A model generated the notes under the pieces. That model was not told where the DNA came from. It saw only the letters and a list, made by a program, of their open reading frames with translations, and made no database searches. Positions 1-64,000 of a DNA stretch of 64,000 bases are shown here, in pieces. The position numbers were made by a program, and so were the translations under genes. How positions within the stretch are numbered: the stretch's first letter is position 1; each line of letters begins with the position of its first letter. Origin of the DNA: Paramagnetospirillum marisnigri (lineage in GTDB: Bacteria; Pseudomonadota; Alphaproteobacteria; Rhodospirillales; Magnetospirillaceae); contig NZ_LWQT01000088.1 in the NCBI RefSeq assembly GCF_001650715.1, forward strand, positions 124,001-188,000. The letters are read 5' to 3'.

Positions 1-77
1 TTTTTGCGCCAGCGCGGGCCCCAACTTACATCACGTAAGTGGGTAATCCTCCCGTTCTTGACAGGGAGATTACCGGC
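1..77. other. Left-edge noncoding segment with two inverted repeats
   Basis: No coding region is supported here. Two inverted repeats are visible: ACTTAC / GTAAGT with a 5-nt spacer at 25-41, and an imperfect hairpin of about 11 bp (GGTAAT..CTCCC paired with GGGAG..ATTACC) at 41-74. The second lies just past the stop of the leftward EamA gene and could act as its terminator, though no clear T-run follows. The first has the look of a regulator half-site pair for a gene lying to the left of the window; its owner cannot be named. Confidence 0.35.
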
Positions 78-989
78 TCACAGACATTCTTCTTGGATTG
101 GCTCGATCGGTGCGCGGGGTGCTGTCGGCGGGCTAGCCTGGGCGAAGGATCGGCTCTGGGTGATGGCTACGCCGGCGATGCAGATGACGGCGCCCACGAC
201 GAGCGTTGGGGTCAGGGGTTCGTGCAGGAACACAACCCCAGCGACTACCGCGAAGACGGTCTGTAGCAGCGCGAAGGGCGCCATGCGCGTCATCGAGCAC
301 CGGGCGATCAGCCAGAACCAAAGGCCCCAGCCGATCACCGCGCCGAATAAGACAGTGTAGGCGAAGGCCAGCCAAGCCGTCAGGCTGGCCGTATGGAGCG
401 ATGCTAGCTGGCCATGCTCGATCACGAGGGAGGTCGCCATGACCTGGGGGACGGTGAAGAGCGACATCCAGGCCATCAGTTTCAGCGGTTCGAACGGGCC
501 ATGCCGTTTCGTGAGCACGCTGCCGATCGCCCAGGCGAAGCCCGCGGCGATGACCAGCAAGGTCGGCACGATCATTACCGAGGCATTCGGCTCCGCCACG
601 GTCAGCGCCACGCCTCCGAATGCCAGAGCAACGCCGATGATGACGCGCGTTGTGGGCCGCTCACCGAGAAGCGACCAGGCAAGCAGAACCGTGAAGGGTG
701 TTGAGAGCTGGTGAGCGACGGCCGACACGCTGGCCAGTCCTTGCCCGAGCCCGACGAAGAACAGCGCGAAGTTCAGGCCGCCGAAGAAGACCGAGATGGC
801 GATCATCGGCCCGAGTTCGCGCCGGGTCGGTCGCCCAACGAACGGCAGCAGAATCACCGCGACGGCGGCGAAGCGCAGACCCACGAAGAACAGGGGAGGA
901 AACGCCGTCAGGCCGACTTTGATGACGACGAACTGCACGCCCCAAAACAGGGGCACGAGCACCGCGCAAGCGATTTGGGTCGGAGTCAT
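78..989 (-). CDS. EamA/DMT-family transporter
   Basis: A 303-residue inner-membrane protein made of two EamA repeats with about ten hydrophobic helices; the first half opens with the typical PLFWGVQFVVIKVGL segment and the second half repeats a FAWAIGSVLTKR-type helix. Family members export small metabolites or drugs; the substrate cannot be deduced. An in-frame open reading frame continues upstream, but the ATG at 987-989 is chosen because AAAGGAA lies just upstream and because the extension would run through the operator at 1005-1024 and into the regulator gene. It follows the TetR gene on the same strand and very probably is its target. Confidence 0.85.
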   Translation of the reverse strand: MTPTQIACAVLVPLFWGVQFVVIKVGLTAFPPLFFVGLRFAAVAVILLPFVGRPTRRELGPMIAISVFFGGLNFALFFVGLGQGLASVSAVAHQLSTPFTVLLAWSLLGERPTTRVIIGVALAFGGVALTVAEPNASVMIVPTLLVIAAGFAWAIGSVLTKRHGPFEPLKLMAWMSLFTVPQVMATSLVIEHGQLASLHTASLTAWLAFAYTVLFGAVIGWGLWFWLIARCSMTRMAPFALLQTVFAVVAGVVFLHEPLTPTLVVGAVICIAGVAITQSRSFAQASPPTAPRAPIEPIQEECL

Positions 990-1004
990 GGGGATTCCTT
1001 TCGA

Positions 1005-1024
1005 GACCGATTGGTCCATATATA
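1005..1024. promoter_or_regulatory. Putative TetR operator in front of the EamA gene
   Basis: GACC-gatt-GGTC followed by CATATATA. The same 20-base block recurs with 17 of 20 identities, on the other strand, at 1679-1698 in front of the TetR gene. It lies 16 bp upstream of the EamA start and abuts an AT-rich TATATA stretch that can serve as the -10 element of the leftward promoter, so a bound repressor would block initiation. GACC-N4-GGTC resembles operators known for NemR-like TetR proteins; binding here is inferred. Confidence 0.65.
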
Positions 1025-1059
1025 GGCGTGCCCGAACAATGCTCTGGCCATGTGATGCG

Positions 1060-1674
1060 CTACTTCGCGAAGCGGTCGATGAGGGTCTTGACCACGGCTT
1101 GCGACGCCGCTCGGTCGGGATCTGTCTTGCCGACGACACGCATGCCTTCGACCAGGCAGAGCAGCAGGCGGGCGACGCTCGCGGGCTCGACGCCATCGGC
1201 CAGTTGTCCTGCTGCCTGCGCGCGCGCCAGTGCCCCTGTCAGCCGCGTCTCCATAGTCTTGAAGAACCGGCGAATTCGCTGCTCCACCTCGATGTCATGG
1301 GCGGCCAATTCCATGGCGGTTGCCACCACTAGGCATCCGCGCTTGCCGGCCACGCCGCTGGTGCGATCGACATAACCGGCCAAACAGGTTCGCACACCCG
1401 TCAAGGCATTGTCCCGTGGACCGAGTTCGCTATCGAGCCGCGCCAAAGCATCGTCAATATAGCGATCGAGGGCGCGCAAAAAGAGCCCGTGCTTGTCGCC
1501 AAAAGCGGCATAGAGACTCCCACGCGAGAGGTTCGTCGCCTCAAGCAAATCAGGAAGCGATGTGCCATGGTAGCCGCACGACCAGAATACGCCCATGGCG
1601 CGCTCGATAGCAGCGTCTGTATCGAACTCTCGGGGCCGGCCGCGCGGCATCCGCGGTGAGGTTTGCTGTGTCAT
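1060..1674 (-). CDS. TetR/AcrR-family transcriptional regulator
   Basis: 204 residues with an N-terminal TetR helix-turn-helix (about residues 12-60, containing GYHGTSLPDLLEATNLSRGS and YAAFGDKHGLF) and a C-terminal ligand-binding helical domain. The ATG at 1672-1674 is taken as start; a longer frame to 1746 would read across the operator at 1679-1698. It sits upstream of, and on the same strand as, the EamA transporter, and both genes carry the same palindrome, which points to autoregulation plus control of the exporter. The inducer is unknown. Confidence 0.88.
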   Translation of the reverse strand: MTQQTSPRMPRGRPREFDTDAAIERAMGVFWSCGYHGTSLPDLLEATNLSRGSLYAAFGDKHGLFLRALDRYIDDALARLDSELGPRDNALTGVRTCLAGYVDRTSGVAGKRGCLVVATAMELAAHDIEVEQRIRRFFKTMETRLTGALARAQAAGQLADGVEPASVARLLLCLVEGMRVVGKTDPDRAASQAVVKTLIDRFAK

Positions 1675-1678
1675 GCTC

Positions 1679-1698
1679 AATATATGGACCAAATGGTC
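1679..1698. promoter_or_regulatory. Putative TetR operator in front of its own gene
   Basis: Read on the minus strand: GACC-attt-GGTC followed by CATATATT, matching the site at 1005-1024 in 17 of 20 positions. It ends 5 bp before the TetR start codon, so binding would interfere with transcription of the regulator itself. The repeat of the same unusual block in both upstream regions is the evidence; the identity of the binding protein is inferred from its position. Confidence 0.65.
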
Positions 1699-1801
1699 TT
1701 TAATATCAAGCCCGCTCACCGGACAGTGGATCGGCTTGATGTTCACGGAGAGCGTGGGAAATAGAGGCAGAGTCTATTTTCCGCATGTCATCCCGTGCGG
1801 A

Positions 1802-1886
1802 TGGTGGCCCCTGCCGGAATCGAACCGGCACGCCCGAAGGCGAGCGATTTTAAGTCGCTTGCGTCTACCAGTTCCGCCAAGGGGCC
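1802..1886 (-). tRNA. tRNA-Leu(TAA)
   Basis: A long-variable-arm tRNA on the minus strand. The acceptor arms GGCCCCT (5') and AGGGGCC (3') pair over seven positions, followed by discriminator A and an encoded CCA. The anticodon loop CTTAAAA sits on an AGCGA/TCGCT stem, giving anticodon TAA; the variable arm is CGCCTTCGGGCG-like and the T arm is GCCGG-TTCGATT-CCGGC. All these fit bacterial leucine tRNA for UUA/UUG codons. A promoter lies just upstream at 1906-1934. Confidence 0.96.
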
Positions 1887-1905
1887 GGGGGCTGGGAAGC
1901 GCCCT

Positions 1906-1934
1906 CTTATACCCCAGCCAGGCCCACTCCCCAA
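1906..1934 (-). promoter_or_regulatory. Sigma-70-like promoter of tRNA-Leu
   Basis: On the minus strand TTGGGG (1929-1934) and TATAAG (1906-1911) are separated by exactly 17 bp, placing the transcription start about 12 bp before the mature tRNA 5' end. The short leader and spacing are typical of tRNA promoters. Confidence 0.6.
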
Positions 1935-2154
1935 GCCTTGCGCTTCAACTCAGCCCTCGGATCTGGCGCCGATACCAATTACATAAGTTTTTTATTGATT
2001 AAAATGCATGTGCGTTTTCTAATGATCCAGGCGCACGGCTATTGGTTGGTGATTATTGTCCCAATGATAGCTTTAGCTTTGTGATTTCAATCTATGTTCG
2101 TAGGTCCGGACTGCGGATTTGCCGAAATACCACGCCGAGGGGGCTTGAGGACTG

Positions 2155-4476
2155 ATGGGGATCGCCGCTCGTTTTGGAACCGCCCTGGTCGCCATGTCGG
2201 TGGGTACCGCCGCGCTGATGGGATGGGTCACCAGTCGTCATGCCGCGTCATTGATCGAACAGGCGGAGCACCGCGAATTGCTGGGCCGCTTCGAGCAGTT
2301 GGTGGACGCCATCGACGGATCGGCTTCCCAGGCGCGGGCCATGGCGGCGCTGGTGGCCAATCTGCCCGGAGTCCCGCATCTGGTGGCCAGTGGCCAGCGC
2401 GACGTCCTGGCCGCCCAGATGGTGCCGCCGTTCAAGGCCATGGCCAAGGAATTCGGCATCGAGCAGTTCCAGTTCCATCTGCCGCCCGCCACCTCGTTCC
2501 TGCGGGTCCATTCCCCTGCCAAGTTCGGTGACGACCTGTCCGCCATCCGTCAGACCGTGGTCCAGACCAACACCACCAGGACATCGACCAAGGGGCTGGA
2601 ATACGGGGTCGCCGGACTGGGGGTGCGCGGGCTGATGCCGCTGATGGATGAGGGGCGGCATGTGGGGTCGGTGGAATTCGGCCTCAGTTTCGGCCAGCCC
2701 TTCTTCGCCGACTTCAAGGCGTCGTTTGGCGTCGATGTCGCCCTTCACGTCAAGGGCAAGGACGGGTTCAAGCCGTTCGCCGGGACCATCGCCACCTCCA
2801 ACCTGACCGAGGCCGAGATCATCGCGGCCATGGAGGGACGCGATGTCTTGAAGGCGCAGGAGAATGCGTCAGGCGGGCGCATCGCCGTCCTGGCCCGGGC
2901 GGTGAAGGATTACAGCGGCAAGCCGCTGGGCGTGGCCGAGATCGCCATGGATGCCAGCCACTACGCCAGCCAGTTGGCCGAGGCCCATCGCATCATGGCC
3001 ATGCTGCTGGTGGGCGCGGTTCTGGTATCCCTGGCGGTGGGAACCTGGCTCAGCCGCAACATCACCCGGCCGATCCTGGCCATGAGCTCGGCCATGGACC
3101 GCATCGCCAAACGTGATTTCGATGTGGATGTCCACGGCCTGGACCGTGCCGACGAGATTGGCCACATGGCCCGCGCCGTCGAGGTGGTGCAGCAGGAGGT
3201 TCGCCGCACCGTCGCCCTGGAAGAGGCCCAGGCCCGGGCCATGGAGCAGTTGGAAGCGGGGCAGAAGGACCTGCGCGACGGCATGCAGTTGCAGCTTGAG
3301 GGCGTGGTCGAGGCCGCCATCCAGAGCAACGAGGCGGGGGTGGTCCTGGCCCGCATGGTTGGCTCGATCCGCCAGTCCTCCGAGCAAAGCCAGTCCATCG
3401 CCAGCGCTATCGAGGAGATGGTGGCCTCGGTTCACACCATCTCGGAATCCTCCGAGATCGCGGCCCAGGAAGCCTCCGACGCCGAGAATGCGGCCAAGAG
3501 CGGCGTCGCCGCCACCGCCGCCGCGCGCCATGCCATGGACTCGCTGCTCGGTGCGGTCGCGGCCGTCGGCGACAAGATCGAGTCTCTGGGCGCGGCCTCG
3601 GGGCAGATCGCCGCCATCATCGACCAGATCGAGGCCATCGCCGGACAGACCAACCTGCTGGCGCTCAACGCCACCATCGAGGCGGCAAGGGCGGGCGAGG
3701 CGGGCAAGGGATTCGCCGTGGTGGCGGGCGAGGTCAAGACCCTGGCCAACCAGACCGCCAAGGCGACCGTCGACATCCGTGACCGCATCCAGGGGCTGAC
3801 CACTGAAATGGGGGAAGCCCAGGCCGCCATGCGCCGTTCGCGCGCCGCCGCCGAGGAGGGCATGGGGGCGGTGGGCGAGGTCACCGGCGGGCTGGAGGCC
3901 ATCGCCGGGCGCATCGACGGTGTCACCCAGCGCATGCACGAGATTGCCACCATCCTGGGGCAGCAGAGTGCCGCCGCCGCCGAGGTGTCGTCGGCCACGG
4001 CCAGCATCGCCACGGTGTCGCAGACCAATCTGGAGGAGATCAGCAAGGTGATCGGCTCCATGGCCGAGGCGGCCACGGTCCTGGACAAGCGGGCCGAGGA
4101 TTTCGCCAAGATGGGCACTGCCGAGACATTGCTGCAGGTGGCCAAGAACGACCATGTGCGGTTCAAGCGCTCTATCCTCGACCGCATCCTGGGGCTGAAC
4201 AGCCTGACCTCATCCCAATTGTCGGACCATCACACCTGCCGCCTGGGCAAGTGGTATGACAATCTGGTCGACGAGCGCCTGACCCGTCTGCCCGCCTATA
4301 CGGCGCTGCAGGAGCCGCACCAGCGGGTGCATGCCCATGGCAAGCGCGCCCTTGATCTGCACGCCCAGGGCGATACCGAGGGCGCCATGGCCGAGGTCGA
4401 GCGGTTGAACCAGGCCTCGCGCGAGGTTCTCGACCTGCTGGAAGAGATGTCGGGAGCACTGAAGCGCGCCGCCTGA
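2155..4476 (+). CDS. Methyl-accepting chemotaxis protein with CZB domain
   Basis: 773 residues. Order: membrane helix about 3-25, a large periplasmic Cache-like sensor (about 30-280), second membrane helix about 281-300, HAMP domain about 300-350, cytoplasmic signalling coiled coil with the hairpin tip [20 protein letters not shown], and a C-terminal CZB (chemoreceptor zinc-binding) domain from about residue 665. The CZB signature is complete: HVRFK, CRLGKWY and the PHQRVHAHG segment supply the 3 His/1 Cys zinc site. Such receptors sense zinc or redox/hypochlorous conditions through CZB in addition to the Cache ligand. A purine-rich GAGGGGG..GAGG precedes the ATG. No che genes are adjacent, so it is an orphan receptor. 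Confidence 0.93.
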
Positions 4477-4487
4477 ACGATGACATT

Positions 4488-4623
4488 CCCTCTCCCGCTT
4501 GCGGGAGAGGGTGGCGAGGCGAAGCCGAGACGGGTGAGGGTGCGTGCGTCGGCGCGCCATTCGACATCAAGTCGCGGCCCTCAGGCCCTCACCCCGACCC
4601 TCTCCCGCAAGCGGGAGAGGGGG
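4488..4623. repeat. REPIN-like paired palindromic repeat
   Basis: Two copies of a 24-bp palindrome, CCCTCTCCCGC-tt/aa-GCGGGAGAGGG, at 4488-4511 and 4598-4621, in mirror arrangement. Between them GGGTGAGGG (4532-4540) is mirrored by CCCTCACCC (4587-4595), so the whole block is one large interrupted inverted repeat. It lies just past the chemoreceptor stop and before the secA promoter. This layout is that of extragenic REP doublets, which spread by a RAYT transposase elsewhere in the genome; none is present here. Confidence 0.75.
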
Positions 4624-4676
4624 GAAACGGATGTGTTTCCTTCACCCGATTGCCCTGGTCCGGCAGCCCGCGAAGA

Positions 4677-4705
4677 TTGACAGAATGCGGCCCTGCCTCT
4701 ATCTC
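4677..4705 (+). promoter_or_regulatory. Candidate secA promoter
   Basis: A perfect TTGACA (4677-4682) is followed after 17 bp by TATCTC (4700-4705), about 60 bp before the secA start codon. The -35 match and spacing are good, the -10 match is weak, so this is a candidate only. Confidence 0.4.
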
Positions 4706-4763
4706 TTGCCGGTCGCGAAGGGCCTCCATCCGGGGGTCTCGGCCACTCACGTCGAGGAAGCTT

Positions 4764-7478
4764 ATGTTCGGCGCCATTGCCCGGCGGATCTTCGGAACCG
4801 CGAATGATCGTATTCTCAAGCCGCTAAAGAAGCACATCGACGCCATCAATGCCCTGGAGCCATTGCTGGAGGCGCTCTCCGACGACGAGTTGCGGGCACG
4901 GACCGAGATCTTCAAGCAGCGCGTCGCCGCGGGCGAGACCCTGGACGACCTGATGGTCGAGGCCTTCGCCACCGTGCGCGAGGCCGCCAAGCGCACCCTG
5001 GGCCAGCGCCATTTCGACGTGCAGATGCTGGGCGGCATGGTGCTGCATCAGGGCCGCATCGCCGAGATGAAGACCGGCGAAGGCAAGACCCTGGTCGCCA
5101 CCCTGGCGGTCTATCTCAACGCGCTGTCGGGCAACGGCGTCCATGTGGTCACGGTCAACGACTACCTGGCCAAGCGCGATTCCGACTGGATGGGGCAGAT
5201 CTACCGCTTCCTCGGCCTGACGGTGGGCGTCATCGTCCACGGCCTCAACGATCTGGAACGCCAGCAGGCCTATGCCTGCGACGTCACCTATGCCACCAAC
5301 AACGAGCTGGGCTTCGACTATCTGCGCGACAACATGAAGTTCCGGCTGGAGGAAATGTGCCATCGCGCCAGCTTCAACTTCGCCATCGTCGACGAAGTGG
5401 ACTCTATCCTGGTGGACGAGGCCCGCACGCCGCTGATCATCTCTGGCCCCACCGAGGATAATTCCGACCTCTATCGCCTGGTCGATCGCATCATGCCGTC
5501 GCTGGTGGCCGAGGATTTCGAGAAGGACGAGAAGCAGCGCGCCGTCACCCTGACCGACCGCGGCACCGAGCATGTGGAAGAGCTGCTGGCCGAGGCCGGT
5601 CTGATGAAGGGCGCCCTTTACGACGTGGGCAATGTCAGCCTGGTCCACCACGTCAATCAGGCGCTGCGCGCCCACAAGCTGTTCACCCGCGATGTCGACT
5701 ACATCGTCAAGAACGACAAGGTCATCATCATCGACGAGTTCACCGGCCGCATGATGGACGGCCGGCGGTTCTCGGAAGGGCTGCACCAGGCCCTGGAGGC
5801 CAAGGAAGGCGTCACCATCCAGAACGAGAACCAGACCCTGGCCTCGATCACCTTCCAGAACCTGTTCCGCATGTATCCCAAGCTGGCGGGCATGACCGGC
5901 ACCGCCATGACGGAAGCGGGCGAATTCCACGAGATCTATGGCCTGGAAGTGGTGGAGATTCCCACCAATCTGCCGGTCAGCCGCAAGGACGCCGACGACG
6001 AGGTCTATCGCACCGCCGCCGAGAAGAACGACGCCATCGTCACCCTGATCGAGGAATGCCGCTCGCGCATGCAGCCCGCTCTGGTGGGCACCACCTCCAT
6101 CGAGAAGTCGGAACATCTCTCCGACCTGCTGAAGAAGAAGAAGATCCCCCATCAGGTGCTCAATGCCCGCTACCACGAGCAGGAAGCCTATATCGTCGCC
6201 CAGGCGGGCGTGCCCGGCGCGGTGACCATCGCCACCAACATGGCCGGTCGCGGCACCGACATCCAGTTGGGCGGCAATCTGGACATGCGCACCCGCATGG
6301 AACTGGCCGACATCACCGATGAGGCCGAGCGCGCCAAGCGCATCGAGGCGCTGAAGGCCGAGATCGAGGTCAACAAGGGCAAGGTGCGCGACGCGGGCGG
6401 TCTTTACGTCATCGGCACCGAACGCCATGAAAGCCGCCGCATCGACAACCAGCTGCGCGGCCGGTCCGGACGCCAGGGCGACCCCGGCGCGTCGAAGTTC
6501 TTCCTGTCGCTGGAAGACGATCTGATGCGTATCTTCGGCTCGCAGCGCATGGACGGCATGCTGCAGAAGCTGGGGCTGGAAAAGGGCGAGGCCATCGTCC
6601 ATCCCTGGATCAACAAGGCCTTGGAAAAGGCGCAGCAGAAGGTCGAGGCCCGCAACTTCGACATCCGCAAGAACCTGCTGAAGTTCGACGATGTGATGAA
6701 CGACCAGCGCAAGGTGGTCTACGAGCAGCGCAAGGACCTGATGGCCGCCGACGAGGTGGCCGAGGAAGTGGTCGCCTTCCGCCACGAGGTCATCGAGGAC
6801 ATGGTCGCCCGCTGCATCCCCGAGCGCGCCTATGCTGACCAGTGGGACGTGGCCGGGCTGCACGAGGAAGTGCTGCGCGTCTTCAACCTGGATCTTCCCA
6901 TCGCCGACTGGGCCAAGGAGGAAGGCATCGCCGACCAGGAAATCCGCGCCCGCCTCATCGACCATGCCGACCGCAAGATGGCGGAGAAGGTGGCCAATTA
7001 CGGCGCCGAGACCATGCGCATGGTGGAAAAAAGCCTGCTGCTGCAACTGCTCGACCAGTCCTGGAAGGACCACCTTCTGCAACTGGATCATCTGCGCCAG
7101 GGCATCAGCTTGCGCGCCTATGCCCAGCGCGATCCCCTGAACGAATACAAGCGGGAAGCCTTCAACCTGTTCCAGCAGATGTTGCTGGACCTGCGCGAAC
7201 GGGTGACTTCGGTGCTGGCCCATGTCCAGCTTCGCTTCGGCGACGAGGACCCGGAACAGGCGCTGGAGCCGCGCGGCCCGTCACGGACCATGGAGACCCG
7301 CGAGGACCCGGCTTTCGCCGGACTGGGCACCGGCGAGGCCATGGCCACCGTCACGACCGGCCCCCGCAGCACCATCGTCGATCCCAATGATCCCGCCACC
7401 TGGGGGGGCACGCCACGCAACGCGCCGTGCCCTTGCGGATCGGGCAAGAAGTACAAGCACTGCCACGGCGCCTCCTGA
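4764..7478 (+). CDS. secA: Preprotein translocase ATPase SecA
   Basis: 904 residues, the usual SecA length. The motor ATPase pushes unfolded preproteins through SecYEG at the inner membrane. Walker A is MKTGEGKTL (about 102-110), the DEAD-like motif lies in [15 protein letters not shown], and the helicase domain 2 motifs [10 protein letters not shown] and [11 protein letters not shown] are present. The C-terminus ends in the zinc-binding SecB/ribosome-docking motif, with Cys889, Cys891, Cys900 and His901. The ATG at 4764 is chosen for the GAGGAAG seven bases upstream; an in-frame ATG at 4650 would overlap the repeat and promoter region. A strong terminator follows. Confidence 0.98.
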
Positions 7479-7502
7479 CGCCAAGGCTGCTGACGAGAAC
7501 AA

Positions 7503-7530
7503 CCCCCGGCCGATGGGCCGGGGGTTTTTT
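7503..7530 (+). terminator. Rho-independent terminator of secA
   Basis: CCCCCGGCC-gatg-GGCCGGGGG, a perfect 9-bp stem, followed directly by six T residues, 24 bp after the secA stop codon. Confidence 0.92.
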
Positions 7531-7558
7531 CATGGCGTCACGCCAGTGAGAAAATGAA

Positions 7559-7723
7559 GGAGAGGGAGCGTTTGGGGGTCGCTCCCTCTCCAAGCCCCTC
7601 CGTGGCGCTGGGGTTCGGGGATGGCCACGGAGGAACGTCCTGAGTGCGGGAGGGGAGAGCGTTGGGGGCACTCTCCCCTCCTTTTATTCCACCCGCGGCC
7701 TTGGGGTTCGGGGATCGCCGCGG
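7559..7723. repeat. Tandem double-hairpin repeat, two diverged copies
   Basis: Two related units follow each other. Unit 1: stem A of 12 bp (7559-7570 with 7580-7591) and stem B of 10 bp (7597-7606 with 7624-7633, 17-nt loop). Unit 2: stem A of 11 bp (7649-7659 with 7671-7681) and stem B of 7 bp plus 3 more beyond one mismatch (7693-7699 with 7717-7723, again a 17-nt loop). Loops share TTGGGGG (A) and TGGGGTTCGGGGAT (B), while the stems differ in sequence but keep pairing. No protein is encoded. Either a dispersed extragenic element or a structured RNA; stem A of unit 2 is followed by TTTTATT and could also terminate transcription. Confidence 0.7.
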
Positions 7724-7741
7724 ATGGACGCACCGGCCGGA

Positions 7742-8842
7742 TCAGGCGGCCATGGCCTCCTGATCCGTATTCTCGTCCTCGATCACGGCGGGCAGCGAGA
7801 AGCCGAAGCAACTGCCCTTGCCCAATTCAGAGGAGACCCAGACATCGCCGCCCAGCCGCTCCACCAGGCGGCGAACCACTGCGAGGCCCATGCCGATCCC
7901 GGCCACCGAGGAATTCCTGGCGTCATGGGGGCGGTAGAAAATTTCGAACATGCGCGCCACCCGCGCCGGGTCAATGCCGATGCCGTTGTCACGAATCTCG
8001 AAGCGCACCATCCGTCCCTCGCGATGGGCGGAAACCCGCACGATCGGCCGTCGCTCGGGGGCGCGGAAGCGAACCGCGTTGTCGATCAGCTGCAGGAACA
8101 CTTCCACCAGGGCGGCGCGGTCGGCGGATACCTCGGGCAGCGGATCGACCACCAGCGCCGCGTCCGCGGCGGTCAGCACTCCGCTCAGCCGCTTGCGCGC
8201 CGTCATCATCGCGTCCTTTGCCGAGGTGATCTCGCCCGAGGGCTGATGGCTGTCCACCGCCACGAAGGCGCGCAACCCGCTGATCAGGGCGGTCATCCGC
8301 CGGGCGCTGTCCATGACATGGGTCAGATACAGCCGGGCCTCGTCGTCCCCTTCGCCCCGCTGGTGCGATTCCAGCAATTGGGCATAAGCGACCAGTCGGC
8401 GCAAAGGCTCCTGCAGGTCATGCGAGGCGACTTCGGCGACCCGCTCAAGGTCGGCCACATGGCGCCGCAGCCGGGATCGGGTTTCATCCAGTTCGGTATC
8501 CCGTGCGCGAAGCTCGGCGGCAAGCCGGGTCAGGCGACGCTGCATGGCGATCCAGGACAGGCCCATGGCCGCCATGCCGCCCACCACCAGGACGGCGACC
8601 GCCACCTGACCCCATTCTCCCAGTCCGGGAAAATGCGATAAGGCGCCGACAATGAAGGACCATGCGGCATTCATATCCCACCACACGCCGACCCAGGCGA
8701 CCACCACCAGCAGCCCGCCGATGGGAAGGGCCAGCCGCGCGGACGCACCGTCGTCGAAACGCTGCAGGAAAGATGTGTCTTCAGTCACTTTGCCGCTGCC
8801 CCGTTTTCCGGCATTGTTCCGCTGCCGGTCCCCAGTGATCAT
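7742..8842 (-). CDS. Membrane sensor histidine kinase
   Basis: 366 residues. Two membrane helices (about 38-57 and 78-100) enclose a periplasmic loop of only some 20 residues, so sensing is probably intramembrane or cytoplasmic. A short coiled coil leads into the dimerisation domain with phosphoacceptor motif VASHDLQEPLRR, then the ATP-binding domain with N box QLIDNAVRFRAP, G1 DNGIGID and G2 GIGMGLAV. It is divergent from the OmpR-type regulator at 8951, its most likely partner. The start is uncertain: ATG at 8840-8842 abuts an IS-end-like sequence and has a poor ribosome site, and a GTG about 18 codons inside is possible. Confidence 0.87.
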   Translation of the reverse strand: MITGDRQRNNAGKRGSGKVTEDTSFLQRFDDGASARLALPIGGLLVVVAWVGVWWDMNAAWSFIVGALSHFPGLGEWGQVAVAVLVVGGMAAMGLSWIAMQRRLTRLAAELRARDTELDETRSRLRRHVADLERVAEVASHDLQEPLRRLVAYAQLLESHQRGEGDDEARLYLTHVMDSARRMTALISGLRAFVAVDSHQPSGEITSAKDAMMTARKRLSGVLTAADAALVVDPLPEVSADRAALVEVFLQLIDNAVRFRAPERRPIVRVSAHREGRMVRFEIRDNGIGIDPARVARMFEIFYRPHDARNSSVAGIGMGLAVVRRLVERLGGDVWVSSELGKGSCFGFSLPAVIEDENTDQEAMAA

Positions 8843-8843
8843 G

Positions 8844-8862
8844 CTGTCTCTTATACAGATCC
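8844..8862. mobile_element. Solo IS50/Tn5-type inverted end
   Basis: CTGTCTCTTATACAGATCC matches the 19-bp Tn5 mosaic end in 17 of 19 positions and the natural IS50 inside end in 15 of 19. No second end, target duplication or transposase gene is visible in the window. It lies between the start of the kinase gene and the divergent regulator, so it makes up the kinase translation-initiation region. A remnant of an IS4-family insertion is the likely reading; chance resemblance cannot be excluded. Confidence 0.45.
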
Positions 8863-8950
8863 CTTGGTAATGGAATTACGGCGGCGGTTGAATTGGCCGC
8901 CAATACCCTGTAAATGAACAATGAACACTGACATTGACCCGGAGAACACG

Positions 8951-9655
8951 GTGTCGACGAAGGCCCATATCCTGATCGTTGAAGATGAACCCGTCACCCG
9001 CGCCAAGCTGGCCGCGTATCTGACGGCTGACGGGTTCCAGGTCAGCGAGGCCGCCGATGCCAAGGACATGAAGGCCGCCGTGGCCCGTGCCTTGCCCGAC
9101 GTGGTCCTGCTCGACATCAATCTTCCCGATGAAAGCGGCCTGATCCTGGCGCGTGAATTGCGGGCCAAGTCATCGGTGGGGATCATCCTGGTCACGGCCC
9201 GCCAGGACGAGACCGACCGCATCGTCGGCCTGGAGATCGGTGCCGACGATTACATCACCAAGCCGTTCAATCCCCGTGAATTGGCGGTGCGCGTCCGCAA
9301 TCTGCAGCGCCGGGTGGCGCCGTCCATGGCCGCCGAACGCTCGGCCACCGGCATCTATTCCTTCGCGGGATGGCGTCTTGACTGCGACGCCCGCCAGTTG
9401 ACCTCGCCCGGCGGCGAGGCGGTCCGTCTGACCCGGGGTGAATTCGACGTCCTGGCCGCCCTGGCCCGCAATGCCGGGCGTGCCCTGACCCGCGACCAGT
9501 TGCTCGATTTGACCCAGCACGATGGCGAGGCGGTGATCGACCGCACCATCGACGTTCTGGTGGGGCGGCTGCGCCGCAAGATCGAAGCCGATTCCCGTCA
9601 TCCCACCATCATCCTGACGGTGCATGGCGTCGGCTATCGCCTGGTCGGCGGCTGA
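8951..9655 (+). CDS. OmpR-family response regulator
   Basis: About 234 residues: an N-terminal receiver domain (IVEDEPVTRAKL acidic pocket, phosphoacceptor Asp in VVLLDINLP, Lys in ITKPFNPREL) and a C-terminal winged-helix DNA-binding domain (LTRGEFDVLAALARNAGRAL, ending HPTIILTVHGVGYRLVGG). The GTG at 8951 is preferred because GGAG lies six bases upstream; an in-frame ATG at 8921 lacks a ribosome site. It is divergent from the kinase at 7742-8842, and converges with the hybrid kinase gene, one base apart. Target genes are unknown. Confidence 0.92.
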   Translation: MSTKAHILIVEDEPVTRAKLAAYLTADGFQVSEAADAKDMKAAVARALPDVVLLDINLPDESGLILARELRAKSSVGIILVTARQDETDRIVGLEIGADDYITKPFNPRELAVRVRNLQRRVAPSMAAERSATGIYSFAGWRLDCDARQLTSPGGEAVRLTRGEFDVLAALARNAGRALTRDQLLDLTQHDGEAVIDRTIDVLVGRLRRKIEADSRHPTIILTVHGVGYRLVGG

Positions 9656-9656
9656 G

Positions 9657-11561
9657 CTACTCCTTCAGCGCGGTTTCCAGCGCCGCCAGCGAGCGGGTCC
9701 AGATAAGCTTGACCTGGGCGGCCTGGGCTGTCGAATCCGCCCGTTCGGTTCGGGCGGCATCCTCCAGCGAGCGACAGGCGGCCGCCAAACCGCCGAGATG
9801 AAGGCTGAAAGCCGCCCCGGCCATGCGGTGGGCGGTCTGGACCAGATCGGTCCAGGACGGACGGGCGCAGGCGGCCTCCAGCGCCGCCACATCCGCCGCC
9901 GACGAGCGGCAGTACAGATCGGCCAGACCGACCATGCGGTCGCGCCCGAGGACCTCCATGTCGGCCCGGAGATCGGCCAGTGACAGCAGCGGCCTGTCTT
10001 CGGGCTTGGCCTTGGCTTCGCCACTCCCCAGGGCCAGCCCGGCCAGCATGCGGCCGAAATCATCCACCCGGAACGGTTTGGCCAGGCAACCGAGAATGCC
10101 GGCCTCGCGGCTGCGGGCCTCGTCCTCGCGGACGGGATTGGCGGTCAGCAGGAACATGGGGACCTTGCCCGCCTCACCCGGCAGGGCCTTGATGGCCCGG
10201 GCGGTCTCGATGCCGTCCATGCCCGGCATGCGCATGTCGAGCAGGATCACGTCGAAGTCGCCCGCTTGCGCCGCCGCCACCGCGGCCATGCCGTCGGAGG
10301 CGGTGGTCACCGAATGGCCGCGCTGTTCCAGCAGGCCCGTCGCCACCGCCAGATTGACCTCGTTGTCGTCCACCAGCAGCACCCGGCAGGGGCCGGGCGC
10401 CGGACGCGCCGCCCCCTCGCCGCCCGGACGGACGGGAAGGTCCGTCGATGCCAGGGGCAGGTTGACCCGGAAGGTGCTGCCCTGGCCGGGAACGGAGTCG
10501 CAGTCGATATCGCCTCCCATCAGCTCCACCAGGCGGCGGCAGATGGCGAGACCCAGGCCGGTTCCGGCGAAACGCCGCGCCGTGCCGCTGTCGCCTTGCC
10601 AGAATTCGGTGAACAGGTTGGGAATGGCCGCAGAGTCGATACCGATGCCGGTATCGGCCACAGAAATGCGCAGGCCAAAGGGCTGCAGCGGTTCCACCTG
10701 GATGGAGACGTGGCCGTGATCGGTGAACTTGATGGCGTTGCCCACCAGATTGAACAGGATCTGGCGCAGCCGCAGACGATCCCCCTCCACGACGCGAGGG
10801 ATACCCTGGGCGAAAGCGGTGGTCAGGATCAGCCCCTTCTCCTCGGCCCGCGCCGCCAGTACCAGCCTGACTTCCTCGATGGCGTCGATGACGTCGAAGG
10901 GTTCGGTATCCAGCCCCATGCCCTCGGCGTCCAGGCGGGCGAAATCCAGAATGTCGTTGACCAGGCCCAGCAAGAGTTCGCCCGAAGAGACCAGGGTCTC
11001 CGCGAAGGAGCGCTGGCGATGGTCCAGCGGCGTCTCCTGCAGCAGCCGCGCCATGCCCAGCACCCCGTTGAGCGGCGTACGGATTTCATGGCCCATCATG
11101 GCCAGGAATACCGACTTGGCCCGCGCTGCCTGCTCGGCCTTGTCCCGGGCCTCGCGCAGCGCCGCCTCGCCCAGTTTGCGCTCGATGGCATAGCGGACCA
11201 CCCGCGACAGGATGAAGGCGTCGCCGATGCCTTTGACCAGATAGTCCTGGGCTCCGCGCTTGACCGCATCCAGGGCGACGGAGTCGTCGTCATTGCCGGT
11301 CAGCACCACCACCGGCAGGTGGGGCGCCACCGCCGTCAGGCGGTCCAGGGTATGGATGCCGGTGGAATCGGGAACACTGAGATCGGCCAGAACCACGTCG
11401 AAGCCGTCCGGATTGCGGGTCAGGCTGTCGATCGCTTCCGACAGGCGTCCCACCACCGCCACCTCGAACGGTGTGGTCTTGACCCGGCGCAGCATCTGCC
11501 CCACCAGCCTTGCGTCGGCCGGATCGTCTTCCAGCAGCAGGACACGGATGGGGGAACTCAT
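9657..11561 (-). CDS. Hybrid histidine kinase, REC-HisKA-HATPase-REC-Hpt
   Basis: 634 residues with no membrane segment, so a soluble phosphorelay protein. Order: receiver 1 (about 1-120, Asp in VVLADLSVP), HisKA with MMGHEIRTPLNG, ATPase domain (N box NLVGNAIKFT, G1 DTGIGID, G2 GTGLGLAI), receiver 2 (VILLDMRMPGMDG) and a C-terminal Hpt domain with the phosphoacceptor in TAHRMAGAAFSL. An N-terminal receiver upstream of the kinase means it probably takes its input from another kinase rather than a ligand. Its start ATG overlaps the stop of the upstream receiver gene (ATGA), so the two are translationally coupled. The longer frame upstream is a shadow of that gene. Confidence 0.92.
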   Translation of the reverse strand: MSSPIRVLLLEDDPADARLVGQMLRRVKTTPFEVAVVGRLSEAIDSLTRNPDGFDVVLADLSVPDSTGIHTLDRLTAVAPHLPVVVLTGNDDDSVALDAVKRGAQDYLVKGIGDAFILSRVVRYAIERKLGEAALREARDKAEQAARAKSVFLAMMGHEIRTPLNGVLGMARLLQETPLDHRQRSFAETLVSSGELLLGLVNDILDFARLDAEGMGLDTEPFDVIDAIEEVRLVLAARAEEKGLILTTAFAQGIPRVVEGDRLRLRQILFNLVGNAIKFTDHGHVSIQVEPLQPFGLRISVADTGIGIDSAAIPNLFTEFWQGDSGTARRFAGTGLGLAICRRLVELMGGDIDCDSVPGQGSTFRVNLPLASTDLPVRPGGEGAARPAPGPCRVLLVDDNEVNLAVATGLLEQRGHSVTTASDGMAAVAAAQAGDFDVILLDMRMPGMDGIETARAIKALPGEAGKVPMFLLTANPVREDEARSREAGILGCLAKPFRVDDFGRMLAGLALGSGEAKAKPEDRPLLSLADLRADMEVLGRDRMVGLADLYCRSSAADVAALEAACARPSWTDLVQTAHRMAGAAFSLHLGGLAAACRSLEDAARTERADSTAQAAQVKLIWTRSLAALETALKE

Positions 11562-11992
11562 GACGGAATCCGCGCCGTGCCGAACCAGAAATCCTCGATG
11601 GAATGGATGGCGGCGGTGAAGTCCTCCACATCCATGGGCTTGGAAACATAGGAACTGGCGCCAAGGGCATAGGCGGTCTTGATGTCGCGTTCGGCCCCCG
11701 AGGTGGACAAAATCACCACCGGGATGCTGCACAACAAGGAGTCTGCGCGGATTTCCTCGAGAATCTCGTGCCCGGTGCGGCCGGGAAGGTTGAGATCAAG
11801 CAGGATCAGGTCGGGCCTGGGGGCCTGGTCGTGGCCCTCGCCCCGACGCAGGAAGGCCATGGCCTCGCGGCCGTCCTTGACATGATGCAGTCGACAGGGA
11901 TGGCGTGAGCGGCGAAGGGCGATACGCACCAGACCGGCATCTCCGGCGTCATCCTCCACCAGCAAGATGTCGTGACAGTCCTTCTCTTCCAC
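11558..11992 (-). CDS. Single-domain receiver, Rcp1-like
   Basis: 144 residues forming one CheY-like receiver of the Rcp1 type: LLVEDDAGDAGLVRIALRR, phosphoacceptor Asp in LILLDLNLPGRTG, switch Ser/Thr in VVILSTSG and Lys in YVSKPMDVEDF. Rcp1-type receivers usually take phosphate from bacteriophytochrome-like kinases; none is adjacent, so its partner here is probably the coupled hybrid kinase. Start is a GTG at 11990-11992 with GGGG about seven bases upstream. The 125-bp region upstream, up to the cytochrome gene end at 12118, shows no other gene. Confidence 0.9.
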   Translation of the reverse strand: MEEKDCHDILLVEDDAGDAGLVRIALRRSRHPCRLHHVKDGREAMAFLRRGEGHDQAPRPDLILLDLNLPGRTGHEILEEIRADSLLCSIPVVILSTSGAERDIKTAYALGASSYVSKPMDVEDFTAAIHSIEDFWFGTARIPS

Positions 11993-12117
11993 ACTGAACC
12001 CCGAACCACAAAAGCCCCCCGGGAGAGAAGCTGGATGAAAATCATCAAAACCGCAAGGCTTTGTGGAGAAAATCTAAATTCGGCGCGCCAGGTGAAATTA
12101 GGATTTGTTCGCACAAT

Positions 12118-14031
12118 TCAATGCGTTGGCGGGCCTCCCAGCAGCGGCAGGTAGCTGGGCTCGGGGGTAATCAGGGTCTTGGCGATGCCGATGCCATAGG
12201 TGAAGCTGGCGGAGTCGGTGTCGATGGGGCGGTCGGTCACGACCTCGCCCTCGCCATAGGGACGGCCGTCCTGGTGCGCCAATTCGCTGCCGCGCGGCCG
12301 GAAATGGCGGAAGGTCACGGGTGTGTCGGCAAAGACGTCCTTGCCGAAATCATAGCGCTGGGTCGCCACCACCTGGCGATAGCGGGTCGCCGCCGCCAGC
12401 GCCTCGGCCCGCGACGGATACAGTAGCTCGCCCCGCAGGGTGCCGTCGGGGGCGAGATGGCCGCCCAGGGCGGTCAATTCACGCAGCAGCGAGCGCCGCG
12501 CCGCCTGGGCGGCGAGGAAGGCTTCGGAGGACGAGGTATCGAGCTTCGGCCAGTCGCGGGAATAGCCCGCCTGGGTCCGGATGGTGGCGGCCAGGAAGCG
12601 CTCGATGCCCTCGGGTATGTCGCCGTAAAGGCTGAGCCCCACCACGTTGTCCAGGAAAGCGCGGAACTCGCCCTGCCCACTGGCCCGGTTGAGACGGTCG
12701 CCCAGACTGGCGCGCCCGGCCTCGCCCTCGGCCACATAGCCGAGATAATCCATCTCGCGCCAGCCGCTCGCCCCGTCCAGGGCGCGGGGCAGGGCCCAGG
12801 TGGAGTCGATGGTGTTGCCGGTCCCGGCGGTGAAGGCGGCGTAGCCCTTCTCGGTCGCCCGGGTATTGCCGCTGTGGCAGCCGACGCATTGCACCAGTTC
12901 CGACAGGGTCTGGGGCCGCAAGGCGCCGTCGCGGTCCTCGATATAGCCCGACATCAGCCAACCGGTGCCGTTGTCCACCCAGCCCTCGGCGCCGTTGCCG
13001 TAGACCGGGGCGTCCTCTTCCTTGAATTCCGGACCGCCATAATCGGGCGACCACGGCCGCAGCTTGACCATAGTGCGGATTTCCTTGACCCGCCGCGCCC
13101 GGGTGCCGGGAAAGGCCCCGCCGGGGCCGATCTCCACGTAATGGAGCGGATGGGCGAACTCGGTGCCCAGCGGATACAGGCCGCGCTCCACCGCAATTCC
13201 GGCGGCGGCGCCGAGGTAATGGCTCTCGCCCGGCCCCAGCCGGTCCTGGATGGCGCGGCGCAGGCGTTCGAGATTGGCGGCGTAGACGCCCAGGTCGAAG
13301 CGGCCGTCGCCATCCTTCATGAACCGTTCCGGCAGGCGGATATAGATGCCGGAAACGCTGCCGGTGCGTGGGGTGAAGATGCCATAGGGGAAGAAATTCA
13401 CCGCCCGCCAGCCGGTGATGAAGCCTTGCCCGTCCTGGAACAGCCCGTTGCCGGGCTTGCGGCTGCGCACGAAGCCGTCCTGGGGCGAGGCGGGCAGGTC
13501 GGCGGGATCGAGGGCCGGGAACAGCCGCAGGGGATGCGCCACCCCCGCGTCCCAGTCCCGGACCGATCCCGGCCGTTTGGCGAAGGCCGGAGTCCAGTTG
13601 TCCTGGCTGATCCAGGCGTCCATGTCCCAGTCCTCGGGCCTGTGTCCCTGTCGGTCCAACTCGGCCCGCAGGGTGGCGGGGAACAGGGTATTGGTCCAGG
13701 GATTGACGCTGCCATTGACCACGAAGGGATGGCGCAGCGCCACGAAGCTGTAGTCTTCCTGAAGATTGCCCAGGCGGAGGCTGGCCCCGGCCTGGGGCGA
13801 ATTATTGCCCAGACCGGCGGCGGCGGGGCCGTTGGTGTGGCAGTAGCGGCAGGCGTTCTGCAAGCCGCCCGAGGTCTCGATATGGCATTGGGCGGGGATG
13901 TGGGCATAGGGATTGGGCAGGATGGAGCGGTCCACATACTCGCCCAGCAGGGGAAGCCGCCCTTCGCCCGCCGCCCATCCCAGGGGAAGGACGGCGGCCA
14001 GGATCAGGACGGCAAGGCCCCGTCGTGTCAC
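12118..14031 (-). CDS. Periplasmic di-haem c-type cytochrome, unknown family
   Basis: 637 residues beginning with a Sec signal peptide (AVLILAAVLPLGWAAGEG). Two haem c attachment motifs are present: CRYCH near residue 65 and CVGCH in the middle of the protein. The rest has no domain I recognise, is rich in Trp, Tyr and Gly, and has the look of a periplasmic multi-haem oxidoreductase partner. The start is a GTG whose bases overlap the stop codon of the upstream PhoX-like gene (GTGA), so the two are translationally coupled. The open frame extends far upstream of 14031, but that part is the shadow of the PhoX-like gene. Electron donor or substrate is unknown. Confidence 0.8.
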   Translation of the reverse strand: MTRRGLAVLILAAVLPLGWAAGEGRLPLLGEYVDRSILPNPYAHIPAQCHIETSGGLQNACRYCHTNGPAAAGLGNNSPQAGASLRLGNLQEDYSFVALRHPFVVNGSVNPWTNTLFPATLRAELDRQGHRPEDWDMDAWISQDNWTPAFAKRPGSVRDWDAGVAHPLRLFPALDPADLPASPQDGFVRSRKPGNGLFQDGQGFITGWRAVNFFPYGIFTPRTGSVSGIYIRLPERFMKDGDGRFDLGVYAANLERLRRAIQDRLGPGESHYLGAAAGIAVERGLYPLGTEFAHPLHYVEIGPGGAFPGTRARRVKEIRTMVKLRPWSPDYGGPEFKEEDAPVYGNGAEGWVDNGTGWLMSGYIEDRDGALRPQTLSELVQCVGCHSGNTRATEKGYAAFTAGTGNTIDSTWALPRALDGASGWREMDYLGYVAEGEAGRASLGDRLNRASGQGEFRAFLDNVVGLSLYGDIPEGIERFLAATIRTQAGYSRDWPKLDTSSSEAFLAAQAARRSLLRELTALGGHLAPDGTLRGELLYPSRAEALAAATRYRQVVATQRYDFGKDVFADTPVTFRHFRPRGSELAHQDGRPYGEGEVVTDRPIDTDSASFTYGIGIAKTLITPEPSYLPLLGGPPTH

Positions 14032-15920
14032 AGCCCGGGCAGCCCGCCCAGATAGCCCACCGGGGCGATCTGCTGGTAGTTGAGCGCGCCCTTGGCGTTG
14101 ACGCCGTGCAACTCGCGGGCCTTGGCGGCCAGCCGCTCCTTGACTTCCTTCGGCATGGTCTTGATCCATTCGCCCTGGTGCTGGGCGTTGGCCATGATGT
14201 AGCCATGGCCGTTCAGGTTGTCGACCACCTGCAGGCCAGTGTTCTCGGCCCCCGAGGCCGAGGTCATGATGCGAGTCAGCGTCTTGGTGTCGACATTGTA
14301 GGCCCACAGGAAATTGTTGACGTGGGTGCCGGAGTCCTCGCCGATGAACAGGGTCCGCATCCTGTCCGAGAAGAACACGTTGTCGGTGTTGGCGACCTTG
14401 TCCACATGGGCGACATTGCCCTTGGCGTCGGCCTTGATGTCCTCGCCCAGCAGGGCGGGGGGCACATGCATGACGGTGCCGACCCAGGCCGAATCGATGG
14501 CGCGGCCGCGCTCGTCCTTCTGCTTGGCCGACAGGGCGACCTGATAGGTCCCCCCGGCGGTGACCTTGCCCACCTGGATGTGGTCGGCGGGTGCGCCCGG
14601 CTCGGCGGTCATGCCCTTTTCGATATAGGACATGGCGATGTAAAGCTGCCGGTCGCGGGTGTCGACGGCGACGCCTTCCATCTTGTTGAATTCGGTGGTG
14701 GCACCCCGGATGGCGGCCAGCCGACGCGGCTCGAAGATCACCGCCGCCTGTTCCATGCCCTTCCTGACGCGCAGCACCTCGATGCCGCCATGCCCGGCCA
14801 TGATCTGGTGGAAGCCCTGGGCCTGCCAGTCGGGAGTCTTGTCGGTGGTGGTGAAGTCGAAGATGGCGTCGGCGGTGACGCCTTTTTTCAGCAGCGCCTT
14901 GGCCTGGGCATTGGTGGCATGGCCGAGCCGGATCCACTGCAGCCGGGCCTTGCCGCCGCCCTCGGCACTTTCCTGGATCCAGCGCGCCGCGTAATGGGTG
15001 CCCGCCGACAGATCGCCCGCCTTGTCGGCGATGAACATGGACAGATAGGTATGGTCGCCATCGTCACCCTTGTAGACGGTGCGGCCGTCCGGCATCACCT
15101 TGCCCATCTCCCAGGTGGCGCGGCCCATGGCGTAGTGCTTGGTCACGGCGGTGGAGCCATCGGGTTTCACCTTGACCTCGACCAGATAGCCGTAGTCATA
15201 GGGATTGGCCTGCTTGCGGCCCTTGAAATAGACCTCGCTCAGGGCCTTCAGCCCATCGGTGGCCTTGCGGTTCAGCTTGTCGCCCGAGGCGGGGAGGAAA
15301 TAGAGGTCGTAGTCCTCCTCCGAGCCCAGATGGGTGTTCCACGGCGTCTGCGAGCCGAAGCACGGAATCCACAAGCCCCCCACCGGGGCGAAGTCGATGC
15401 TCCGTTGCCCCGTGGCTTTCAGCGCGCCGCTGGCCTTGTCCTGGGCGATGTCGGTCAGCGTCATGCCCATGGGCATGCGGGCATGCCAGCCGGGCGCCTT
15501 CTCGGTGTCCTGGCCATTGCCCAGCAGCCAGTCGTATTCCCAATGGGTGACCAGGAACAGGCGGTTGCCCACCTTCAGCAGGGAATTGGCGTCGGGGGTC
15601 TCGGCGATGACCGCATCGCCATTGGGGTCGACCAGCGGCTTGCCGTCCATATCGAACAGGCGTCCGGCCTCGTGGGGGGCGGCGCCGACCTTGTCGATAT
15701 TGCGGAACAGGACATTGTAGGACAGGGGATAGTCGACCTTGCTTCCATCGGCATAGGTCACCACCGCCTTGGAGGTGGTGTAGGTGCGCAGCATGTCTGC
15801 GTCAGAACTCGGCGCCGGGGTTTCGGTGAAGCCGACCGACACCACCTTTGCGGCGGCGGCATGGGCGGCGACGGGCAGGCAAAGGGCCAGGGCGGCGGCG
15901 GCGATGCGTGAAGCGGACAT
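14028..15920 (-). CDS. PhoX-family (DUF839) periplasmic protein
   Basis: 630 residues with a clear signal peptide ending AAHAAAA. The DUF839/PhoX signature region is GLWIPCFGSQTPWNTHLGSE, followed by the acidic EEDYDLYF that in PhoX supplies metal ligands. PhoX phosphatases are periplasmic enzymes using calcium and iron, not zinc. Here the canonical CxGxTPWGTWLTCEE pattern is altered, so phosphatase activity is not certain. Start ATG at 15918-15920 has GGGGGA upstream. It is the second gene after the porin and couples to the di-haem cytochrome, which suggests they act together in the periplasm. Confidence 0.82.
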   Translation of the reverse strand: MSASRIAAAALALCLPVAAHAAAAKVVSVGFTETPAPSSDADMLRTYTTSKAVVTYADGSKVDYPLSYNVLFRNIDKVGAAPHEAGRLFDMDGKPLVDPNGDAVIAETPDANSLLKVGNRLFLVTHWEYDWLLGNGQDTEKAPGWHARMPMGMTLTDIAQDKASGALKATGQRSIDFAPVGGLWIPCFGSQTPWNTHLGSEEDYDLYFLPASGDKLNRKATDGLKALSEVYFKGRKQANPYDYGYLVEVKVKPDGSTAVTKHYAMGRATWEMGKVMPDGRTVYKGDDGDHTYLSMFIADKAGDLSAGTHYAARWIQESAEGGGKARLQWIRLGHATNAQAKALLKKGVTADAIFDFTTTDKTPDWQAQGFHQIMAGHGGIEVLRVRKGMEQAAVIFEPRRLAAIRGATTEFNKMEGVAVDTRDRQLYIAMSYIEKGMTAEPGAPADHIQVGKVTAGGTYQVALSAKQKDERGRAIDSAWVGTVMHVPPALLGEDIKADAKGNVAHVDKVANTDNVFFSDRMRTLFIGEDSGTHVNNFLWAYNVDTKTLTRIMTSASGAENTGLQVVDNLNGHGYIMANAQHQGEWIKTMPKEVKERLAAKARELHGVNAKGALNYQQIAPVGYLGGLPGL

Positions 15921-16013
15921 GACGGTGATCCCCCGAAGATCGGATTGCGACCATCCAGCTAAGGGATTGGTGGCGGACTTGTCCGGTGAAGATTGCGTGA
16001 AATCCACATGGAA

Positions 16014-16043
16014 ACGGCCGGACGGGTAAATCCGTCCGGCCGT
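16014..16043 (-). terminator. Hairpin between porin and PhoX-like gene
   Basis: ACGGCCGGACGG and CCGTCCGGCCGT form a perfect 12-bp stem with a 6-nt loop, 21 bp past the porin stop on the minus strand. Only a short TTTCC follows, so it may attenuate rather than end transcription and still let some transcripts reach the PhoX-like gene. Confidence 0.6.
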
Positions 16044-16064
16044 CCGACACCCATGGGGAATGGG

Positions 16065-17465
16065 TTAGAGCTTGAACCCGGTGCGCAGTCCAAGCACGGT
16101 GGCGTCGGGAATGGCCTTGGCGCCATTGGTGGGCAGGGTGGCGCTGCCGCCGGGATGGAACTGGTATTCGCCGAAGCCGGTCAGGGTCCACCAGGGGGTC
16201 ACGGCATAGGCGTAGTTGACCTCGATCACCGCCTCGAAATCATGGTCGGGGGCGGTAGCGGTGCCGAAGCGCCGCGCGTCTGCGTCGCGGGCGGCCAGTT
16301 CATCGCTCATCTTGCCATAGGCAAAGCCGATGGCGGCGATGTCGTCGTCGCGGCCCTCGAAAGTGCCCTTGAGGCTGAGGCCGGTGTCGAGCCAGAAATT
16401 CATCTGGTTGCGGTCCTCGGGCATGACGGTGGTGCGGAAGAAGGCGGCGACGCCGCTGTCGAGCGTGCCCTGGCGCTTCCACAGCATATGGTCGACGATG
16501 CCGTAGACCGCCCAGTTGCCGCGATGATTGCGGGCGATATTGGTGGTGGCGCCGCTGCCGAGCGACAGGCCGGTCTCGTCGTAATGCTGGTCGGCGACCT
16601 TGCCGTTGTAATAGAAGCCGCCCAGCTTGAAGGTGGCGGGCAGGCCGGTGGAATCCTTGTCCTGGTTGATGGAATAGCTGGCCTCGCCGAACCAGATGGG
16701 TGGGCTGTCGAAGCTGAAATCGACGCCGCTGCGGTTCCGGCGCTGGGCATCGTTGCCCACATTGGTGCCGGGCGCCACATTGCCGGTGAACACCGCCGCC
16801 ATCAGGCTGATCTCGTCGGTGGGCTTCACCTTGAGCCGGGTGCCCATGTTGGACAGGGGGTAGCCACCGCCACCCGAGGGCAGATTGGCGGCGTAGATGG
16901 CGGGCCAGCCGAAGGCGCTGTTGACCATATAGGTGGCGTAGGTGCTGGTGTAGAATTCCTCCTGCATGGGCACGCTGCCGAACCGCAGGGAGACCTTGTC
17001 GTCAAGCACCGCCTGTTCCATCCACAAGGAAAACAGACGCGTGGCGGGAACCGCCTCGACGCTGCTGACCGGGATCAGGCCGCCGATGAAATTCGGTGTC
17101 AACTGGCGGCCCTGGATGTGGAAGGCGGTGGCGTGGATCTTAGCGCCCTGCCAGCCCACCAGCTTGTCCAGGTTGATGTCGAGATCGCCCTGGAGCAGAC
17201 CGGCGGCGACGGCGCGACGGCGAATGCCGCCCGATAGATTGCCCAGCGTTTCGGCGGTATAGGTGGCGGTCAGCTCGACCCCCCGGTCGGCCAGGTCCGA
17301 GCGCACCCCACCCCAATCGCCGGTCAGCTTCTCGCGCTCCCAGAAGCCCTTCTCCTCGCCGGGCGCCTCGTCCGCCAGGGCGGGAAGCGCGGCCACCGCC
17401 AAGGGCAAGGCCAGGACGGCGGCAAGCAGCCGCCATGGGCGGCGCGTATGATCTTGGACGGTCAT
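16065..17465 (-). CDS. OprB-family carbohydrate-selective porin
   Basis: 466 residues, signal peptide ending ALPALADEA, then the OprB signature LTGDWGGVRSDLADRGVE and a beta-strand-rich body with alternating aromatic residues, ending in TGFKL. It should form a 16-18-stranded outer-membrane channel. OprB relatives are named for sugars, but many act on other solutes. AAGGGGAA precedes the ATG at 17463-17465. It is the first gene of a leftward group with the PhoX-like protein and cytochrome. The Zur-like box at 17516-17538 lies about 50 bp upstream, so a role in metal uptake under zinc shortage is possible. Confidence 0.88.
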   Translation of the reverse strand: MTVQDHTRRPWRLLAAVLALPLAVAALPALADEAPGEEKGFWEREKLTGDWGGVRSDLADRGVELTATYTAETLGNLSGGIRRRAVAAGLLQGDLDINLDKLVGWQGAKIHATAFHIQGRQLTPNFIGGLIPVSSVEAVPATRLFSLWMEQAVLDDKVSLRFGSVPMQEEFYTSTYATYMVNSAFGWPAIYAANLPSGGGGYPLSNMGTRLKVKPTDEISLMAAVFTGNVAPGTNVGNDAQRRNRSGVDFSFDSPPIWFGEASYSINQDKDSTGLPATFKLGGFYYNGKVADQHYDETGLSLGSGATTNIARNHRGNWAVYGIVDHMLWKRQGTLDSGVAAFFRTTVMPEDRNQMNFWLDTGLSLKGTFEGRDDDIAAIGFAYGKMSDELAARDADARRFGTATAPDHDFEAVIEVNYAYAVTPWWTLTGFGEYQFHPGGSATLPTNGAKAIPDATVLGLRTGFKL

Positions 17466-17515
17466 GGAATTCCCCTTGCGGTCACGAATGCGGCATCAGA
17501 TGCTCGGGCCGAGCA

Positions 17516-17538
17516 AAAATGTTATACTATAACGATTC
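17516..17538. promoter_or_regulatory. Zur-like operator
   Basis: Core ATGTTATACTATAAC contains the perfect inverted repeat GTTATA-c-TATAAC. Against the published Zur consensus of gammaproteobacteria (GAAATG-TTATA-N-TATAA-CATTTC), 19 of the 22 defined positions match. It lies between the divergent porin and cobK genes, 51 bp from the porin start and 176 bp from cobK, and overlaps TATACT/TATAGT hexamers usable as -10 elements in either direction. Repression by zinc-loaded Zur is the natural inference; which flank is controlled is not shown by sequence, but distance favours the porin. Confidence 0.65.
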
Positions 17539-17713
17539 GGCGGCGCCAACTCCCTGTTGAGGCTGGCTGTTGCGATCGATTCTCATGTTTGAGATACAGG
17601 AAGCCCCCGGTACTGTCAATCCGGCGCCCGGACGCCCGGGCATGGCTTGCTTGCCTGGTCCCCAGGCCAAAGGCATGCTGCCCAGAGCTTTTCCGTCTCC
17701 CGGAGCCTGTTCC

Positions 17714-18478
17714 ATGACCCGCCGCATCCTGATCCTGGGCGGAACCGCCGAGGCCAATGCCCTGGCTCAACGGTTGGCCGGGCGGCCAGGGCTGGCGGTG
17801 GTGGTGTCGCTGGCCGGGCGCACCCGCGCGCCGCGCCTGCCGCCGGGGGAGGTCCGCATCGGCGGCTTCGGCGGCCCGCAAGGGCTGGAAGCCTTTCTGC
17901 GGGAAAACGCCATCACCGCCGTAATCGATGCCACCCATCCCTTCGCCGCGCGCATGGGACTTAACGCCTTTCAGGCCTGCCAAGCCTGCACAGTGCCGCT
18001 GCTGCGTCTGGAGCGCCCCGCCTGGGTGGCGCAAGCGGGGGATCGCTGGCACGAGGTCGAGGACTGGGACGAGGCCATCGCCGCCCTGCGGGACTCTGCC
18101 CGTCGGGTGCTGCTGGCGGTGGGACGGCAGGAGGTGGCGCTCTTCGCGATCCTGGAGCGGATATGGTTCCTGATCCGCTCGGTGGAGGCGCCCGAGCCGC
18201 TGCCCGCCTTCGCCCAGGCCGAGGCGATGCTGGCGCGCGGCCCTTTCAGCGTCGCCGACGAGGCCGCCTTGCTGCAAGATCGCGCCATCGACACCGTGGT
18301 CTGCAAGAACAGCGGCGGCGACGACGCCAAGCTGGTCGCCGCTCGCCAGTTGGGCCTGACGGTGGTGATGCGCCGCCGCCCCCGGCGGCCCGAAACCGCC
18401 ACCGTCGCCGGGATCGAGGAGGCCCTGGCCTGGATCAGCGGGTCAGGGAATCACCCACCACCCGCCCCTGGCGGTTGA
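17714..18478 (+). CDS. cobK: Precorrin-6A reductase
   Basis: 254 residues of the CobK/CbiJ family, which uses NADPH to reduce precorrin-6A during corrin ring synthesis. Recognisable are the N-terminal nucleotide-binding stretch ILILGGTAEANALAQRLA, VIDATHPFAARMG and the late VCKNSGGDDAKLVAARQLG motif. The ATG at 17714 has GGAG upstream; the in-frame extension to 17570 lacks a ribosome site. The last 44 bases overlap the 3' end of the convergent cbiD. No cobalamin riboswitch was recognised in the 175 bp between the Zur-like box and the start. Confidence 0.93.
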   Translation: MTRRILILGGTAEANALAQRLAGRPGLAVVVSLAGRTRAPRLPPGEVRIGGFGGPQGLEAFLRENAITAVIDATHPFAARMGLNAFQACQACTVPLLRLERPAWVAQAGDRWHEVEDWDEAIAALRDSARRVLLAVGRQEVALFAILERIWFLIRSVEAPEPLPAFAQAEAMLARGPFSVADEAALLQDRAIDTVVCKNSGGDDAKLVAARQLGLTVVMRRRPRRPETATVAGIEEALAWISGSGNHPPPAPGG

Positions 18479-19529
18479 CCACCACCACATCCACCGCCAC
18501 CGGCACATCCCCCAGCACCCCTCGCGCCACCCTTGCCGCCTCGACCGCCACCGCGTCGCCCAGCGGCAGGCCATGGGCCTCGGCCAGGTCCAGAACTTCC
18601 AGCCCGGTATGGGCGCTGGCGGCGCTGGCGACCAATTCGGCCGAGGCGCCCAGGCCTTCCAGCAAGGTGGCCAGCCGCCCCTTATCCACCTGCGAGCGGC
18701 CGGAATGCAGGTCCATATGCCCCGCCGCCAGCTTCGACATCTTGGCGAAGCCGCCGCCGATGGTCAGGCGGGCGACCGGATGGCGGCGCAGATATTTCAG
18801 CATGCCGCCGACGAAGTCGCCCATGTCGACGGCGGCCTCGGGGGCGAGGCCGCGCAGCGCCAGCACCGCTTTTTCGGAGGTGCTGCCGGCGCAGCCCGCC
18901 ACATGGATCAGGCCGCAGGCACGCGCCACGTCGATGCCGCGCTGGATGGAGTGGATCCAGGCGGAACAGGAATAGGGCACCACCACGCCGGTTGTGCCCA
19001 GGATGGAGATGCCGCCCAGGATGCCCAGGCGCGGATTCCAGGTGCCCAGGGCGATGCGTTCGCCACCAGGCACGGAAATCTCGATCTCCAGATCGGCGGC
19101 GCGGCCGTGACGGCTGGCCGCCTCGACCGCCTCGGCGATCATCAGGCGGCGCGGCACCGGATTGATGGCGGGTTCGCCCACCGCCAGCGGCAGGCCGGGC
19201 CGGGTCACGGTGCCCACCCCGGCGCCCGCGCGGAACACCACGCCGCCGCCCGGCGATCCCGTGCGAACCGTGGCGATGATGCTGGCGCCATGGGTGACGT
19301 CGGGGTCGTCGCCCGCGTCCTTGACTACCCCGGCCCGCGCCCAGCCGTCGCCGCTCTCGGCCAGGGCCAGGGGAAAGCTGGGGGTTTCGCCACGCGGCAG
19401 GCGGATGGTGACCGGATCGGGAAAGCCGTCGCCGAACAGCGCGGCGCAGGCGGCCCGGGTCGCCGCCGTGGCACAGGCGCCGGTGGTCCAGCCCGACCGC
19501 AGGGGCTTGTCGCAATCCGCTTCGCTCAT
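18435..19529 (-). CDS. cbiD: Cobalt-precorrin-5B C1-methyltransferase
   Basis: 364 residues, full length for CbiD, which methylates C1 of (cobalt-)precorrin-5 using S-adenosylmethionine. The N-terminal RSGWTTGACATAATRAA and the segment KDAGDDPDVTHGA are diagnostic of the family. The ATG at 19527-19529 is preceded by GGCGGAGC. It overlaps cobK tail to tail by 44 bp. CbiD is typical of cobalt-early routes, while bluB at 44469 makes the lower ligand, so the organism probably makes B12 itself. The other cob/cbi genes are outside the window. Confidence 0.95.
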   Translation of the reverse strand: MSEADCDKPLRSGWTTGACATAATRAACAALFGDGFPDPVTIRLPRGETPSFPLALAESGDGWARAGVVKDAGDDPDVTHGASIIATVRTGSPGGGVVFRAGAGVGTVTRPGLPLAVGEPAINPVPRRLMIAEAVEAASRHGRAADLEIEISVPGGERIALGTWNPRLGILGGISILGTTGVVVPYSCSAWIHSIQRGIDVARACGLIHVAGCAGSTSEKAVLALRGLAPEAAVDMGDFVGGMLKYLRRHPVARLTIGGGFAKMSKLAAGHMDLHSGRSQVDKGRLATLLEGLGASAELVASAASAHTGLEVLDLAEAHGLPLGDAVAVEAARVARGVLGDVPVAVDVVVVNRQGRVVGDSLTR

Positions 19530-19713
19530 GCTCCGCCCATCGCTTGATCCTGGCCGGTCATAGCACGGATCAGGGGCGGCGCTAAGCGTCCCGGTCCAGG
19601 AAATCGAACCTGCCAGGATCGGGGGCGGGCGGCACTCCCATATGGGGGTGGGGCCAAGCCCGATCTTTTGAAACAGTGGTGACTAAGCGAACCACCCTTG
19701 AGGATCTCCTCCC

Positions 19714-20547
19714 ATGCGTCGACGCACCGTCCTGAGCATGATCATGGCCATGGCGGCCACGGCACCCCTGCCACTGCGGGCCGCCGAGCCACCCACCTAT
19801 ACCCTGGCGGTGGTGCCCCAGTTCGACCTGCGGCAGTTGGAATCGGCGTGGCGCCCCATCATTGAACGGCTTGAAGCATCAACAGGGGTGCGCTTCGTGC
19901 TGGTGACCGAACAGAGCATTCCCCTGTTCGAGAAGGGCCTGCATGCCGGGGCCTATGATTTCGCCTACATGAATCCGTTTCACTACGTGCTCGCCAACCG
20001 CAGGCAGGGCTACGCCGCCCTGGTCCGCGATACCGAGACTCCGCTGTCGGGGCTGGTGGTGGTGCGCAAGGATTCCGGAATCACCGACGTCAAGGCGCTC
20101 AATGGCCGCAAGGTGGCCTTTCCCGCCCCCAACGCATTCGGCGCCGCCCTGATCCCCCGGGCGGAGTTCGTGCGGAAGTTCGGCATCCAGATCACCGAGT
20201 CCTATGTCCGCTCCCACGATTCCGCTTATCTCAACGTGGTTTTGGGGTTGGCCGATGCGGCCGGAGGCATTCGCGCCACCTTCGAACGCCAGAAGCCGGA
20301 AATCCGCGAGATGCTGCGGGTGGTCCACGAGACCGCCGCCTATACTCCCCATCCCCTGGCGGCGCATCCCCGCGTTTCCGCTGATCTGGTATCCAGGGTC
20401 AAGGCGGAGATGCTGAACATCGGTCGTGACCCGGCCATGGCTCCGTTGCTGGCGGCCATCCCCATTAAGACTATCGGCATAGCTGCCGATAGCGATTATG
20501 ATTCCCTCCGCATCCTGGGGTTGGAGGCCTTCGTCGTCGAGCCATGA
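19714..20547 (+). CDS. PhnD-like periplasmic substrate-binding protein
   Basis: 277 residues with a signal peptide ending PLRAAE. The body is of the PhnD/phosphonate-binding type: VVPQFDLRQLESAWRPIIER, then YDFAYMNPFHYV and the ALNGRKVAFP hinge. No ABC permease or ATPase is nearby. Instead, its stop overlaps the start of a sensor kinase (ATGA), so it very probably delivers a ligand to that kinase rather than to a transporter. GAGGATC precedes the ATG. The ligand cannot be told; related domains in TtrS-like sensors respond to oxidised sulfur anions. Confidence 0.88.
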   Translation: MRRRTVLSMIMAMAATAPLPLRAAEPPTYTLAVVPQFDLRQLESAWRPIIERLEASTGVRFVLVTEQSIPLFEKGLHAGAYDFAYMNPFHYVLANRRQGYAALVRDTETPLSGLVVVRKDSGITDVKALNGRKVAFPAPNAFGAALIPRAEFVRKFGIQITESYVRSHDSAYLNVVLGLADAAGGIRATFERQKPEIREMLRVVHETAAYTPHPLAAHPRVSADLVSRVKAEMLNIGRDPAMAPLLAAIPIKTIGIAADSDYDSLRILGLEAFVVEP

Positions 20548-23500
20548 GCATCCGAGCCAAACTCCTTGTGCCGTTGCTGTTGCTGACCGCCATGACCCTT
20601 GCGGCCCTGTATTTCGTCGCCTATGCCGCCCTGAAGCAGACCCTGCTGACCCAGCGGCTGGAGGCGGAGCAGCGGGCCTTGGAACTGGTGGCCCTGGCCA
20701 TGGTGCCCGACCTGATGGCGGGCGATCTCGCCAAGATTCACGAGACCCTGGACAGCGTGGCGCTCCGCCATCCGTGGTGGCGTGGCCTGACCCTGTTGAA
20801 CCGGGACGGAGCACGCCTCTATCCGTTGGCGGAGCCATCCAAGGTCATGGGGCTGACCTCGCGGGTTGCCGATGTTACCCTGATCGGGCGCCCCATCGGT
20901 CGGCTCAGCGTCGCCTTCGATGCCGACGCCCAGGTGGCGCCGGCCCTCAGCCTGGTGGAGCGCATGGGGCTGGTGGTGTCGGCCATCCTGGTCTTCGGAA
21001 CCCTGACGGTGGTGGGGCTGCAAAGCCGCTCGGTGATCTCGCCGCTGCGCAGTCTGGCCGAGGCCAGCCGTCTGATGTCCGAGGGCCGCTATGATGTGGT
21101 CCTGCCCCGGCAGTCCTCCGACGAGGTCGGTGAACTGGTCAAGGCCTTCCAGGCCATGGGCGATGCCGTTGCCAGCCGCGAGGCCGATCTCAGGCGCAGC
21201 GAGCGGCGCCTGGAGGCGGTGATCGACAATTCCGCCGAGGCGGTGCTGACCCTGGACGGCCAGGGCCGCATCCTGACCATTAATCGCGCAGCCGAAACAA
21301 TGTTCACCGCCACCCTCGACATGGTGGCGGGCTGGAACATCGCCGCCCTGATCCCCAACGACCCGCTGGGCGCCAGCCACGGCATGGAGATGGAGGCCTT
21401 CCGGGTCGACAGCGGCAGCTTCCCCGCCTTCGTCACCGCCACCACCGTCGAGGTGGAAGGCACCCGCATGGTGGTCGCCACCGTGGCCGACCTCACCGTC
21501 CACAAGCGGGCCGAGGAGCAGTTGAAGGAAAGCGAGGGCCGCTTCCGCGACCTGGCGGAATCGGCCTCGGATTGGTTCTGGGAGACCGATATCGACTACC
21601 GCCTGACCTTCGTGTCCGAACGCATCGGCAATATCCTCGGCGTGAAGCCCTCGGCGGTGCTGGGCTTCAGCTATTTCGAGCTGGGCCTGACCGATTACGA
21701 CCCCGGCCTCGCCCAGGTCCACGCCGAGGATCTGGACGCCCATCGCCCATTCCGCGACCTGCTGTTCCATATCGGCCCGGAGGGCGGCAAGGACGGCAAG
21801 ATCATCCGCATCAGCGGCATGCCCTTCTACGACCAGACCGGCAGCTTCATCGGCTATCGCGGCATCGGCGCCGATATCACCCGCGAGGCGCGGGCGGAAC
21901 AGCGCGCCCGCCAGGCCCAACAGCAACTGGCCGACGCCATCGAAAGCATCAACGACGGCATCGCCGTGTTCGACGACCAGGACCGGTTGGTGCTGTGCAA
22001 CCGGGAATACCACAAGATTTTCCAACCCCTGTCGGACCTGCTGATTCCCGGTGTTCCGTTCCGCGATCTGATCATGGCGGGGCGCCATCGCGATGTCTTC
22101 GTGGTGAACGACGAAAGCTTCGACCAATGGGCCGCGACCCGGTTGGCCACCCACCGCGAGGCCACCGGCGAGCCTTTCCAGATGCATCTCGCCACCGGTC
22201 ATTGGCTGCTGTGCCGGGAATACCGCACCGCCGATGGCGGCGTGGTGGGGGTGCGCACCGACATCACCGACATCAAGCGCCGCGAGCAGGATCTGGACCA
22301 GTTGAAGCGCCGCTATCAGCTGATCCTGGACTGCGCCGGTGACGGCATCGTCGGGTTGGACCGTGATGGCACCGTCACCTTCGCCAACCGCATGGCCGCC
22401 GCCATGCTGGAACGCGATCCAGACACCATGATCGGCCAAGCCTTCACCGCCCTGGTGGAAGCTTCGGAAGCCGACCGCCGCGCCATTGGCTGCGCCATCA
22501 GCGACGGCGTCGCCGAGCGTATGGATGATGCCCTGTTCCATCGCGCCGACCAGCCGCCCATGCCGGTGGAATATCTGGTGGCGTCGCTGATCGAGGGCGA
22601 GCAGGTGGTGGGCGCCGTGCTGGTGTTCCGCGACATCACCATCCGTCGCCAGTACCAGCGCGCCCTGGCCGACCAGCATGCCGAGCTGGAACGTCTGGTG
22701 GCGGAACGGACCGAGGCCTTGAAGGAGGCGCAGCGCGAAGCCCTGCACGCCTCGCGGCTGGCCAGCGTCGGCCAGTTGGCTGCGGGCATCGCCCACGAGA
22801 TCAACACCCCCATCCAGTATGTGGGCGACAACCTGCACTTCATCCAGAACGTCGCCGCCGAGGTGATCCCCCTGGTGGGCGAGGCGCGCAAGCTGGCCGC
22901 CGAACTGGAGCAGGGCAGGGCAGGGCCCGAGGCCGGACGGGATTTCCTAGCCCGGATCGATCCCGCCAACCTGGACTTCCTGCTCGACGAGACCCCCCTG
23001 GCCGTGACTCAGTCGCTGGAAGGTGTCGCCCAGGTCGCCCGCATCGTGCTGTCCATGAAGGAGTTCTCCCATCCCGGCACCAGCCAGAAATCGGCGGTCG
23101 ACATCAACCGGGCCCTGGACAGCACCCTGGTGGTGTCGCGCAATAGCTGGAAGCATTCCGCCAGTGTCGAAACCCGCTTCGACCCGGCGCTGCCCCTGGT
23201 CAACTGCCATCCCGGCGAGATGAATCAGGTGTTCCTGAACCTGATCGTCAACGCCGCCCACGCCATCGAAGCTTCAGACAAGCCCCTGCCGGGAACCATC
23301 GTGGTGGAAACCGCCGCCCGCGGCGATGTCGTGGAAATCAGCATCGCCGACAGCGGCACGGGCATTGCCGACGACATCAAGGACCGCATCTTCGATCCCT
23401 TCTTCACCACCAAGGAGGTGGGCAAGGGCACCGGTCAGGGGCTGGCCATCTGCTATGACGTGGTGGTCACCAAGCATGGCGGCGAGATCGTGGTGGGCGG

Positions 23501-23570
23501 CAAGCCGGGCGAGGGCGCGGTGTTCACGATTCGCTTGCCGGTGGGGGGACAGGCGGCGGTGCAGATTTGA
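20544..23570 (+). CDS. HAMP-multi-PAS sensor histidine kinase
   Basis: 1008 residues. Membrane helices at about 8-30 and 141-160 flank a periplasmic domain of some 110 residues; then HAMP (161-213) and four PAS-type domains (roughly 222-330, 333-450, 455-580, 583-700). The kinase core has phosphoacceptor His751 in AAGIAHEINTPIQY (NtrB/HisKA_4-like), N box NLIVNAAHAIEAS, G1 DSGTGI and G2 GTGQGLAI. No response regulator lies beside it. Start overlaps the end of the PhnD-like binding protein gene. The last 47 bp overlap the 3' end of the convergent glycosyltransferase gene. Confidence 0.93.
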   Translation: MSIRAKLLVPLLLLTAMTLAALYFVAYAALKQTLLTQRLEAEQRALELVALAMVPDLMAGDLAKIHETLDSVALRHPWWRGLTLLNRDGARLYPLAEPSKVMGLTSRVADVTLIGRPIGRLSVAFDADAQVAPALSLVERMGLVVSAILVFGTLTVVGLQSRSVISPLRSLAEASRLMSEGRYDVVLPRQSSDEVGELVKAFQAMGDAVASREADLRRSERRLEAVIDNSAEAVLTLDGQGRILTINRAAETMFTATLDMVAGWNIAALIPNDPLGASHGMEMEAFRVDSGSFPAFVTATTVEVEGTRMVVATVADLTVHKRAEEQLKESEGRFRDLAESASDWFWETDIDYRLTFVSERIGNILGVKPSAVLGFSYFELGLTDYDPGLAQVHAEDLDAHRPFRDLLFHIGPEGGKDGKIIRISGMPFYDQTGSFIGYRGIGADITREARAEQRARQAQQQLADAIESINDGIAVFDDQDRLVLCNREYHKIFQPLSDLLIPGVPFRDLIMAGRHRDVFVVNDESFDQWAATRLATHREATGEPFQMHLATGHWLLCREYRTADGGVVGVRTDITDIKRREQDLDQLKRRYQLILDCAGDGIVGLDRDGTVTFANRMAAAMLERDPDTMIGQAFTALVEASEADRRAIGCAISDGVAERMDDALFHRADQPPMPVEYLVASLIEGEQVVGAVLVFRDITIRRQYQRALADQHAELERLVAERTEALKEAQREALHASRLASVGQLAAGIAHEINTPIQYVGDNLHFIQNVAAEVIPLVGEARKLAAELEQGRAGPEAGRDFLARIDPANLDFLLDETPLAVTQSLEGVAQVARIVLSMKEFSHPGTSQKSAVDINRALDSTLVVSRNSWKHSASVETRFDPALPLVNCHPGEMNQVFLNLIVNAAHAIEASDKPLPGTIVVETAARGDVVEISIADSGTGIADDIKDRIFDPFFTTKEVGKGTGQGLAICYDVVVTKHGGEIVVGGKPGEGAVFTIRLPVGGQAAVQI

Positions 23571-24579
23571 CCTGATCGGCCTTGAGGTGAAGACCCAGGC
23601 TATACCCCGCCTCGTAGGTCCGGCGCAGACGCTGCCATTCCCCGGCGGCGTCGCCGCCCAGCGCCGCCGCGATCAGCCCCGACAGGTAGTCTTCCGAGAA
23701 ATCGGCGGGAAAGTCCCGCATGGGGTCCAGCCGCCCCTCCAGCCAGGCCACGGACAGCAGGTCCGAGATGTCGTAGAGCGTCACCTCCGAACCGTATTGC
23801 GCCATGGGCACCCTGGTGGACAGCGAGAAACCGTGATGCAGCACCTGCGGCGAGATACGGCCGAAGCCCGGCGTCTCGCCCCGCCCGATCATGGCCGCCA
23901 TCACCTCCATGGCATGGTCGTGGATGGGGCCTTCGGGAATCCAGCCGGGCGCGGTGGCATGGCAGTCCAGCCAGAAGCGACGGTCGAAGAAGGCCAGACT
24001 GACGGGGAAATAGGTGTCGGCCATGTCGCGGCGCGGCGGCCACGGCACCTCCATCACCTCCAGCCGGGCGGTCTCGCCCGCCTCCTCGCCGGTCCGGACG
24101 GCGCCAAAGGCCTGGAAGCCCTGATAGAAGGCCGAGACCGTCAGCAGGCCATGGCGGCGCATGGCATCCTCCACCGCCGCGAGGTCGAGATGGTCCGAGA
24201 CCCAGACATCCTCCTCGATCAGCAGCATGAATTCGCCCGTCAGATCGCCGATGGCGTCGCGCCAGAAGGTCAGTGGGTCCATGTCGCCGGGCCAGATCAG
24301 CACCCGTTCCAGATCGGCCCGCAGCCCGGCGAACTGGTCGGCATCGTCGGGCAGCGGCTGGCGCAGGCGCTCGCGGATGGCCAGCGGCTTGACGGCGCAC
24401 CAGGGCGAGCGGACGAAGCGGACCTCGGGGTATTTGCGTTCCAGATGCTCGCGCATGGCCGGGAACAATCCGTCATCCAGCACGGTGACCGGGCCGAGAT
24501 TGTCCAGATTGGCCCGGATCGAGGCAAGGCAGCGGTCCAGGTAGAAGGGGCGCGAAAAGGCTTTGACGACGATATCCAT
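23524..24579 (-). CDS. Glycosyltransferase-like protein, GT-A fold
   Basis: 351 residues. The N-terminus MDIVVKAFSRPFYLDRCL and the acidic LLIEEDVWVSDHLDL (a DxD-like metal and sugar-nucleotide site) are those of GT-A type transferases acting on surface glycans. No membrane segment is seen; the last 15 residues are a proline-rich tail. GGGGAG precedes the ATG. It lies 15 bp after another glycosyltransferase-like gene on the same strand and probably shares its transcript. Sugar and acceptor are unknown. Its 3' end overlaps the convergent kinase gene. Confidence 0.7.
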   Translation of the reverse strand: MDIVVKAFSRPFYLDRCLASIRANLDNLGPVTVLDDGLFPAMREHLERKYPEVRFVRSPWCAVKPLAIRERLRQPLPDDADQFAGLRADLERVLIWPGDMDPLTFWRDAIGDLTGEFMLLIEEDVWVSDHLDLAAVEDAMRRHGLLTVSAFYQGFQAFGAVRTGEEAGETARLEVMEVPWPPRRDMADTYFPVSLAFFDRRFWLDCHATAPGWIPEGPIHDHAMEVMAAMIGRGETPGFGRISPQVLHHGFSLSTRVPMAQYGSEVTLYDISDLLSVAWLEGRLDPMRDFPADFSEDYLSGLIAAALGGDAAGEWQRLRRTYEAGYSLGLHLKADQVKSAPPPVPPPASES

Positions 24580-24594
24580 CCGTGGGGCTCCCCG

Positions 24595-26376
24595 TCAGCG
24601 CCGGGCATGGGCCAGCAGGCCCCGCCACAGCCGCTTGGCCGAATAGCGCCGCTCCGCCCGCAGCCGCGCCCGGCCCGCGATCTCGGCCGCCACGCCGGGA
24701 TTGCGGTGGACGAAGCGGCAAAGCTGCGCGATGTCGTCCAGGGTGGTCCAGGGCAGGTAGTGCCGCCACGGCGTGAAGAACAGGCGGGTGCAGGGATTGT
24801 CCTGTTCCAGCAGCAAGGTCCCCAGCGCCGCCGCCTCCCAGACCCGCCCGGTGATCAGATGCTCGGAATTGGTATGGGCGGAAATGTTCAAGGTCGCCCG
24901 CGACTGTCCCAGGAAGCCGAGATAGGCCGCCATGTCGGGCAGCTGAATGGCGCGCTGGTCGCCGAAAATGGCGGTGAAGGGCAGGTCCTCGGTCAGCAGT
25001 ACCGACAAGATGGCGTTGCGCATGGTGAAAAAGACGCTGCCCACGAAGCTCAGATTGATCGGCCGCCCCTCGAAGGGCGGCGGCGGCGCCATGGGCTGCA
25101 CCGCGTGCCAGCCAGAGAATACCCGGTCGGCGAAGCGGCCATCCCCGGTGGTCAGGATCGGCGACAGGGGGTGGAACACCAGCAGGGTGTCCGCCGCCTC
25201 CAGCCAGCCGGTCATGCAGGCCAGGGCGGGGGCGTGGGCATCGCGGATGGAGACGATCAGCCGGAAGCCCAGCCGCTGCTTCAGCCTGGCCATGATGTCG
25301 GGGCGCAAGCCGCGCGAGGTCAGCGGCGAGCACCATTCGATCAGCACCAGTTCGGGGCGCAGCCGCTCCACCTCGGCCTCGAAGGTGGCGATGCGCGCCT
25401 CGATGGCGGCATCGGTCAGGCGGACGTCGCAGCCCAGGATCAGGGCGTCGTCCAGGATCTGATGCGTCTCCAGCCCGGCGGCGATGCAGGACTCGCGCAG
25501 ATGATGGACCACGTCGTTGGGGAAGATGGAGGACTCGAACCCCACCAGCAGCACCCGGCAGGGGGGCAAGGGCTCGTCGCCGCCCAGATCGTCGGGCGGA
25601 TCGGCCACATCCGGGGTGGTGGCGATCCGCTCCAGGATGGCGGCCTCGATCTCGGCGGAATAGGGCCTGACCCGGCCATCGAAGCGGCCGACCACTAGAT
25701 CGAGGGCGGGATCGGCCCGTGACCACAGCGGTTCGAACCGGGTCCGCGCCGCCAGGGGATCGCCGCCGATCAGGGCGAGGCGTGCCTGGTCGACCAGGGC
25801 TTCCATGTCCTCGGTGGGTTCGGCCAGGAACGGGGCGAGCAGGGGGCCGATACGCTCGCTCCGCCCCAGGGTGATCAGCCCCCGCAGCAGGGCAGCGTGC
25901 TGGCCGCTCCAGTTCGGATTGGCCGCCAGCCAGGCCTCAACCAGGGCCAGCAGCGGTTCAGGGTCCTCGCCCCGCGCCGCCGCGATCTCGATCCGCAGCA
26001 GCATCTGTTCGGGGTTATGCGCGGTCAGGGCCGCCACCGGCTCCAGCTCGACCAGGGCGGCGTCCACCTCGCCCACCCGAAACAGCCCCCGCGCCAACAG
26101 GAAGCGGAAGCAATGCTGTGACGGCATCAGGGACAGGGCCACCCGGCAGGCCGACACGACCGCGTCGAAGCGGAAATCCCTCCCCAGCCGGTCCAGCAGG
26201 GTCAGCCACAGCCTGGCGGCGCTCCGCCGGGGCTCGGCCGACCATTCGTCCAAGGCCGTGAACAGCATGTCATGGGTCTCGGGCGGAGCCTCGGCCTCGA
26301 TCCAGCCGCCGGCCACCGCCGCCACCACGGCGAGGTCCAGACCGTCCGAATCCTTGCTGTCCCGATCCATGCCCAT
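24595..26376 (-). CDS. Repeat-containing protein with CgeB-like glycosyltransferase domain
   Basis: About 593 residues. The first 250 or so are all-helical and TPR-like (repeated ALVELEPVAAL-type helices). The C-terminal half is of the CgeB/GT-B type, with INLSFVGSVFFTMRN and the nucleotide-sugar site region TNSEHLITGRVWEAAALGT followed by LLLEQDNP. Such proteins modify surface polysaccharide or flagellin in other bacteria; the target here is unknown. Two starts six bases apart (26376, 26370) are possible; 26376 has GGCGGG upstream. Together with the next gene it forms a two-gene leftward unit. Confidence 0.68.
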   Translation of the reverse strand: MGMDRDSKDSDGLDLAVVAAVAGGWIEAEAPPETHDMLFTALDEWSAEPRRSAARLWLTLLDRLGRDFRFDAVVSACRVALSLMPSQHCFRFLLARGLFRVGEVDAALVELEPVAALTAHNPEQMLLRIEIAAARGEDPEPLLALVEAWLAANPNWSGQHAALLRGLITLGRSERIGPLLAPFLAEPTEDMEALVDQARLALIGGDPLAARTRFEPLWSRADPALDLVVGRFDGRVRPYSAEIEAAILERIATTPDVADPPDDLGGDEPLPPCRVLLVGFESSIFPNDVVHHLRESCIAAGLETHQILDDALILGCDVRLTDAAIEARIATFEAEVERLRPELVLIEWCSPLTSRGLRPDIMARLKQRLGFRLIVSIRDAHAPALACMTGWLEAADTLLVFHPLSPILTTGDGRFADRVFSGWHAVQPMAPPPPFEGRPINLSFVGSVFFTMRNAILSVLLTEDLPFTAIFGDQRAIQLPDMAAYLGFLGQSRATLNISAHTNSEHLITGRVWEAAALGTLLLEQDNPCTRLFFTPWRHYLPWTTLDDIAQLCRFVHRNPGVAAEIAGRARLRAERRYSAKRLWRGLLAHARR

Positions 26377-26504
26377 GTCCCGCCGGTATGCCCAGTCTTC
26401 CGTGATGCCCCAATTCCGGCGCCGGGGCAATCGGTGTCGGTGGCGCCGTCTGTCGATTTGGCTATCATGGCGGCGTTACATTCCCATGCAAGGAGCAGAC
26501 GGCC

Positions 26505-26678
26505 ATGGCCGAACAGGAAGTGATCTCCGCCGGTAACATCGCCAAGGAACTGGGCGTCCCCGACACCAAGGTGAAGAAAGCCATCAAGGATCTGGGCATC
26601 GAGCCCGCCGCCAAGAAAGGCGTGTGCAGCTTCTATTCCCGCGACGCCGTCGCCCAGATCAAGGCCAGGCTTGGCTGA
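26505..26678 (+). CDS. 57-residue helix-turn-helix-like protein
   Basis: A short gene encoding 57 residues with a well-placed AAGGAG nine bases before the ATG at 26505. The sequence (AGNIAKELGVPDTKVKKAIK, then DLGIEPAAKKGVCSFYSRDAV) reads as a small winged-helix or MerR/excisionase-like fold: two helices in turn arrangement, then a Lys-rich strand and a final helix ending QIKARLG. It is divergent from the glycosyltransferase pair and precedes the soe operon. Codon use matches the neighbours. A DNA-binding role is inferred from the fold pattern only. Confidence 0.75.
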   Translation: MAEQEVISAGNIAKELGVPDTKVKKAIKDLGIEPAAKKGVCSFYSRDAVAQIKARLG

Positions 26679-26724
26679 GTCGCCAAGGCTGCCGACGCCT
26701 CCCGTCCCCGGCCCCCTTTCCCGG

Positions 26725-26754
26725 TTGCCTTATTAGAGCCTCCTAAAGTAGAGT
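26725..26754 (+). promoter_or_regulatory. Candidate promoter of the soe operon
   Basis: TTGCCT (26725-26730) and TAGAGT (26749-26754) are 18 bp apart, about 60 bp before the soeA-like start. A small hairpin GGCCC-cttga-GGGCC lies in the presumed leader at 26764-26778. Matches are moderate. Confidence 0.3.
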
Positions 26755-26814
26755 GCCCTTAAAGGCCCCTTGAGGGCCGGGGATAAAGAAGAGTTCCAGG
26801 GGGGTAAGGTCGGC

Positions 26815-29715
26815 ATGAGGGATCCCGTGTCCATTCCCGATTCCGAAATCGGGCGATCGGAAGTCAAAACCACAACCTGCTATATGTGCGCCTGCCGTTG
26901 CGGCATCCGCGTCCATCTGCGCGATGGCGAGGTCCGCTATATCGAGGGCAATCCCGACCATCCCCTGAACAAGGGGATCATGTGCGCCAAGGGCGCCTCG
27001 GGCATCATGAAGCAGTATTCGCCCGCCCGCCTTACCCAGCCGCTGAAGCGCAAGGACGGCGCCGAGCGGGGCGAGGGCGCCTTCGAGCCCATCACCTGGG
27101 AGGAGGCCTTCGCCACCCTGACCGAGCGCCTGGCCCATCTGCGCGCCACCGATCCCAAGAAATTCGCCCTGTTCACCGGCCGCGACCAGATGCAGGCCCT
27201 GACCGGCCTGTTCGCCGCCAAGTTCGGCACCCCCAACTATGCCGCCCATGGCGGCTTCTGCTCGGTCAACATGGCGGCCGGGATGATCTACACCTTTGGC
27301 GGCAGTTTCTGGGAATTCGGCGGTCCCGATCTGGAACGCGCCAAGCTGTTCATCATGATCGGTACCGCCGAGGATCATCATTCCAATCCGCTGAAGCGTG
27401 AACTCAGCGCCTTCAAGCGCGGCGGCGGCCGCTTCATCGCCGTCAATCCGGTGCGCACCGGCTATGCCGCCATCGCCGACGAATGGGTTCCCATCCGTCC
27501 CGGCACCGATGGCGCCCTGCTGTTGGCCCTGATCCGCGAGATCATCGAGCTGGGTCTGTTCGACCGCGACTTCCTGGTCCAGTACACCAATGCCGCCGAA
27601 CTGGTGAACCAGGACGCCAGTTCCGACGATCACGGCCTGTTCGTGCGCGAGGGCAGCGTGCCGGTGCGGCCCGACACCTTCGAGACTCCCGACAAGATGT
27701 GGTGGGACCGGGCCTCCAATGCGCCGGTGATCGCCCGGAGCAAGGGCACCGAGGGCCGCCTGATGGGCAGCTTCGTCCTGGCCGACGGTACTCCGGTCAA
27801 GCCGTCCTTCCAGTTGCTGAAGGAGCGGGTGAAGGATTACACCCCGGAATGGGCCGAGGGTATCACCGGCATTCCCGCCGATACCATTCGCCGCCTCGCC
27901 CACGAAATGGGGGTGACGGCGCGCGACCAGACCATCGAACTGCCCATCGCCTGGACCGACTGCTGGGGCAACGAGCACGACAAGATCACCGGCAATCCGG
28001 TGGCCTTCCACGCCATGCGCGGCCTGGCTGCCCATTCCAACGGCTTCCACACCATCCGGGCGCTGGGCATCCTGATGACCCTGCTGGGCACCATCGACCG
28101 GCCCGGCGGCTTCCGCCACCGGGCACCGTTCCCGCGTCCGATCCCGCCCTGCCCCAAGCCGCCCAAGGGGCCGCAGGCCATCAAGCCGGGCGAGGCCCTG
28201 ACCGGCACGCCGCTGGGCTGGCCCGCCGATCCCGACGACCTGTCGGTGGATGCCGATGGCGAGCCCATCCGCCTGGACAAGGGTTTTTCCTGGGAATACC
28301 CGCTGTCGGTCCACGGCATGATGCATAACGCCATCACCAATGCCTGGCGGGGTGATCCCTACCCCATCGACACCTTGTTGCTGTTCATGGCCAACATGGC
28401 GTGGAATTCCACCATGAACACGTCCGAGGTGAGGAAGATGCTCACCGACAAGGACGAATCCGGCCAATACAAGATTCCGTTCCTGGTGGTCTGCGACGCC
28501 TTCCAGTCCGAGACCGTGGCCTTCGCCGACATGGTGCTGCCCGATACCAGCTATCTGGAACGCCACGACGTCATGAGCATCCTGGACCGGCCCATCTCGG
28601 AATTCGACGGACCCGTCGATTCGGTCCGCGTGCCGATCCTGCCGCCCTTGGGCGATTCCAAGCCGTTCCAGGAAGTGGTGATCGAACTGGCCACAAGGCT
28701 GAAGCTGCCCGCCTTCACCCACAAGGATGGATCGCGCAAGTTCCGCGACTATCCCGACTTCATCGTCAATTTCGAGACCGAACCGGGATCGGGCATCGGC
28801 TTCCTGTCGGGCTGGCGCGGCAAGTCGGGCGAGAAGTCCATGGTGGGCGAACCCAATCCCAATCAGTGGGAAATGTACGCCCGCAACAACAACCACTACC
28901 ACCACCACCTGCCGCCGTCCTTCCAGTACATGCGCAACTGGAACAAGGGCTATCTGGAATGGGCCTATCGCCACCGGCTGGTGCGGTTCACCGATCCCAT
29001 CATGCCCCACATCTATTCCGAGGTGATGCAGAAGTTCCGCCTTGCCGCCGAGGGCAAGTGGAAGGGCAAGCAGCCCCCCGACCGATTGCGCGAACGGGTC
29101 AAAACCTTCTTCGACCCGCTTCCCTTCTTCTACACGCCGCTGGAATGGCGCTGCTCGGACGGGGCCAGCTATCCGCTGTCGGCCCTGACCCAGCGGCCCA
29201 TGGCCATGTACCATTCCTGGGATTCCCAGAATGCCTGGCTGCGTCAGATCCACACCAGCAACGTCTTGTTCATGCATCCCAAGGTCGGCGCGCTGGGCAA
29301 TTTCGGCGACGGCGCCTGGGTCTGGGCCGAAAGCCCCTGGGGCAAGATCAAGTGCCAGGCCAAGTTCACCGAGGCGGTGGAGCCGGGCACGGTCTGGACC
29401 TGGAACGCCATCGGCAAGGCCTCGGGCGCCTGGGCGCTGGACGCCGACGCCAATGAGTCGCGCAAGGGCTTCCTGCTCAATCACCTGATCTCCGAGGAAC
29501 TGCCCGGCATGCTGGCCGATGGGAGCCATGTCTCCAACTCCGACCCGGTCACCGGCCAGGCGGCATGGTACGACCTGAAGCTGAAGGTCACCGCCTGCAA
29601 GCCCGGCGAGGCCGAGGAGAGCTGGCCACAATTCAAGCCCATGGTGCCGTTGCCCGGCCAGACCATCGGGTTCAAGGCCAAGGTCCGCGCCTTCCTGGCG
29701 GGGAGGAAGTCATGA
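26815..29715 (+). CDS. soeA: SoeA-like molybdopterin oxidoreductase, catalytic subunit
   Basis: 966 residues of the DMSO-reductase family. An N-terminal Fe4S4 site is formed by CYMCACRC (C-x2-C-x3-C) and the Cys of GIMCAKG; the body carries the bis-MGD cofactor fold and the C-terminal aspartate-decarboxylase-like domain. There is no Tat signal, so the enzyme should face the cytoplasm. Size, lack of Tat signal and the following Fe-S and DmsC-like genes fit SoeABC, the cytoplasmic membrane-bound sulfite dehydrogenase of purple sulfur bacteria. Other members of this family (polysulfide, thiosulfate or DMSO reductases) remain possible. The ATG at 26815 follows GGGGTAAGG. Confidence 0.85.
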   Translation: MRDPVSIPDSEIGRSEVKTTTCYMCACRCGIRVHLRDGEVRYIEGNPDHPLNKGIMCAKGASGIMKQYSPARLTQPLKRKDGAERGEGAFEPITWEEAFATLTERLAHLRATDPKKFALFTGRDQMQALTGLFAAKFGTPNYAAHGGFCSVNMAAGMIYTFGGSFWEFGGPDLERAKLFIMIGTAEDHHSNPLKRELSAFKRGGGRFIAVNPVRTGYAAIADEWVPIRPGTDGALLLALIREIIELGLFDRDFLVQYTNAAELVNQDASSDDHGLFVREGSVPVRPDTFETPDKMWWDRASNAPVIARSKGTEGRLMGSFVLADGTPVKPSFQLLKERVKDYTPEWAEGITGIPADTIRRLAHEMGVTARDQTIELPIAWTDCWGNEHDKITGNPVAFHAMRGLAAHSNGFHTIRALGILMTLLGTIDRPGGFRHRAPFPRPIPPCPKPPKGPQAIKPGEALTGTPLGWPADPDDLSVDADGEPIRLDKGFSWEYPLSVHGMMHNAITNAWRGDPYPIDTLLLFMANMAWNSTMNTSEVRKMLTDKDESGQYKIPFLVVCDAFQSETVAFADMVLPDTSYLERHDVMSILDRPISEFDGPVDSVRVPILPPLGDSKPFQEVVIELATRLKLPAFTHKDGSRKFRDYPDFIVNFETEPGSGIGFLSGWRGKSGEKSMVGEPNPNQWEMYARNNNHYHHHLPPSFQYMRNWNKGYLEWAYRHRLVRFTDPIMPHIYSEVMQKFRLAAEGKWKGKQPPDRLRERVKTFFDPLPFFYTPLEWRCSDGASYPLSALTQRPMAMYHSWDSQNAWLRQIHTSNVLFMHPKVGALGNFGDGAWVWAESPWGKIKCQAKFTEAVEPGTVWTWNAIGKASGAWALDADANESRKGFLLNHLISEELPGMLADGSHVSNSDPVTGQAAWYDLKLKVTACKPGEAEESWPQFKPMVPLPGQTIGFKAKVRAFLAGRKS

Positions 29716-30449
29716 GCACCAAGCAGCTCGCCCTGGTCATCGACCTCAATGTCTGCGTCGGCTGCCATGCCTGCGTGACCTCCTGCAAGGAATGGAACAC
29801 TTCGGGCTGGGCCGGTCCGCTGACCGACACCAATCCCTATGGCGCCGATCCCAACGGGGTGTTCTTCAATCGCGTCCAGACCTTCGAATGCGGCACCTTC
29901 CCCAATACCGAGACCATCCATTTCCCCAAGAGCTGCCTGCATTGCGAGGAGCCCCCTTGCGTGCCGGTCTGCCCCACCGGGGCCAGCTATAAGCGCGAGG
30001 AGGATGGCATCGTCCTGGTGGACTACGACAAGTGCATCGGCTGCAAATACTGCTCGTGGTCCTGCCCCTATGGCGCCCGGGAATTCGACCCGGTCCAGGG
30101 GGTGATGAAGAAATGCACGCTGTGCGTCGACCGCATCTATGACAAGACCATCGAGGAGGAGCGCCGGAAACCCGCCTGCGTCCTGGCCTGCCCGGCCGGC
30201 GCCCGCATCTTCGGCGACGTCAAGGACCCGGAGTCCGAGGCGTCCAAGGCCATCCGCGACGCTGGCGGCTTCCAGCTGATGCCGGAATGGGGCACCAGCC
30301 CGGCCAATCACTATCTGCCGCGCCGCAAGACCACCACCACCCTGCACGCCGATGAACTGGTGCGGGTGGACAATCCGCTGAAGGCCGACGGCGAGAAGCC
30401 GCGGCCAGCCTTCACCACGCCCACCATCGACGGCGTGTCGAGCTGGTAG
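29712..30449 (+). CDS. soeB: SoeB-like Fe-S electron-transfer subunit
   Basis: 245 residues with four Fe4S4 clusters of the DmsB/NrfC type. The Cys sets are CVGCHACVTSC, CLHCEEPPCVPVC, CIGCKYCSWSC and CTLC..CVLAC. It passes electrons between the molybdenum subunit and the membrane anchor. Its ATG overlaps the stop of the upstream gene (ATGA), so the two are coupled and made in equal amounts. No signal peptide is seen, in keeping with a cytoplasmic complex. Frame extension upstream of 29712 is a shadow of soeA. Confidence 0.9.
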   Translation: MSTKQLALVIDLNVCVGCHACVTSCKEWNTSGWAGPLTDTNPYGADPNGVFFNRVQTFECGTFPNTETIHFPKSCLHCEEPPCVPVCPTGASYKREEDGIVLVDYDKCIGCKYCSWSCPYGAREFDPVQGVMKKCTLCVDRIYDKTIEEERRKPACVLACPAGARIFGDVKDPESEASKAIRDAGGFQLMPEWGTSPANHYLPRRKTTTTLHADELVRVDNPLKADGEKPRPAFTTPTIDGVSSW

Positions 30450-30468
30450 ACGGAAAGGAGCGAGCATC

Positions 30469-31428
30469 ATGAAACCCGCGTTTTCCGTCGTCTTCCTGAC
30501 CACCCTGATCGGGGCGGGCCAGGGACTGCTGATCGCCCTGGCCAGTGGCCAGATCTATGACGCCATCGGGACCGGCGCCAAACCCGCGCCGGGCAGCTTC
30601 TACGCCATCGGCGCCCTGGTCGCCCTGGTGCTGCTGTGCCTGGGGCTGGTGGCCTCGATATTCCATCTGGCCAATCCCCAGCGCGGCTGGCGGGCGGCGA
30701 CCCGCTGGCGGACCTCGTGGCTGTCGCGCGAAGTCATCCTGATCCCGCTGGTCTGCGGCCTCGCCGTGCTTTATGGCGGTGTCCATGCCCTGGGCTGGTC
30801 GCCGGTGGTGGCCAGTTTCGGCAATGGCAAGACCCTCGACCTGGCCATGGCGCTGGGCCTGCTGGCAGTGGCGGGGTCACTGGCCCTGTTCGTCGCCACC
30901 GGCATGGTCTATGCCTGCGTCCGCTTCATCCGCCAATGGGCCTCGGGCTGGACGGTGATCAATTACCTGCTGATGGGGCTGGCCTCGGGCTTCACCCTGG
31001 CCGCCGCTTTCGCCACCCTGATGGACTCCGCCCTGCGTGGCTTCCTGACATCGGCGGCCCTGGTGCTGACCCTGGGTGCCTTGGCGGCCCGGTCGTGGCA
31101 GGTATGGCTGAACGCGACGGCCAAGTCGCGATCCTCCATGAAGACCGCCATCGGGGTGCATCACGGCCAGATCCGCCAGGTGACCCAGGGCTTCATGGGG
31201 CAAAGCTTCAATACCGTGGAGTTCTTTGCCCCCGGCGGGCCGGAGACGGTGCGCGGCCTGACCGTGTTCTTCCTGCTGGCGGGATTCGCCGCCCCCGCCG
31301 CCCTGCTGGCGGCCGGGCTGCCCTGCCTAGCCTTCGCCTGCCAGTTCATCGGGCTGCTGGCGGAACGCTGGGTGTTCTTCGCCGCCGGGACCCATGTCCA
31401 GAATCTCTACTACCAGGCCAAGGCGTAG
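30469..31428 (+). CDS. soeC: SoeC-like DmsC-family membrane anchor
   Basis: 319 residues with eight hydrophobic helices, beginning MKPAFSVVFLTTLIGAGQGL, a start typical of DmsC/SoeC anchors. It should bind the two soluble subunits to the inner face of the membrane and pass electrons to or from quinone. GGAAAGGAGCG lies before the ATG at 30469, 19 bp after the soeB stop. The operon seems to end here: the next 180 bp hold a degenerate palindromic repeat and no terminator is obvious. Confidence 0.87.
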   Translation: MKPAFSVVFLTTLIGAGQGLLIALASGQIYDAIGTGAKPAPGSFYAIGALVALVLLCLGLVASIFHLANPQRGWRAATRWRTSWLSREVILIPLVCGLAVLYGGVHALGWSPVVASFGNGKTLDLAMALGLLAVAGSLALFVATGMVYACVRFIRQWASGWTVINYLLMGLASGFTLAAAFATLMDSALRGFLTSAALVLTLGALAARSWQVWLNATAKSRSSMKTAIGVHHGQIRQVTQGFMGQSFNTVEFFAPGGPETVRGLTVFFLLAGFAAPAALLAAGLPCLAFACQFIGLLAERWVFFAAGTHVQNLYYQAKA

Positions 31429-31436
31429 AAGGTACC

Positions 31437-31545
31437 GTCATGGCCGGGCTTTGTCCCGGCCACCCACGCGGATCGGCCCGAACATTGTTGGGCATATTGG
31501 GGTTGGCGGATGGGCGTGGATGCGCGGGACGAGCCCGCGTATGAC
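31437..31545. repeat. Degenerate extragenic inverted repeat
   Basis: The left arm reads GTCATGGCCGGGCT..GTCCCGG..CCACGC and is mirrored on the right by GCGTGGATGCGCGGGAC..AGCCCGCGTATGAC, about 50 bp away. It is a partly decayed member of the long palindromic intergenic repeats common in alphaproteobacteria. It fills most of the gap between soeC and the convergent hemerythrin gene and may terminate both. Confidence 0.55.
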
Positions 31546-31609
31546 GACTGTTGATGGTCGCCAGCGAATCGGATCGCCGGATTTGAAGCGGACAGCCGGG
31601 CAGGATTTC

Positions 31610-33085
31610 TCAGGCCACTTCCGGTCCGATCCCCCGCAGGAATTTCTGTAACTCCTGGCGTTCGGCCTTCCAGCTGTCCTCGTCGTCGCGTTCCTGGGTC
31701 CGGATATGGGAATGCCCGGCCAGTTGCGACAGATAGCCCATCAGGAATGGCATGTGGCGCAGCCGCTCCTCGGCGGTGCGGCCGACACTGGCGGTGAAGC
31801 GTTCCAGATAGCGGGTGTTGACCCGGCGGAATGTCCGGTGGCAGGTCAGCACCAGGAATTCGCCCCAATGGCCGGGAAGTCTGGCATGCAGCGCCAGCAG
31901 ATGGTCGCGCAAGGCGCCATCGCTGCCCCGCTGCTGGTAGACCCGGGGATCGAGCTCCTGTTCATAGAGGTCGTGGCACTTGCGCCAGGCGGCCTCCAGA
32001 TCGGGGAGGGGATCGGCGGCGGGATCGAACAGCGAGCGAAACGCCGCGATCTCGGTATTGCCGATGCGGGGCAGGTCGTAGTCGCGGAGGCTGGGAGGCT
32101 TCAGCATCTCGCGCAGCCATTTGGTGGCTTCCTTGACCATCAACACCCGGCTGCCATCGTCGCGGAGCTTTTCCACCAGCATCAACTCGTCCCAGGCGGC
32201 GCGCCAGCGGCTGGCCATGTCCTCGGCCAGCGGCCGCTCCACCGCCGACCAGAAGCTGTCGGCATCGGCGGAACGCCAGTCGAGATGGGCGGCAAGCCCG
32301 CGCAACTGGCGGCTTTGCAGCATGGCTGGGACGATCAGCCGCTCCACCGCCTCGCCGAAGCGTTGGGCGAAAGCCTCCGAGGCGAAGAAGGGCGGCGGCA
32401 AGTCGCGGACCACCTGGGGGCCGTGACGGCGGAAGAACACCAGAACCCGGTCGATACGGCGGCGGATGGCGGCGGCGCACAGGGATTCGAAGCTGTCGAA
32501 CTCCCGTGATGGCGGTCCCAGTCGTGGCACGGCAAAGGCCACCCGGCGCAGCAGATGGGCCAGATGGGGCGGCAGGTCGTAGTCGATATCGCCTTCCGGC
32601 GCCCGGGTGTCCCTGGGGGAGGGGGGCACCGGCAGCGAGACGGGGGCCTCGATCTCGGTGGCGCGTGCGGCGGCGCGCAGATCGGTATCCTCGGCGGCGA
32701 TGTGCGGTACCAGCCAGCCGGTCAGGAAGTCATGGGCCTCGGCGGCCACGCGGCATTTGTCGGCGGCGGCCTCGGCCAGGATGAAGCGACGGCGCAACAG
32801 AATGAAGCGCTCCAGGGTGGTGTCGTGGCTGGCGCGGTGGCGCGCCAGGCGCTTGTCGCCCCGCGCGGCCAGGATGCGTTCCTCGCGGCTGAAATGATCG
32901 GCCAGCCCTCCCACCAGGGTTTGCATGGCCCGGTCCAGGGCCATCAGATCCCCGGCTTCCACCGCCGCCGCCATCACCCCCGCCAGGGCGAACATGGCCC
33001 GATGATCCTCGTCCACCTCGGCCAGGCCAACGGACAGGCTGTCCCGCCACGACATCGTCATCGCAGACAATATCCCCACGGCCAT
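31610..33085 (-). CDS. Bacteriohemerythrin fused to a long unknown domain
   Basis: 491 residues. The first 140 form a complete hemerythrin domain whose di-iron ligands can be read as His28, His64, Glu68, His83, His87, His128 and Asp133 (motifs HFSREE, HRASH and HIAAED). Such domains bind oxygen or nitric oxide. The other 350 residues are helical, rich in Arg, Leu and Trp, contain no motif I recognise, and end KFLRGIGPEVA. No membrane or signal segment is present. AAAGGAGG lies so close to the ATG at 33085 that the in-frame GTG two codons on may be the true start. Confidence 0.8.
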   Translation of the reverse strand: MAVGILSAMTMSWRDSLSVGLAEVDEDHRAMFALAGVMAAAVEAGDLMALDRAMQTLVGGLADHFSREERILAARGDKRLARHRASHDTTLERFILLRRRFILAEAAADKCRVAAEAHDFLTGWLVPHIAAEDTDLRAAARATEIEAPVSLPVPPSPRDTRAPEGDIDYDLPPHLAHLLRRVAFAVPRLGPPSREFDSFESLCAAAIRRRIDRVLVFFRRHGPQVVRDLPPPFFASEAFAQRFGEAVERLIVPAMLQSRQLRGLAAHLDWRSADADSFWSAVERPLAEDMASRWRAAWDELMLVEKLRDDGSRVLMVKEATKWLREMLKPPSLRDYDLPRIGNTEIAAFRSLFDPAADPLPDLEAAWRKCHDLYEQELDPRVYQQRGSDGALRDHLLALHARLPGHWGEFLVLTCHRTFRRVNTRYLERFTASVGRTAEERLRHMPFLMGYLSQLAGHSHIRTQERDDEDSWKAERQELQKFLRGIGPEVA

Positions 33086-33295
33086 TTCCTCCTTTGGGAA
33101 AAGGGCCTTTCTATTCGAAAGCTGTAGGGTTTCTACCCGATGGAAGTTGCCGCCGTGACTAAGTAATCACCGCAACCTCGCAAAGCACAGAATGCAGGCG
33201 CATATGCGACAATGCGATTCAATTTCTACATCACGACACTTCTCGCCACAATACGGTCCATGCCGTATTCGAGCATATTGCAAATGTGATATTTT
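33086..33295. other. Intergenic region with two palindromes
   Basis: No gene is seen. GTGACTAAGTAATCAC at 33155-33170 is an imperfect palindrome (12 of 16) in the likely promoter region of the hemerythrin gene. AATACGG-tccatg-CCGTATT at 33250-33269 is a perfect 7-bp hairpin past the stop of the methyltransferase-like gene, without a T-run. The DNA is clearly more AT-rich than its surroundings. Confidence 0.4.
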
Positions 33296-33850
33296 CTATC
33301 GGTGCGGGATAAAAGCCGGAACCCGGCGGCGGTAGTCGGCATAGGCCTCGCCGTAAAGCCGCAGCAGCCGCCGTTCCTCGCAAACCGTGCCCACCAGCAG
33401 ATAGAGGCTGCCCCAGATGGCGGTGGCGAGACCCAGCGGCGACAGCGCCGCGCCCCACAGGATCAGGAAGCCGCTGGCATAGAGTGGATGGCGCACCCGG
33501 CCATGGGGGCCGTCCAGGCGAAGCGGCTCGTCGGCGGCGGCTTCGGGATGGCGGAGCTGGCTCAGGCCTCCGAGGCGCCCCAGATCGTAGAAGCGCGCCG
33601 ACCAGATCATCAGCCCCCATCCGGCCAGATGCAGCGCTCCCATTCCCCACCGCACCGCCAGCGGCAGGTCGAAGACCGGGCGATCGCCCAGCAGGGCGGC
33701 GCCCGCCGCGCCGACGCCGAGAAACAGGATCACGGCCACGGCGTTGTAGGCCAACCGCGACCAGCGGCCGAACCAGCCTCGCCCGGCGAAGGCGGAATGG
33801 GACAGGCCGAACACCGCCCAGGCCAGGGCGTAGAGGGCGTGATCGCTCAC
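33296..33850 (-). CDS. Isoprenylcysteine-methyltransferase-like (PEMT/ICMT) membrane protein
   Basis: 184 residues with about five membrane helices. The C-terminal part has the family signature: RVRHPLYASGFLILWG, which supplies the S-adenosylmethionine site, and CEERRLLRLYGEAYADYRRR. Bacterial members methylate small or lipid substrates, mostly unknown. Its start overlaps the stop of the TPR-like gene by 4 bp (ATGA), and it is the last gene of the tgt unit. No link to queuosine is known. Confidence 0.82.
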   Translation of the reverse strand: MSDHALYALAWAVFGLSHSAFAGRGWFGRWSRLAYNAVAVILFLGVGAAGAALLGDRPVFDLPLAVRWGMGALHLAGWGLMIWSARFYDLGRLGGLSQLRHPEAAADEPLRLDGPHGRVRHPLYASGFLILWGAALSPLGLATAIWGSLYLLVGTVCEERRLLRLYGEAYADYRRRVPAFIPHR

Positions 33851-34353
33851 GCCGGGTCTTCCTCCTCGACGCCGCCCCGGCGCACGGTGGCCAGCAGGCG
33901 GGCGGCACCCAGGCGGTCGGTGGGATCCAGTTCCACCACCTTGGACAGGGCTTCCTCGGACTCGGCGATGCGGCCCAGCCGCGCCAGGACATAGCCGGTG
34001 GCCATCAGGGTTTGCATCAGCAGCTTGGGCAGCGGCGCCAGGGTCACGGCGGTGCCGACGAAGGCGGCATCACCCGGCGTCACCCGGCGCCAGTCGCCGG
34101 GCAGGCCCAGGGCGGCCAGGGCGAAATCCACGCAGGATTCGGCGTGGGGCAGGGCCTCATCCAGCCGGTGGCGGTAGAAATAGAATTTATAGGCGCCGAT
34201 GCGGGCCGCCAGGGCGTCGGGCGCCAGGGCCAGGGCCTCCAACACCTTGACCTCGGCGTGTGACTCGTCATGCCATGCCGCCCCCGCCGCCTTCAGCGCG
34301 GCAAAGGCGGCGTCGGGCAGGTCGAGGGGAAGTCCGTCGGTTTCATCCAGCAT
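33847..34353 (-). CDS. TPR-like helical protein
   Basis: 168 residues, all helical, with two or three degenerate tetratricopeptide units (for instance [21 protein letters not shown] near the end). There is no signal peptide or membrane helix. It overlaps tgt by 11 bp upstream and the methyltransferase-like gene by 4 bp downstream, so all three are likely co-translated. A scaffold or adaptor role is the most that can be said. Confidence 0.75.
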
Positions 34354-35482
34354 GTCGCAACACCTCGATATCGCCCAGGGCTTCCAGCCGCGCCGCCTCG
34401 GCGGCGAACTCCGCCACCCGGCCCTCGGCGATGGCCTCGCGCAGGGATCGCATCAGGTCCTGATAGGCCTGGATATTGTGCCATGTCAGCAGCATGGGGC
34501 CGAGGATTTCCTCGGAGCGGATCAGATGGTGGAGATAGGCCCGCGAATGGTCGCGGCAGCAGGGACAGGAACAGCCCTCCTCCAACGGCCTCGGGTCGTC
34601 CTGGTGCCGGGCGTTCCTGAGATTGACGGTGCCGCGCCGGGTGAAGGCCTGGGCGGTGCGCCCCGACCGCGTCGGCATGACGCAGTCGAACATGTCGACG
34701 CCGCGCAGCACGGCGCCGATGATGTCGGACGGCCGCCCCACTCCCATGAGATAGCGGGGCTTGTCCCGGGGCAGCAGCGGCGTGGTGACCTCCAGAGTGG
34801 CGAACATGGCCTCCTGGCCCTCGCCCACCGCCAGCCCGCCCACGGCATAGCCGTCGAAGCCGATCTCCAGCAGGGCCTTGGCGGAGTCCGCCCGCAGCTC
34901 GGGATAGACGCCGCCCTGGACAATGCCGAACAGGCCATAGCCGGGACGGGGCACGAAGGCGGCCTTTGACCGCGCCGCCCAGCGCATGGACAGGCGCATG
35001 GACACGGCCGCCTGCTCCGGGGTGGCGGGGAAGGGGGTGCATTCGTCGAAGGCCATGGTGATGTCGGCGTCCAGCAGGCGCTGGATGTCCATGGAGCTTT
35101 CCGGGGTCAGCCGGTGCCTCGATCCGTCATGATGGGACTGGAAGGTGACGCCGTCCTCGTCGAGCTTGCGCAGCTTGGCCAGGCTCATGACCTGGAAGCC
35201 GCCGGAATCGGTGAGGATCGGCCCCGGCCAGTTCATGAATTTGTGCAGCCCGCCCAGGCGCGCCACCCGTTCGGCGCCCGGTCGCAGCATCAGGTGATAG
35301 GTGTTGCCCAGCACGATCTGGGCGCCGGTGGCGGCCACCGAGCCGGGCAGCATGGCCTTGACGGTGGCGGCGGTGCCCACCGGCATGAAGGCGGGGGTGT
35401 CGATGGCGCCATGGGCGGTATGGACGCGGCCCAGGCGGGCGGCGCCGTCCTCGGCCAGAAGCTCGAAACTGAACTGGGTCAT
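34343..35482 (-). CDS. tgt: tRNA-guanine transglycosylase
   Basis: 379 residues, normal length. The enzyme swaps guanine-34 for preQ1 in tRNAs with GUN anticodons on the way to queuosine. Visible are [11 protein letters not shown] with the catalytic-base Asp, FGIVQGG, the nucleophile Asp in FDCVMPTR and the zinc site [18 protein letters not shown] purine-rich stretch lies upstream of the ATG at 35482, 12 bp after the DnaJ-like gene. It heads a unit with the TPR-like and methyltransferase-like genes; queA is not in the window. Confidence 0.97.
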
Positions 35483-35494
35483 GGGAACAATCTC

Positions 35495-36412
35495 TTAGAG
35501 GCCAGACTTGGCGCGGGGGTCGTAGCCATGGCGTGGCCCCCATTTTTCCACCAGCTTGCGGAATTCGGCGTCATGCTCGGGCAGCACCACCGTCAGCGTC
35601 ACCAACTGGTCGCCGCGCGAGCCATCGGCGGCGGCGATGCCCCGGCCCTTGAGCCGCAGCACCGAGCCGGTATTGGACTCGGGCGGCACCGTCACCGTCA
35701 CCTTGCCGTCGATGGTGGGCACGGTGATCTTGCCGCCCAGGATGGCCTCCTGCACCGAGATCGGAATCTCGATCAGGATGTCCCGGTCGCGGCGGGTGAA
35801 ATGGGGATGGGGCTCGACCTTGATGTCCACATAGGCGTCGCCGGGCTCGACTCCGATGAAGCCCACCCGTCCCTGGCCCTTGAGCCGCAGGGTCTGGCCG
35901 TCCACCGTCCCCGGCGGGATGCGGACCTCCACCACCCGGCCGCGATCCAGGGTGACGCGCCGCATGGTTCCGGCGCAGGCATCGGTGAAGCCGACGCTGA
36001 GCGAGACGCGAAGATCGCCATCGCCGCCGAAGCCGCCCGCCGCGCCGGACTTGGCCTGGGCCTTGCCGCGCTCCTTGCGTCGCAGCAGCTCGGACAGAAT
36101 ATCGTCCACATTATCGCCGAACGGGCCGCCGCCGCGCCGGGCGCCCGCTCCGGCACCGGGGCCATGGCCGCGCCAGGCCCGGCGCTTCTGGGCGCCGCTG
36201 GCATCGATCTCGCCCGCGTCGAACTGGGCGCGCTTGGCCGCGTCCGACAGGAAGTCGTAGGCGGCGGAAATCTCCTTGAACCGCTCCTCGGCCTTGTGGT
36301 CGCCGGGGTTGAGGTCGGGATGCAGTTCGCGGGCGAGCTTGCGGTACGCCTTCTTGATGTCCTCGTCGGACGATGTCCGCGCCACGCCCAAGACCTGATA
36401 GGGATCCTTCAC
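35495..36412 (-). CDS. DnaJ-class (CbpA-type) co-chaperone
   Basis: About 305 residues. An N-terminal J domain with the HPD motif (ARELHPDLNPGDH) is followed by a Gly/Arg-rich linker and the two beta-barrel substrate-binding domains of DnaJ-C, ending near RGDQLVTLTV. The Cys-rich zinc domain of true DnaJ is missing, so it is of the CbpA/DjlB kind that stimulates DnaK or binds curved DNA. The GTG at 36412 is preferred (GAGG five bases upstream); a longer frame needs a TTG start at 36436. Confidence 0.88.
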   Translation of the reverse strand: MKDPYQVLGVARTSSDEDIKKAYRKLARELHPDLNPGDHKAEERFKEISAAYDFLSDAAKRAQFDAGEIDASGAQKRRAWRGHGPGAGAGARRGGGPFGDNVDDILSELLRRKERGKAQAKSGAAGGFGGDGDLRVSLSVGFTDACAGTMRRVTLDRGRVVEVRIPPGTVDGQTLRLKGQGRVGFIGVEPGDAYVDIKVEPHPHFTRRDRDILIEIPISVQEAILGGKITVPTIDGKVTVTVPPESNTGSVLRLKGRGIAAADGSRGDQLVTLTVVLPEHDAEFRKLVEKWGPRHGYDPRAKSGL

Positions 36413-36489
36413 CGCGCCCTCGATTCTTCCATCCAAGGCCGCATGTTACGGAATTTGGACCAAAGGCACCAGATTCCTCGGTGGCTCCA

Positions 36490-36960
36490 TCACTTCGCGG
36501 CCCAGCTTCCATCGGTCTGGCGACAGGCGATTCCCTTCACCGTCTGGTCCTGGCCGTCGACGGTGATGCTGGATTCGTATTCGCGGCAGGTATTGCCGGT
36601 CTCGTCCTTGCCCTCGCGGGTGGCGGTGACGGTGCCGGAATTGCCGGTCTCGGGATTGCTCCAGGCCACCTGCTGGCCGACCGGCGCGGCATGCGCCTTC
36701 TCGAAAGCCTCGTCGGCCTTTTCCTTGTCGGCCTTGTCCCAGGCCTTGCCCGCCGCCGAACCCGCCCAGGCGCCCAGCAGGCCCCCGGCGGCGGTGGCGG
36801 CGATATTGCCCATGCCGCGTCCGAACAGCGATCCGATCAGGGCGCCGCCCACGGCGCCGATGCCGGTGCCCATGGTCTGCTTGGTCGGGGCCTCGGCGCA
36901 GGCGGTCAGCAGCGAGGCCGCCACCAGGGCCGGAATAAATCTGCCGAGTGTTTTGGACAT
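36490..36960 (-). CDS. Glycine-zipper surface lipoprotein
   Basis: 156 residues. A lipoprotein signal with lipobox LLTAC is followed by a glycine zipper hydrophobic segment (GTGIGAVGGALIGSLFGRGM and a second one), as in the rickettsial 17-kDa antigen family, then a C-terminal domain with two Cys (NTCREYE, GIACRQTDGSW) of the RT0821-like type. It should sit in the outer membrane facing the periplasm. Function is not known; relatives help keep the envelope intact. It is divergent from pdxH. Confidence 0.85.
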   Translation of the reverse strand: MSKTLGRFIPALVAASLLTACAEAPTKQTMGTGIGAVGGALIGSLFGRGMGNIAATAAGGLLGAWAGSAAGKAWDKADKEKADEAFEKAHAAPVGQQVAWSNPETGNSGTVTATREGKDETGNTCREYESSITVDGQDQTVKGIACRQTDGSWAAK

Positions 36961-37006
36961 GGGATGCTCGCAGGGATGAAGGGGTTGAACGCCTGTACAG
37001 ATAGGC

Positions 37007-37038
37007 TTGAATTAAGGCATTTTTACGCCTGAGTTCAA
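37007..37038. promoter_or_regulatory. Inverted repeat in the lipoprotein-pdxH divergent region
   Basis: TTGAATTAAGGC and GCCTGAGTTCAA are inverted copies (10 of 12) around an 8-nt AT-rich loop. On the minus strand TTGAAC at the right end can act as a -35 for the lipoprotein gene with an AT-rich -10 seventeen bases on. Regulator unknown. Confidence 0.35.
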
Positions 37039-37060
37039 AAAAGCGAAAGGGCCTGTGCCC

Positions 37061-37648
37061 ATGTCCGCCGCCACCGACGATCCATTGTCGCTGTTCCATG
37101 CCTGGATGGGCGAGGCCGAGGCCGCCGAGCCCAATGATCCCAACGCCATGAGCCTGGCCACCGTGGGAGCGGACGGACGGCCGTCGGTGCGCATGGTGCT
37201 GCTGAAGGGCGCCGACGAATCCGGTTTCGTGTTCTATACCAATCTGGAAAGCCGCAAGGGCGGGGAACTGGCGGCCAATCGCTTCGCCGCCCTGTGCTTC
37301 CACTGGAAAAGCCTGCGGCGCCAAATCCGGGTGGAGGGGCTCACCGAGCCCGTCACCGAGGCCGAGGCCGACGCCTATTTCGCCAGCCGGGCCAGGACCA
37401 GCCAGATCGGCGCCTGGGCCTCGGTGCAGTCGCGGCCGCTGCTGGGCCGGTTCGAACTGGAGATGCGGGTGGCGGAATTCACCGCCAAGTTCGGCCTGGG
37501 CAAGGTGCCGCGTCCGCCCCACTGGTCGGGCTTCCGCTTGGTGCCCGATCGGATAGAGTTCTGGCAGGATCGGCCGTTCCGGCTGCATGATCGCTTCGTC
37601 TATACGCGAAAGGATGGGGAATGGGCGCTGCAACACCTGTATCCGTGA
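37061..37648 (+). CDS. pdxH: Pyridoxamine 5'-phosphate oxidase
   Basis: 195 residues. The FMN enzyme oxidises pyridoxamine or pyridoxine phosphate to pyridoxal 5'-phosphate. Typical segments are [32 protein letters not shown], the [12 protein letters not shown] loop and the C-terminal [20 protein letters not shown] with [19 protein letters not shown] lies about ten bases before the ATG at 37061; a GTG two codons earlier is less likely. Its 3' end overlaps the cation efflux gene by 28 bp. Confidence 0.96.
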
Positions 37649-38553
37649 ACCAGGACGACCCCCTGGGGCATGGTCGGCTGATGCGGCTGGCCACCTATGC
37701 CTCGACGGCGGTGGCGGCGCTGCTGATCGCCGTCAAGCTGGCGGCCTGGGCGGCGACGGGGTCGGTGTCGCTGCTGTCGACACTGATCGATTCCACCCTG
37801 GATCTGGGGGCCTCGGCCCTCAATCTGATGGCGGTGCGCCACGCGCTGCAGCCCGCCGACCACGACCACCGCTTCGGCCATGGCAAGGCGGAGGCGCTGG
37901 CCGGCCTGGGCCAGGCCACCTTCGTCGCCGGATCGGGCGGCCTGCTGCTGATCGAGGCGGCGGGGCGGCTGATGCGCCCCGAACCCGTATCCCACGGGGA
38001 ATGGGGCATCGCCGTCATGGTGTTCTCCATCCTGGCCACCGTCGCCCTGGTGATGTTCCAGCGTCATGTGGTCCGGCGCACCGGCTCCACCGCCATCTCG
38101 GCGGATTCGCTGCATTACGCCGGAGACGTCGCCATCAATGCCAGCGTCATCGTCTCGCTGACCCTGTCCATGACCACCGGCTGGTCCGCCGCCGATCCGA
38201 TCTTCGCCATCGGCATCGGGGGCTGGCTGTTGGTGAATGCCTGGCAGATCATGCTGGGCTCCTTGGACACCCTGATGGACAAGGAACTGCCCAACACCGA
38301 TCGCGAGCGGATCCGCGCCATCACCCAGTCCCATCCCGAGGTCCTGAGCTTTCACGATCTGCGCACCCGGACCTCGGGGCGCCAGGGCTTCATCCAGCTT
38401 CACCTGGAACTGCCCGCCGAGCTGACCCTGGCCAACGCCCATCGCATCGCCGACGAGGTCGAGCACGCCATCTTGGCGGAATTCCCCAATTTCGAGGTCA
38501 TCATCCACCAGGACCCGGCGGGCGTGGCCGAGCCGCAAGCCGTCCTCGACTGA
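37621..38553 (+). CDS. Cation diffusion facilitator (FieF-like)
   Basis: 310 residues with six membrane helices and a cytoplasmic C-terminal domain. Metal-binding signatures are the Asp-rich second helix ([13 protein letters not shown]), [13 protein letters not shown] after it, and DSLHYAGD in helix five, as in the zinc/iron exporter FieF. It expels divalent metal in exchange for protons. The start codon lies within the 3' end of pdxH, with AAAGGATGGGG as ribosome site, so the two are probably co-transcribed. Metal specificity is not certain. Confidence 0.92.
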
Positions 38554-38588
38554 TCACGCCCGCGGGCCGGGAACCGCCGTCGTCCCGC

Positions 38589-39050
38589 CTATTGGCCGGA
38601 GACGGCGGCTAGCGCCTTGGCCAGTTGGTGCACCCGACGCCTGACCCGGGGGTCGCCGATGCTGTAATAGGCCTGGACCAGGTCGCGGGTTTCGCTGCTG
38701 TCCATCAGGCTAGTCTGGCGCAGGGGGGCTTCCTCCACATGATGGGTCATGCGCCGTGCTCCCGCTGCCGCCACCTCCTCGCCCATGTCCTGATAGAAAT
38801 AGTCCACCCCCACCCCCAGGGCGCGGGCCAGATCGAACAGCCGCGAGGCGCCGATGCGATTGGCGCCGCGTTCGTATTTCTGCACCTGCTGGAAGGTCAG
38901 GCCCATGGCGGCGGCCAGGGCTTCCTGGCTCAATCCCAGCAGGGATCGGCGAAGACGGAGGCGGGCTCCCACATAAACATCGACGGGATTAGGCTGCCCG
39001 GAAGAATTGTGGCGGCTTTTTGGCAGGCGGGAACTAGGCATAATTGACAT
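38589..39050 (-). CDS. XRE-family transcriptional regulator
   Basis: About 153 residues. A helix-turn-helix of the Cro/CI type occupies residues 20-80 (LGLSQEALAAAMGLTFQQVQ and YERGANRIGASRLFDLARAL). The C-terminal part is short and helical. This is a common alphaproteobacterial arrangement. The ATG at 39050 is taken; another in-frame ATG lies at 39041 and neither has a strong ribosome site. It converges with the cation efflux gene and lies in front of ndk on the same strand, separated by the ndk terminator. Targets unknown. Confidence 0.85.
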   Translation of the reverse strand: MSIMPSSRLPKSRHNSSGQPNPVDVYVGARLRLRRSLLGLSQEALAAAMGLTFQQVQKYERGANRIGASRLFDLARALGVGVDYFYQDMGEEVAAAGARRMTHHVEEAPLRQTSLMDSSETRDLVQAYYSIGDPRVRRRVHQLAKALAAVSGQ

Positions 39051-39194
39051 CCGCACAAGTTGTATTGCGCCAATTCTACCCGCCGCAGAGTGACGTTCAA
39101 GTAGCAACCTCAACTATCTTACAACCAGAAGATACGCTGTTTGTTTATTTTCTCTCTTTCGAAGTATAATTCTTTTCGCGCGTCCCAAAAGACG

Positions 39195-39226
39195 AAACCC
39201 CCCGGAGCGACCGCTCCGGGGGGTTT
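39195..39226 (-). terminator. Bidirectional terminator after ndk
   Basis: AAACCCCCCGGAGC-gacc-GCTCCGGGGGGTTT, a perfect 14-bp stem with A-rich and T-rich flanks, 24 bp after the ndk stop on the minus strand. It insulates ndk from the XRE regulator gene. Confidence 0.9.
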
Positions 39227-39250
39227 GAAAGAACCGCTGCTCGCGGATGA

Positions 39251-39673
39251 TCAGCCGACGATTTCGCTGCCCGCGAAGAAGTAGGCGATCTCGATGGCTG
39301 CATTCTCGGCCGAGTCGGAGCCGTGCACCGAATTGGCTTCCACGGATTCGGCGAAGTCGGCGCGGATGGTGCCCGGCGCGGCATTGGCCGGATTGGTGGC
39401 GCCCATGATCTCGCGATTGCGGGCGACGGCGCCTTCGCCTTCCAGCACCTGGACCACCACCGGGCCGGAGATCATGAAGGCGACCAGCTCGCCGAAGAAC
39501 GAGCGTTCCTTGTGGACCGAGTAGAACTGCTCGGCCTGGGCCTTGGTCAGCTGGACCCGCTTCTGGGCGACGATACGCAGGCCGGCTTCCTCGAAGCGGG
39601 CATTGATCTTGCCGGTGAGGTTGCGCCGGGTGGCGTCCGGCTTGATGATCGACAGGGTACGTTCGGTAGCCAT
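39251..39673 (-). CDS. ndk: Nucleoside diphosphate kinase
   Basis: 140 residues, usual size. It transfers the gamma-phosphate of ATP to nucleoside diphosphates through a phosphohistidine; the active site [12 protein letters not shown] holds the catalytic His. The N-terminus [14 protein letters not shown] is typical. AAAGGAA lies before the ATG at 39671-39673; the longer frame to 39799 would cross the promoter at 39771-39799. A strong terminator follows. Confidence 0.98.
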
Positions 39674-39770
39674 TCGTGAAATTCCTTTCGGCGGTTGCTC
39701 GCGCCGCGTCGCCACTGCAAGGCGAGCGGCCGCGTTCGCCCCCGGCGGCCGGGCGCTCGGGGGACGGCGG

Positions 39771-39799
39771 GTTATAACGCCAACCACGCCCAAGAGCAA
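39771..39799 (-). promoter_or_regulatory. Candidate ndk promoter
   Basis: On the minus strand TTGCTC (39794-39799) and TATAAC (39771-39776) are 17 bp apart, about 100 bp before the ndk start. The same stretch overlaps one arm of a longer hairpin (CGCCCAAG at 39787-39794 with CTTGGGCG at 39816-39823) that lies in the leader of the divergent ABC-F gene. Confidence 0.45.
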
Positions 39800-39843
39800 C
39801 GGGGTGTTTGTGACCCTTGGGCGGGCGTGGTAAAGACGCCGCC

Positions 39844-41730
39844 ATGCTTCATATCAACGACATCACGTTCCGCTATGGCGGCCGGACCATTTTCGAGCAA
39901 GCCACGGTGCATATCGCGGCGGGGCAGCGCGTCGGCCTGGTGGGGCGCAACGGCACCGGCAAGACGACGCTGTTCAAGCTGATCCTGGGTGAACTCCATC
40001 TGGATGGCGGCGAGATCAATCTGCGGCCGCGCGCCCGGCTGGGCCGACTTGCCCAGGAAGCCCCCGAGGGCGAGACCAGCCTGATCGACTGCGTGCTGGC
40101 GGCCGATACCGAGCGCACCGCCCTGTTCGAGGAAGCCGAGTCCTGCACCGATGGCCATCGCATCGCCGAGATTCACGAGCGGCTGCTGGCCATCGACGCC
40201 CATTCGGCGCCGTCGCGGGCGGCATCCATCCTGTCGGGTCTGGGCTTCGATGCCGAGGCCCAGGCGCGGCCGGTCTCCGGCTTCTCGGGCGGCTGGCGCA
40301 TGCGCGTCGCCCTGGCCGCCGCCCTGTTCGCCAGTCCCGACCTGTTGCTGCTGGACGAGCCCACCAACCACCTGGACCTGGAGGCCACCTTGTGGCTGCA
40401 GGCCCATCTGGCGGCCTATCCCGGCACGCTGGTGGTGATCAGCCACGACCGCGAACTGCTGAACGAGGTCGCCAACCGCATCATCCATCTGGAAGGCGGC
40501 AAGCTGAACGCCTATGGCGGCAATTACGACGCCTTCGAGGCGACGCGGCGCGCCCGCATGGAATTGCAGTCCAAGGCCTTCGTCAAGCAGCAGGAACAGC
40601 GCAAGAAGATCCAGTCCTTCATCGACCGCTTCAAGGCCAAGGCCACCAAGGCCGCCCAGGCGCAAAGCCGGGTCAAGATGCTCGAACGCATGGAACTGGT
40701 GGTCCCGGTGGTGGAGGACCGCGCCCTATCCTTCGACTTCCCCGACCCCGAACCGCTCAGCCCGCCCATCATCGCCATCGACCACGGCGTGGCGGGCTAT
40801 GGCGATACGGTGATTCTCCGCGGCCTCGACATCCGCATCGACATGGATGCCCGCATCGCCCTGCTGGGCGCCAACGGCAACGGCAAGTCGACCCTGGCCA
40901 AGGTGCTGGCCGACCGGCTTGACCTGATCGGCGGCCAGCTGCGCAAGCCGGGCAAGCTGAAGATCGGCTATTTCGCCCAGCACCAGACCGAGGAACTGCG
41001 GCTGGACGAGACGCCGTTCGAGCATATGGCCCAGTTGATGAAGGGGCTGCCCGAGGCCAAGGTCCGCGCCCAGCTGGGCCGCTTCGGCTTCGAGCAGGAG
41101 CGCGCCAATGTCAAGGTCTCCAGCCTGTCGGGCGGCGAGAAGTCGCGATTGCTGTTCGCGCTGATGAGCCGCGAGGCCCCCCATCTGATGATCCTGGACG
41201 AACCCACCAACCACCTGGACATCGATGCCCGCGAGGCGCTGGTGGCGGCGCTGAACGCCTATGACGGCGCGGTGATCCTGATCAGCCACGATCCCCATCT
41301 GATCGAGCTGACCGTCGATAATCTGTGGCTGGTGGGCGATGGCGGCGTGCGGCCGTTCGACGGCGACCTGGCCGCCTATCGCAAGCTGCTGCTGGACAAG
41401 GCCCGCGAGGACCGGCGCGGCGGCAAGGCGGAAAAGACCGGCGATGCCGGGCTGCGCAAGGCCGATCGCAAGGCCGCCGCCGAGGTCCGGGCCCAGTTGG
41501 CGCCGTTGCGCAAGGCGGCCCAGGCGGCGGAAAAAGCCCTGGAAGAGCTGCATCGCAAGCAAGCGGCCCTGGATGGGCAATTGGCGGATCCCGGCCTGTA
41601 CAACGGCCCTCCCGCCAGGCTGACGGAGCTGCGCTTGCAGCAGGCGGAGCTGGCCCGCAAGGTCGAGGCCGCTGAAATCCATTGGCTGGAGGCCCAGGAG
41701 GCCTTGGAGGCGGCCCAGGCGCAGGCCTAG
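39844..41730 (+). CDS. ABC-F family ATPase (YheS-like)
   Basis: 628 residues: two ATP-binding cassettes in one chain, no membrane domain. Cassette 1 has GRNGTGKTT, the signature [12 protein letters not shown] and [13 protein letters not shown]; cassette 2 has [21 protein letters not shown] and [14 protein letters not shown]. The basic interdomain linker ([20 protein letters not shown]) and a C-terminal coiled coil (about 550-628) are characteristic. ABC-F proteins act on ribosomes, rescuing or tuning translation, rather than in transport. The length and C-terminal coiled coil favour YheS or Uup over EttA. Start is ATG 39844, divergent from ndk. Confidence 0.92.
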
Positions 41731-41807
41731 CCCCAGGCATAGACCTTTCGTCTCGGACGCCAACCATGTAGGCTTGCGACCGAAACTCAACCGCTGGGCA
41801 TTCTCCC

Positions 41808-43544
41808 GTGGACGCGCCGACCCCAACCCTTGCCACCTGCCGCCCTGCCGGACAGCCCAGGCCCCCGGAACAGGTCCGTCGCCTGCTGCGGCTGTTGGTG
41901 GCCTTGGTGTTGGTGCTGATGATCGGCGGTGTCGGCGCGGTCATCATCCATTTGCGGCAGGCGGATATCGAGGAGGCCGCCTCCGGGACCCAGGGCGTGG
42001 CCCGCCTGCTGGACGAGCATCTCAGCCGGATGCTGAGCGGCGCGGATTCCATCCTGATGCGGGCCGCCGAGATCTCCCGGTCCCGGCTCGACGGGCAAAT
42101 CACCGCCGCCGAGGAATTGCGCCGGTTCCAGGAACTGGTCACCACCCTGCCGGAACGCGGCGCCCTGGTATCCACCGATGCCAAGGGCCTGGTGGTGAAC
42201 AGCACCGCCGCCCCAGAAAGCGCCGGCGGCGTCAGCCTGGCCGCGCGGCCCTGGTTCCAGGCGGTGGCGGCCGGAGCACCGGTGGTGGTGGGGCCCATGT
42301 TCCGCGCCCGCATCCATCAACGCCTGATTTTCACCGTCAGCCGTCCCGTCACCGATGCCCACGGCCGTTTCGCCGGCATGGTCAGTGTCGGAATCGATGT
42401 CGGGATCTTCGCCGATTACCATCGCAGTCTGGTGCTGGGGCGCGATGGCTTTGTCGCCGCCAGCACCAATAACCAGATCGTGTTGCGCCAGCCCAGGCCC
42501 GAGGATTTCGTCGACAATCCCTTCGTGGGCGGCACCCTGGCGGAGGCAACGGCGGCCGAACCCAACGGGACGACGTTCATCACCCTGGAAACCGATGGAA
42601 TCGAACGGATCATTTCCTATCGCACCTTGCCGGTCTTCAATGTGGTGGTGGTGGCGGGAATGGGGGTTGACCAGGTTCTGGCCCCTTGGCGCCGGACCGC
42701 GCTTTTCCTGGGGGGAGGCATCCTGGTGATCGCCATCGGCCTGTCCGGCGTTGCCCGGATGGCCTTCCGCGCCATCGATAACGAGGAAGCCATCGCGCGG
42801 GGCCTGGAGGCGGCGGTGCGGCAGCGGACCCTTGAGGCCGAGCAGCGCGCCGAGGAAGCGCGCCAGGCCAATGACAGCAAGACCCGATTCCTGGCGGCGG
42901 CCAGCCATGACCTCCGCCAGCCCCTGCAGGCGGCTGGCATGTTCACCGAAGTGTTGTCCTCGCGCGTTACCGAGCCCAGCCAGATCATGGTGGTGGACAA
43001 GCTGCGCCAAAGTATCGAGGCCACCAATTCCCTGCTGACCTCGCTGCTGGATGTCTCGACCCTGGAAGCAGGCAAGATCAAGCCCAATATCGCCACGTTC
43101 CACCTGATGCCCTTGCTGGCCCGGCTGGCCGAGCAGATGGAGCCCGAGGCCTCGGTCAAGGGCCTGTCCATCGGCGCCATCACCACTTCGGCGCAGGTTG
43201 TCAGCGATCCGGTGTTGCTGGAACGCATGCTGCGGAACCTGCTGGTCAACGCGGTGCGCTACACCGAAAGCGGTGGCATTCGCATCGGCTGCCGTCGTCG
43301 AGGCGATGCCATGGTGGCCATCCAGGTCTGGGATACCGGCATCGGCATTCCCGTCGATAAGCTTCAGGCGGTGTTTGATGACTTCACCCGGCTGGACGCC
43401 ATCAGGGACCGCAAGGGCAACAAGGGCCTCGGCCTCGGCCTGGGCGTGGTCCGCCGCATGGCGGTGCTGCTGGACCACGGTCTCGACCTCAAATCGGTTC
43501 CGGGCAAGGGCTCGTGCTTCACCGTCCTGGTGAAGCGGGCCTGA
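41808..43544 (+). CDS. dCache sensor histidine kinase
   Basis: 578 residues. Membrane helices at about 25-48 and 300-320 enclose a periplasmic double Cache domain of some 240 residues (AARPWFQAVAAGAPVVVGPM and later IISYRTLPVFNVVVV are typical). A coiled coil leads to the kinase core with AASHDLRQPLQAAG, N box NLLVNAVRYTES, G1 DTGIGIP and G2 KGLGLGLGVV. The start is a GTG at 41808. No response regulator is beside it; it lies 77 bp after the ABC-F gene. The kinase core is similar in type to LuxQ/BarA family cores, but there is no receiver domain. Confidence 0.9.
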   Translation: MDAPTPTLATCRPAGQPRPPEQVRRLLRLLVALVLVLMIGGVGAVIIHLRQADIEEAASGTQGVARLLDEHLSRMLSGADSILMRAAEISRSRLDGQITAAEELRRFQELVTTLPERGALVSTDAKGLVVNSTAAPESAGGVSLAARPWFQAVAAGAPVVVGPMFRARIHQRLIFTVSRPVTDAHGRFAGMVSVGIDVGIFADYHRSLVLGRDGFVAASTNNQIVLRQPRPEDFVDNPFVGGTLAEATAAEPNGTTFITLETDGIERIISYRTLPVFNVVVVAGMGVDQVLAPWRRTALFLGGGILVIAIGLSGVARMAFRAIDNEEAIARGLEAAVRQRTLEAEQRAEEARQANDSKTRFLAAASHDLRQPLQAAGMFTEVLSSRVTEPSQIMVVDKLRQSIEATNSLLTSLLDVSTLEAGKIKPNIATFHLMPLLARLAEQMEPEASVKGLSIGAITTSAQVVSDPVLLERMLRNLLVNAVRYTESGGIRIGCRRRGDAMVAIQVWDTGIGIPVDKLQAVFDDFTRLDAIRDRKGNKGLGLGLGVVRRMAVLLDHGLDLKSVPGKGSCFTVLVKRA

Positions 43545-43566
43545 TCCGGTTCAGCGTATCCCGATG

Positions 43567-43746
43567 TCAGCCGGTGCCCGATGCCATGCGCTCGGCGACG
43601 CGGCCCATGCTCTGGGCGCAGTCGGGAAACATGCGCGCCAGGGTGACGGCCAGACGGCGGGCGTGTTCACGGTCAAAGTGGTGGCCGCGGATTTCGGCCT
43701 CCAGGATGTCGCGCATCTGATTGACTTCGTCCCAACGGTATTTCAT
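43567..43746 (-). CDS. Small conserved-looking hypothetical protein
   Basis: 59 residues starting MKYRWDEVNQMRDILEAEIR, with GGGAG upstream of the ATG at 43744-43746. It is charged, helical and has no signal or membrane segment; the region HHFDREHARRLAVTLARMFP may be an amphipathic helix pair. I do not recognise the family. A longer frame to 43836 has no ribosome site. It lies between two unrelated genes and converges with the dCache kinase. Confidence 0.6.
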   Translation of the reverse strand: MKYRWDEVNQMRDILEAEIRGHHFDREHARRLAVTLARMFPDCAQSMGRVAERMASGTG

Positions 43747-43848
43747 GGCGGCAACTCCCGGCCAGTGTCGGATGGTCAGGGTATGCCACATCCACCCCGT
43801 GGATATGATGACGGCGGCTTGAATGTTGCGTTGCAATATAAGAGGGGC

Positions 43849-44409
43849 TCAGATGCCCGATCCGGCCTCGATGATGCCGGTCTGACGCTCGACCTCCACC
43901 AGCAAGGCGTGGAGATCGGGCTCGGAAAAACCGTCCTTCTCCAACTGGCGGATGGTGTTGATCAGGTAGTCGCGGTTCAGCCCGGCGCAGCCCTCGGCAT
44001 CCATGATGATGGCGGCGGCGTCTTCCAGGGGCAGATGCCCGGCATAATGGTGGTGGTCGGTATCCGCGACGAAGGTATAGGCGGCTTCCACTCGACCATC
44101 GTCAAGGCGCACATCCAGGGTGCGTGCCACATAGGCATAGCCGATCAGTTCCCGTTCGTTGAGGTAGTCGATCACCGCCGCCCGGCGGGCCGCTTCCACC
44201 CGGAAGGCCAGGCCCCGGCATGATCCGCCGACATCAAGGCCCAGCACCAGTCCGGGCTTTTGCGGCGTGCCGCGCCAGTGGCGGGAATAGACGCAGAAAT
44301 CGCGATGCCATCCCTCCAGCAGGGCCGGGCGGATTTCGTCGTAGTCGAAGCCGGGGCGCCACATCAGCGAACCGTAGCCGAATACCCAAAGGTCGCGTTC
44401 CGTGGTCAT
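43849..44409 (-). CDS. ChaC-like gamma-glutamylcyclotransferase
   Basis: 186 residues of the ChaC family, which cleaves glutathione to 5-oxoproline and Cys-Gly in the cytosol. The nucleotide-fold motif VFGYGSLMWRPGF at the N-terminus and the catalytic Glu in LNERELIGYAY are intact. The ATG at 44409 faces bluB across a 59-bp divergent region that contains TATATAAGG. No other glutathione genes are near. Confidence 0.93.
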   Translation of the reverse strand: MTTERDLWVFGYGSLMWRPGFDYDEIRPALLEGWHRDFCVYSRHWRGTPQKPGLVLGLDVGGSCRGLAFRVEAARRAAVIDYLNERELIGYAYVARTLDVRLDDGRVEAAYTFVADTDHHHYAGHLPLEDAAAIIMDAEGCAGLNRDYLINTIRQLEKDGFSEPDLHALLVEVERQTGIIEAGSGI

Positions 44410-44468
44410 GGGGCATCGAGTTGTATATAAGGTGGCGCACGCCAGGGCGAGCGGGAGGGGACGGAAGA

Positions 44469-45218
44469 ATGACAGAACACGAAGCCGCCATCCAGGGGGA
44501 CGACGCGCTGGCCGAGGCCGATCGCCTGGGGCTCTATCGCGTGCTGCTGTCGCGCCGCGACGTGCGCGGCCAGTTCCTGCCCGATCCCATCGACGACGCC
44601 GTGCTGGCCCGGGTGCTGACGGCGGCGCATTTCGCGCCTTCGGTGGGGTTCATGCAGCCCTGGAGCTTCATCCTGGTGCGCTCGCCCCAGGTGCGGGGGC
44701 GCATCAAGGCCGCCTTCGAGGCCGCCAATACCGAGGCGGCTTCCATGTTCGACGGCGACAAGGCGGCGGTCTACCGCTCGCTCAAGCTGGAAGGCATCCT
44801 GGAGGCGCCGCTCAATATCTGCGTCACCTGCGACCGCGATCGGGTGGGGCCGGTGGTGCTGGGCCGCACCCATATTCCCACCATGGATCTCTATTCCACC
44901 GTCTGCGCGGTGCAGAATCTGTGGCTGGCGGCGCGGGCCGAAGGGCTGGGGCTGGGCTGGGTCAGCATCATCTCGGAACCGGCCCTGAAAGAGATTCTCG
45001 GGCTGCCGGAACGGGTGGTGCCGGTGGCCTATCTCTGCCTCGGCAAGGTCAGTCATTTCTTCGCCCAGCCGGAACTGGAAAGCCGGGGCTGGCGCAAACG
45101 CCTTCCCCTGGCCGATCTGGTCAGCCTGGATCGCTGGGAAGGCGAGCGGGACGAAGCCCTGGCCGCCGAGTTGGACCGGGCGCAGGCGGCGGCCGAAGGC
45201 GGTGGGATCATTCCCTGA
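44469..45218 (+). CDS. bluB: 5,6-dimethylbenzimidazole synthase
   Basis: 249 residues. BluB destroys reduced FMN with oxygen to make the lower ligand of vitamin B12. Recognisable are RRDVRGQFLPDPI, FAPSVGFMQPWSFI, and the loop GLGWVSIISEP that covers the flavin. ACGGAAGA lies before the ATG at 44469; the open frame to 44220 overlaps chaC and is discounted. The 3' end overlaps the convergent methyltransferase gene by 11 bp. It fits with cobK and cbiD at 17.7-19.5 kb, though the genes are far apart. Confidence 0.95.
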   Translation: MTEHEAAIQGDDALAEADRLGLYRVLLSRRDVRGQFLPDPIDDAVLARVLTAAHFAPSVGFMQPWSFILVRSPQVRGRIKAAFEAANTEAASMFDGDKAAVYRSLKLEGILEAPLNICVTCDRDRVGPVVLGRTHIPTMDLYSTVCAVQNLWLAARAEGLGLGWVSIISEPALKEILGLPERVVPVAYLCLGKVSHFFAQPELESRGWRKRLPLADLVSLDRWEGERDEALAAELDRAQAAAEGGGIIP

Positions 45219-45825
45219 CGAAGCGGCACCAGGTGAAGTGCTGGATATTGCCCATGGGGGTCTGATGCTCCTGACGGCGATGCTCCACCAGGCGGAATTC
45301 CGGCCCCAGGATGCGGGCAAGGCTTTGCTCGCCGTGACGGACCACGGGCAGGCCGGAACATTTCTCCGGCCCATCGGGGGCGAAGGCGGCGATGATCACC
45401 GTCGCCTCCGGCCCCAGGGCGCGCTTCATCACCGCCACATAGGCGGCCTGCTCGCCGGGATCGCGCAGGAAGTGGAAAACGGCGCGGTCGTGCCACAGGT
45501 CGAACAGCCCCGGCACCGGCCGCCAGTCCAGCACGTCGGAGACGATCCAGGTGACATCGTCTCCCATCGGCCCCAGCCTCTCCGCCGCCTGATGCAGGGC
45601 GGCCTCGGCGACATCAAGCACCGCCACATGCACGCATCCCCGCTCAAGCAGGCGGTCCACCAGATGCGAGGCGCCGCCGCCCACATCGATGATGGCGGCG
45701 TCCTTGCGCAAGGATGCCGCCTCGATCATCTCAAGGGACGGGGTGGGGTCGTCCTGGAACCACGAGGTCTCCTCATGGTCCTTGGTTGTCCAGACACTCT
45801 GCCAGTGGGTCTTGCGTTCGCTCAT
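45208..45825 (-). CDS. Class I SAM-dependent methyltransferase
   Basis: 205 residues. The S-adenosylmethionine site is AAIIDVGGGASHLVDRLL with VAVLDVAEAAL as the second strand acidic residue. The N-terminal HWQSVWTTKDHEETSWFQ is typical of a widespread small-molecule methyltransferase group related to thiopurine/tellurite methyltransferases. Substrate is unknown. It is divergent from the DAHP synthase gene and overlaps bluB at its 3' end. Confidence 0.88.
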   Translation of the reverse strand: MSERKTHWQSVWTTKDHEETSWFQDDPTPSLEMIEAASLRKDAAIIDVGGGASHLVDRLLERGCVHVAVLDVAEAALHQAAERLGPMGDDVTWIVSDVLDWRPVPGLFDLWHDRAVFHFLRDPGEQAAYVAVMKRALGPEATVIIAAFAPDGPEKCSGLPVVRHGEQSLARILGPEFRLVEHRRQEHQTPMGNIQHFTWCRFVRE

Positions 45826-45922
45826 CAGGCGATATGGTACAGGGTTTAGGTTGGACTGGAAATATATCGCGGGGAGTCGTATATGAACCGCTCTCTCTTT
45901 ACCGTTTAGGGCTTAGACTTTC

Positions 45923-47308
45923 ATGTCCGAGAACTGGTCGCCGGAAAGCTGGCGCGCGAAGCCGATCCATCAGGTTCCCACCTATCCCGACGCGGCCGCC
46001 CTGGCCGAGGTCGAGGAGACCCTGCGCAATTTCCCGCCCCTGGTCTTCGCGGGCGAGGCCCGGCGGCTGCAGGCGTCCCTGGCCGAGGTGGCCGAGGGCA
46101 AGGCTTTCCTGCTGCAAGGCGGTGATTGCGCGGAAAGCTTCGTCGAGTTCCGCGCCAACAACATCCGCGACACCTTCCGCGCCCTGCTGCAGATGGCGGT
46201 GGTGCTGACCTATGGCGCCGCCATGCCGGTGGTCAAGGTCGGCCGCATGGCCGGACAGTTCGCCAAGCCGCGCTCGGCCGATACCGAGACCATCGACGGC
46301 GTGACGCTGCCCAGCTATCGCGGCGACAATATCAACGGCATCGAGTTCACGCCGGACTCCCGCATTCCCGATCCGGCCCGCATGATCCGGGCCTACAACC
46401 AGTCGGCCGCCACCTTGAACCTGCTGCGCGCCTTCGCCCAGGGCGGCTATGCCGACCTGCACAAGGTGCATCAGTGGACGCTGTCCTGCGTCGCCGGCAC
46501 CTTGCAGGGGGCCCGCTACCAGGATCTGTGCGCCCGCCTGGACGAGACCCTGGCCTTCATGGAGGCCTGCGGCCTGACCTCGGAGACCACGCCGCAACTG
46601 CGCGAGACCGATTTCTTCACATCGCACGAGGCGTTGCTGCTGCCCTATGAGCAGGCCCTGACCCGCGTCGATTCCACCACCGGCGACTGGTACGACTGCT
46701 CGGCCCACATGCTGTGGATCGGCGAGCGCACCCGCCAGTTGGACGCGGGCCATGTGGAATTCCTGCGCGGTGTCGGCAACCCCCTGGGCTTCAAGGCCGG
46801 GCCGAGCATGACCCCTGATGATCTGCTGCGCCTGATCGACCAGTTGAATCCCACCAATATCCCAGGCCGCATCACCGTCATCACCCGCATGGGCTCGGCC
46901 AAGATCGGCGACGCCCTGCCCGGCCTGATCCGGGCGGTGAAGCGGGAAGGCCGCTCGGTGGTGTGGTCCTGCGACCCCATGCATGCCAACACGGTGAAGG
47001 CGGCCAGCGGTTTCAAGACCCGCCTGTTCGATACCATCCTGGAAGAGGTGCGCGCTTTCTTCGCCGTCCATAAGGCCGAAGGATCGCATGCCGGTGGTGT
47101 CCATTTCGAGATGACCGGCCAGGACGTCACCGAATGCGTCGGCGGCATGACCGCCATCACCGAGGCAAGCCTGGGTGATCGCTATCATACCCATTGTGAT
47201 CCTCGCCTGAATGCGACCCAGGCCCTGGAACTTGCCTTCCTGATCGCCGAGCAACTAAAGGACGAGAGAGTGCAGGCCCGGGCCAAGGCACGGGCGGCGG
47301 CGCGCTGA
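45923..47308 (+). CDS. Class II (plant-type) DAHP synthase
   Basis: 461 residues, the length of class II 3-deoxy-D-arabino-heptulosonate-7-phosphate synthases. It condenses phosphoenolpyruvate and erythrose 4-phosphate as the first step to aromatic amino acids. The N-terminal [10 protein letters not shown], the metal Cys region [27 protein letters not shown], and the C-terminal [18 protein letters not shown] are all diagnostic. Start is ATG 45923 in a 97-bp divergent region. No leader peptide or attenuator was recognised. Confidence 0.97.
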
Positions 47309-47387
47309 TTCTTCGCCGCTGGCGATAGTTTTGTCCCTGGTGTACGCTTCTCCCCTGGGTTCCGCTTAGGGGGGGGAGACGTGGGCC

Positions 47388-49082
47388 ATGGGGCGTTCGG
47401 GTATTCTGATCAAGCTGTTGTCCATCGCCGCCTTGGCACTGGTGGGATTCATCGTTCTGTCCTGGGTGGCGCTGAGCCATCTGCGCCAGTCCATGCTCGA
47501 CGAACGCATCGCCAAGGTGCAGTCGTTGACCGAAGTGGCCCGCGCCACCGTCAAATCCTTCCACGACCGTTCCAAGGCGGGCGAGTTCGACGAGGCCACC
47601 GCCAAGGCCCAGGCCATCGAGACCCTGCGTCCGGTTCGCTATCAGGGGCAGGAATACTACTTCATCTACGACTACCAGGGCGTCAATGTCCTGCTGCCGC
47701 CCCGCCCCGAGCGCGAGGGCACCAACATGATGGAAGCGAAGGATGCCGATGGCATTCCCTTCATCCGTCAGCTGGTGGACGGCGCCAAGTCCGGCACCGC
47801 CCGGGTGTTCTACAAGTTTCCCCGTGCCGGCTCGGATGAGGCCATCGCCAAGGTTTCGGTGACCATGGCCTATGCGCCGTGGTCCTGGGTGGTGGGAACC
47901 GGCCTTTATCTCGACGATCTGGATGCGGAATTCCGCGCCGCCGCCTGGCGGTTCGGCCTGATCGCCCTGGTGGTTACCCTGGTGGCGCTGGTGCTGGTCA
48001 CCCTGCTGGCCCGCAATATCGTTTCCCCCATCACCCATCTGGTGGACGTGGCGCAGCGTCTGGCCCAGCATGATTTCAGCGTCGATGTGGAGCGGACGTC
48101 GCGAGGCGACGAGATCGGCACCCTCAACCGCGCCATCGGCGTGCTGCGCGACGAGGCCGCCCAACTCGACGCCGTCCGCGCCGAGCAGCAGGAGGCGTAC
48201 AAGCGGTCATCCATTCAGCGGCGCGAGGCGCGGCTCAAGTTGGCCAACGACGTGGAGGCGTCCATCAAGCGGGTGTCCGACGTGCTGGTGGCGGCGGTAT
48301 CGGATATGGAGGATGCCGCCCGCATCGTCTCGGGCGCGGTCCGCAGCGCCGGGGATCAGGCGGCGGGTGTGGTGGCGACCGCCGAGCAGGCTTCGGCCAA
48401 TGTGGGCACGGTGGCCACCGCCGCCGAGGAATTGTCCGCCTCCATTCACGAGATCGCCCAGCAGGTCCACCGCTCGTCCTCCATGTCGGGTCAGGCGGTG
48501 GCCGAGGCCGAGCGCACCGACGCGCTGGTGATGGGGCTGGCCGAGGCGGCGGGCCGCATCGGCGAGGTGGTGACCCTGATCAACGATATCGCGTCGCAGA
48601 CCAATCTGCTGGCGCTCAACGCCACCATCGAGGCGGCCCGCGCCGGTGACGCGGGCAAGGGATTCGCGGTGGTGGCCAACGAGGTCAAGACCCTGGCCAA
48701 TCAGACGGCGCGGGCCACCGAGGAGATATCTTCCCAGGTGGGGACGGTGCAGGCCCGCACGAACGAGGCGGTGGCGGCCATCCGCGGCATCAGCGGCATC
48801 ATCGGCACCCTGAACGAGATCGCGGGCGCCATCGCGGCGGCGGTCGAGGAGCAGGGCGCCGCCACCGCCGAGATCGCCCGCAATGTCCAGGAGGCGGCGG
48901 CGGGCACCCAGGAAGTGACCACCGTGTTGGGCGAGCTTTCCGCCGCCACCGCCGAGGCGGGGGGCAGCGCCGAGCGGGTGCAGGACATCGCCGGACGTCT
49001 CAGCACCGAGGCCGAAAGCCTGGAAAGCGAAATCCATACCTTCATGGACTCCATGCGCGCCGATCAGGGGGCCGCCGGTTGA
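47388..49082 (+). CDS. Methyl-accepting chemotaxis protein with single Cache
   Basis: 564 residues. Membrane helices at about 7-30 and 190-212 flank a short Cache domain of the sCache_2 type ([38 protein letters not shown]). HAMP follows (about 210-265), then the signalling domain with tip [20 protein letters not shown]. It ends without a pentapeptide tether for CheR. GGGGGGGAGACG lies before the ATG. Ligands of sCache_2 receptors are often small organic acids; none can be assigned. A tight hairpin follows at 49105. Confidence 0.93.
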
Positions 49083-49104
49083 GGGCGATTTTAGCTAGAT
49101 GAAG

Positions 49105-49134
49105 ATAGGTTGGGGCCGAAAGGCACCAACCTAT
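49105..49134 (+). promoter_or_regulatory. Hairpin with GAAA tetraloop between chemoreceptor and helicase
   Basis: ATAGGTTGG and CCAACCTAT form a perfect 9-bp outer stem; inside, one G/A mismatch and a GCC/GGC stem close a GAAA tetraloop. It lies 23 bp after the chemoreceptor stop and 37 bp before the helicase ATG. There is no T-run, so it is not a standard terminator; it may stabilise the 3' end or act in the leader. Confidence 0.45.
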
Positions 49135-49170
49135 TGTGTGGAACGCCCTCGACCATATACTCTGCCGCCC

Positions 49171-51099
49171 ATGACAGCCATCCCGGCGGCGGCCCCGGCC
49201 CCCATTCCCGAAAATCCCCTCGATCCCGACCAGCGCGCCGCCGCCGAGGCGACGGCCGCCTCCGTCCTGGTGCTGGCGGGGCCGGGAACCGGCAAGACCA
49301 CCACCCTGGTGGGGCGCTATCTCCATCTGCTGGACGGCGGGGCGGTGCCGCTGCGCATCTTCGTGTCCACTTTCACGGCGCGGGCCGCCGACGAGATGCG
49401 CTTTCGCATCCAGGCCCGCCTGGAGGAGACCGGTCAGGCCCCCGATCCCGAACAGTTCCGCCGCCTGCCCATCGCCACCCTGCACGGCATGGCCGCCCGG
49501 TTGCTGGGGCGCAATCCACCGCCCGGCTGTCCGCCCTTCCGCATTTTCGACGAACGGGCTTCGGCCCGCATCGTCGCCCGTCACCGGCTGTATCTGTCCG
49601 ACGAGAACAAGAAGCCGCTGGATGTGTTCGGCGCCTACAAGGACCGCCTGATGGACCCGGCGGCGGCCCTGGCCGAGGCCAAGGCCAAAAATGACACCGA
49701 CCTGCTGGAGGCCGCCCAGAAATACGCCGCCTATCAGCGGGCGCTGGCCGAGGAAGGGGGCTTCGATTTCGGCGACCTGATCATGGCGCTGGTGGCGGCC
49801 ATGGAAGCCCATCCCGACTACCGCGCCCGCATCGCCGGATTCTTCGACCATCTGCTGATCGACGAATACCAGGACATCAATCCCGCCCAGGAACGCATGC
49901 TGCGGCTGCTGCGCTCGGGCGGCGCCCGGCTGTGGGCGGTGGGCGACGACGACCAGTGCCTGTATGCCTGGCGCTCGGCCGATCCCGCCTATATCCTGGA
50001 TTTCGAACGGGCCTGGCCCGATCCGGCGCTCTACCGGCTGGGGCGCAACTACCGCTCCACCGCCACTATCGTGCGGGCGGCCGGGGCGCTGATCCGGGGC
50101 AACCGCAAGCGCCACGCCAAGGAGCAGGTGCCGCATAACCCGTCGCGCCTCGCCCTGACCATCGCCGGGCTGGACGACGACCTGGACGAGGCCGCCTATG
50201 TGCTCCGCGTGGTGCGCGGTCTGGCTGGACGCGGCATGCCCTGGCACGAGATGGCGGTACTCTACCGCGCCGGACATGTGGGCTCGCGTATCCAGATCAC
50301 CCTGGCCGAGGCCGGAATCCCGGTGGTGGTGCGGGGCTCGGGCGAATTCTGGCAACTGGCGCCGGTCCGTCTGGTGGTGGGCATGATCCGCCTGCTGCTC
50401 GATCCCCGCGACCTGGACGCCCGCGCCCTGCTGGGCCACGGCAAGCGGGTGGACAAGCTGATGGAGCAGGCCCCCGACAAGGTGGATGCCGCCGCGCCCT
50501 GGCCTGCCTTGTGCCGTCAGGTCGGGCGCCTGGTTTCGTCCACCGCCCGGCCGCCGGGAGAGGAAGGGGTACAGTGGCGCGACCTCTGCTTCACCGCTGC
50601 CGATCTGGCCGCCGAATGCGACGGGCTGGCGGCCTTCCTGCGGCTGATGGAGGAACAGCGCCGCTCGTTGCGCGACGCCGAGGCCGGGGGCGATGCGGTG
50701 GTGCTGTCCACCATTCACGGTGCCAAGGGCCTGGAATGGTCGGCGGTGGTGGTGGCGGGCTGCGAGGCCGATCTGATGCCCCACGACTCCTCTCCCGACC
50801 TGGAGGAGGAGCGCCGCCTGATGTATGTGGCCGCCACCCGGGCCAAGCGTTGGCTGGTCCTCAGCTTTGCCGCCGAGCGGCGCAAGCGCGCGGCGCCATC
50901 GCCCTATCTGGCCGAATTGCTGGCCGGTCTCGACCCCGATCAGATCCGCTTCCACGACGCCGCCAGCGAGGCCCGGTTGCGCCAGCCGCCACCCCGCCCG
51001 GAGGCGGCGAAGTCATCGGGCGGCAAGCGGCCCGAGCTTGCCCTGCCCAAGGTTCGAAGACCCCGCCGCCGACGGCTGCGGACGCCTGCCGAATCGTGA
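49171..51099 (+). CDS. UvrD/Rep-type superfamily 1 helicase
   Basis: 642 residues. Helicase motifs are in order: I LAGPGTGKTTTL, II LLIDEYQDINPAQ, III VGDDDQCLYAWRSADP, V LSTIHGAKGLEWSAV and VI RLMYVAATRAK. It is somewhat shorter than UvrD (about 720), with a basic C-terminal tail (VRRPRRRRLRTPAES). It unwinds DNA in repair or replication. The ATG at 49171 has no ribosome site, while TATACT lies at 49156-49161, so the mRNA may be nearly leaderless. An in-frame ATG at 49099 would run through the hairpin. Confidence 0.92.
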   Translation: MTAIPAAAPAPIPENPLDPDQRAAAEATAASVLVLAGPGTGKTTTLVGRYLHLLDGGAVPLRIFVSTFTARAADEMRFRIQARLEETGQAPDPEQFRRLPIATLHGMAARLLGRNPPPGCPPFRIFDERASARIVARHRLYLSDENKKPLDVFGAYKDRLMDPAAALAEAKAKNDTDLLEAAQKYAAYQRALAEEGGFDFGDLIMALVAAMEAHPDYRARIAGFFDHLLIDEYQDINPAQERMLRLLRSGGARLWAVGDDDQCLYAWRSADPAYILDFERAWPDPALYRLGRNYRSTATIVRAAGALIRGNRKRHAKEQVPHNPSRLALTIAGLDDDLDEAAYVLRVVRGLAGRGMPWHEMAVLYRAGHVGSRIQITLAEAGIPVVVRGSGEFWQLAPVRLVVGMIRLLLDPRDLDARALLGHGKRVDKLMEQAPDKVDAAAPWPALCRQVGRLVSSTARPPGEEGVQWRDLCFTAADLAAECDGLAAFLRLMEEQRRSLRDAEAGGDAVVLSTIHGAKGLEWSAVVVAGCEADLMPHDSSPDLEEERRLMYVAATRAKRWLVLSFAAERRKRAAPSPYLAELLAGLDPDQIRFHDAASEARLRQPPPRPEAAKSSGGKRPELALPKVRRPRRRRLRTPAES

Positions 51100-51114
51100 C
51101 ATTTCGCGAAATGT
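51099..51114. repeat. Perfect 16-bp palindrome after the helicase gene
   Basis: ACATTTCGCGAAATGT begins on the last base of the helicase stop codon. It is a perfect palindrome with a CGCG centre. It does not match parS or a Fur/Zur box. The remaining 235 bp up to the coiled-coil gene show no other gene; a G-run is seen near 51180-51198. Confidence 0.5.
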
Positions 51115-51349
51115 AGCAACGGGATCAGTGTTTGATTTTCGCGGATGAAAAAGGCATCCTGCGAGGCGCTATCCAAGGTCCGGGGGGGGCGGGGGAGCAG
51201 TTTCCGCCCATGTCTTGGAACACCATCCGGTGATAGCCGGTGTCCTGTCCGCGTGTGCGTCGCGTTGGCGGGGCGAGGGTTCATCCGTTGTCGTCCGACA
51301 GGTTGCGGGCGGTGGCGAGCCAGCAATTCCAGACGTTCAAGGTTGACTC

Positions 51350-54256
51350 ATGGGTGACACGACGATGACCAGAGGCGAGACCGAGGCTGAGGATCCGGGG
51401 GCGAAGCCCGCTCCGGTGGTCGATACCCCGGAGAGGGACCCCGTGTCCGCCCCGCCTCTGCCGGTTCTGCGGTCTGAGCCCCTGGTCCCGTCCGCGCCGC
51501 CTTCGGGGGGAGGTGGAGGACGTCTCGGCCAGATCGTCGCCGTGGTCCTGTCGCTGGCCTGGATCGGCTTTTGCGGCAGCTACGTCAATTCGTCGCTGGG
51601 CTGGAGCAACCTGATCTTCATGCAGCCCCAGGAAGTGGGAGGGCTGGCCGGCGCCGCCTTCGTGCCCCTGGCCTTCCTCTGGCTGGTGATCGCCTATCTC
51701 GACCGCGCCCGCGAGCTGCGGGCGGTCTCGTCCGATATCCGTCTTCAGTTGTCCCGCCTGACCTATCCGGCCGAAGGCTCCGAGCACCGGGTCGCCGCCA
51801 TCGCCGAGTCGCTTCGCTCGCAGGCCCAGCATCTGCTGCAGGCCTCGGCCGAGGCCTCGGGCAAGGGCGAGGCCATCCGTGACATGCTGGCCGCCCAGGT
51901 GGAAGCCATGACCACGGTGGTGGGGCGCGTCAACGGCGAGGCCCAGGCCGCCGTCGAGGCGCTGCGCCAGGAAGTGGACAGCCTGACCAAGGCCGCCGAT
52001 ACCGCCACCGCCCGGGCGCGCGAGATGGAGCATCTGCTGCGGGTCCAGACCCAGGATCTCAACACCGTCACCGAGACCTCGGCCACCCGTATCCGTGATT
52101 TCGGCGATTTGCTGCGCGGCCAGTTCGAGACCATCGAGGCCACCAGCGCCCGTGCCGCTGCCCGCGCCGATACCGTGGTCGAACAGGTGCGCGGCCAGAC
52201 CGAGGCCCTTGACCGCACGTCCCAGAACGCGGTGGTGCGTGCCGAGCAGGTGGTTTCCATGTTCGAGCGCCAGTCCGCCAGTCTGGGCAGCTCGGCCGAG
52301 CAGGCCACCAACCGCACCGAAGTGGTGGCTACCGCGCTCGCCGAACGGGTCGATGCGCTGGAAACTCTGTTCACCCGCCAGAATACCGATCTCGATCTTG
52401 CCGCCGAACGGCTGGCGGAACAGACCAGTCGCATCTCCGCCTCGCTGCAGCAGCAGGCCACCGGCCTCGACCAGATCACCGAACGCGTGCTGTCGCGCGT
52501 CAAGATCGTCGAGGAAGCGCTGGGCGTGCAGTCGCGCGAGCTGGTCTCGGCTTCGGATCAGGCCATGGGCCGTTTCCGCGAGATCGAGGAAGTGCTGGCG
52601 CGCCATACCGACAACCTGCGCACTTCCGCCGATGAGGCCTCGACCCAGATGGGCGCGGTGGGCGAGGTCTTCGTCCAGCGCCGCGACGAGGTGGACGCCG
52701 CCGTGGAACGGGCCATCGGCCGCATCCGCGAAGTGGGCGAGGGCTTCCAGGCCCAGACCCGCGCCCTGTCCGCCGCCTCGGACCAGATGAGCGTGCGCGG
52801 CCGCGAAGTGGCCGAGACCCTGCGTCTGCATATCGAGGACCTCAACAAGGGCGCCGAACGGGCCGCCGCCCAGGCCGAGGCCATCCGCCAGTCGCTGCGG
52901 AAGCAGGCCGACGAACTGGCCGACGCCGCCAATGTGGTCTCGACCCAGTCCAAGCTGTCGGAAGCCTCGCTGAACCAGCAGTCGCGTCATCTCATCGCCA
53001 CCTCGGATCAGGTGATGGGCCGCGTCAAGGGCATCGCCGACACGCTGCGCCAGAACACCAACGACCTGATCGCCATGTCGTCCCGCGTCGGCGTCGAACT
53101 GGAAGCGGTGGGCGAGGCGTTGCGCCAGCGCACCACCGATGTGGGCACCGCCGCCGCCCGCGCCCAGGCCGAGACCACCAGCGTCGCCGAGGTGCTGGAA
53201 AAGCGGTCCGAGCAGTTGGGCCATGTGGCCGAGCAGTTGGGATCGCGCGTGCGCGCCGCCACCGAAGTGCTGCGCAAGCAGACCGAGCAGGTGGTCATTT
53301 CCGCCGACCAGGCCGAGGCCTCGGTGGGCGGCGTCGGCGAAAGCCTGCGGGTGCAGTCCCAGTCCCTGGCCCGGGTGGCCGACGATTCCACCGATGTGCT
53401 CAAGGCCTTCGGCGCCGCCATCCAGCAGAACGCGGTGGAACTGGGCGAGGCCGCCCAACAGGTGTTCGCCCAGTCCCAGACGGCTGGCGATGCCTTGCGC
53501 ACCATCAGCCGCGATTTCGAGGAAGCCTCCAACAAGACCGCCGCCCAGGTCACCGCCGCCGGCGATATGCTGCGCGCCGGTATCCGCGACCTCACCGCCT
53601 CGTCGGAACGCATCACCGCCCAGGTCCGGGCGGCGGGTGACGGATTGCGCCGTCATGCCTCGGACCTGCAGGAAGCCACCGAACGCACCAGCGCCAAGCT
53701 GGAAGCCGCCTTCGAGATGGTGCGCACCAAGTCCAACGATCTCGGCATTACCGGCGATCGTCTGGCCCAGCAGGCGGAAAGCTTCTCCAACAGCTTCGCG
53801 CGCCAGATCGACGAACTGGTCAATGCCTCCAAGCTTGCGGAACTGCGCACCGGCCAGATGGAAGAGAAGCGGGCCCAGGCCTCGGTGGAGCATTTCCTCC
53901 AGAACGCCGCCTTCATCGTCGAGAAGCTGCAGAGCCTGTCGGTGGATATCGGACGCATCTTCAACGCCAATATCGACGAGAAGGCCTGGCGCGATTTCCA
54001 TGCCGGCGACCAGAGCATCTTCGTGCGCAAGATTCTCAAGAATCTGGACAAGCACCAGATGTCGTCCATCAAGAACAAGTTCGAGGACGATGGCGAGTTC
54101 CGCGAATACGTCACCCGCTATCTGGCCGAGTTCGAGACCCTGCTGAGCCAGGCCCGCAACTCCGACCACATGGACGTCCTGACCGGAACCTTCACCTCGT
54201 CCGAGGTGGGCAAGCTTTATCTGGTGCTGGCCCGTTCGCTGGGCCGTCTGGAATAG
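51350..54256 (+). CDS. Membrane-anchored long coiled-coil rod protein with 25-residue repeats
   Basis: 968 residues. Residues 1-58 are Pro/Ala/Gly-rich and probably cytoplasmic; two membrane helices lie at about 60-80 and 97-116. Residues 149-834 are made of 27 units of exactly 25 residues plus one 11-residue insertion after the eighth unit. Each unit has hydrophobic residues at 3, 7, 14, 18, 21 and 25 and the common stretch E-x-L-R-x-Q-[TS] at positions 5-11. That is one hendecad plus two heptads, so a continuous, nearly straight coiled coil about 100 nm long is predicted. Residues 835-968 form a separate domain (VRKILKNLDKHQMSSIKNKF). The family is not recognised; the layout recalls polarity factors such as TipN. 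Confidence 0.85.
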   Translation: MGDTTMTRGETEAEDPGAKPAPVVDTPERDPVSAPPLPVLRSEPLVPSAPPSGGGGGRLGQIVAVVLSLAWIGFCGSYVNSSLGWSNLIFMQPQEVGGLAGAAFVPLAFLWLVIAYLDRARELRAVSSDIRLQLSRLTYPAEGSEHRVAAIAESLRSQAQHLLQASAEASGKGEAIRDMLAAQVEAMTTVVGRVNGEAQAAVEALRQEVDSLTKAADTATARAREMEHLLRVQTQDLNTVTETSATRIRDFGDLLRGQFETIEATSARAAARADTVVEQVRGQTEALDRTSQNAVVRAEQVVSMFERQSASLGSSAEQATNRTEVVATALAERVDALETLFTRQNTDLDLAAERLAEQTSRISASLQQQATGLDQITERVLSRVKIVEEALGVQSRELVSASDQAMGRFREIEEVLARHTDNLRTSADEASTQMGAVGEVFVQRRDEVDAAVERAIGRIREVGEGFQAQTRALSAASDQMSVRGREVAETLRLHIEDLNKGAERAAAQAEAIRQSLRKQADELADAANVVSTQSKLSEASLNQQSRHLIATSDQVMGRVKGIADTLRQNTNDLIAMSSRVGVELEAVGEALRQRTTDVGTAAARAQAETTSVAEVLEKRSEQLGHVAEQLGSRVRAATEVLRKQTEQVVISADQAEASVGGVGESLRVQSQSLARVADDSTDVLKAFGAAIQQNAVELGEAAQQVFAQSQTAGDALRTISRDFEEASNKTAAQVTAAGDMLRAGIRDLTASSERITAQVRAAGDGLRRHASDLQEATERTSAKLEAAFEMVRTKSNDLGITGDRLAQQAESFSNSFARQIDELVNASKLAELRTGQMEEKRAQASVEHFLQNAAFIVEKLQSLSVDIGRIFNANIDEKAWRDFHAGDQSIFVRKILKNLDKHQMSSIKNKFEDDGEFREYVTRYLAEFETLLSQARNSDHMDVLTGTFTSSEVGKLYLVLARSLGRLE
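51794..53851 (+). repeat. Array of 27 coding repeats of 75 bp plus one 33-bp unit
   Basis: The 25-residue repeat of the rod protein corresponds to 75-bp units from 51794 to 53851. The count closes exactly: 148 + 27x25 + 11 + 134 = 968 residues. The single 11-residue unit lies after unit 8 (DLAAERLAEQT, about residues 349-359) and equals one hendecad, so the coil register is kept. At DNA level the units are well diverged, meaning an old expansion held by selection on the protein. Confidence 0.85.
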
Positions 54257-54277
54257 GCTTGGTCCATCCCATGAATG

Positions 54278-54307
54278 ACGGCGCCGGAGCGATCCGGCGC
54301 CGTTTTC
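54278..54307 (+). terminator. Rho-independent terminator of the rod-protein gene
   Basis: ACGGCGCCGGA-gcga-TCCGGCGCCGT, a perfect 11-bp stem, followed by TTTCATTTT, 21 bp after the stop codon. It may also serve the convergent HIT gene. Confidence 0.88.
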
Positions 54308-54325
54308 ATTTTCGGCCGCACCGCC

Positions 54326-54727
54326 TCACTTCAGGATGTCGCGCAGTTCCATCAGGCGATTGGTCAGGGCCTCGTCGGTATAGGGCTGGGACGGGGCGGC
54401 GCCCCAGACAGGCTTCGGCCAGGCGGCGTCGGTGGTGAAGCGGGCGATGACGTGGACATGCAGTTGCGGCACCATGTTGCCCAGGGCGGCCACATTGATG
54501 CGGTCGGGGCGAGCATGGACGCGCAGGCCTTCGGAGGCGCGGGTCACCTCCTCCATCAGGGCGGCCCGATGTTCGGGGCCGAGATCGGTCAGTTCGTTCA
54601 CTCCATCCCGGCGGGGCACCAGCACCAGCCAGGGGTAGTTGGCGTCCTTCATCAGCAGTACCCGGCACAGCGGCCAGTCGGTGATGGCGATGGTATCTGC
54701 CTCCAGTCTGGGATGAAGGACGAACAT
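54326..54727 (-). CDS. HIT-domain protein
   Basis: 133 residues of the HIT superfamily of nucleotide hydrolases and transferases. The active-site region is MVPQLHVHVIARF: the middle and last His are there, but the first position of the usual H-x-H-x-H triad is Gln. The catalytic (middle) His is thus retained. GAGGAG lies before the ATG at 54725-54727; the frame continues to 54979 but overlaps the divergent SGNH gene. Substrate unknown. Confidence 0.88.
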   Translation of the reverse strand: MFVLHPRLEADTIAITDWPLCRVLLMKDANYPWLVLVPRRDGVNELTDLGPEHRAALMEEVTRASEGLRVHARPDRINVAALGNMVPQLHVHVIARFTTDAAWPKPVWGAAPSQPYTDEALTNRLMELRDILK

Positions 54728-54803
54728 GCCTGATTTCTCCTCATTGCTCCCTTGGCGCAATCGCGGTATCACCAAGGCCTCGCCATCGTAAGGTATTTGC
54801 CGG

Positions 54804-55970
54804 ATGCGTCGGAAACAATCGAATCCGCTGGGCCGCCTGTTCGTTTCGGTCTCGGTGATCCTGCTATGCTCGGTGATCGGCATCACCATCGCCGAGACCG
54901 CCTCCAATTGGGCCTTGAAGATGCTGCGGGCGAAACGCCCGTCCTTCGCCATCAGCTGGACCCCCGACGATATCCGCAAGCTGTATGATACCGACGATGT
55001 CGCCCGCTACGAACAGATCATGTCGGAAAGCTGGCGCCAGTCCGATACCGTCTACAGCCCGTTCGTCGAGTACAAGATGACGCCCTACAAGGGCAAGCAT
55101 TTCAATATCGCCGAGGATGGCTATCGCTCCAATGGCCGGGCGGGCCAGGAACTGGCGGCGGCCGGGCCGAAGGTCTTCGTCTATGGCGGCTCCACCGCCA
55201 TGGGTATCGGCGTCGCCGACGACGAAACCATTCCGGCGCAGGTGGAAAAGGCGTTGGCGGCGGCCGGGCGCGACGATGTCCAGGTGTTCAATTTCGCCGT
55301 TGTGTCGTATTTCTCGACCCAGGAACGCATCGCCCTGGAACGCCAGCTCACCGCCGGGGTCAAGCCCGATGTGGCGGTGTTCGTCGATGGCCTCAACGAT
55401 TTCTACTACTGCACCATTCCCGACGTCTCGGCCTGGAACGAGCGTCTGACCCAGTTGACCCGGGCGCGGTCCCGCATGCCCATCGCCCTGGAATTGTCGC
55501 ACCGGTCCTCGGTGGTGCAGTTGGCCCGCCATCTGGGCGGAGACAAGTCGGTGATGGTGCGCGAATGGGGCAGCTTCTGCGAGACCGAGGCCGATGTGGA
55601 CAAGGTCATCACCCGGCTGGACACCAACCGCCGCCTGATCGACGCGGCGGGCGAGCGTTTGGGATTCAAGACCCTGTTCGTGCAGCAGCCGGTGCCGACC
55701 TATACCTACGATAACCGCAAGCGGCCGTTCCCGGTGAAGGAGGAGGCCCTGGGCTATCACATGAACTCGGCGCGGGGGTATCCCAAGATGGCGCTGATGA
55801 AGTCCGAGGGGCGGCTGTGGGACAAGGGCTTGCTGTGGCTGGCCGAGGAAGAGCCCGCCGATGCCAATGCCTATATCGACACTGTGCACTATTCACCGCG
55901 TTTCAATAGGCTGATCGGCGAGCGCATCGCCTCGGCCATTCTGGACGGCGGCATGCTGGCGCCGCGCTGA
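54804..55970 (+). CDS. Membrane-anchored SGNH/GDSL-like hydrolase
   Basis: 388 residues. One N-terminal membrane helix (about 10-30) is followed by an SGNH domain. Block I is VYGGSTAMGIGVADDETIP with the nucleophile Ser, block III VFVDGLNDFYY and block V DTVHYSPRFN with the catalytic Asp and His. Such proteins are esterases or O-acetyl transferases/esterases acting on cell-surface sugars; here the domain should face the periplasm. It is divergent from the HIT gene across 76 bp. Substrate unknown. Confidence 0.82.
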   Translation: MRRKQSNPLGRLFVSVSVILLCSVIGITIAETASNWALKMLRAKRPSFAISWTPDDIRKLYDTDDVARYEQIMSESWRQSDTVYSPFVEYKMTPYKGKHFNIAEDGYRSNGRAGQELAAAGPKVFVYGGSTAMGIGVADDETIPAQVEKALAAAGRDDVQVFNFAVVSYFSTQERIALERQLTAGVKPDVAVFVDGLNDFYYCTIPDVSAWNERLTQLTRARSRMPIALELSHRSSVVQLARHLGGDKSVMVREWGSFCETEADVDKVITRLDTNRRLIDAAGERLGFKTLFVQQPVPTYTYDNRKRPFPVKEEALGYHMNSARGYPKMALMKSEGRLWDKGLLWLAEEEPADANAYIDTVHYSPRFNRLIGERIASAILDGGMLAPR

Positions 55971-56116
55971 GCTTTTTTGATGCTGCATCGGTGGTCTGCG
56001 TTACGCGTGGTTGCGCGCAAGGCGGGGCTTGACCCAATATGACGGCGAAGGTGGGGAGCAGGATGCCTGGGGAGGTCCGGCAGTCATCCACCGCCGCACA
56101 GGTTTCGGGAGGACGC

Positions 56117-57871
56117 ATGGCTTCGGCGAAGTCCGGTAAGACCAGCGAGGAAAAGAACATTGCCCAGGGCTTTTCCTGGGATGAATTCGCGGTTGAACTG
56201 GCGGGATCGGCATCCGGCCCGTTAAATCTCGGCGCTGCCTGCACCGACCGCCATGTGGCGGCGGGACGCGGTGATGCCGTGGCAATCCGCTGGATTGGCC
56301 GCCACCAGGACCGTCGCAATATCGGATATGACGAACTGGCGGCCTGGTCCGGCCGGATCGCCGCCGTTCTGTCCGAACTGGGGCTCGGCCACGGGGATAG
56401 CGTGGCGGTGCTGCTGGATCGCGTCCCCGAGCTTTATGCCTCGGCCCTGGGAATCTGGAAAGCCGCCGGTGTCTATTGCCCGCTGTCGGGTGCCTTCGGC
56501 CCGGGTCCGCTGAAGGCCAGGCTGGATGTGGGGCAGGCCCGTATCCTGATCGCCTCGGAAGATCTATATCTGCGTAAGCTGGTTTCCAGCCGCGCGGCAT
56601 TGGACGGCCTGCGCCAGGTCCTGCTGGTCCGCGCCGAGGATGCGACGGGTCCGTTGCCCGAAGGGTGCCTCGATTTCAAGGCCCTGGTGGATGGCGCCAC
56701 GCCCATGGCGGCGCATTCCACCAAGGCCGAAGATCCCGCCTTCCTGCATTTCACCAGCGGCACCACCGGCACCCCGAAGGGGGTTGTCCATGCCCATGGC
56801 GCGGTTCTCGGCCATCTGATGACCGGGCGGGCGGTATTCGGCTTGACCGAGGCGGATGTCTTCTGGTGCACCGCCGATCCCGGCTGGGTCACCAGCACCG
56901 CCTATGGCGTCATCGCCCCGCTGGTCTGCGGCGCCACCTTGCTGGTGGATGAAGCGGATGTGGAGCCCCGGCGCTGGTACGGCATCCTGCACGACGAGAA
57001 GGTGACCGCCTGGTACACCACCCCGACGGCGATCCGCACCATGATGCGTTTCGGCGCCGCCCTGGCCCGCTCCTATCGCGACAACAGCCTGCGGGTGGCC
57101 GCCAGCGTGGGCGAGCCGCTGAACGCCGAGGCGGTGAGCTGGGGAGCCAAGGCCCTGGGCGTGCCCTTCCTGGATACCTGGTGGCAGACCGAGACCGGCG
57201 CCATCATCATCGCCAACGCTCCCGGCCAGGGGCGTCGCCCCGGCTCCATGGGGCGCGTCCTGCCTGGGGTCGAGGCCGCCGTGGTTCGATGCGAGGACGG
57301 CGCGGCCCAGATGGTGACGGATGCCGATACGGTCGGCGAACTGGCGTTGCGCCAGGGGTGGCCCGCCATGTTCTCGCGCTATATCGGCGGCGATGACCGG
57401 GTCGGCAAATGCTGCCGCGATGGCTGGTATTTCACTGGCGATCTCGTCCGGCGCGATGCCGATGGCTTCTTCTGGTTCGTGGGGCGCGCCGACGACATGA
57501 TCAAATGCGGCGCCCAGCAGATCGGCCCCTTCGAGGTGGAAGGCATGCTGATGGACCATCCGGCGGTGGCCGAGGTGGGAGTGGTCAGCAAGCCCGACCT
57601 GCTGCTGCGGGAGGTGCCGGTGGCCTTCGCCTCGCTCAATCCCGGCTTCGAGGCGGGCGATGCGCTTCGGGCCGAACTGCTGTCCTTTGCCCGCCAGGAA
57701 CTCGGTGCCGCCCTGGCGCCGCGCGAAATTCACTTCATTGCCGAACTGCCCAAGACCTCCACGGGCAAGATCCTGCGGCGGGCGCTCAAGGCGAGGGCGG
57801 TGGCGGAACTGGACGGCAACGAGCTGTTGCCCGACCTGCCGCCTTGTCCCGGGCGCTTCGACGACGAATAA
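56117..57871 (+). CDS. AMP-forming acyl-CoA/acetyl-CoA synthetase
   Basis: About 584 residues of the ANL superfamily. It activates a carboxylic acid through an acyl-adenylate and transfers it to CoA. The phosphate loop is FTSGTTGTPKGVVHAHG, later motifs are DTWWQTETG, WYFTGDLVRRDADGFFWFVG and the catalytic Lys in PKTSTGKILRR. DTWWQTETG and the overall size point to an acetate- or propionate-type enzyme like AcsA. The ATG at 56117 has GGGAGG just upstream; the in-frame ATG at 56039 is possible but less well placed. Confidence 0.9.
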   Translation: MASAKSGKTSEEKNIAQGFSWDEFAVELAGSASGPLNLGAACTDRHVAAGRGDAVAIRWIGRHQDRRNIGYDELAAWSGRIAAVLSELGLGHGDSVAVLLDRVPELYASALGIWKAAGVYCPLSGAFGPGPLKARLDVGQARILIASEDLYLRKLVSSRAALDGLRQVLLVRAEDATGPLPEGCLDFKALVDGATPMAAHSTKAEDPAFLHFTSGTTGTPKGVVHAHGAVLGHLMTGRAVFGLTEADVFWCTADPGWVTSTAYGVIAPLVCGATLLVDEADVEPRRWYGILHDEKVTAWYTTPTAIRTMMRFGAALARSYRDNSLRVAASVGEPLNAEAVSWGAKALGVPFLDTWWQTETGAIIIANAPGQGRRPGSMGRVLPGVEAAVVRCEDGAAQMVTDADTVGELALRQGWPAMFSRYIGGDDRVGKCCRDGWYFTGDLVRRDADGFFWFVGRADDMIKCGAQQIGPFEVEGMLMDHPAVAEVGVVSKPDLLLREVPVAFASLNPGFEAGDALRAELLSFARQELGAALAPREIHFIAELPKTSTGKILRRALKARAVAELDGNELLPDLPPCPGRFDDE

Positions 57872-57895
57872 GTGTGGGAGACGGGGCGGCGGAAC

Positions 57896-58102
57896 TCAGT
57901 TCCGCTTGCCGCAGGGACAGCCCGCCGTCTTGCCGCAGCCGCCCTTGGACTCGTCCACCAGTTCGCGCATGGTGGAAACGCATTTGCCGCATTGGGGCTT
58001 GGCGTTGAACTGCCGGAACACCTGACTGGGATTGCCTGCGCCCTCGGCTACGGCGCTGCGCACCTGACGGTCCGTGAATCCGTGGCAGAGGCAGACATAC
58101 AT
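57896..58102 (-). CDS. bfd: Bacterioferritin-associated ferredoxin with Cys-rich tail
   Basis: 68 residues. The [2Fe-2S] ligands of Bfd are present: Cys4 and Cys6 (YVCLCHGFTDRQVR) and Cys38 and Cys41 (PQCGKC). Bfd reduces stored iron in bacterioferritin to release it. The last 15 residues hold three more Cys (56, 62, 64, in GGCGKTAGCPCG), not a usual Bfd feature. GGAG lies before the ATG at 58102. No bacterioferritin gene is beside it. A promoter and two Fur-like boxes lie upstream, as expected for a gene induced by iron shortage. Confidence 0.92.
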   Translation of the reverse strand: MYVCLCHGFTDRQVRSAVAEGAGNPSQVFRQFNAKPQCGKCVSTMRELVDESKGGCGKTAGCPCGKRN

Positions 58103-58141
58103 GGCGAACTCTCCGGTAGGGTCCCGAACGTCACTATGAGC

Positions 58142-58170
58142 ATGATAATGACTCGCATCACGGATTCCAA
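58142..58170 (-). promoter_or_regulatory. bfd promoter
   Basis: On the minus strand TTGGAA (58165-58170) and TATCAT (58142-58147) are exactly 17 bp apart, giving a leader of about 30 nt before the bfd ATG. The -10 element overlaps the Fur-like box at 58144-58162. Confidence 0.6.
58144..58162. promoter_or_regulatory. Fur-like box 1 at bfd
   Basis: GATAATGACTCGCATCACG matches the classical 19-bp Fur consensus in 13 positions, including the full left half GATAATGA. It covers the -10 region of the bfd promoter, a repressing position. Confidence 0.55.
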
Positions 58171-58184
58171 CATATTTTTTGGGT

Positions 58185-58203
58185 GATAGCGATTCGCATG
58201 CTG
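58185..58203. promoter_or_regulatory. Fur-like box 2 at bfd
   Basis: GATAGCGATTCGCATGCTG matches the Fur consensus in 12 of 19 positions and contains the inverted repeat GCGA-t-TCGC. It lies about 15 bp upstream of the -35 element. Two sites in a row suggest cooperative binding, but the second is weaker. Confidence 0.4.
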
Positions 58204-58486
58204 GCGGGAGCGGCGGCGCTTGACTTTGCACCGCAAGTAGCGCAGGGTCGCCTCGCTCCGGACGATCCGCGTTCGGCTGCTCGAGGACAGCGCGCACGGC
58301 GCCACATGGTCTCCTAGCAAAGACCGGCCGCCTTCCGTCCCGAGCCCAGACTCCCTTGCCCATAGCCCCATGGCCGCGCGCCCAGGGAACGATCCGGACC
58401 CGCAGCCCGCGGGTTTATCCCGCTGTCGTCCGCCGCCGCCCAAGGGGTTGGCGCGATCACGACGCCTTGTTGAAGAAAGAGACCTG

Positions 58487-59881
58487 ATGACGTTGTTTTC
58501 CGAACTCGGCCTGGCCGAACCCCTGTTGAAGGCCCTTGAGTCCGAGGGTTACACCACGCCGACCCCGATCCAGGAACAGACCATCCCCCATCTGCTGGAA
58601 GGCCGCGACATGCTGGGCCTGGCCCAGACCGGCACCGGCAAGACCGCGTCCTTCGCGCTGCCGATCCTGCAGCGCCTGGACCAGATCAAGCAGCGCGCCA
58701 TGCCCAAGAGCACCCGCGTTCTGGTGCTGACCCCCACCCGCGAACTGGCGGTGCAGGTCGGCCAAAGCTTCAAGACCTATGGCTGCCACTACCGTCTGCG
58801 CCACGCCCTGGTGTTCGGCGGCGTCGGCATGGTCCCCCAGATCAAGAGCATGGCGGGCGGCGTCGACATCCTGGTCGCCACCCCCGGCCGTCTGCTGGAC
58901 CTGATGAACCAGGGCGCCATCCGTCTCGACTCGGTCGAGGTGCTGGTGCTGGACGAGGCCGACCGCATGCTGGACATGGGCTTCATCCTGCCCATCCGCA
59001 AGATCGTTGCCGCCATCCCGAAGTCGCGCCAGACCGTGCTGTTCTCGGCCACCATGCCGGAAACCATCGTTGGCCTGGCCGATAGCGTGCTGCACCGTCC
59101 GGTCAAGGTGGAAGTCACCCCCGCCGCCACCACGGTGGAAAAGATCGACCAGAAGGTGATGTTCGTTGACCGCGAGAACAAGCGCACCCTGCTGGCCGAG
59201 CTGCTGGGCTGCCCCAGCGTCGGCCGCGCCCTGGTCTTCACCCGCACCAAGCACGGTGCCAACCGGGTCGCCGAACTGCTGGAGAAGGAAGGCATCACCG
59301 CCGACGCCATCCACGGCAACAAGTCGCAGGGCGCCCGCCAGAAGGCCCTGGCCGATTTCCGTGACGGCCGCATCAAGGCGCTGGTGGCCACCGACATCGC
59401 CGCGCGCGGCATCGATGTGGACGGCGTCACCCATGTGATCAATTTCGAGCTGCCCAACGAGCCGGAAAGCTATGTCCACCGCATCGGGCGCACCGCCCGC
59501 GCCGGGGCCAGCGGCATCGCGCTCAGCCTGTGCGACGCCGAGGAAGTGTCGTATCTGCGGGCCATCGAGAAGACCATCCGCCAAGCGGTGCCGGTGGATT
59601 ACGAGCACGCCTTCCATGCGCCGCACATCGCGTCGCGCGGTTCGGGCAAGCCCAAGCCCCGCGTCCAGGCTCCCCGTCCGCCCCAGGCGCGGCCGCAGGC
59701 CGGACGCGGCGGCAACCCCCATGGCGAGCATGCCCATGCGGCCAAGCCCGGCGGGCATGGCCATGGCGGCGCCGGTCGCCCGGCCCAGTCCTCATCCCGT
59801 CCGGCCCAGGGCGGCAAGCCCCAGGGCAAGCCGGGCTTCAAGGGTCTGCCCGGTGGCGGCCGCACCGCCGCCCGGGGATAG
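58487..59881 (+). CDS. rhlE: DEAD-box RNA helicase (RhlE-like)
   Basis: 464 residues. In order: Q motif (GYTTPTPIQEQ), I AQTGTGKT, Ia PTRELAVQ, II VLDEADRMLDMGF, III SATMP, V ATDIAARGIDV and VI HRIGRTARAG. The last 80 residues are a disordered, Pro/Gly/His/Lys-rich tail (GNPHGEHAHAAKPGGHGHGG), as in RhlE proteins of this group. It remodels RNA in ribosome assembly or decay. ATG 58487 follows GAAAGAGA. The leader of some 280 bp back to the Fur-like boxes holds no gene that I can support. Confidence 0.94.
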   Translation: MTLFSELGLAEPLLKALESEGYTTPTPIQEQTIPHLLEGRDMLGLAQTGTGKTASFALPILQRLDQIKQRAMPKSTRVLVLTPTRELAVQVGQSFKTYGCHYRLRHALVFGGVGMVPQIKSMAGGVDILVATPGRLLDLMNQGAIRLDSVEVLVLDEADRMLDMGFILPIRKIVAAIPKSRQTVLFSATMPETIVGLADSVLHRPVKVEVTPAATTVEKIDQKVMFVDRENKRTLLAELLGCPSVGRALVFTRTKHGANRVAELLEKEGITADAIHGNKSQGARQKALADFRDGRIKALVATDIAARGIDVDGVTHVINFELPNEPESYVHRIGRTARAGASGIALSLCDAEEVSYLRAIEKTIRQAVPVDYEHAFHAPHIASRGSGKPKPRVQAPRPPQARPQAGRGGNPHGEHAHAAKPGGHGHGGAGRPAQSSSRPAQGGKPQGKPGFKGLPGGGRTAARG

Positions 59882-59889
59882 GTCTCGGT

Positions 59890-60321
59890 CTATCGGGGCG
59901 GCAGGGCCATGCGGGCCAGCCGCCCCACATTGCTGCTGCAGACCAGGCCGGGATCATCGATCTCGGTCAGGCTGAACCAGCCGACATCGGCGGCATCATC
60001 GGCCGCCACCGCCTCGCCCGCCAGCCAGCGGCAGGCCACCACGTTCAGCACGAAATGATATCGGACGCGGCCCCCGGCATCGGGGGTGATGACGTCGAAC
60101 ACGTCCACCACCTTGTCCGCCTCGGCGACCAGGCCGGTTTCCTCGGACAGTTCGCGCAGGGCGGCGGCCAGCACCGTCTCGCCCAGTTCCACCAAGCCGC
60201 CGGGAAAACCCCATTTGCCCTTGTCGGGCTCCTTGGCCCGCAAGACCATCAGAACCCGGTCGTCGCGGGTGACCAGGGCCAGGACGCCGAGCAGGGGATG
60301 GGACGGGTATTGTCTGGGCAT
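59890..60321 (-). CDS. Nudix hydrolase (ADP-ribose pyrophosphatase type)
   Basis: About 143 residues. The Nudix box is complete: GGLVELGETVLAAALRELSE followed by ETGL, giving the metal-binding Glu residues. The preceding KGKWGFPGG is typical of NADH/ADP-ribose or mutT-like hydrolases that clean up nucleotide derivatives. ATG 60319-60321 is taken as start; a GTG five codons earlier (60336) is possible and neither has a strong ribosome site. It converges with rhlE. Confidence 0.88.
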   Translation of the reverse strand: MPRQYPSHPLLGVLALVTRDDRVLMVLRAKEPDKGKWGFPGGLVELGETVLAAALRELSEETGLVAEADKVVDVFDVITPDAGGRVRYHFVLNVVACRWLAGEAVAADDAADVGWFSLTEIDDPGLVCSSNVGRLARMALPPR

Positions 60322-60386
60322 CGGAACGACACTCACTGAAAGTCATGACTATGGCCCTGGCCGTAGGGCCTGTCATTCGTATCAAC

Positions 60387-60414
60387 TTGACCATTGGTAT
60401 GGGAACACTAAGCT
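60387..60414 (+). promoter_or_regulatory. Candidate promoter of the PAS kinase gene
   Basis: TTGACC (60387-60392) and TAAGCT (60409-60414) with a 16-bp spacer would start transcription near 60420, about 20 nt before the ATG at 60441. This supports the internal start over the longer frame from 60345. Confidence 0.35.
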
Positions 60415-60440
60415 TGAGCCCAGGTGACCCTTCGGTAAGG

Positions 60441-61769
60441 ATGCGGATAATCACTCAGATCACGTCAAGCGCCCAGGCGACTGTGCTGAAAGGGGCGGCA
60501 TTGGCTGCGCTGGTGGCCTTGCCGTCGGGGGCCGCCCTGTGGGCCGCAGCGGGACCGACACCGCTGGTGCTCGGTTGCCTGTGCCTGTCTCCGTTTCTGG
60601 GGGCGGTGGCCGGTGCGGCCATGGACCGGCGCCACCGGAACCGCAGGGCCAGCAGCGAGGAACGCAGCCAGGCCTTGCTGGCCAGCGTGCAGCGGGTGGC
60701 GCAGCTCGGCATCGCCGAGCGCTCCTTGAGAAGCGGCCAATCCCTCTGGTCCGATGAATTTCATGCCATCCTGGGGTTGACCCCGGGTGAGGTCCAGCCG
60801 TCCATGTCGCTGTTCCTGGACTGCGTCCATCCCTCGGACCGCGCCGAGGTCGAGGCCGCGCTGGAGCTTGTGGCGAAGGAAGGGCGGCGGCTGGAGCGGA
60901 ATTTCCGCATCATCCGCCCCGATGGCGACATCCGTATCATCAACGGCCGGGCTGAGGTGGAGGTGGATGCGGCGGGGACGCCGATCCGGCTGGATTCCAT
61001 CATCCAGGACGTGACCGAAAGGAAGCGGCTGGAAGACGAGCTGGACGGGCTGATCCGCGAGTTGTGGCGCTCCAACGAAGAGCTGGAGCAGTTCGCCTAT
61101 GTCGCCTCCCATGACCTGCGCCAGCCGTTGCGGGTGGTGGGCAGCTATGTTTCGCTGCTGGAAGAGGAGCTTCAGGGCAACCTCAACGGCGATGCCCAGG
61201 AATATATGGGCTTCGTGCGGGACGGCGTGCGGCGCATGGACCGGCTGATCAATGATCTGCTGACCTATTCCCGCGTCGGCCGTATCGCCACCGACCAGCA
61301 GGTCAGCCTGGAACAGGCCCTGGCCTCGGCCACCGCCGATCTGCAATTCGAAATCGAGGAATCGGGGGCGCGGGTACGGGCCGATGGCGAATTGCCGGTG
61401 GTGATGGGCGATCAGAGCGAGATGGAACGCCTGTTCCTCAATCTGATCGGCAATGCGGTCAAGTACCGCAGCCCCGAGCGGCCGCCCGAGATCGTGGTGG
61501 CCTGCCACGACCTGGAGGACGCCTGGCGGATCAGCGTCACGGATAATGGCATCGGCATTCCCGTCGAGCATGCCGAACGGGTGTTCGGTATCTTCCAGCG
61601 CCTGCACGCCCGCGATGAATTCGAAGGAACCGGCGTTGGCCTTGCCATCGTCAAGAAGATCGTGGAGCGCCATGGCGGCGGCATCCGGGTGGAGACCGAC
61701 CGGGCCGAGGGGACCTGTGTCACGTTCACCTGGCCGAAAGCCCGGGTGATGGCCGAGTTCCCCGCCTGA
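60441..61769 (+). CDS. PAS-domain sensor histidine kinase
   Basis: About 442 residues. Two membrane helices (about 18-38 and 42-60) with almost no periplasmic loop, one PAS domain (about 85-195; FRIIRPDGDIRIINGRAEV is typical of PAS_3), then the kinase with YVASHDLRQPLRVVGSYV, N box NLIGNAVKYRSP, G1 DNGIGIP and G2 GTGVGLAI. This is the bacteriophytochrome-like kinase class. The frame is open from 60345, but 60441 fits the candidate promoter; ribosome-site support is weak. No receiver gene is next to it. Confidence 0.88.
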   Translation: MRIITQITSSAQATVLKGAALAALVALPSGAALWAAAGPTPLVLGCLCLSPFLGAVAGAAMDRRHRNRRASSEERSQALLASVQRVAQLGIAERSLRSGQSLWSDEFHAILGLTPGEVQPSMSLFLDCVHPSDRAEVEAALELVAKEGRRLERNFRIIRPDGDIRIINGRAEVEVDAAGTPIRLDSIIQDVTERKRLEDELDGLIRELWRSNEELEQFAYVASHDLRQPLRVVGSYVSLLEEELQGNLNGDAQEYMGFVRDGVRRMDRLINDLLTYSRVGRIATDQQVSLEQALASATADLQFEIEESGARVRADGELPVVMGDQSEMERLFLNLIGNAVKYRSPERPPEIVVACHDLEDAWRISVTDNGIGIPVEHAERVFGIFQRLHARDEFEGTGVGLAIVKKIVERHGGGIRVETDRAEGTCVTFTWPKARVMAEFPA

Positions 61770-61773
61770 TCCC

Positions 61774-63042
61774 TCAGCCGTGATCTTCCCCCGCCGCCAC
61801 CGCGCGGCGCAGATCGGCCGAATGCCAGCCCATCCAGCCGGCCCCCGCCAGGACCAGGACCGCCTCCAGCCCCAAGGCGAGGCCGGTACCCCAGGCGGCG
61901 GCCAGGGCACCCGCCGCCAGTCCGCCCAGTGCATCCATGCCGAACCGCAGCGCCGTGAAATAGGAAATGACCCGTCCCCGGATGCGATCCGGAGTCAGGG
62001 ATTGCAGGATGGCGTTGGTGGAAACATTGACCGAGGAAATGCCCAGGCCCAGCCCGAAGGCGGCCACCAGGGCCAGGTCCAGACGGCTGGTGGCGGCCAG
62101 GGCGGCGAGGCCCAGGGTGGAGATGCCCCAGCCCGCCAGCACCAGTCTCAGCAGCGGCGGGATGCCCTGGCGCGACGCCACCAGCATGGTGGCGGCAAGA
62201 GCGCCGCCGCCGGTGGCGCCCAGCAGCCAGCCGAGGGTGCGGGCATCGCCGCCGAACACCTCCTTGGCCAGTACCGGCATCAGCACCAGATAGGCCGAAC
62301 CCGTCAGATTGATGGCGGCGACACTGGCCAGCAGCACCCGGATGGGCAGGCTGGAGCGGGCGAAGCCGATGCCTTCGCGCAAGGTCTCCATCAGCCCCCC
62401 GCTGGTGGCGGGACGGGGCGGCGAGGGCAGCCGGGCCACCGCCGCCGCCACGCCCAGGAACGAGGCTGCATTGATGGCGAAACAGGCGGCTTCCGAGGTC
62501 AGGGCCAGGATCAGACCGGCGAGCGGCGGCCCGACGAAGCGGGCGGAATTGAACAGTGAGGCGTTCAGGGCAATGGCGTTGCGCAGATGTGACCGGTCGT
62601 CCACCAACTGGCTCAGCATGGTCTGGCGCAGCGGCGTGTCGACGCTGTTCAGCACGCCGAACACCCCGGCCAGGGCCACCAGATGCCAGGGCTGGACCAT
62701 ATCCAGGGCGGTCAGCACCGCCAGGGCGGCGGCCTGGGTGATCATCAGCGCCTGCACCGCCAGGAATAGGCGGCGACGGTCGAAACGGTCGATGATCAGT
62801 CCCGCCAGGGGCGAGACCACCAGTTGCGGCGCCTGGGTCAGGAAGGCGGTGACCCCCAGCAGCGCCGCCGAGCCGGTCAGGCGATAGACCAGCCAGCTCA
62901 TGGCGACGCTCTGGATCCAGGTGCCCAGGATCGACACCGCCTGGCCGAGGAAATAGCGGCGGTAACGCGGCGCCTCCAGGGCGCGGAAGGTCTTGGGAAG
63001 GCTAATAACCACCGCGATCCGCCGGGGCGGGGGCGGCGACAT
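61774..63042 (-). CDS. MFS transporter (EntS-like)
   Basis: 422 residues with twelve membrane helices. Start region [31 protein letters not shown] and the loop [10 protein letters not shown] are typical of the MFS_3 group, to which the enterobactin exporter EntS belongs. Export of a small molecule is likely; its nature is unknown. The start overlaps the 3' end of hpaI by 41 bp; a GTG at 63012 would reduce the overlap. It probably is the last gene of the hpa unit. Confidence 0.85.
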
Positions 63043-63805
63043 CCTTGAACGTGGCCGCCAGCGCCGCCAGCCCCCGGCTGAGCACCATGGTGTCGATGCC
63101 CACCGCCACGAACCCGGCCCCCGCCGCCAGATATTTGCGCGCCAAGGCCTCGTCGGCGGACAGGATGCCGCTGGGCACCTTCAGCTGCTTCAGCTTGGCC
63201 AGGGCGGTCTCGATGGCGGCCTGGACCTCGGGATGGGAAGGCTGGCCGAGATGGCCCAGCGAGGCGGCCAGATCGGCCGGGCCGATGAAGATGCCGTCGA
63301 CGCCCTCGGTCAGGGCGATGGCCTCCAGATTGTCCAGGCCCCTGGCGGTCTCGATCTGCAACAGCAGGCACAGCTCGTCCGACGCGGTTTTGAGATAGTC
63401 GCCCACCCGGCCCCAGCCCGAGGCCCGCGCCAGCGCCGCGCCGACACCCCGGATGCCGCGCGGCGGGTAGTGCATGGCGGCGACGGTGGCGGCGGCCTGT
63501 TCGGCGCTCTCGATCATGGGCACCAGCAGGGTCTGGGCACCGATATCGAGCATCTGCTTGATCAGGGCGGCGTCGCCGATCACCGGCCGCAGGATGGGAT
63601 GGGAGGGATAGGCCGCCACCGCCTGCAACTGGGCCAGCAGCAGCGGCACGTCGTTGGGGGCGTGCTCGCCATCCAGCAGCAGCCAGTCGAACCCCGCCCC
63701 GGCGCACAGTTCGGCGGTATAGGCATTGGCCAGACCCAGCCACAGGCCGATCTGAGGGCGGCCCTCGGCCAGGGCGCGCTTGAAGGGATTGGCGGCGGGC
63801 GGCAT
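63002..63805 (-). CDS. hpaI: 4-hydroxy-2-oxoheptane-1,7-dioate aldolase
   Basis: 267 residues of the HpcH/HpaI class II aldolases. It cleaves the last intermediate of homoprotocatechuate breakdown to pyruvate and succinic semialdehyde. Seen are [15 protein letters not shown] with the catalytic His, RPVIGD with the Arg, [17 protein letters not shown] with the metal Glu and [15 protein letters not shown] with the metal Asp. AAGGAGAAG lies in the 14-bp gap after the hpaH stop codon. Context with hpaH makes the aromatic-acid role likely, though related aldolases have other substrates. Confidence 0.93.
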
Positions 63806-63819
63806 GGGCGTTCTTCTCC

Positions 63820-64000
63820 TTACACGAAGCGGCAGGCGATGGCGCCCAGCGGCCCGTAATCCACATGGAAAGTGTCGCCCGCCCGCGCCGGTACCGGCCG
63901 GGTGAAGGATCCGGCCAGAACCACCTGACCCGGCTCCAGGGCGATGCCGTGGGGGGCGAAGCGCTTGGCTAGCCAGGCGATGCCGTTGCCGGGATGGTTG
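63820..64000 (-). CDS. hpaH: 2-oxo-hept-4-ene-1,7-dioate hydratase, C-terminal part
   Basis: Only the last 59 residues lie in the window; the gene runs off the right edge. The visible sequence ([20 protein letters not shown], then [20 protein letters not shown] and the end [13 protein letters not shown]) is that of HpaH and the related MhpD-type hydratases, which add water before the aldol cleavage by HpaI. It ends with TAA at 63820-63822, and hpaI begins 14 bp further on. Confidence 0.88.

What the first reader, a model, noticed from the sequence alone, without database searches (positions are those of the whole stretch)
51350..54256. Giant membrane-anchored rod built from 27 exact 25-residue repeats
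Reading the protein in blocks of 25 from residue 149 keeps the same pattern (E-x-L-R-x-Q-[TS] at positions 5-11; hydrophobic at 3, 7, 14, 18, 21, 25) for 27 blocks, with one extra 11-residue block after the eighth. The sum closes exactly on 968 residues. Period 25 = 11+7+7 means 25 residues over 7 turns (3.57 per turn), a nearly unsupercoiled coiled coil; the lone insertion is one hendecad, so the register survives. At 1.5 angstrom per residue the rod is about 100 nm. Two membrane helices precede it and a 134-residue domain follows. This is a molecular ruler or tether design, possibly polar or cytoskeletal, and I know no named family for it.
Basis: partly seen in the sequence, partly recalled or inferred. 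Interest (0 to 1): 0.82.

Follow-up and report, generated by a model that had tools for sequence, protein, structure and literature searches.

The report
Magnetospirillum relative of polar-growth ring proteins
A long, membrane-anchored helical rod in a Magnetospirillum-type bacterium is related to proteins that mark growing or new cell ends in other alphaproteobacteria, and MamY, which lines up magnetosomes along the cell, looks like a short-rod relative of it.

Summary
The repeat is real: 968 residues with 27 blocks of 25, one 11-residue insert after block 8, hydrophobic period 3.57 and a 134-residue end domain. The end domain matches Sinorhizobium RgsE (2,089 aa, homolog of Agrobacterium GPR), 35% over 116 residues (E 1e-17); RgsE also has the TM hairpin. 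In ten genomes of the inferred Caulobacter genus the end-domain profile finds one ORF each; in one with MipZ identical to the PDB sequence it is 882 aa, the published TipN length. The domain is in 105 of 289 alphaproteobacterial genomes and no Pfam or NCBIfam model covers it. Best reading: a polar or shape landmark scaffold working like GPR/RgsE/TipN, with a 25-residue rod instead of the apolipoprotein-like one. The strict-ruler idea is unproven. New here: MamY carries both the hairpin (E 5.9e-9) and the end domain (E 1.2e-4); in this genome only these two proteins were found, and no relevant paper in the library joins these names.

The parts
51350..54256 (+). CDS, 968 aa, membrane-anchored rod protein related to GPR/RgsE/TipN
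51350..51517 (+). N-terminal tail, residues 1-56, Pro/Gly rich, poorly conserved (mean identity 0.24), predicted unstructured
51518..51703 (+). TM hairpin domain, residues 57-118: two helices around a short loop with the family motif (consensus GWxNLxxLLPHE; here GWSNLIFMQPQE)
51704..51793 (+). juxtamembrane segment, residues 119-148, with the conserved LTYP motif
51794..52393 (+). rod, blocks 1-8 of 25 residues (149-348)
52394..52426 (+). 11-residue insert (349-359)
52427..53851 (+). rod, blocks 9-27 (360-834)
52427..52576 (+). conserved rod segment, blocks 9-10 (identity 0.76 and 0.83; rod mean 0.61), possible docking site
52877..53101 (+). conserved rod segment, blocks 15-17 (identity 0.86, 0.81, 0.76), possible docking site
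53852..54253 (+). C-terminal domain (835-968): all-helical model, mean identity 0.77 against 0.61 in the rod, class-wide, no Pfam or NCBIfam model

Best explanation
The gene encodes a spatial landmark scaffold that works like GPR/RgsE and TipN and is related to them. SHOWN by sequence: a short N-terminal tail; a TM hairpin with a conserved loop (family consensus GWxNLxxLLPHE); a rod of 27 x 25 + 11 residues whose hydrophobic stripe is nearly straight (25 residues in 7 turns); a class-conserved C-terminal domain. PREDICTED: rod and end domain are helical (end domain at fair confidence, rod at low confidence). INFERRED: the hairpin sits in the inner membrane with both ends in the cytoplasm, as reported for RgsE; several chains associate through the stripe into a bundle up to about 100 nm long; the two strongly conserved rod segments and the C-terminal domain dock partners; clustering of the anchored bundles at a pole or growth zone positions envelope-building, division or chromosome-segregation machinery. 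The client in Magnetospirillum is unknown.
For: Window C-terminal domain against S. meliloti 'kinesin' UIJ93612.1: E 1e-17 in 7.3 Gb; 35% identity over 116 aa, ending within two residues of the C-terminus of each protein. That ORF is 6,270 nt = 2,089 aa, the published RgsE length (PMC7327166, passages), and it carries PF01442 (257.8 bits), as RgsE is reported to. A TM-hairpin profile built without RgsE finds RgsE residues 123-222 at E 6.4e-6. A C-terminal profile holding no member of the Caulobacter family finds one ORF in each of 10 genomes of the inferred Caulobacter genus (E 1.1e-11 to 5.2e-10; 10 of the 12 genomes that passed one search were searched). Two of these have MipZ 100% identical over 260 residues to PDB 2xj4; in one of them the ORF from its first ATG is 882 aa, in the other the matching start gives 884; TipN is given as 882 aa in PMC13170164 (passages). 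GPR is called similar to TipN in PMC8546619 (passages). RgsE homologs are reported in Rhodospirillales (PMC7327166). 88 of 99 relatives have a match. In two searches over 289 class genomes, 89 of 111 ORFs with the C-terminal domain also carry the hairpin (the hairpin profile was trained partly on these ORFs).
Against: I have no localisation or mutant data for this protein. The rod differs from RgsE: PF01442 is not matched, and the period is 25 (3.57) against 22 (3.655). The hairpin profile did not find the hairpin of the Caulobacter-genus ORFs, only that of a family relative (L178, E 1.2e-4). Krol et al. found no other Rgs homologs in Rhodospirillales and raise a different role there (PMC7327166). 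The Hpt gene beside rgsE and nine other long-rod genes was not found beside this one. The TipN assignment rests on ORF length and MipZ identity, not on a named record.
Confidence: 0.72

Rival explanations
1. It marks the inner-curvature (geodetic) axis of the helical cell rather than the poles, in the manner of MamY, and helps shape the spirillum or place cytoskeleton along that axis.
For: MamY in the same genome is the only other family member found, by hairpin (E 5.9e-9) and by C-terminal domain (E 1.2e-4). MamY directs magnetosomes to positively curved membrane in MSR-1 (PMC9512821, passages).
Against: GPR and RgsE are reported polar and TipN is a new-pole marker. Deleting mamY in M. magneticum AMB-1 left the chain in place (PMC9512821), so even MamY's role varies.
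Confidence: 0.2
2. A strict molecular ruler: the rod sets a fixed distance of about 100 nm between the membrane and a C-terminal client.
For: Full-length matches in the window's GTDB family all lie in open frames of 930-1,096 residues; one rod indel among 30 orthologs of similar length; unbroken periodicity.
Against: A same-genus pair elsewhere differs by 196 residues at 88% identity; rods in the ORFs collected run from 282 to 2,420 residues; conservation is patchy along the rod, as expected for docking sites and not for a mere spacer; the rod could lie along the membrane.
Confidence: 0.12
3. A lipid-surface protein: the amphipathic rod binds membrane like an apolipoprotein.
For: GPR is classed with PF01442 (PMC8262873, parts 1-2 of 6 read) and RgsE matches it.
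Against: The window protein has no PF01442 match; 25/7 periodicity gives a narrow near-straight stripe, typical of coiled coils (general knowledge).
Confidence: 0.05
4. It is the Magnetospirillum protein already published as CcfM, a curvature-inducing coiled-coil protein.
For: [quoted passage not shown] that it is membrane-anchored I recall.
Against: I recall CcfM as clearly smaller, unchecked.
Confidence: 0.05

Closest known systems
RgsE (Sinorhizobium meliloti) / GPR (Agrobacterium tumefaciens)
   Same: Two N-terminal TM helices, very long helical rod, homologous C-terminal domain (35% identity) and homologous hairpin (E 6.4e-6) for RgsE; published as cytoplasmic, membrane-anchored growth-pole proteins. 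GPR's own sequence was not compared.
   Different: 968 against 2,089 or 2,115 aa; 25-residue period, no PF01442 match; no neighbouring Hpt gene found; polar growth is not known to me in Magnetospirillum (recalled).
TipN (Caulobacter)
   Same: Similar length (882 aa), two TM windows, homologous though diverged C-terminal domain (E about 1e-10).
   Different: No clear 25-residue period in the Caulobacter-genus ORFs; hairpin not detected there by the profile; the ORF was identified by length and MipZ, not by name.
MamY (NCBIfam NF040997)
   Same: Same hairpin (E 5.9e-9 in the whole genome; hhalign 97.5%) and the same C-terminal domain (E 1.2e-4; hhalign 87%) in the same order (no negative control was run for hhalign).
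   Different: 434-residue open frame with a short linker instead of the rod; a magnetosome-chain protein; described as weakly similar to Centaurin BAR (PMC12004969, passages).
Rod-less paralogs, 318-420 residue open frames
   Same: Hairpin followed almost directly by the C-terminal domain.
   Different: No long rod; unnamed; function unknown.

Membership tests
GPR/RgsE | homologous C-terminal domain at the extreme C-terminus | tested here: met
   Against RgsE: tblastn E 1e-17; blastp 35% over 116 aa
GPR/RgsE | homologous N-terminal two-TM hairpin | tested here: met
   A5 profile (built without RgsE) finds RgsE 123-222, E 6.4e-6, and the window protein, 2.2e-35 (the window's hairpin is the first row of A5)
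GPR/RgsE | apolipoprotein A1/A4/E (PF01442) rod | tested here: not met
   No PF01442 match at E <= 1 nor at E <= 0.001; RgsE scores 257.8 bits. So it is not filed as a GPR/RgsE member in the strict sense, but as a relative with another rod type
GPR/RgsE | very long helical rod between hairpin and C-terminal domain | tested here: met
   686 residues, helical in a low-confidence model; shorter than RgsE
GPR/RgsE | localisation to the growing pole, ring | not testable with these tools
   needs microscopy
TipN | homologous C-terminal domain | tested here: met
   One ORF in each of 10 genomes searched of the inferred Caulobacter genus, E 1.1e-11 to 5.2e-10, profile without that family
TipN | homologous TM hairpin | tested here: inconclusive
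   not found in the Caulobacter-genus ORFs L174-L176; found in the family relative L178, E 1.2e-4
TipN | new-pole mark, links to ParA and PopZ | not testable with these tools
   needs cell biology; role taken from PMC10127582 (passages)
MamY (NF040997) | match to the MamY model over its cut-off | tested here: not met
   In G000 the only NF040997 match at E <= 0.001 is on C69 (704 bits); the window locus on C88 is not matched
PF01442 Apolipoprotein | curated cut-off | tested here: not met
CcfM | sequence identity with the MSR-1 record | not testable with these tools
   paper not held, sequence not available

The most novel reading that the evidence does not exclude
The window protein, GPR/RgsE, TipN and MamY descend from one alphaproteobacterial landmark module: a membrane hairpin and a C-terminal docking domain joined by a rod whose length changes in register-preserving units, from none (rod-less paralogs) and short (MamY) to over 2,400 residues. 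The hairpin reads membrane site or curvature, the end domain recruits clients, and magnetosome positioning by MamY is a retooled cell-polarity scaffold rather than a BAR-type protein.
Probability: 0.5. Interest if true: 0.75.

Novelty: new variant of a known kind. Interest (0 to 1): 0.55.

Why it matters
It gives scattered alphaproteobacterial landmark proteins (GPR/RgsE, TipN and, new here, MamY) a common two-domain signature that can be searched, although the Pfam and NCBIfam scans run here found no model for the end domain, and the Pfam scan none for the hairpin. It offers a testable origin for MamY, whose way of sensing curved membrane is called unclear (PMC12004969, passages), and a regular 25-residue rod on which length and function can be tested.

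Tried and rejected
Family hits of the whole protein. Pfam and NCBIfam gave only matches below their cut-offs (Tup_N, PspB, Rota_NSP4; a WxxxE effector domain, MCE) and these were taken as chance. PHROGs, which has no cut-off, gave phrog_9267 (unknown function, E 7.5e-5, residues 91-138, the second TM helix) and a tail tape-measure family (E 0.0029); neither was followed. No PDB sequence relative at E <= 1 for the whole protein; for the C-terminal profile ten sequences at E 0.056 or worse.

Other dead ends. Phage records and viral contigs: no relative of the C-terminal domain (107 stretches matched a pattern, none confirmed). My first guess that families f153 or f40 were Caulobacteraceae was dropped when only f93 had a MipZ match at E <= 1e-100 to the Caulobacter sequence (2 of 289 genomes). 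A simple CtrA-type pattern was not found in 51100-51352. The block matrix of the window does not fit the rods of L088, RgsE or the Caulobacter-type L175 (mean scores below zero), so their register jumps were not interpreted. One search kept the wrong domain in some rows; this was redone.
Full report
OBSERVATION. The ORF at 51350-54256 (+) encodes 968 residues. Blocks of 25 from residue 149 give 27 repeats, an 11-residue insert at 349-359 and a 134-residue end. Mean block identity is 0.214, against a highest value of 0.098 in 1000 within-block shuffles. The hydrophobic period is 3.57 with power 10.8, against a highest value of 2.0 in 300 shuffles. A phase decoder finds one jump, +11. The blocks are exact in length, not in sequence.

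WHERE IT IS. The window is on contig C88 of a 4.62 Mb genome in 131 contigs. The closest named relatives listed are Magnetospirillum sp. SS-4 and Paramagnetospirillum kuznetsovii (L180, L181: 98% in the end domain; the window's own record may be left out of that list). The genome carries MamY (704 bits, cut-off 600), so it is probably a magnetotactic type. Neighbours are ordinary: a chemoreceptor and a UvrD-type helicase upstream, a HIT protein and a GDSL match below its cut-off downstream.

FAMILY. With the whole protein as query, 88 of 99 relatives match. With the 134-residue end alone, 105 of 289 genomes drawn across the class match at E <= 0.001, in open frames from 148 to 2,752 residues. 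No Pfam or NCBIfam model covers the end: of 51 members scanned, three Pfam families were hit by one member each at E >= 0.0014, and in NCBIfam the only model hit by more than one member was MamY (2 of 51, best E 0.0059), which became a lead. Of 36 hairpins scanned against Pfam, 4 hit PspB weakly (best E 0.0014) and five other families were hit by one each.

LINK TO RgsE/GPR. The window end against plasmid-collection records matches 6 records, among them S. meliloti CP090106.1, gene annotated 'kinesin', E 1e-17; the gene is 2,089 aa, the published length of RgsE, which is 42% identical to GPR (PMC7327166, passages). Identity is 35% over 116 residues at both C-termini. The hairpin profile, built without RgsE, finds RgsE 123-222 at E 6.4e-6. 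GPR deletions of 221 or 332 C-terminal residues strongly blocked complementation (PMC8262873, parts 1-2 of 6 read), which fits a key role for the end. Krol et al. already reported distant RgsE homologs in Rhodospirillales and raised a different role there.

LINK TO TipN. The end-domain profile A1, which holds no sequence of that family, finds exactly one ORF in each of 10 genomes of that genus (10 of the 12 that passed one search were searched) and a match in 16 of all 22 genomes searched; four families of the same order gave 2 of 8. In G492 the ORF is 882 aa from its first ATG; in G537 the matching start gives 884. A published text gives TipN 882 aa (PMC13170164, passages). The hairpin profile does not reach the Caulobacter-genus ORFs but does reach a family relative (L178, E 1.2e-4). 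GPR's similarity to TipN is in print (PMC8546619, passages).

THE ROD. Of 136 distinct family ORFs with rods of at least 250 residues, the window's own included, the spectral peak is 3.55-3.59 in 122 and the strongest lag is 25, 50 or 75 in 116; 116 show at least two TM windows, 15 one and 5 none (their N-termini may be cut); in all 136 the end domain lies within 20 residues of the C-terminus. These ORFs were collected by similarity and lean to the window's order: 88 come from L001-L050 and L180-L259. RgsE and three f100 members have peaks at 3.655-3.665 and lags of 11, 22 or 44, the hendecad pattern; two of those three and RgsE were scanned and match PF01442. Six others lie at 3.62-3.635 and four Caulobacter-order ones at 3.595-3.60 with weak power. 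Rod length: in the window's GTDB family, matches that span the query lie in open frames of 930-1,096 residues, fragments apart. In 30 orthologs aligned to the window, 39-86% identical, the rod holds one indel, a 4-residue deletion at 227 in 7 sequences. These 30 were picked from 66 complete loci for lengths near the window's; 19 of the 66 have frames of 1,267 residues or more and were left out. L041 and L044, from one genus, are 88% identical and differ by one 196-residue gap, 196 being also their strongest internal period. Length is thus steady in the window's own group and changes between groups in large steps. Conservation along the rod peaks in blocks 9-10 and 15-17 (0.76-0.86, rod mean 0.61); the end domain has 0.77.

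MamY. The end-domain profile searched over the own genome at E <= 1 finds two ORFs: the window protein (2.6e-49) and MamY (1.2e-4); in four other same-genus genomes with MamY it is found at 1.3e-4 to 4.3e-4. The hairpin profile A5, built without MamY, finds in the own genome the window protein (2.2e-35) and MamY (5.9e-9); the next hit outside these two ORFs is 0.17. G003, without a MamY match, shows no second member in either search. Profile-profile comparison gives 97.5% for the hairpin and 87% for the end domain, in the same order along MamY (five nearly identical MamY sequences, no negative control). The E-values of the MamYs are not independent. Against a simple story: mamY deletion disturbs chain placement in MSR-1 but not in AMB-1 (PMC9512821, passages). 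Rod-less open frames of 318-420 residues with hairpin and end domain occur in G057, G119, G170, G250, G286 and G380. In the library no relevant paper holds MamY together with TipN, RgsE or 'growth pole ring' (10 papers with at least two of the terms, the two holding MamY being on X-ray tomography and GPCRs); the original MamY papers were not read.

CLASS-WIDE PICTURE. In two searches of 289 genomes the end domain gave 111 ORFs (E <= 0.001) and the hairpin 114 (E <= 0.0001); 89 ORFs have both, 344 to 2,491 residues long; 22 ORFs had only the end domain and 25 only the hairpin. Some single ones lie on cut contigs. The hairpin profile contains members from some of these genomes, so this is a description, not an independent test.

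MECHANISM. Topology is taken from RgsE, where cytoplasmic location and membrane anchoring were verified (PMC7327166, passages). Bundle formation, docking at conserved segments and clustering at a pole are inference. The single-chain model is helical with short breaks from residue 56 to 963, at low confidence, and does not test oligomers. A rod of 686 residues would be about 103 nm if straight and upright.

VERDICT. The protein is a variant of a known kind, with a different rod type. What deserves a second look is the shared module and its reach to MamY.

Noticed in passing
G000:C69:9273-10268 (L261), own genome, outside the window: MamY carries the same TM hairpin and C-terminal domain as the window protein.
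   Followed up: yes
L283-L287, L293: Rod-less relatives, 318-420 residue open frames: hairpin followed almost directly by the C-terminal domain.
   Followed up: partly
L088, L089, L090, L094, L095, L096, L098, L118, L121, L122: A small Hpt-type phosphotransfer gene (annotated so in L121 and L122, by similarity in the others) lies divergently upstream of the long-rod gene in these 10 loci, S. meliloti rgsE included; not found beside the window gene. It hints at a phosphorelay link.
   Followed up: partly
L041 and L044: Two same-genus rods, 88% identical, differ by exactly one 196-residue super-repeat (7 x 25 + 21).
   Followed up: yes
L121:3088-9357: The 2,089-aa RgsE is annotated 'kinesin' in a record labelled plasmid pSymB of 3.7 Mb, which by size and gene content may be the chromosome mislabelled.
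   Followed up: no
G000:C44:185395-186165 and G000:C98:4928-5713: The genome has two full-length MipZ-type matches (377 and 320 bits).
   Followed up: no
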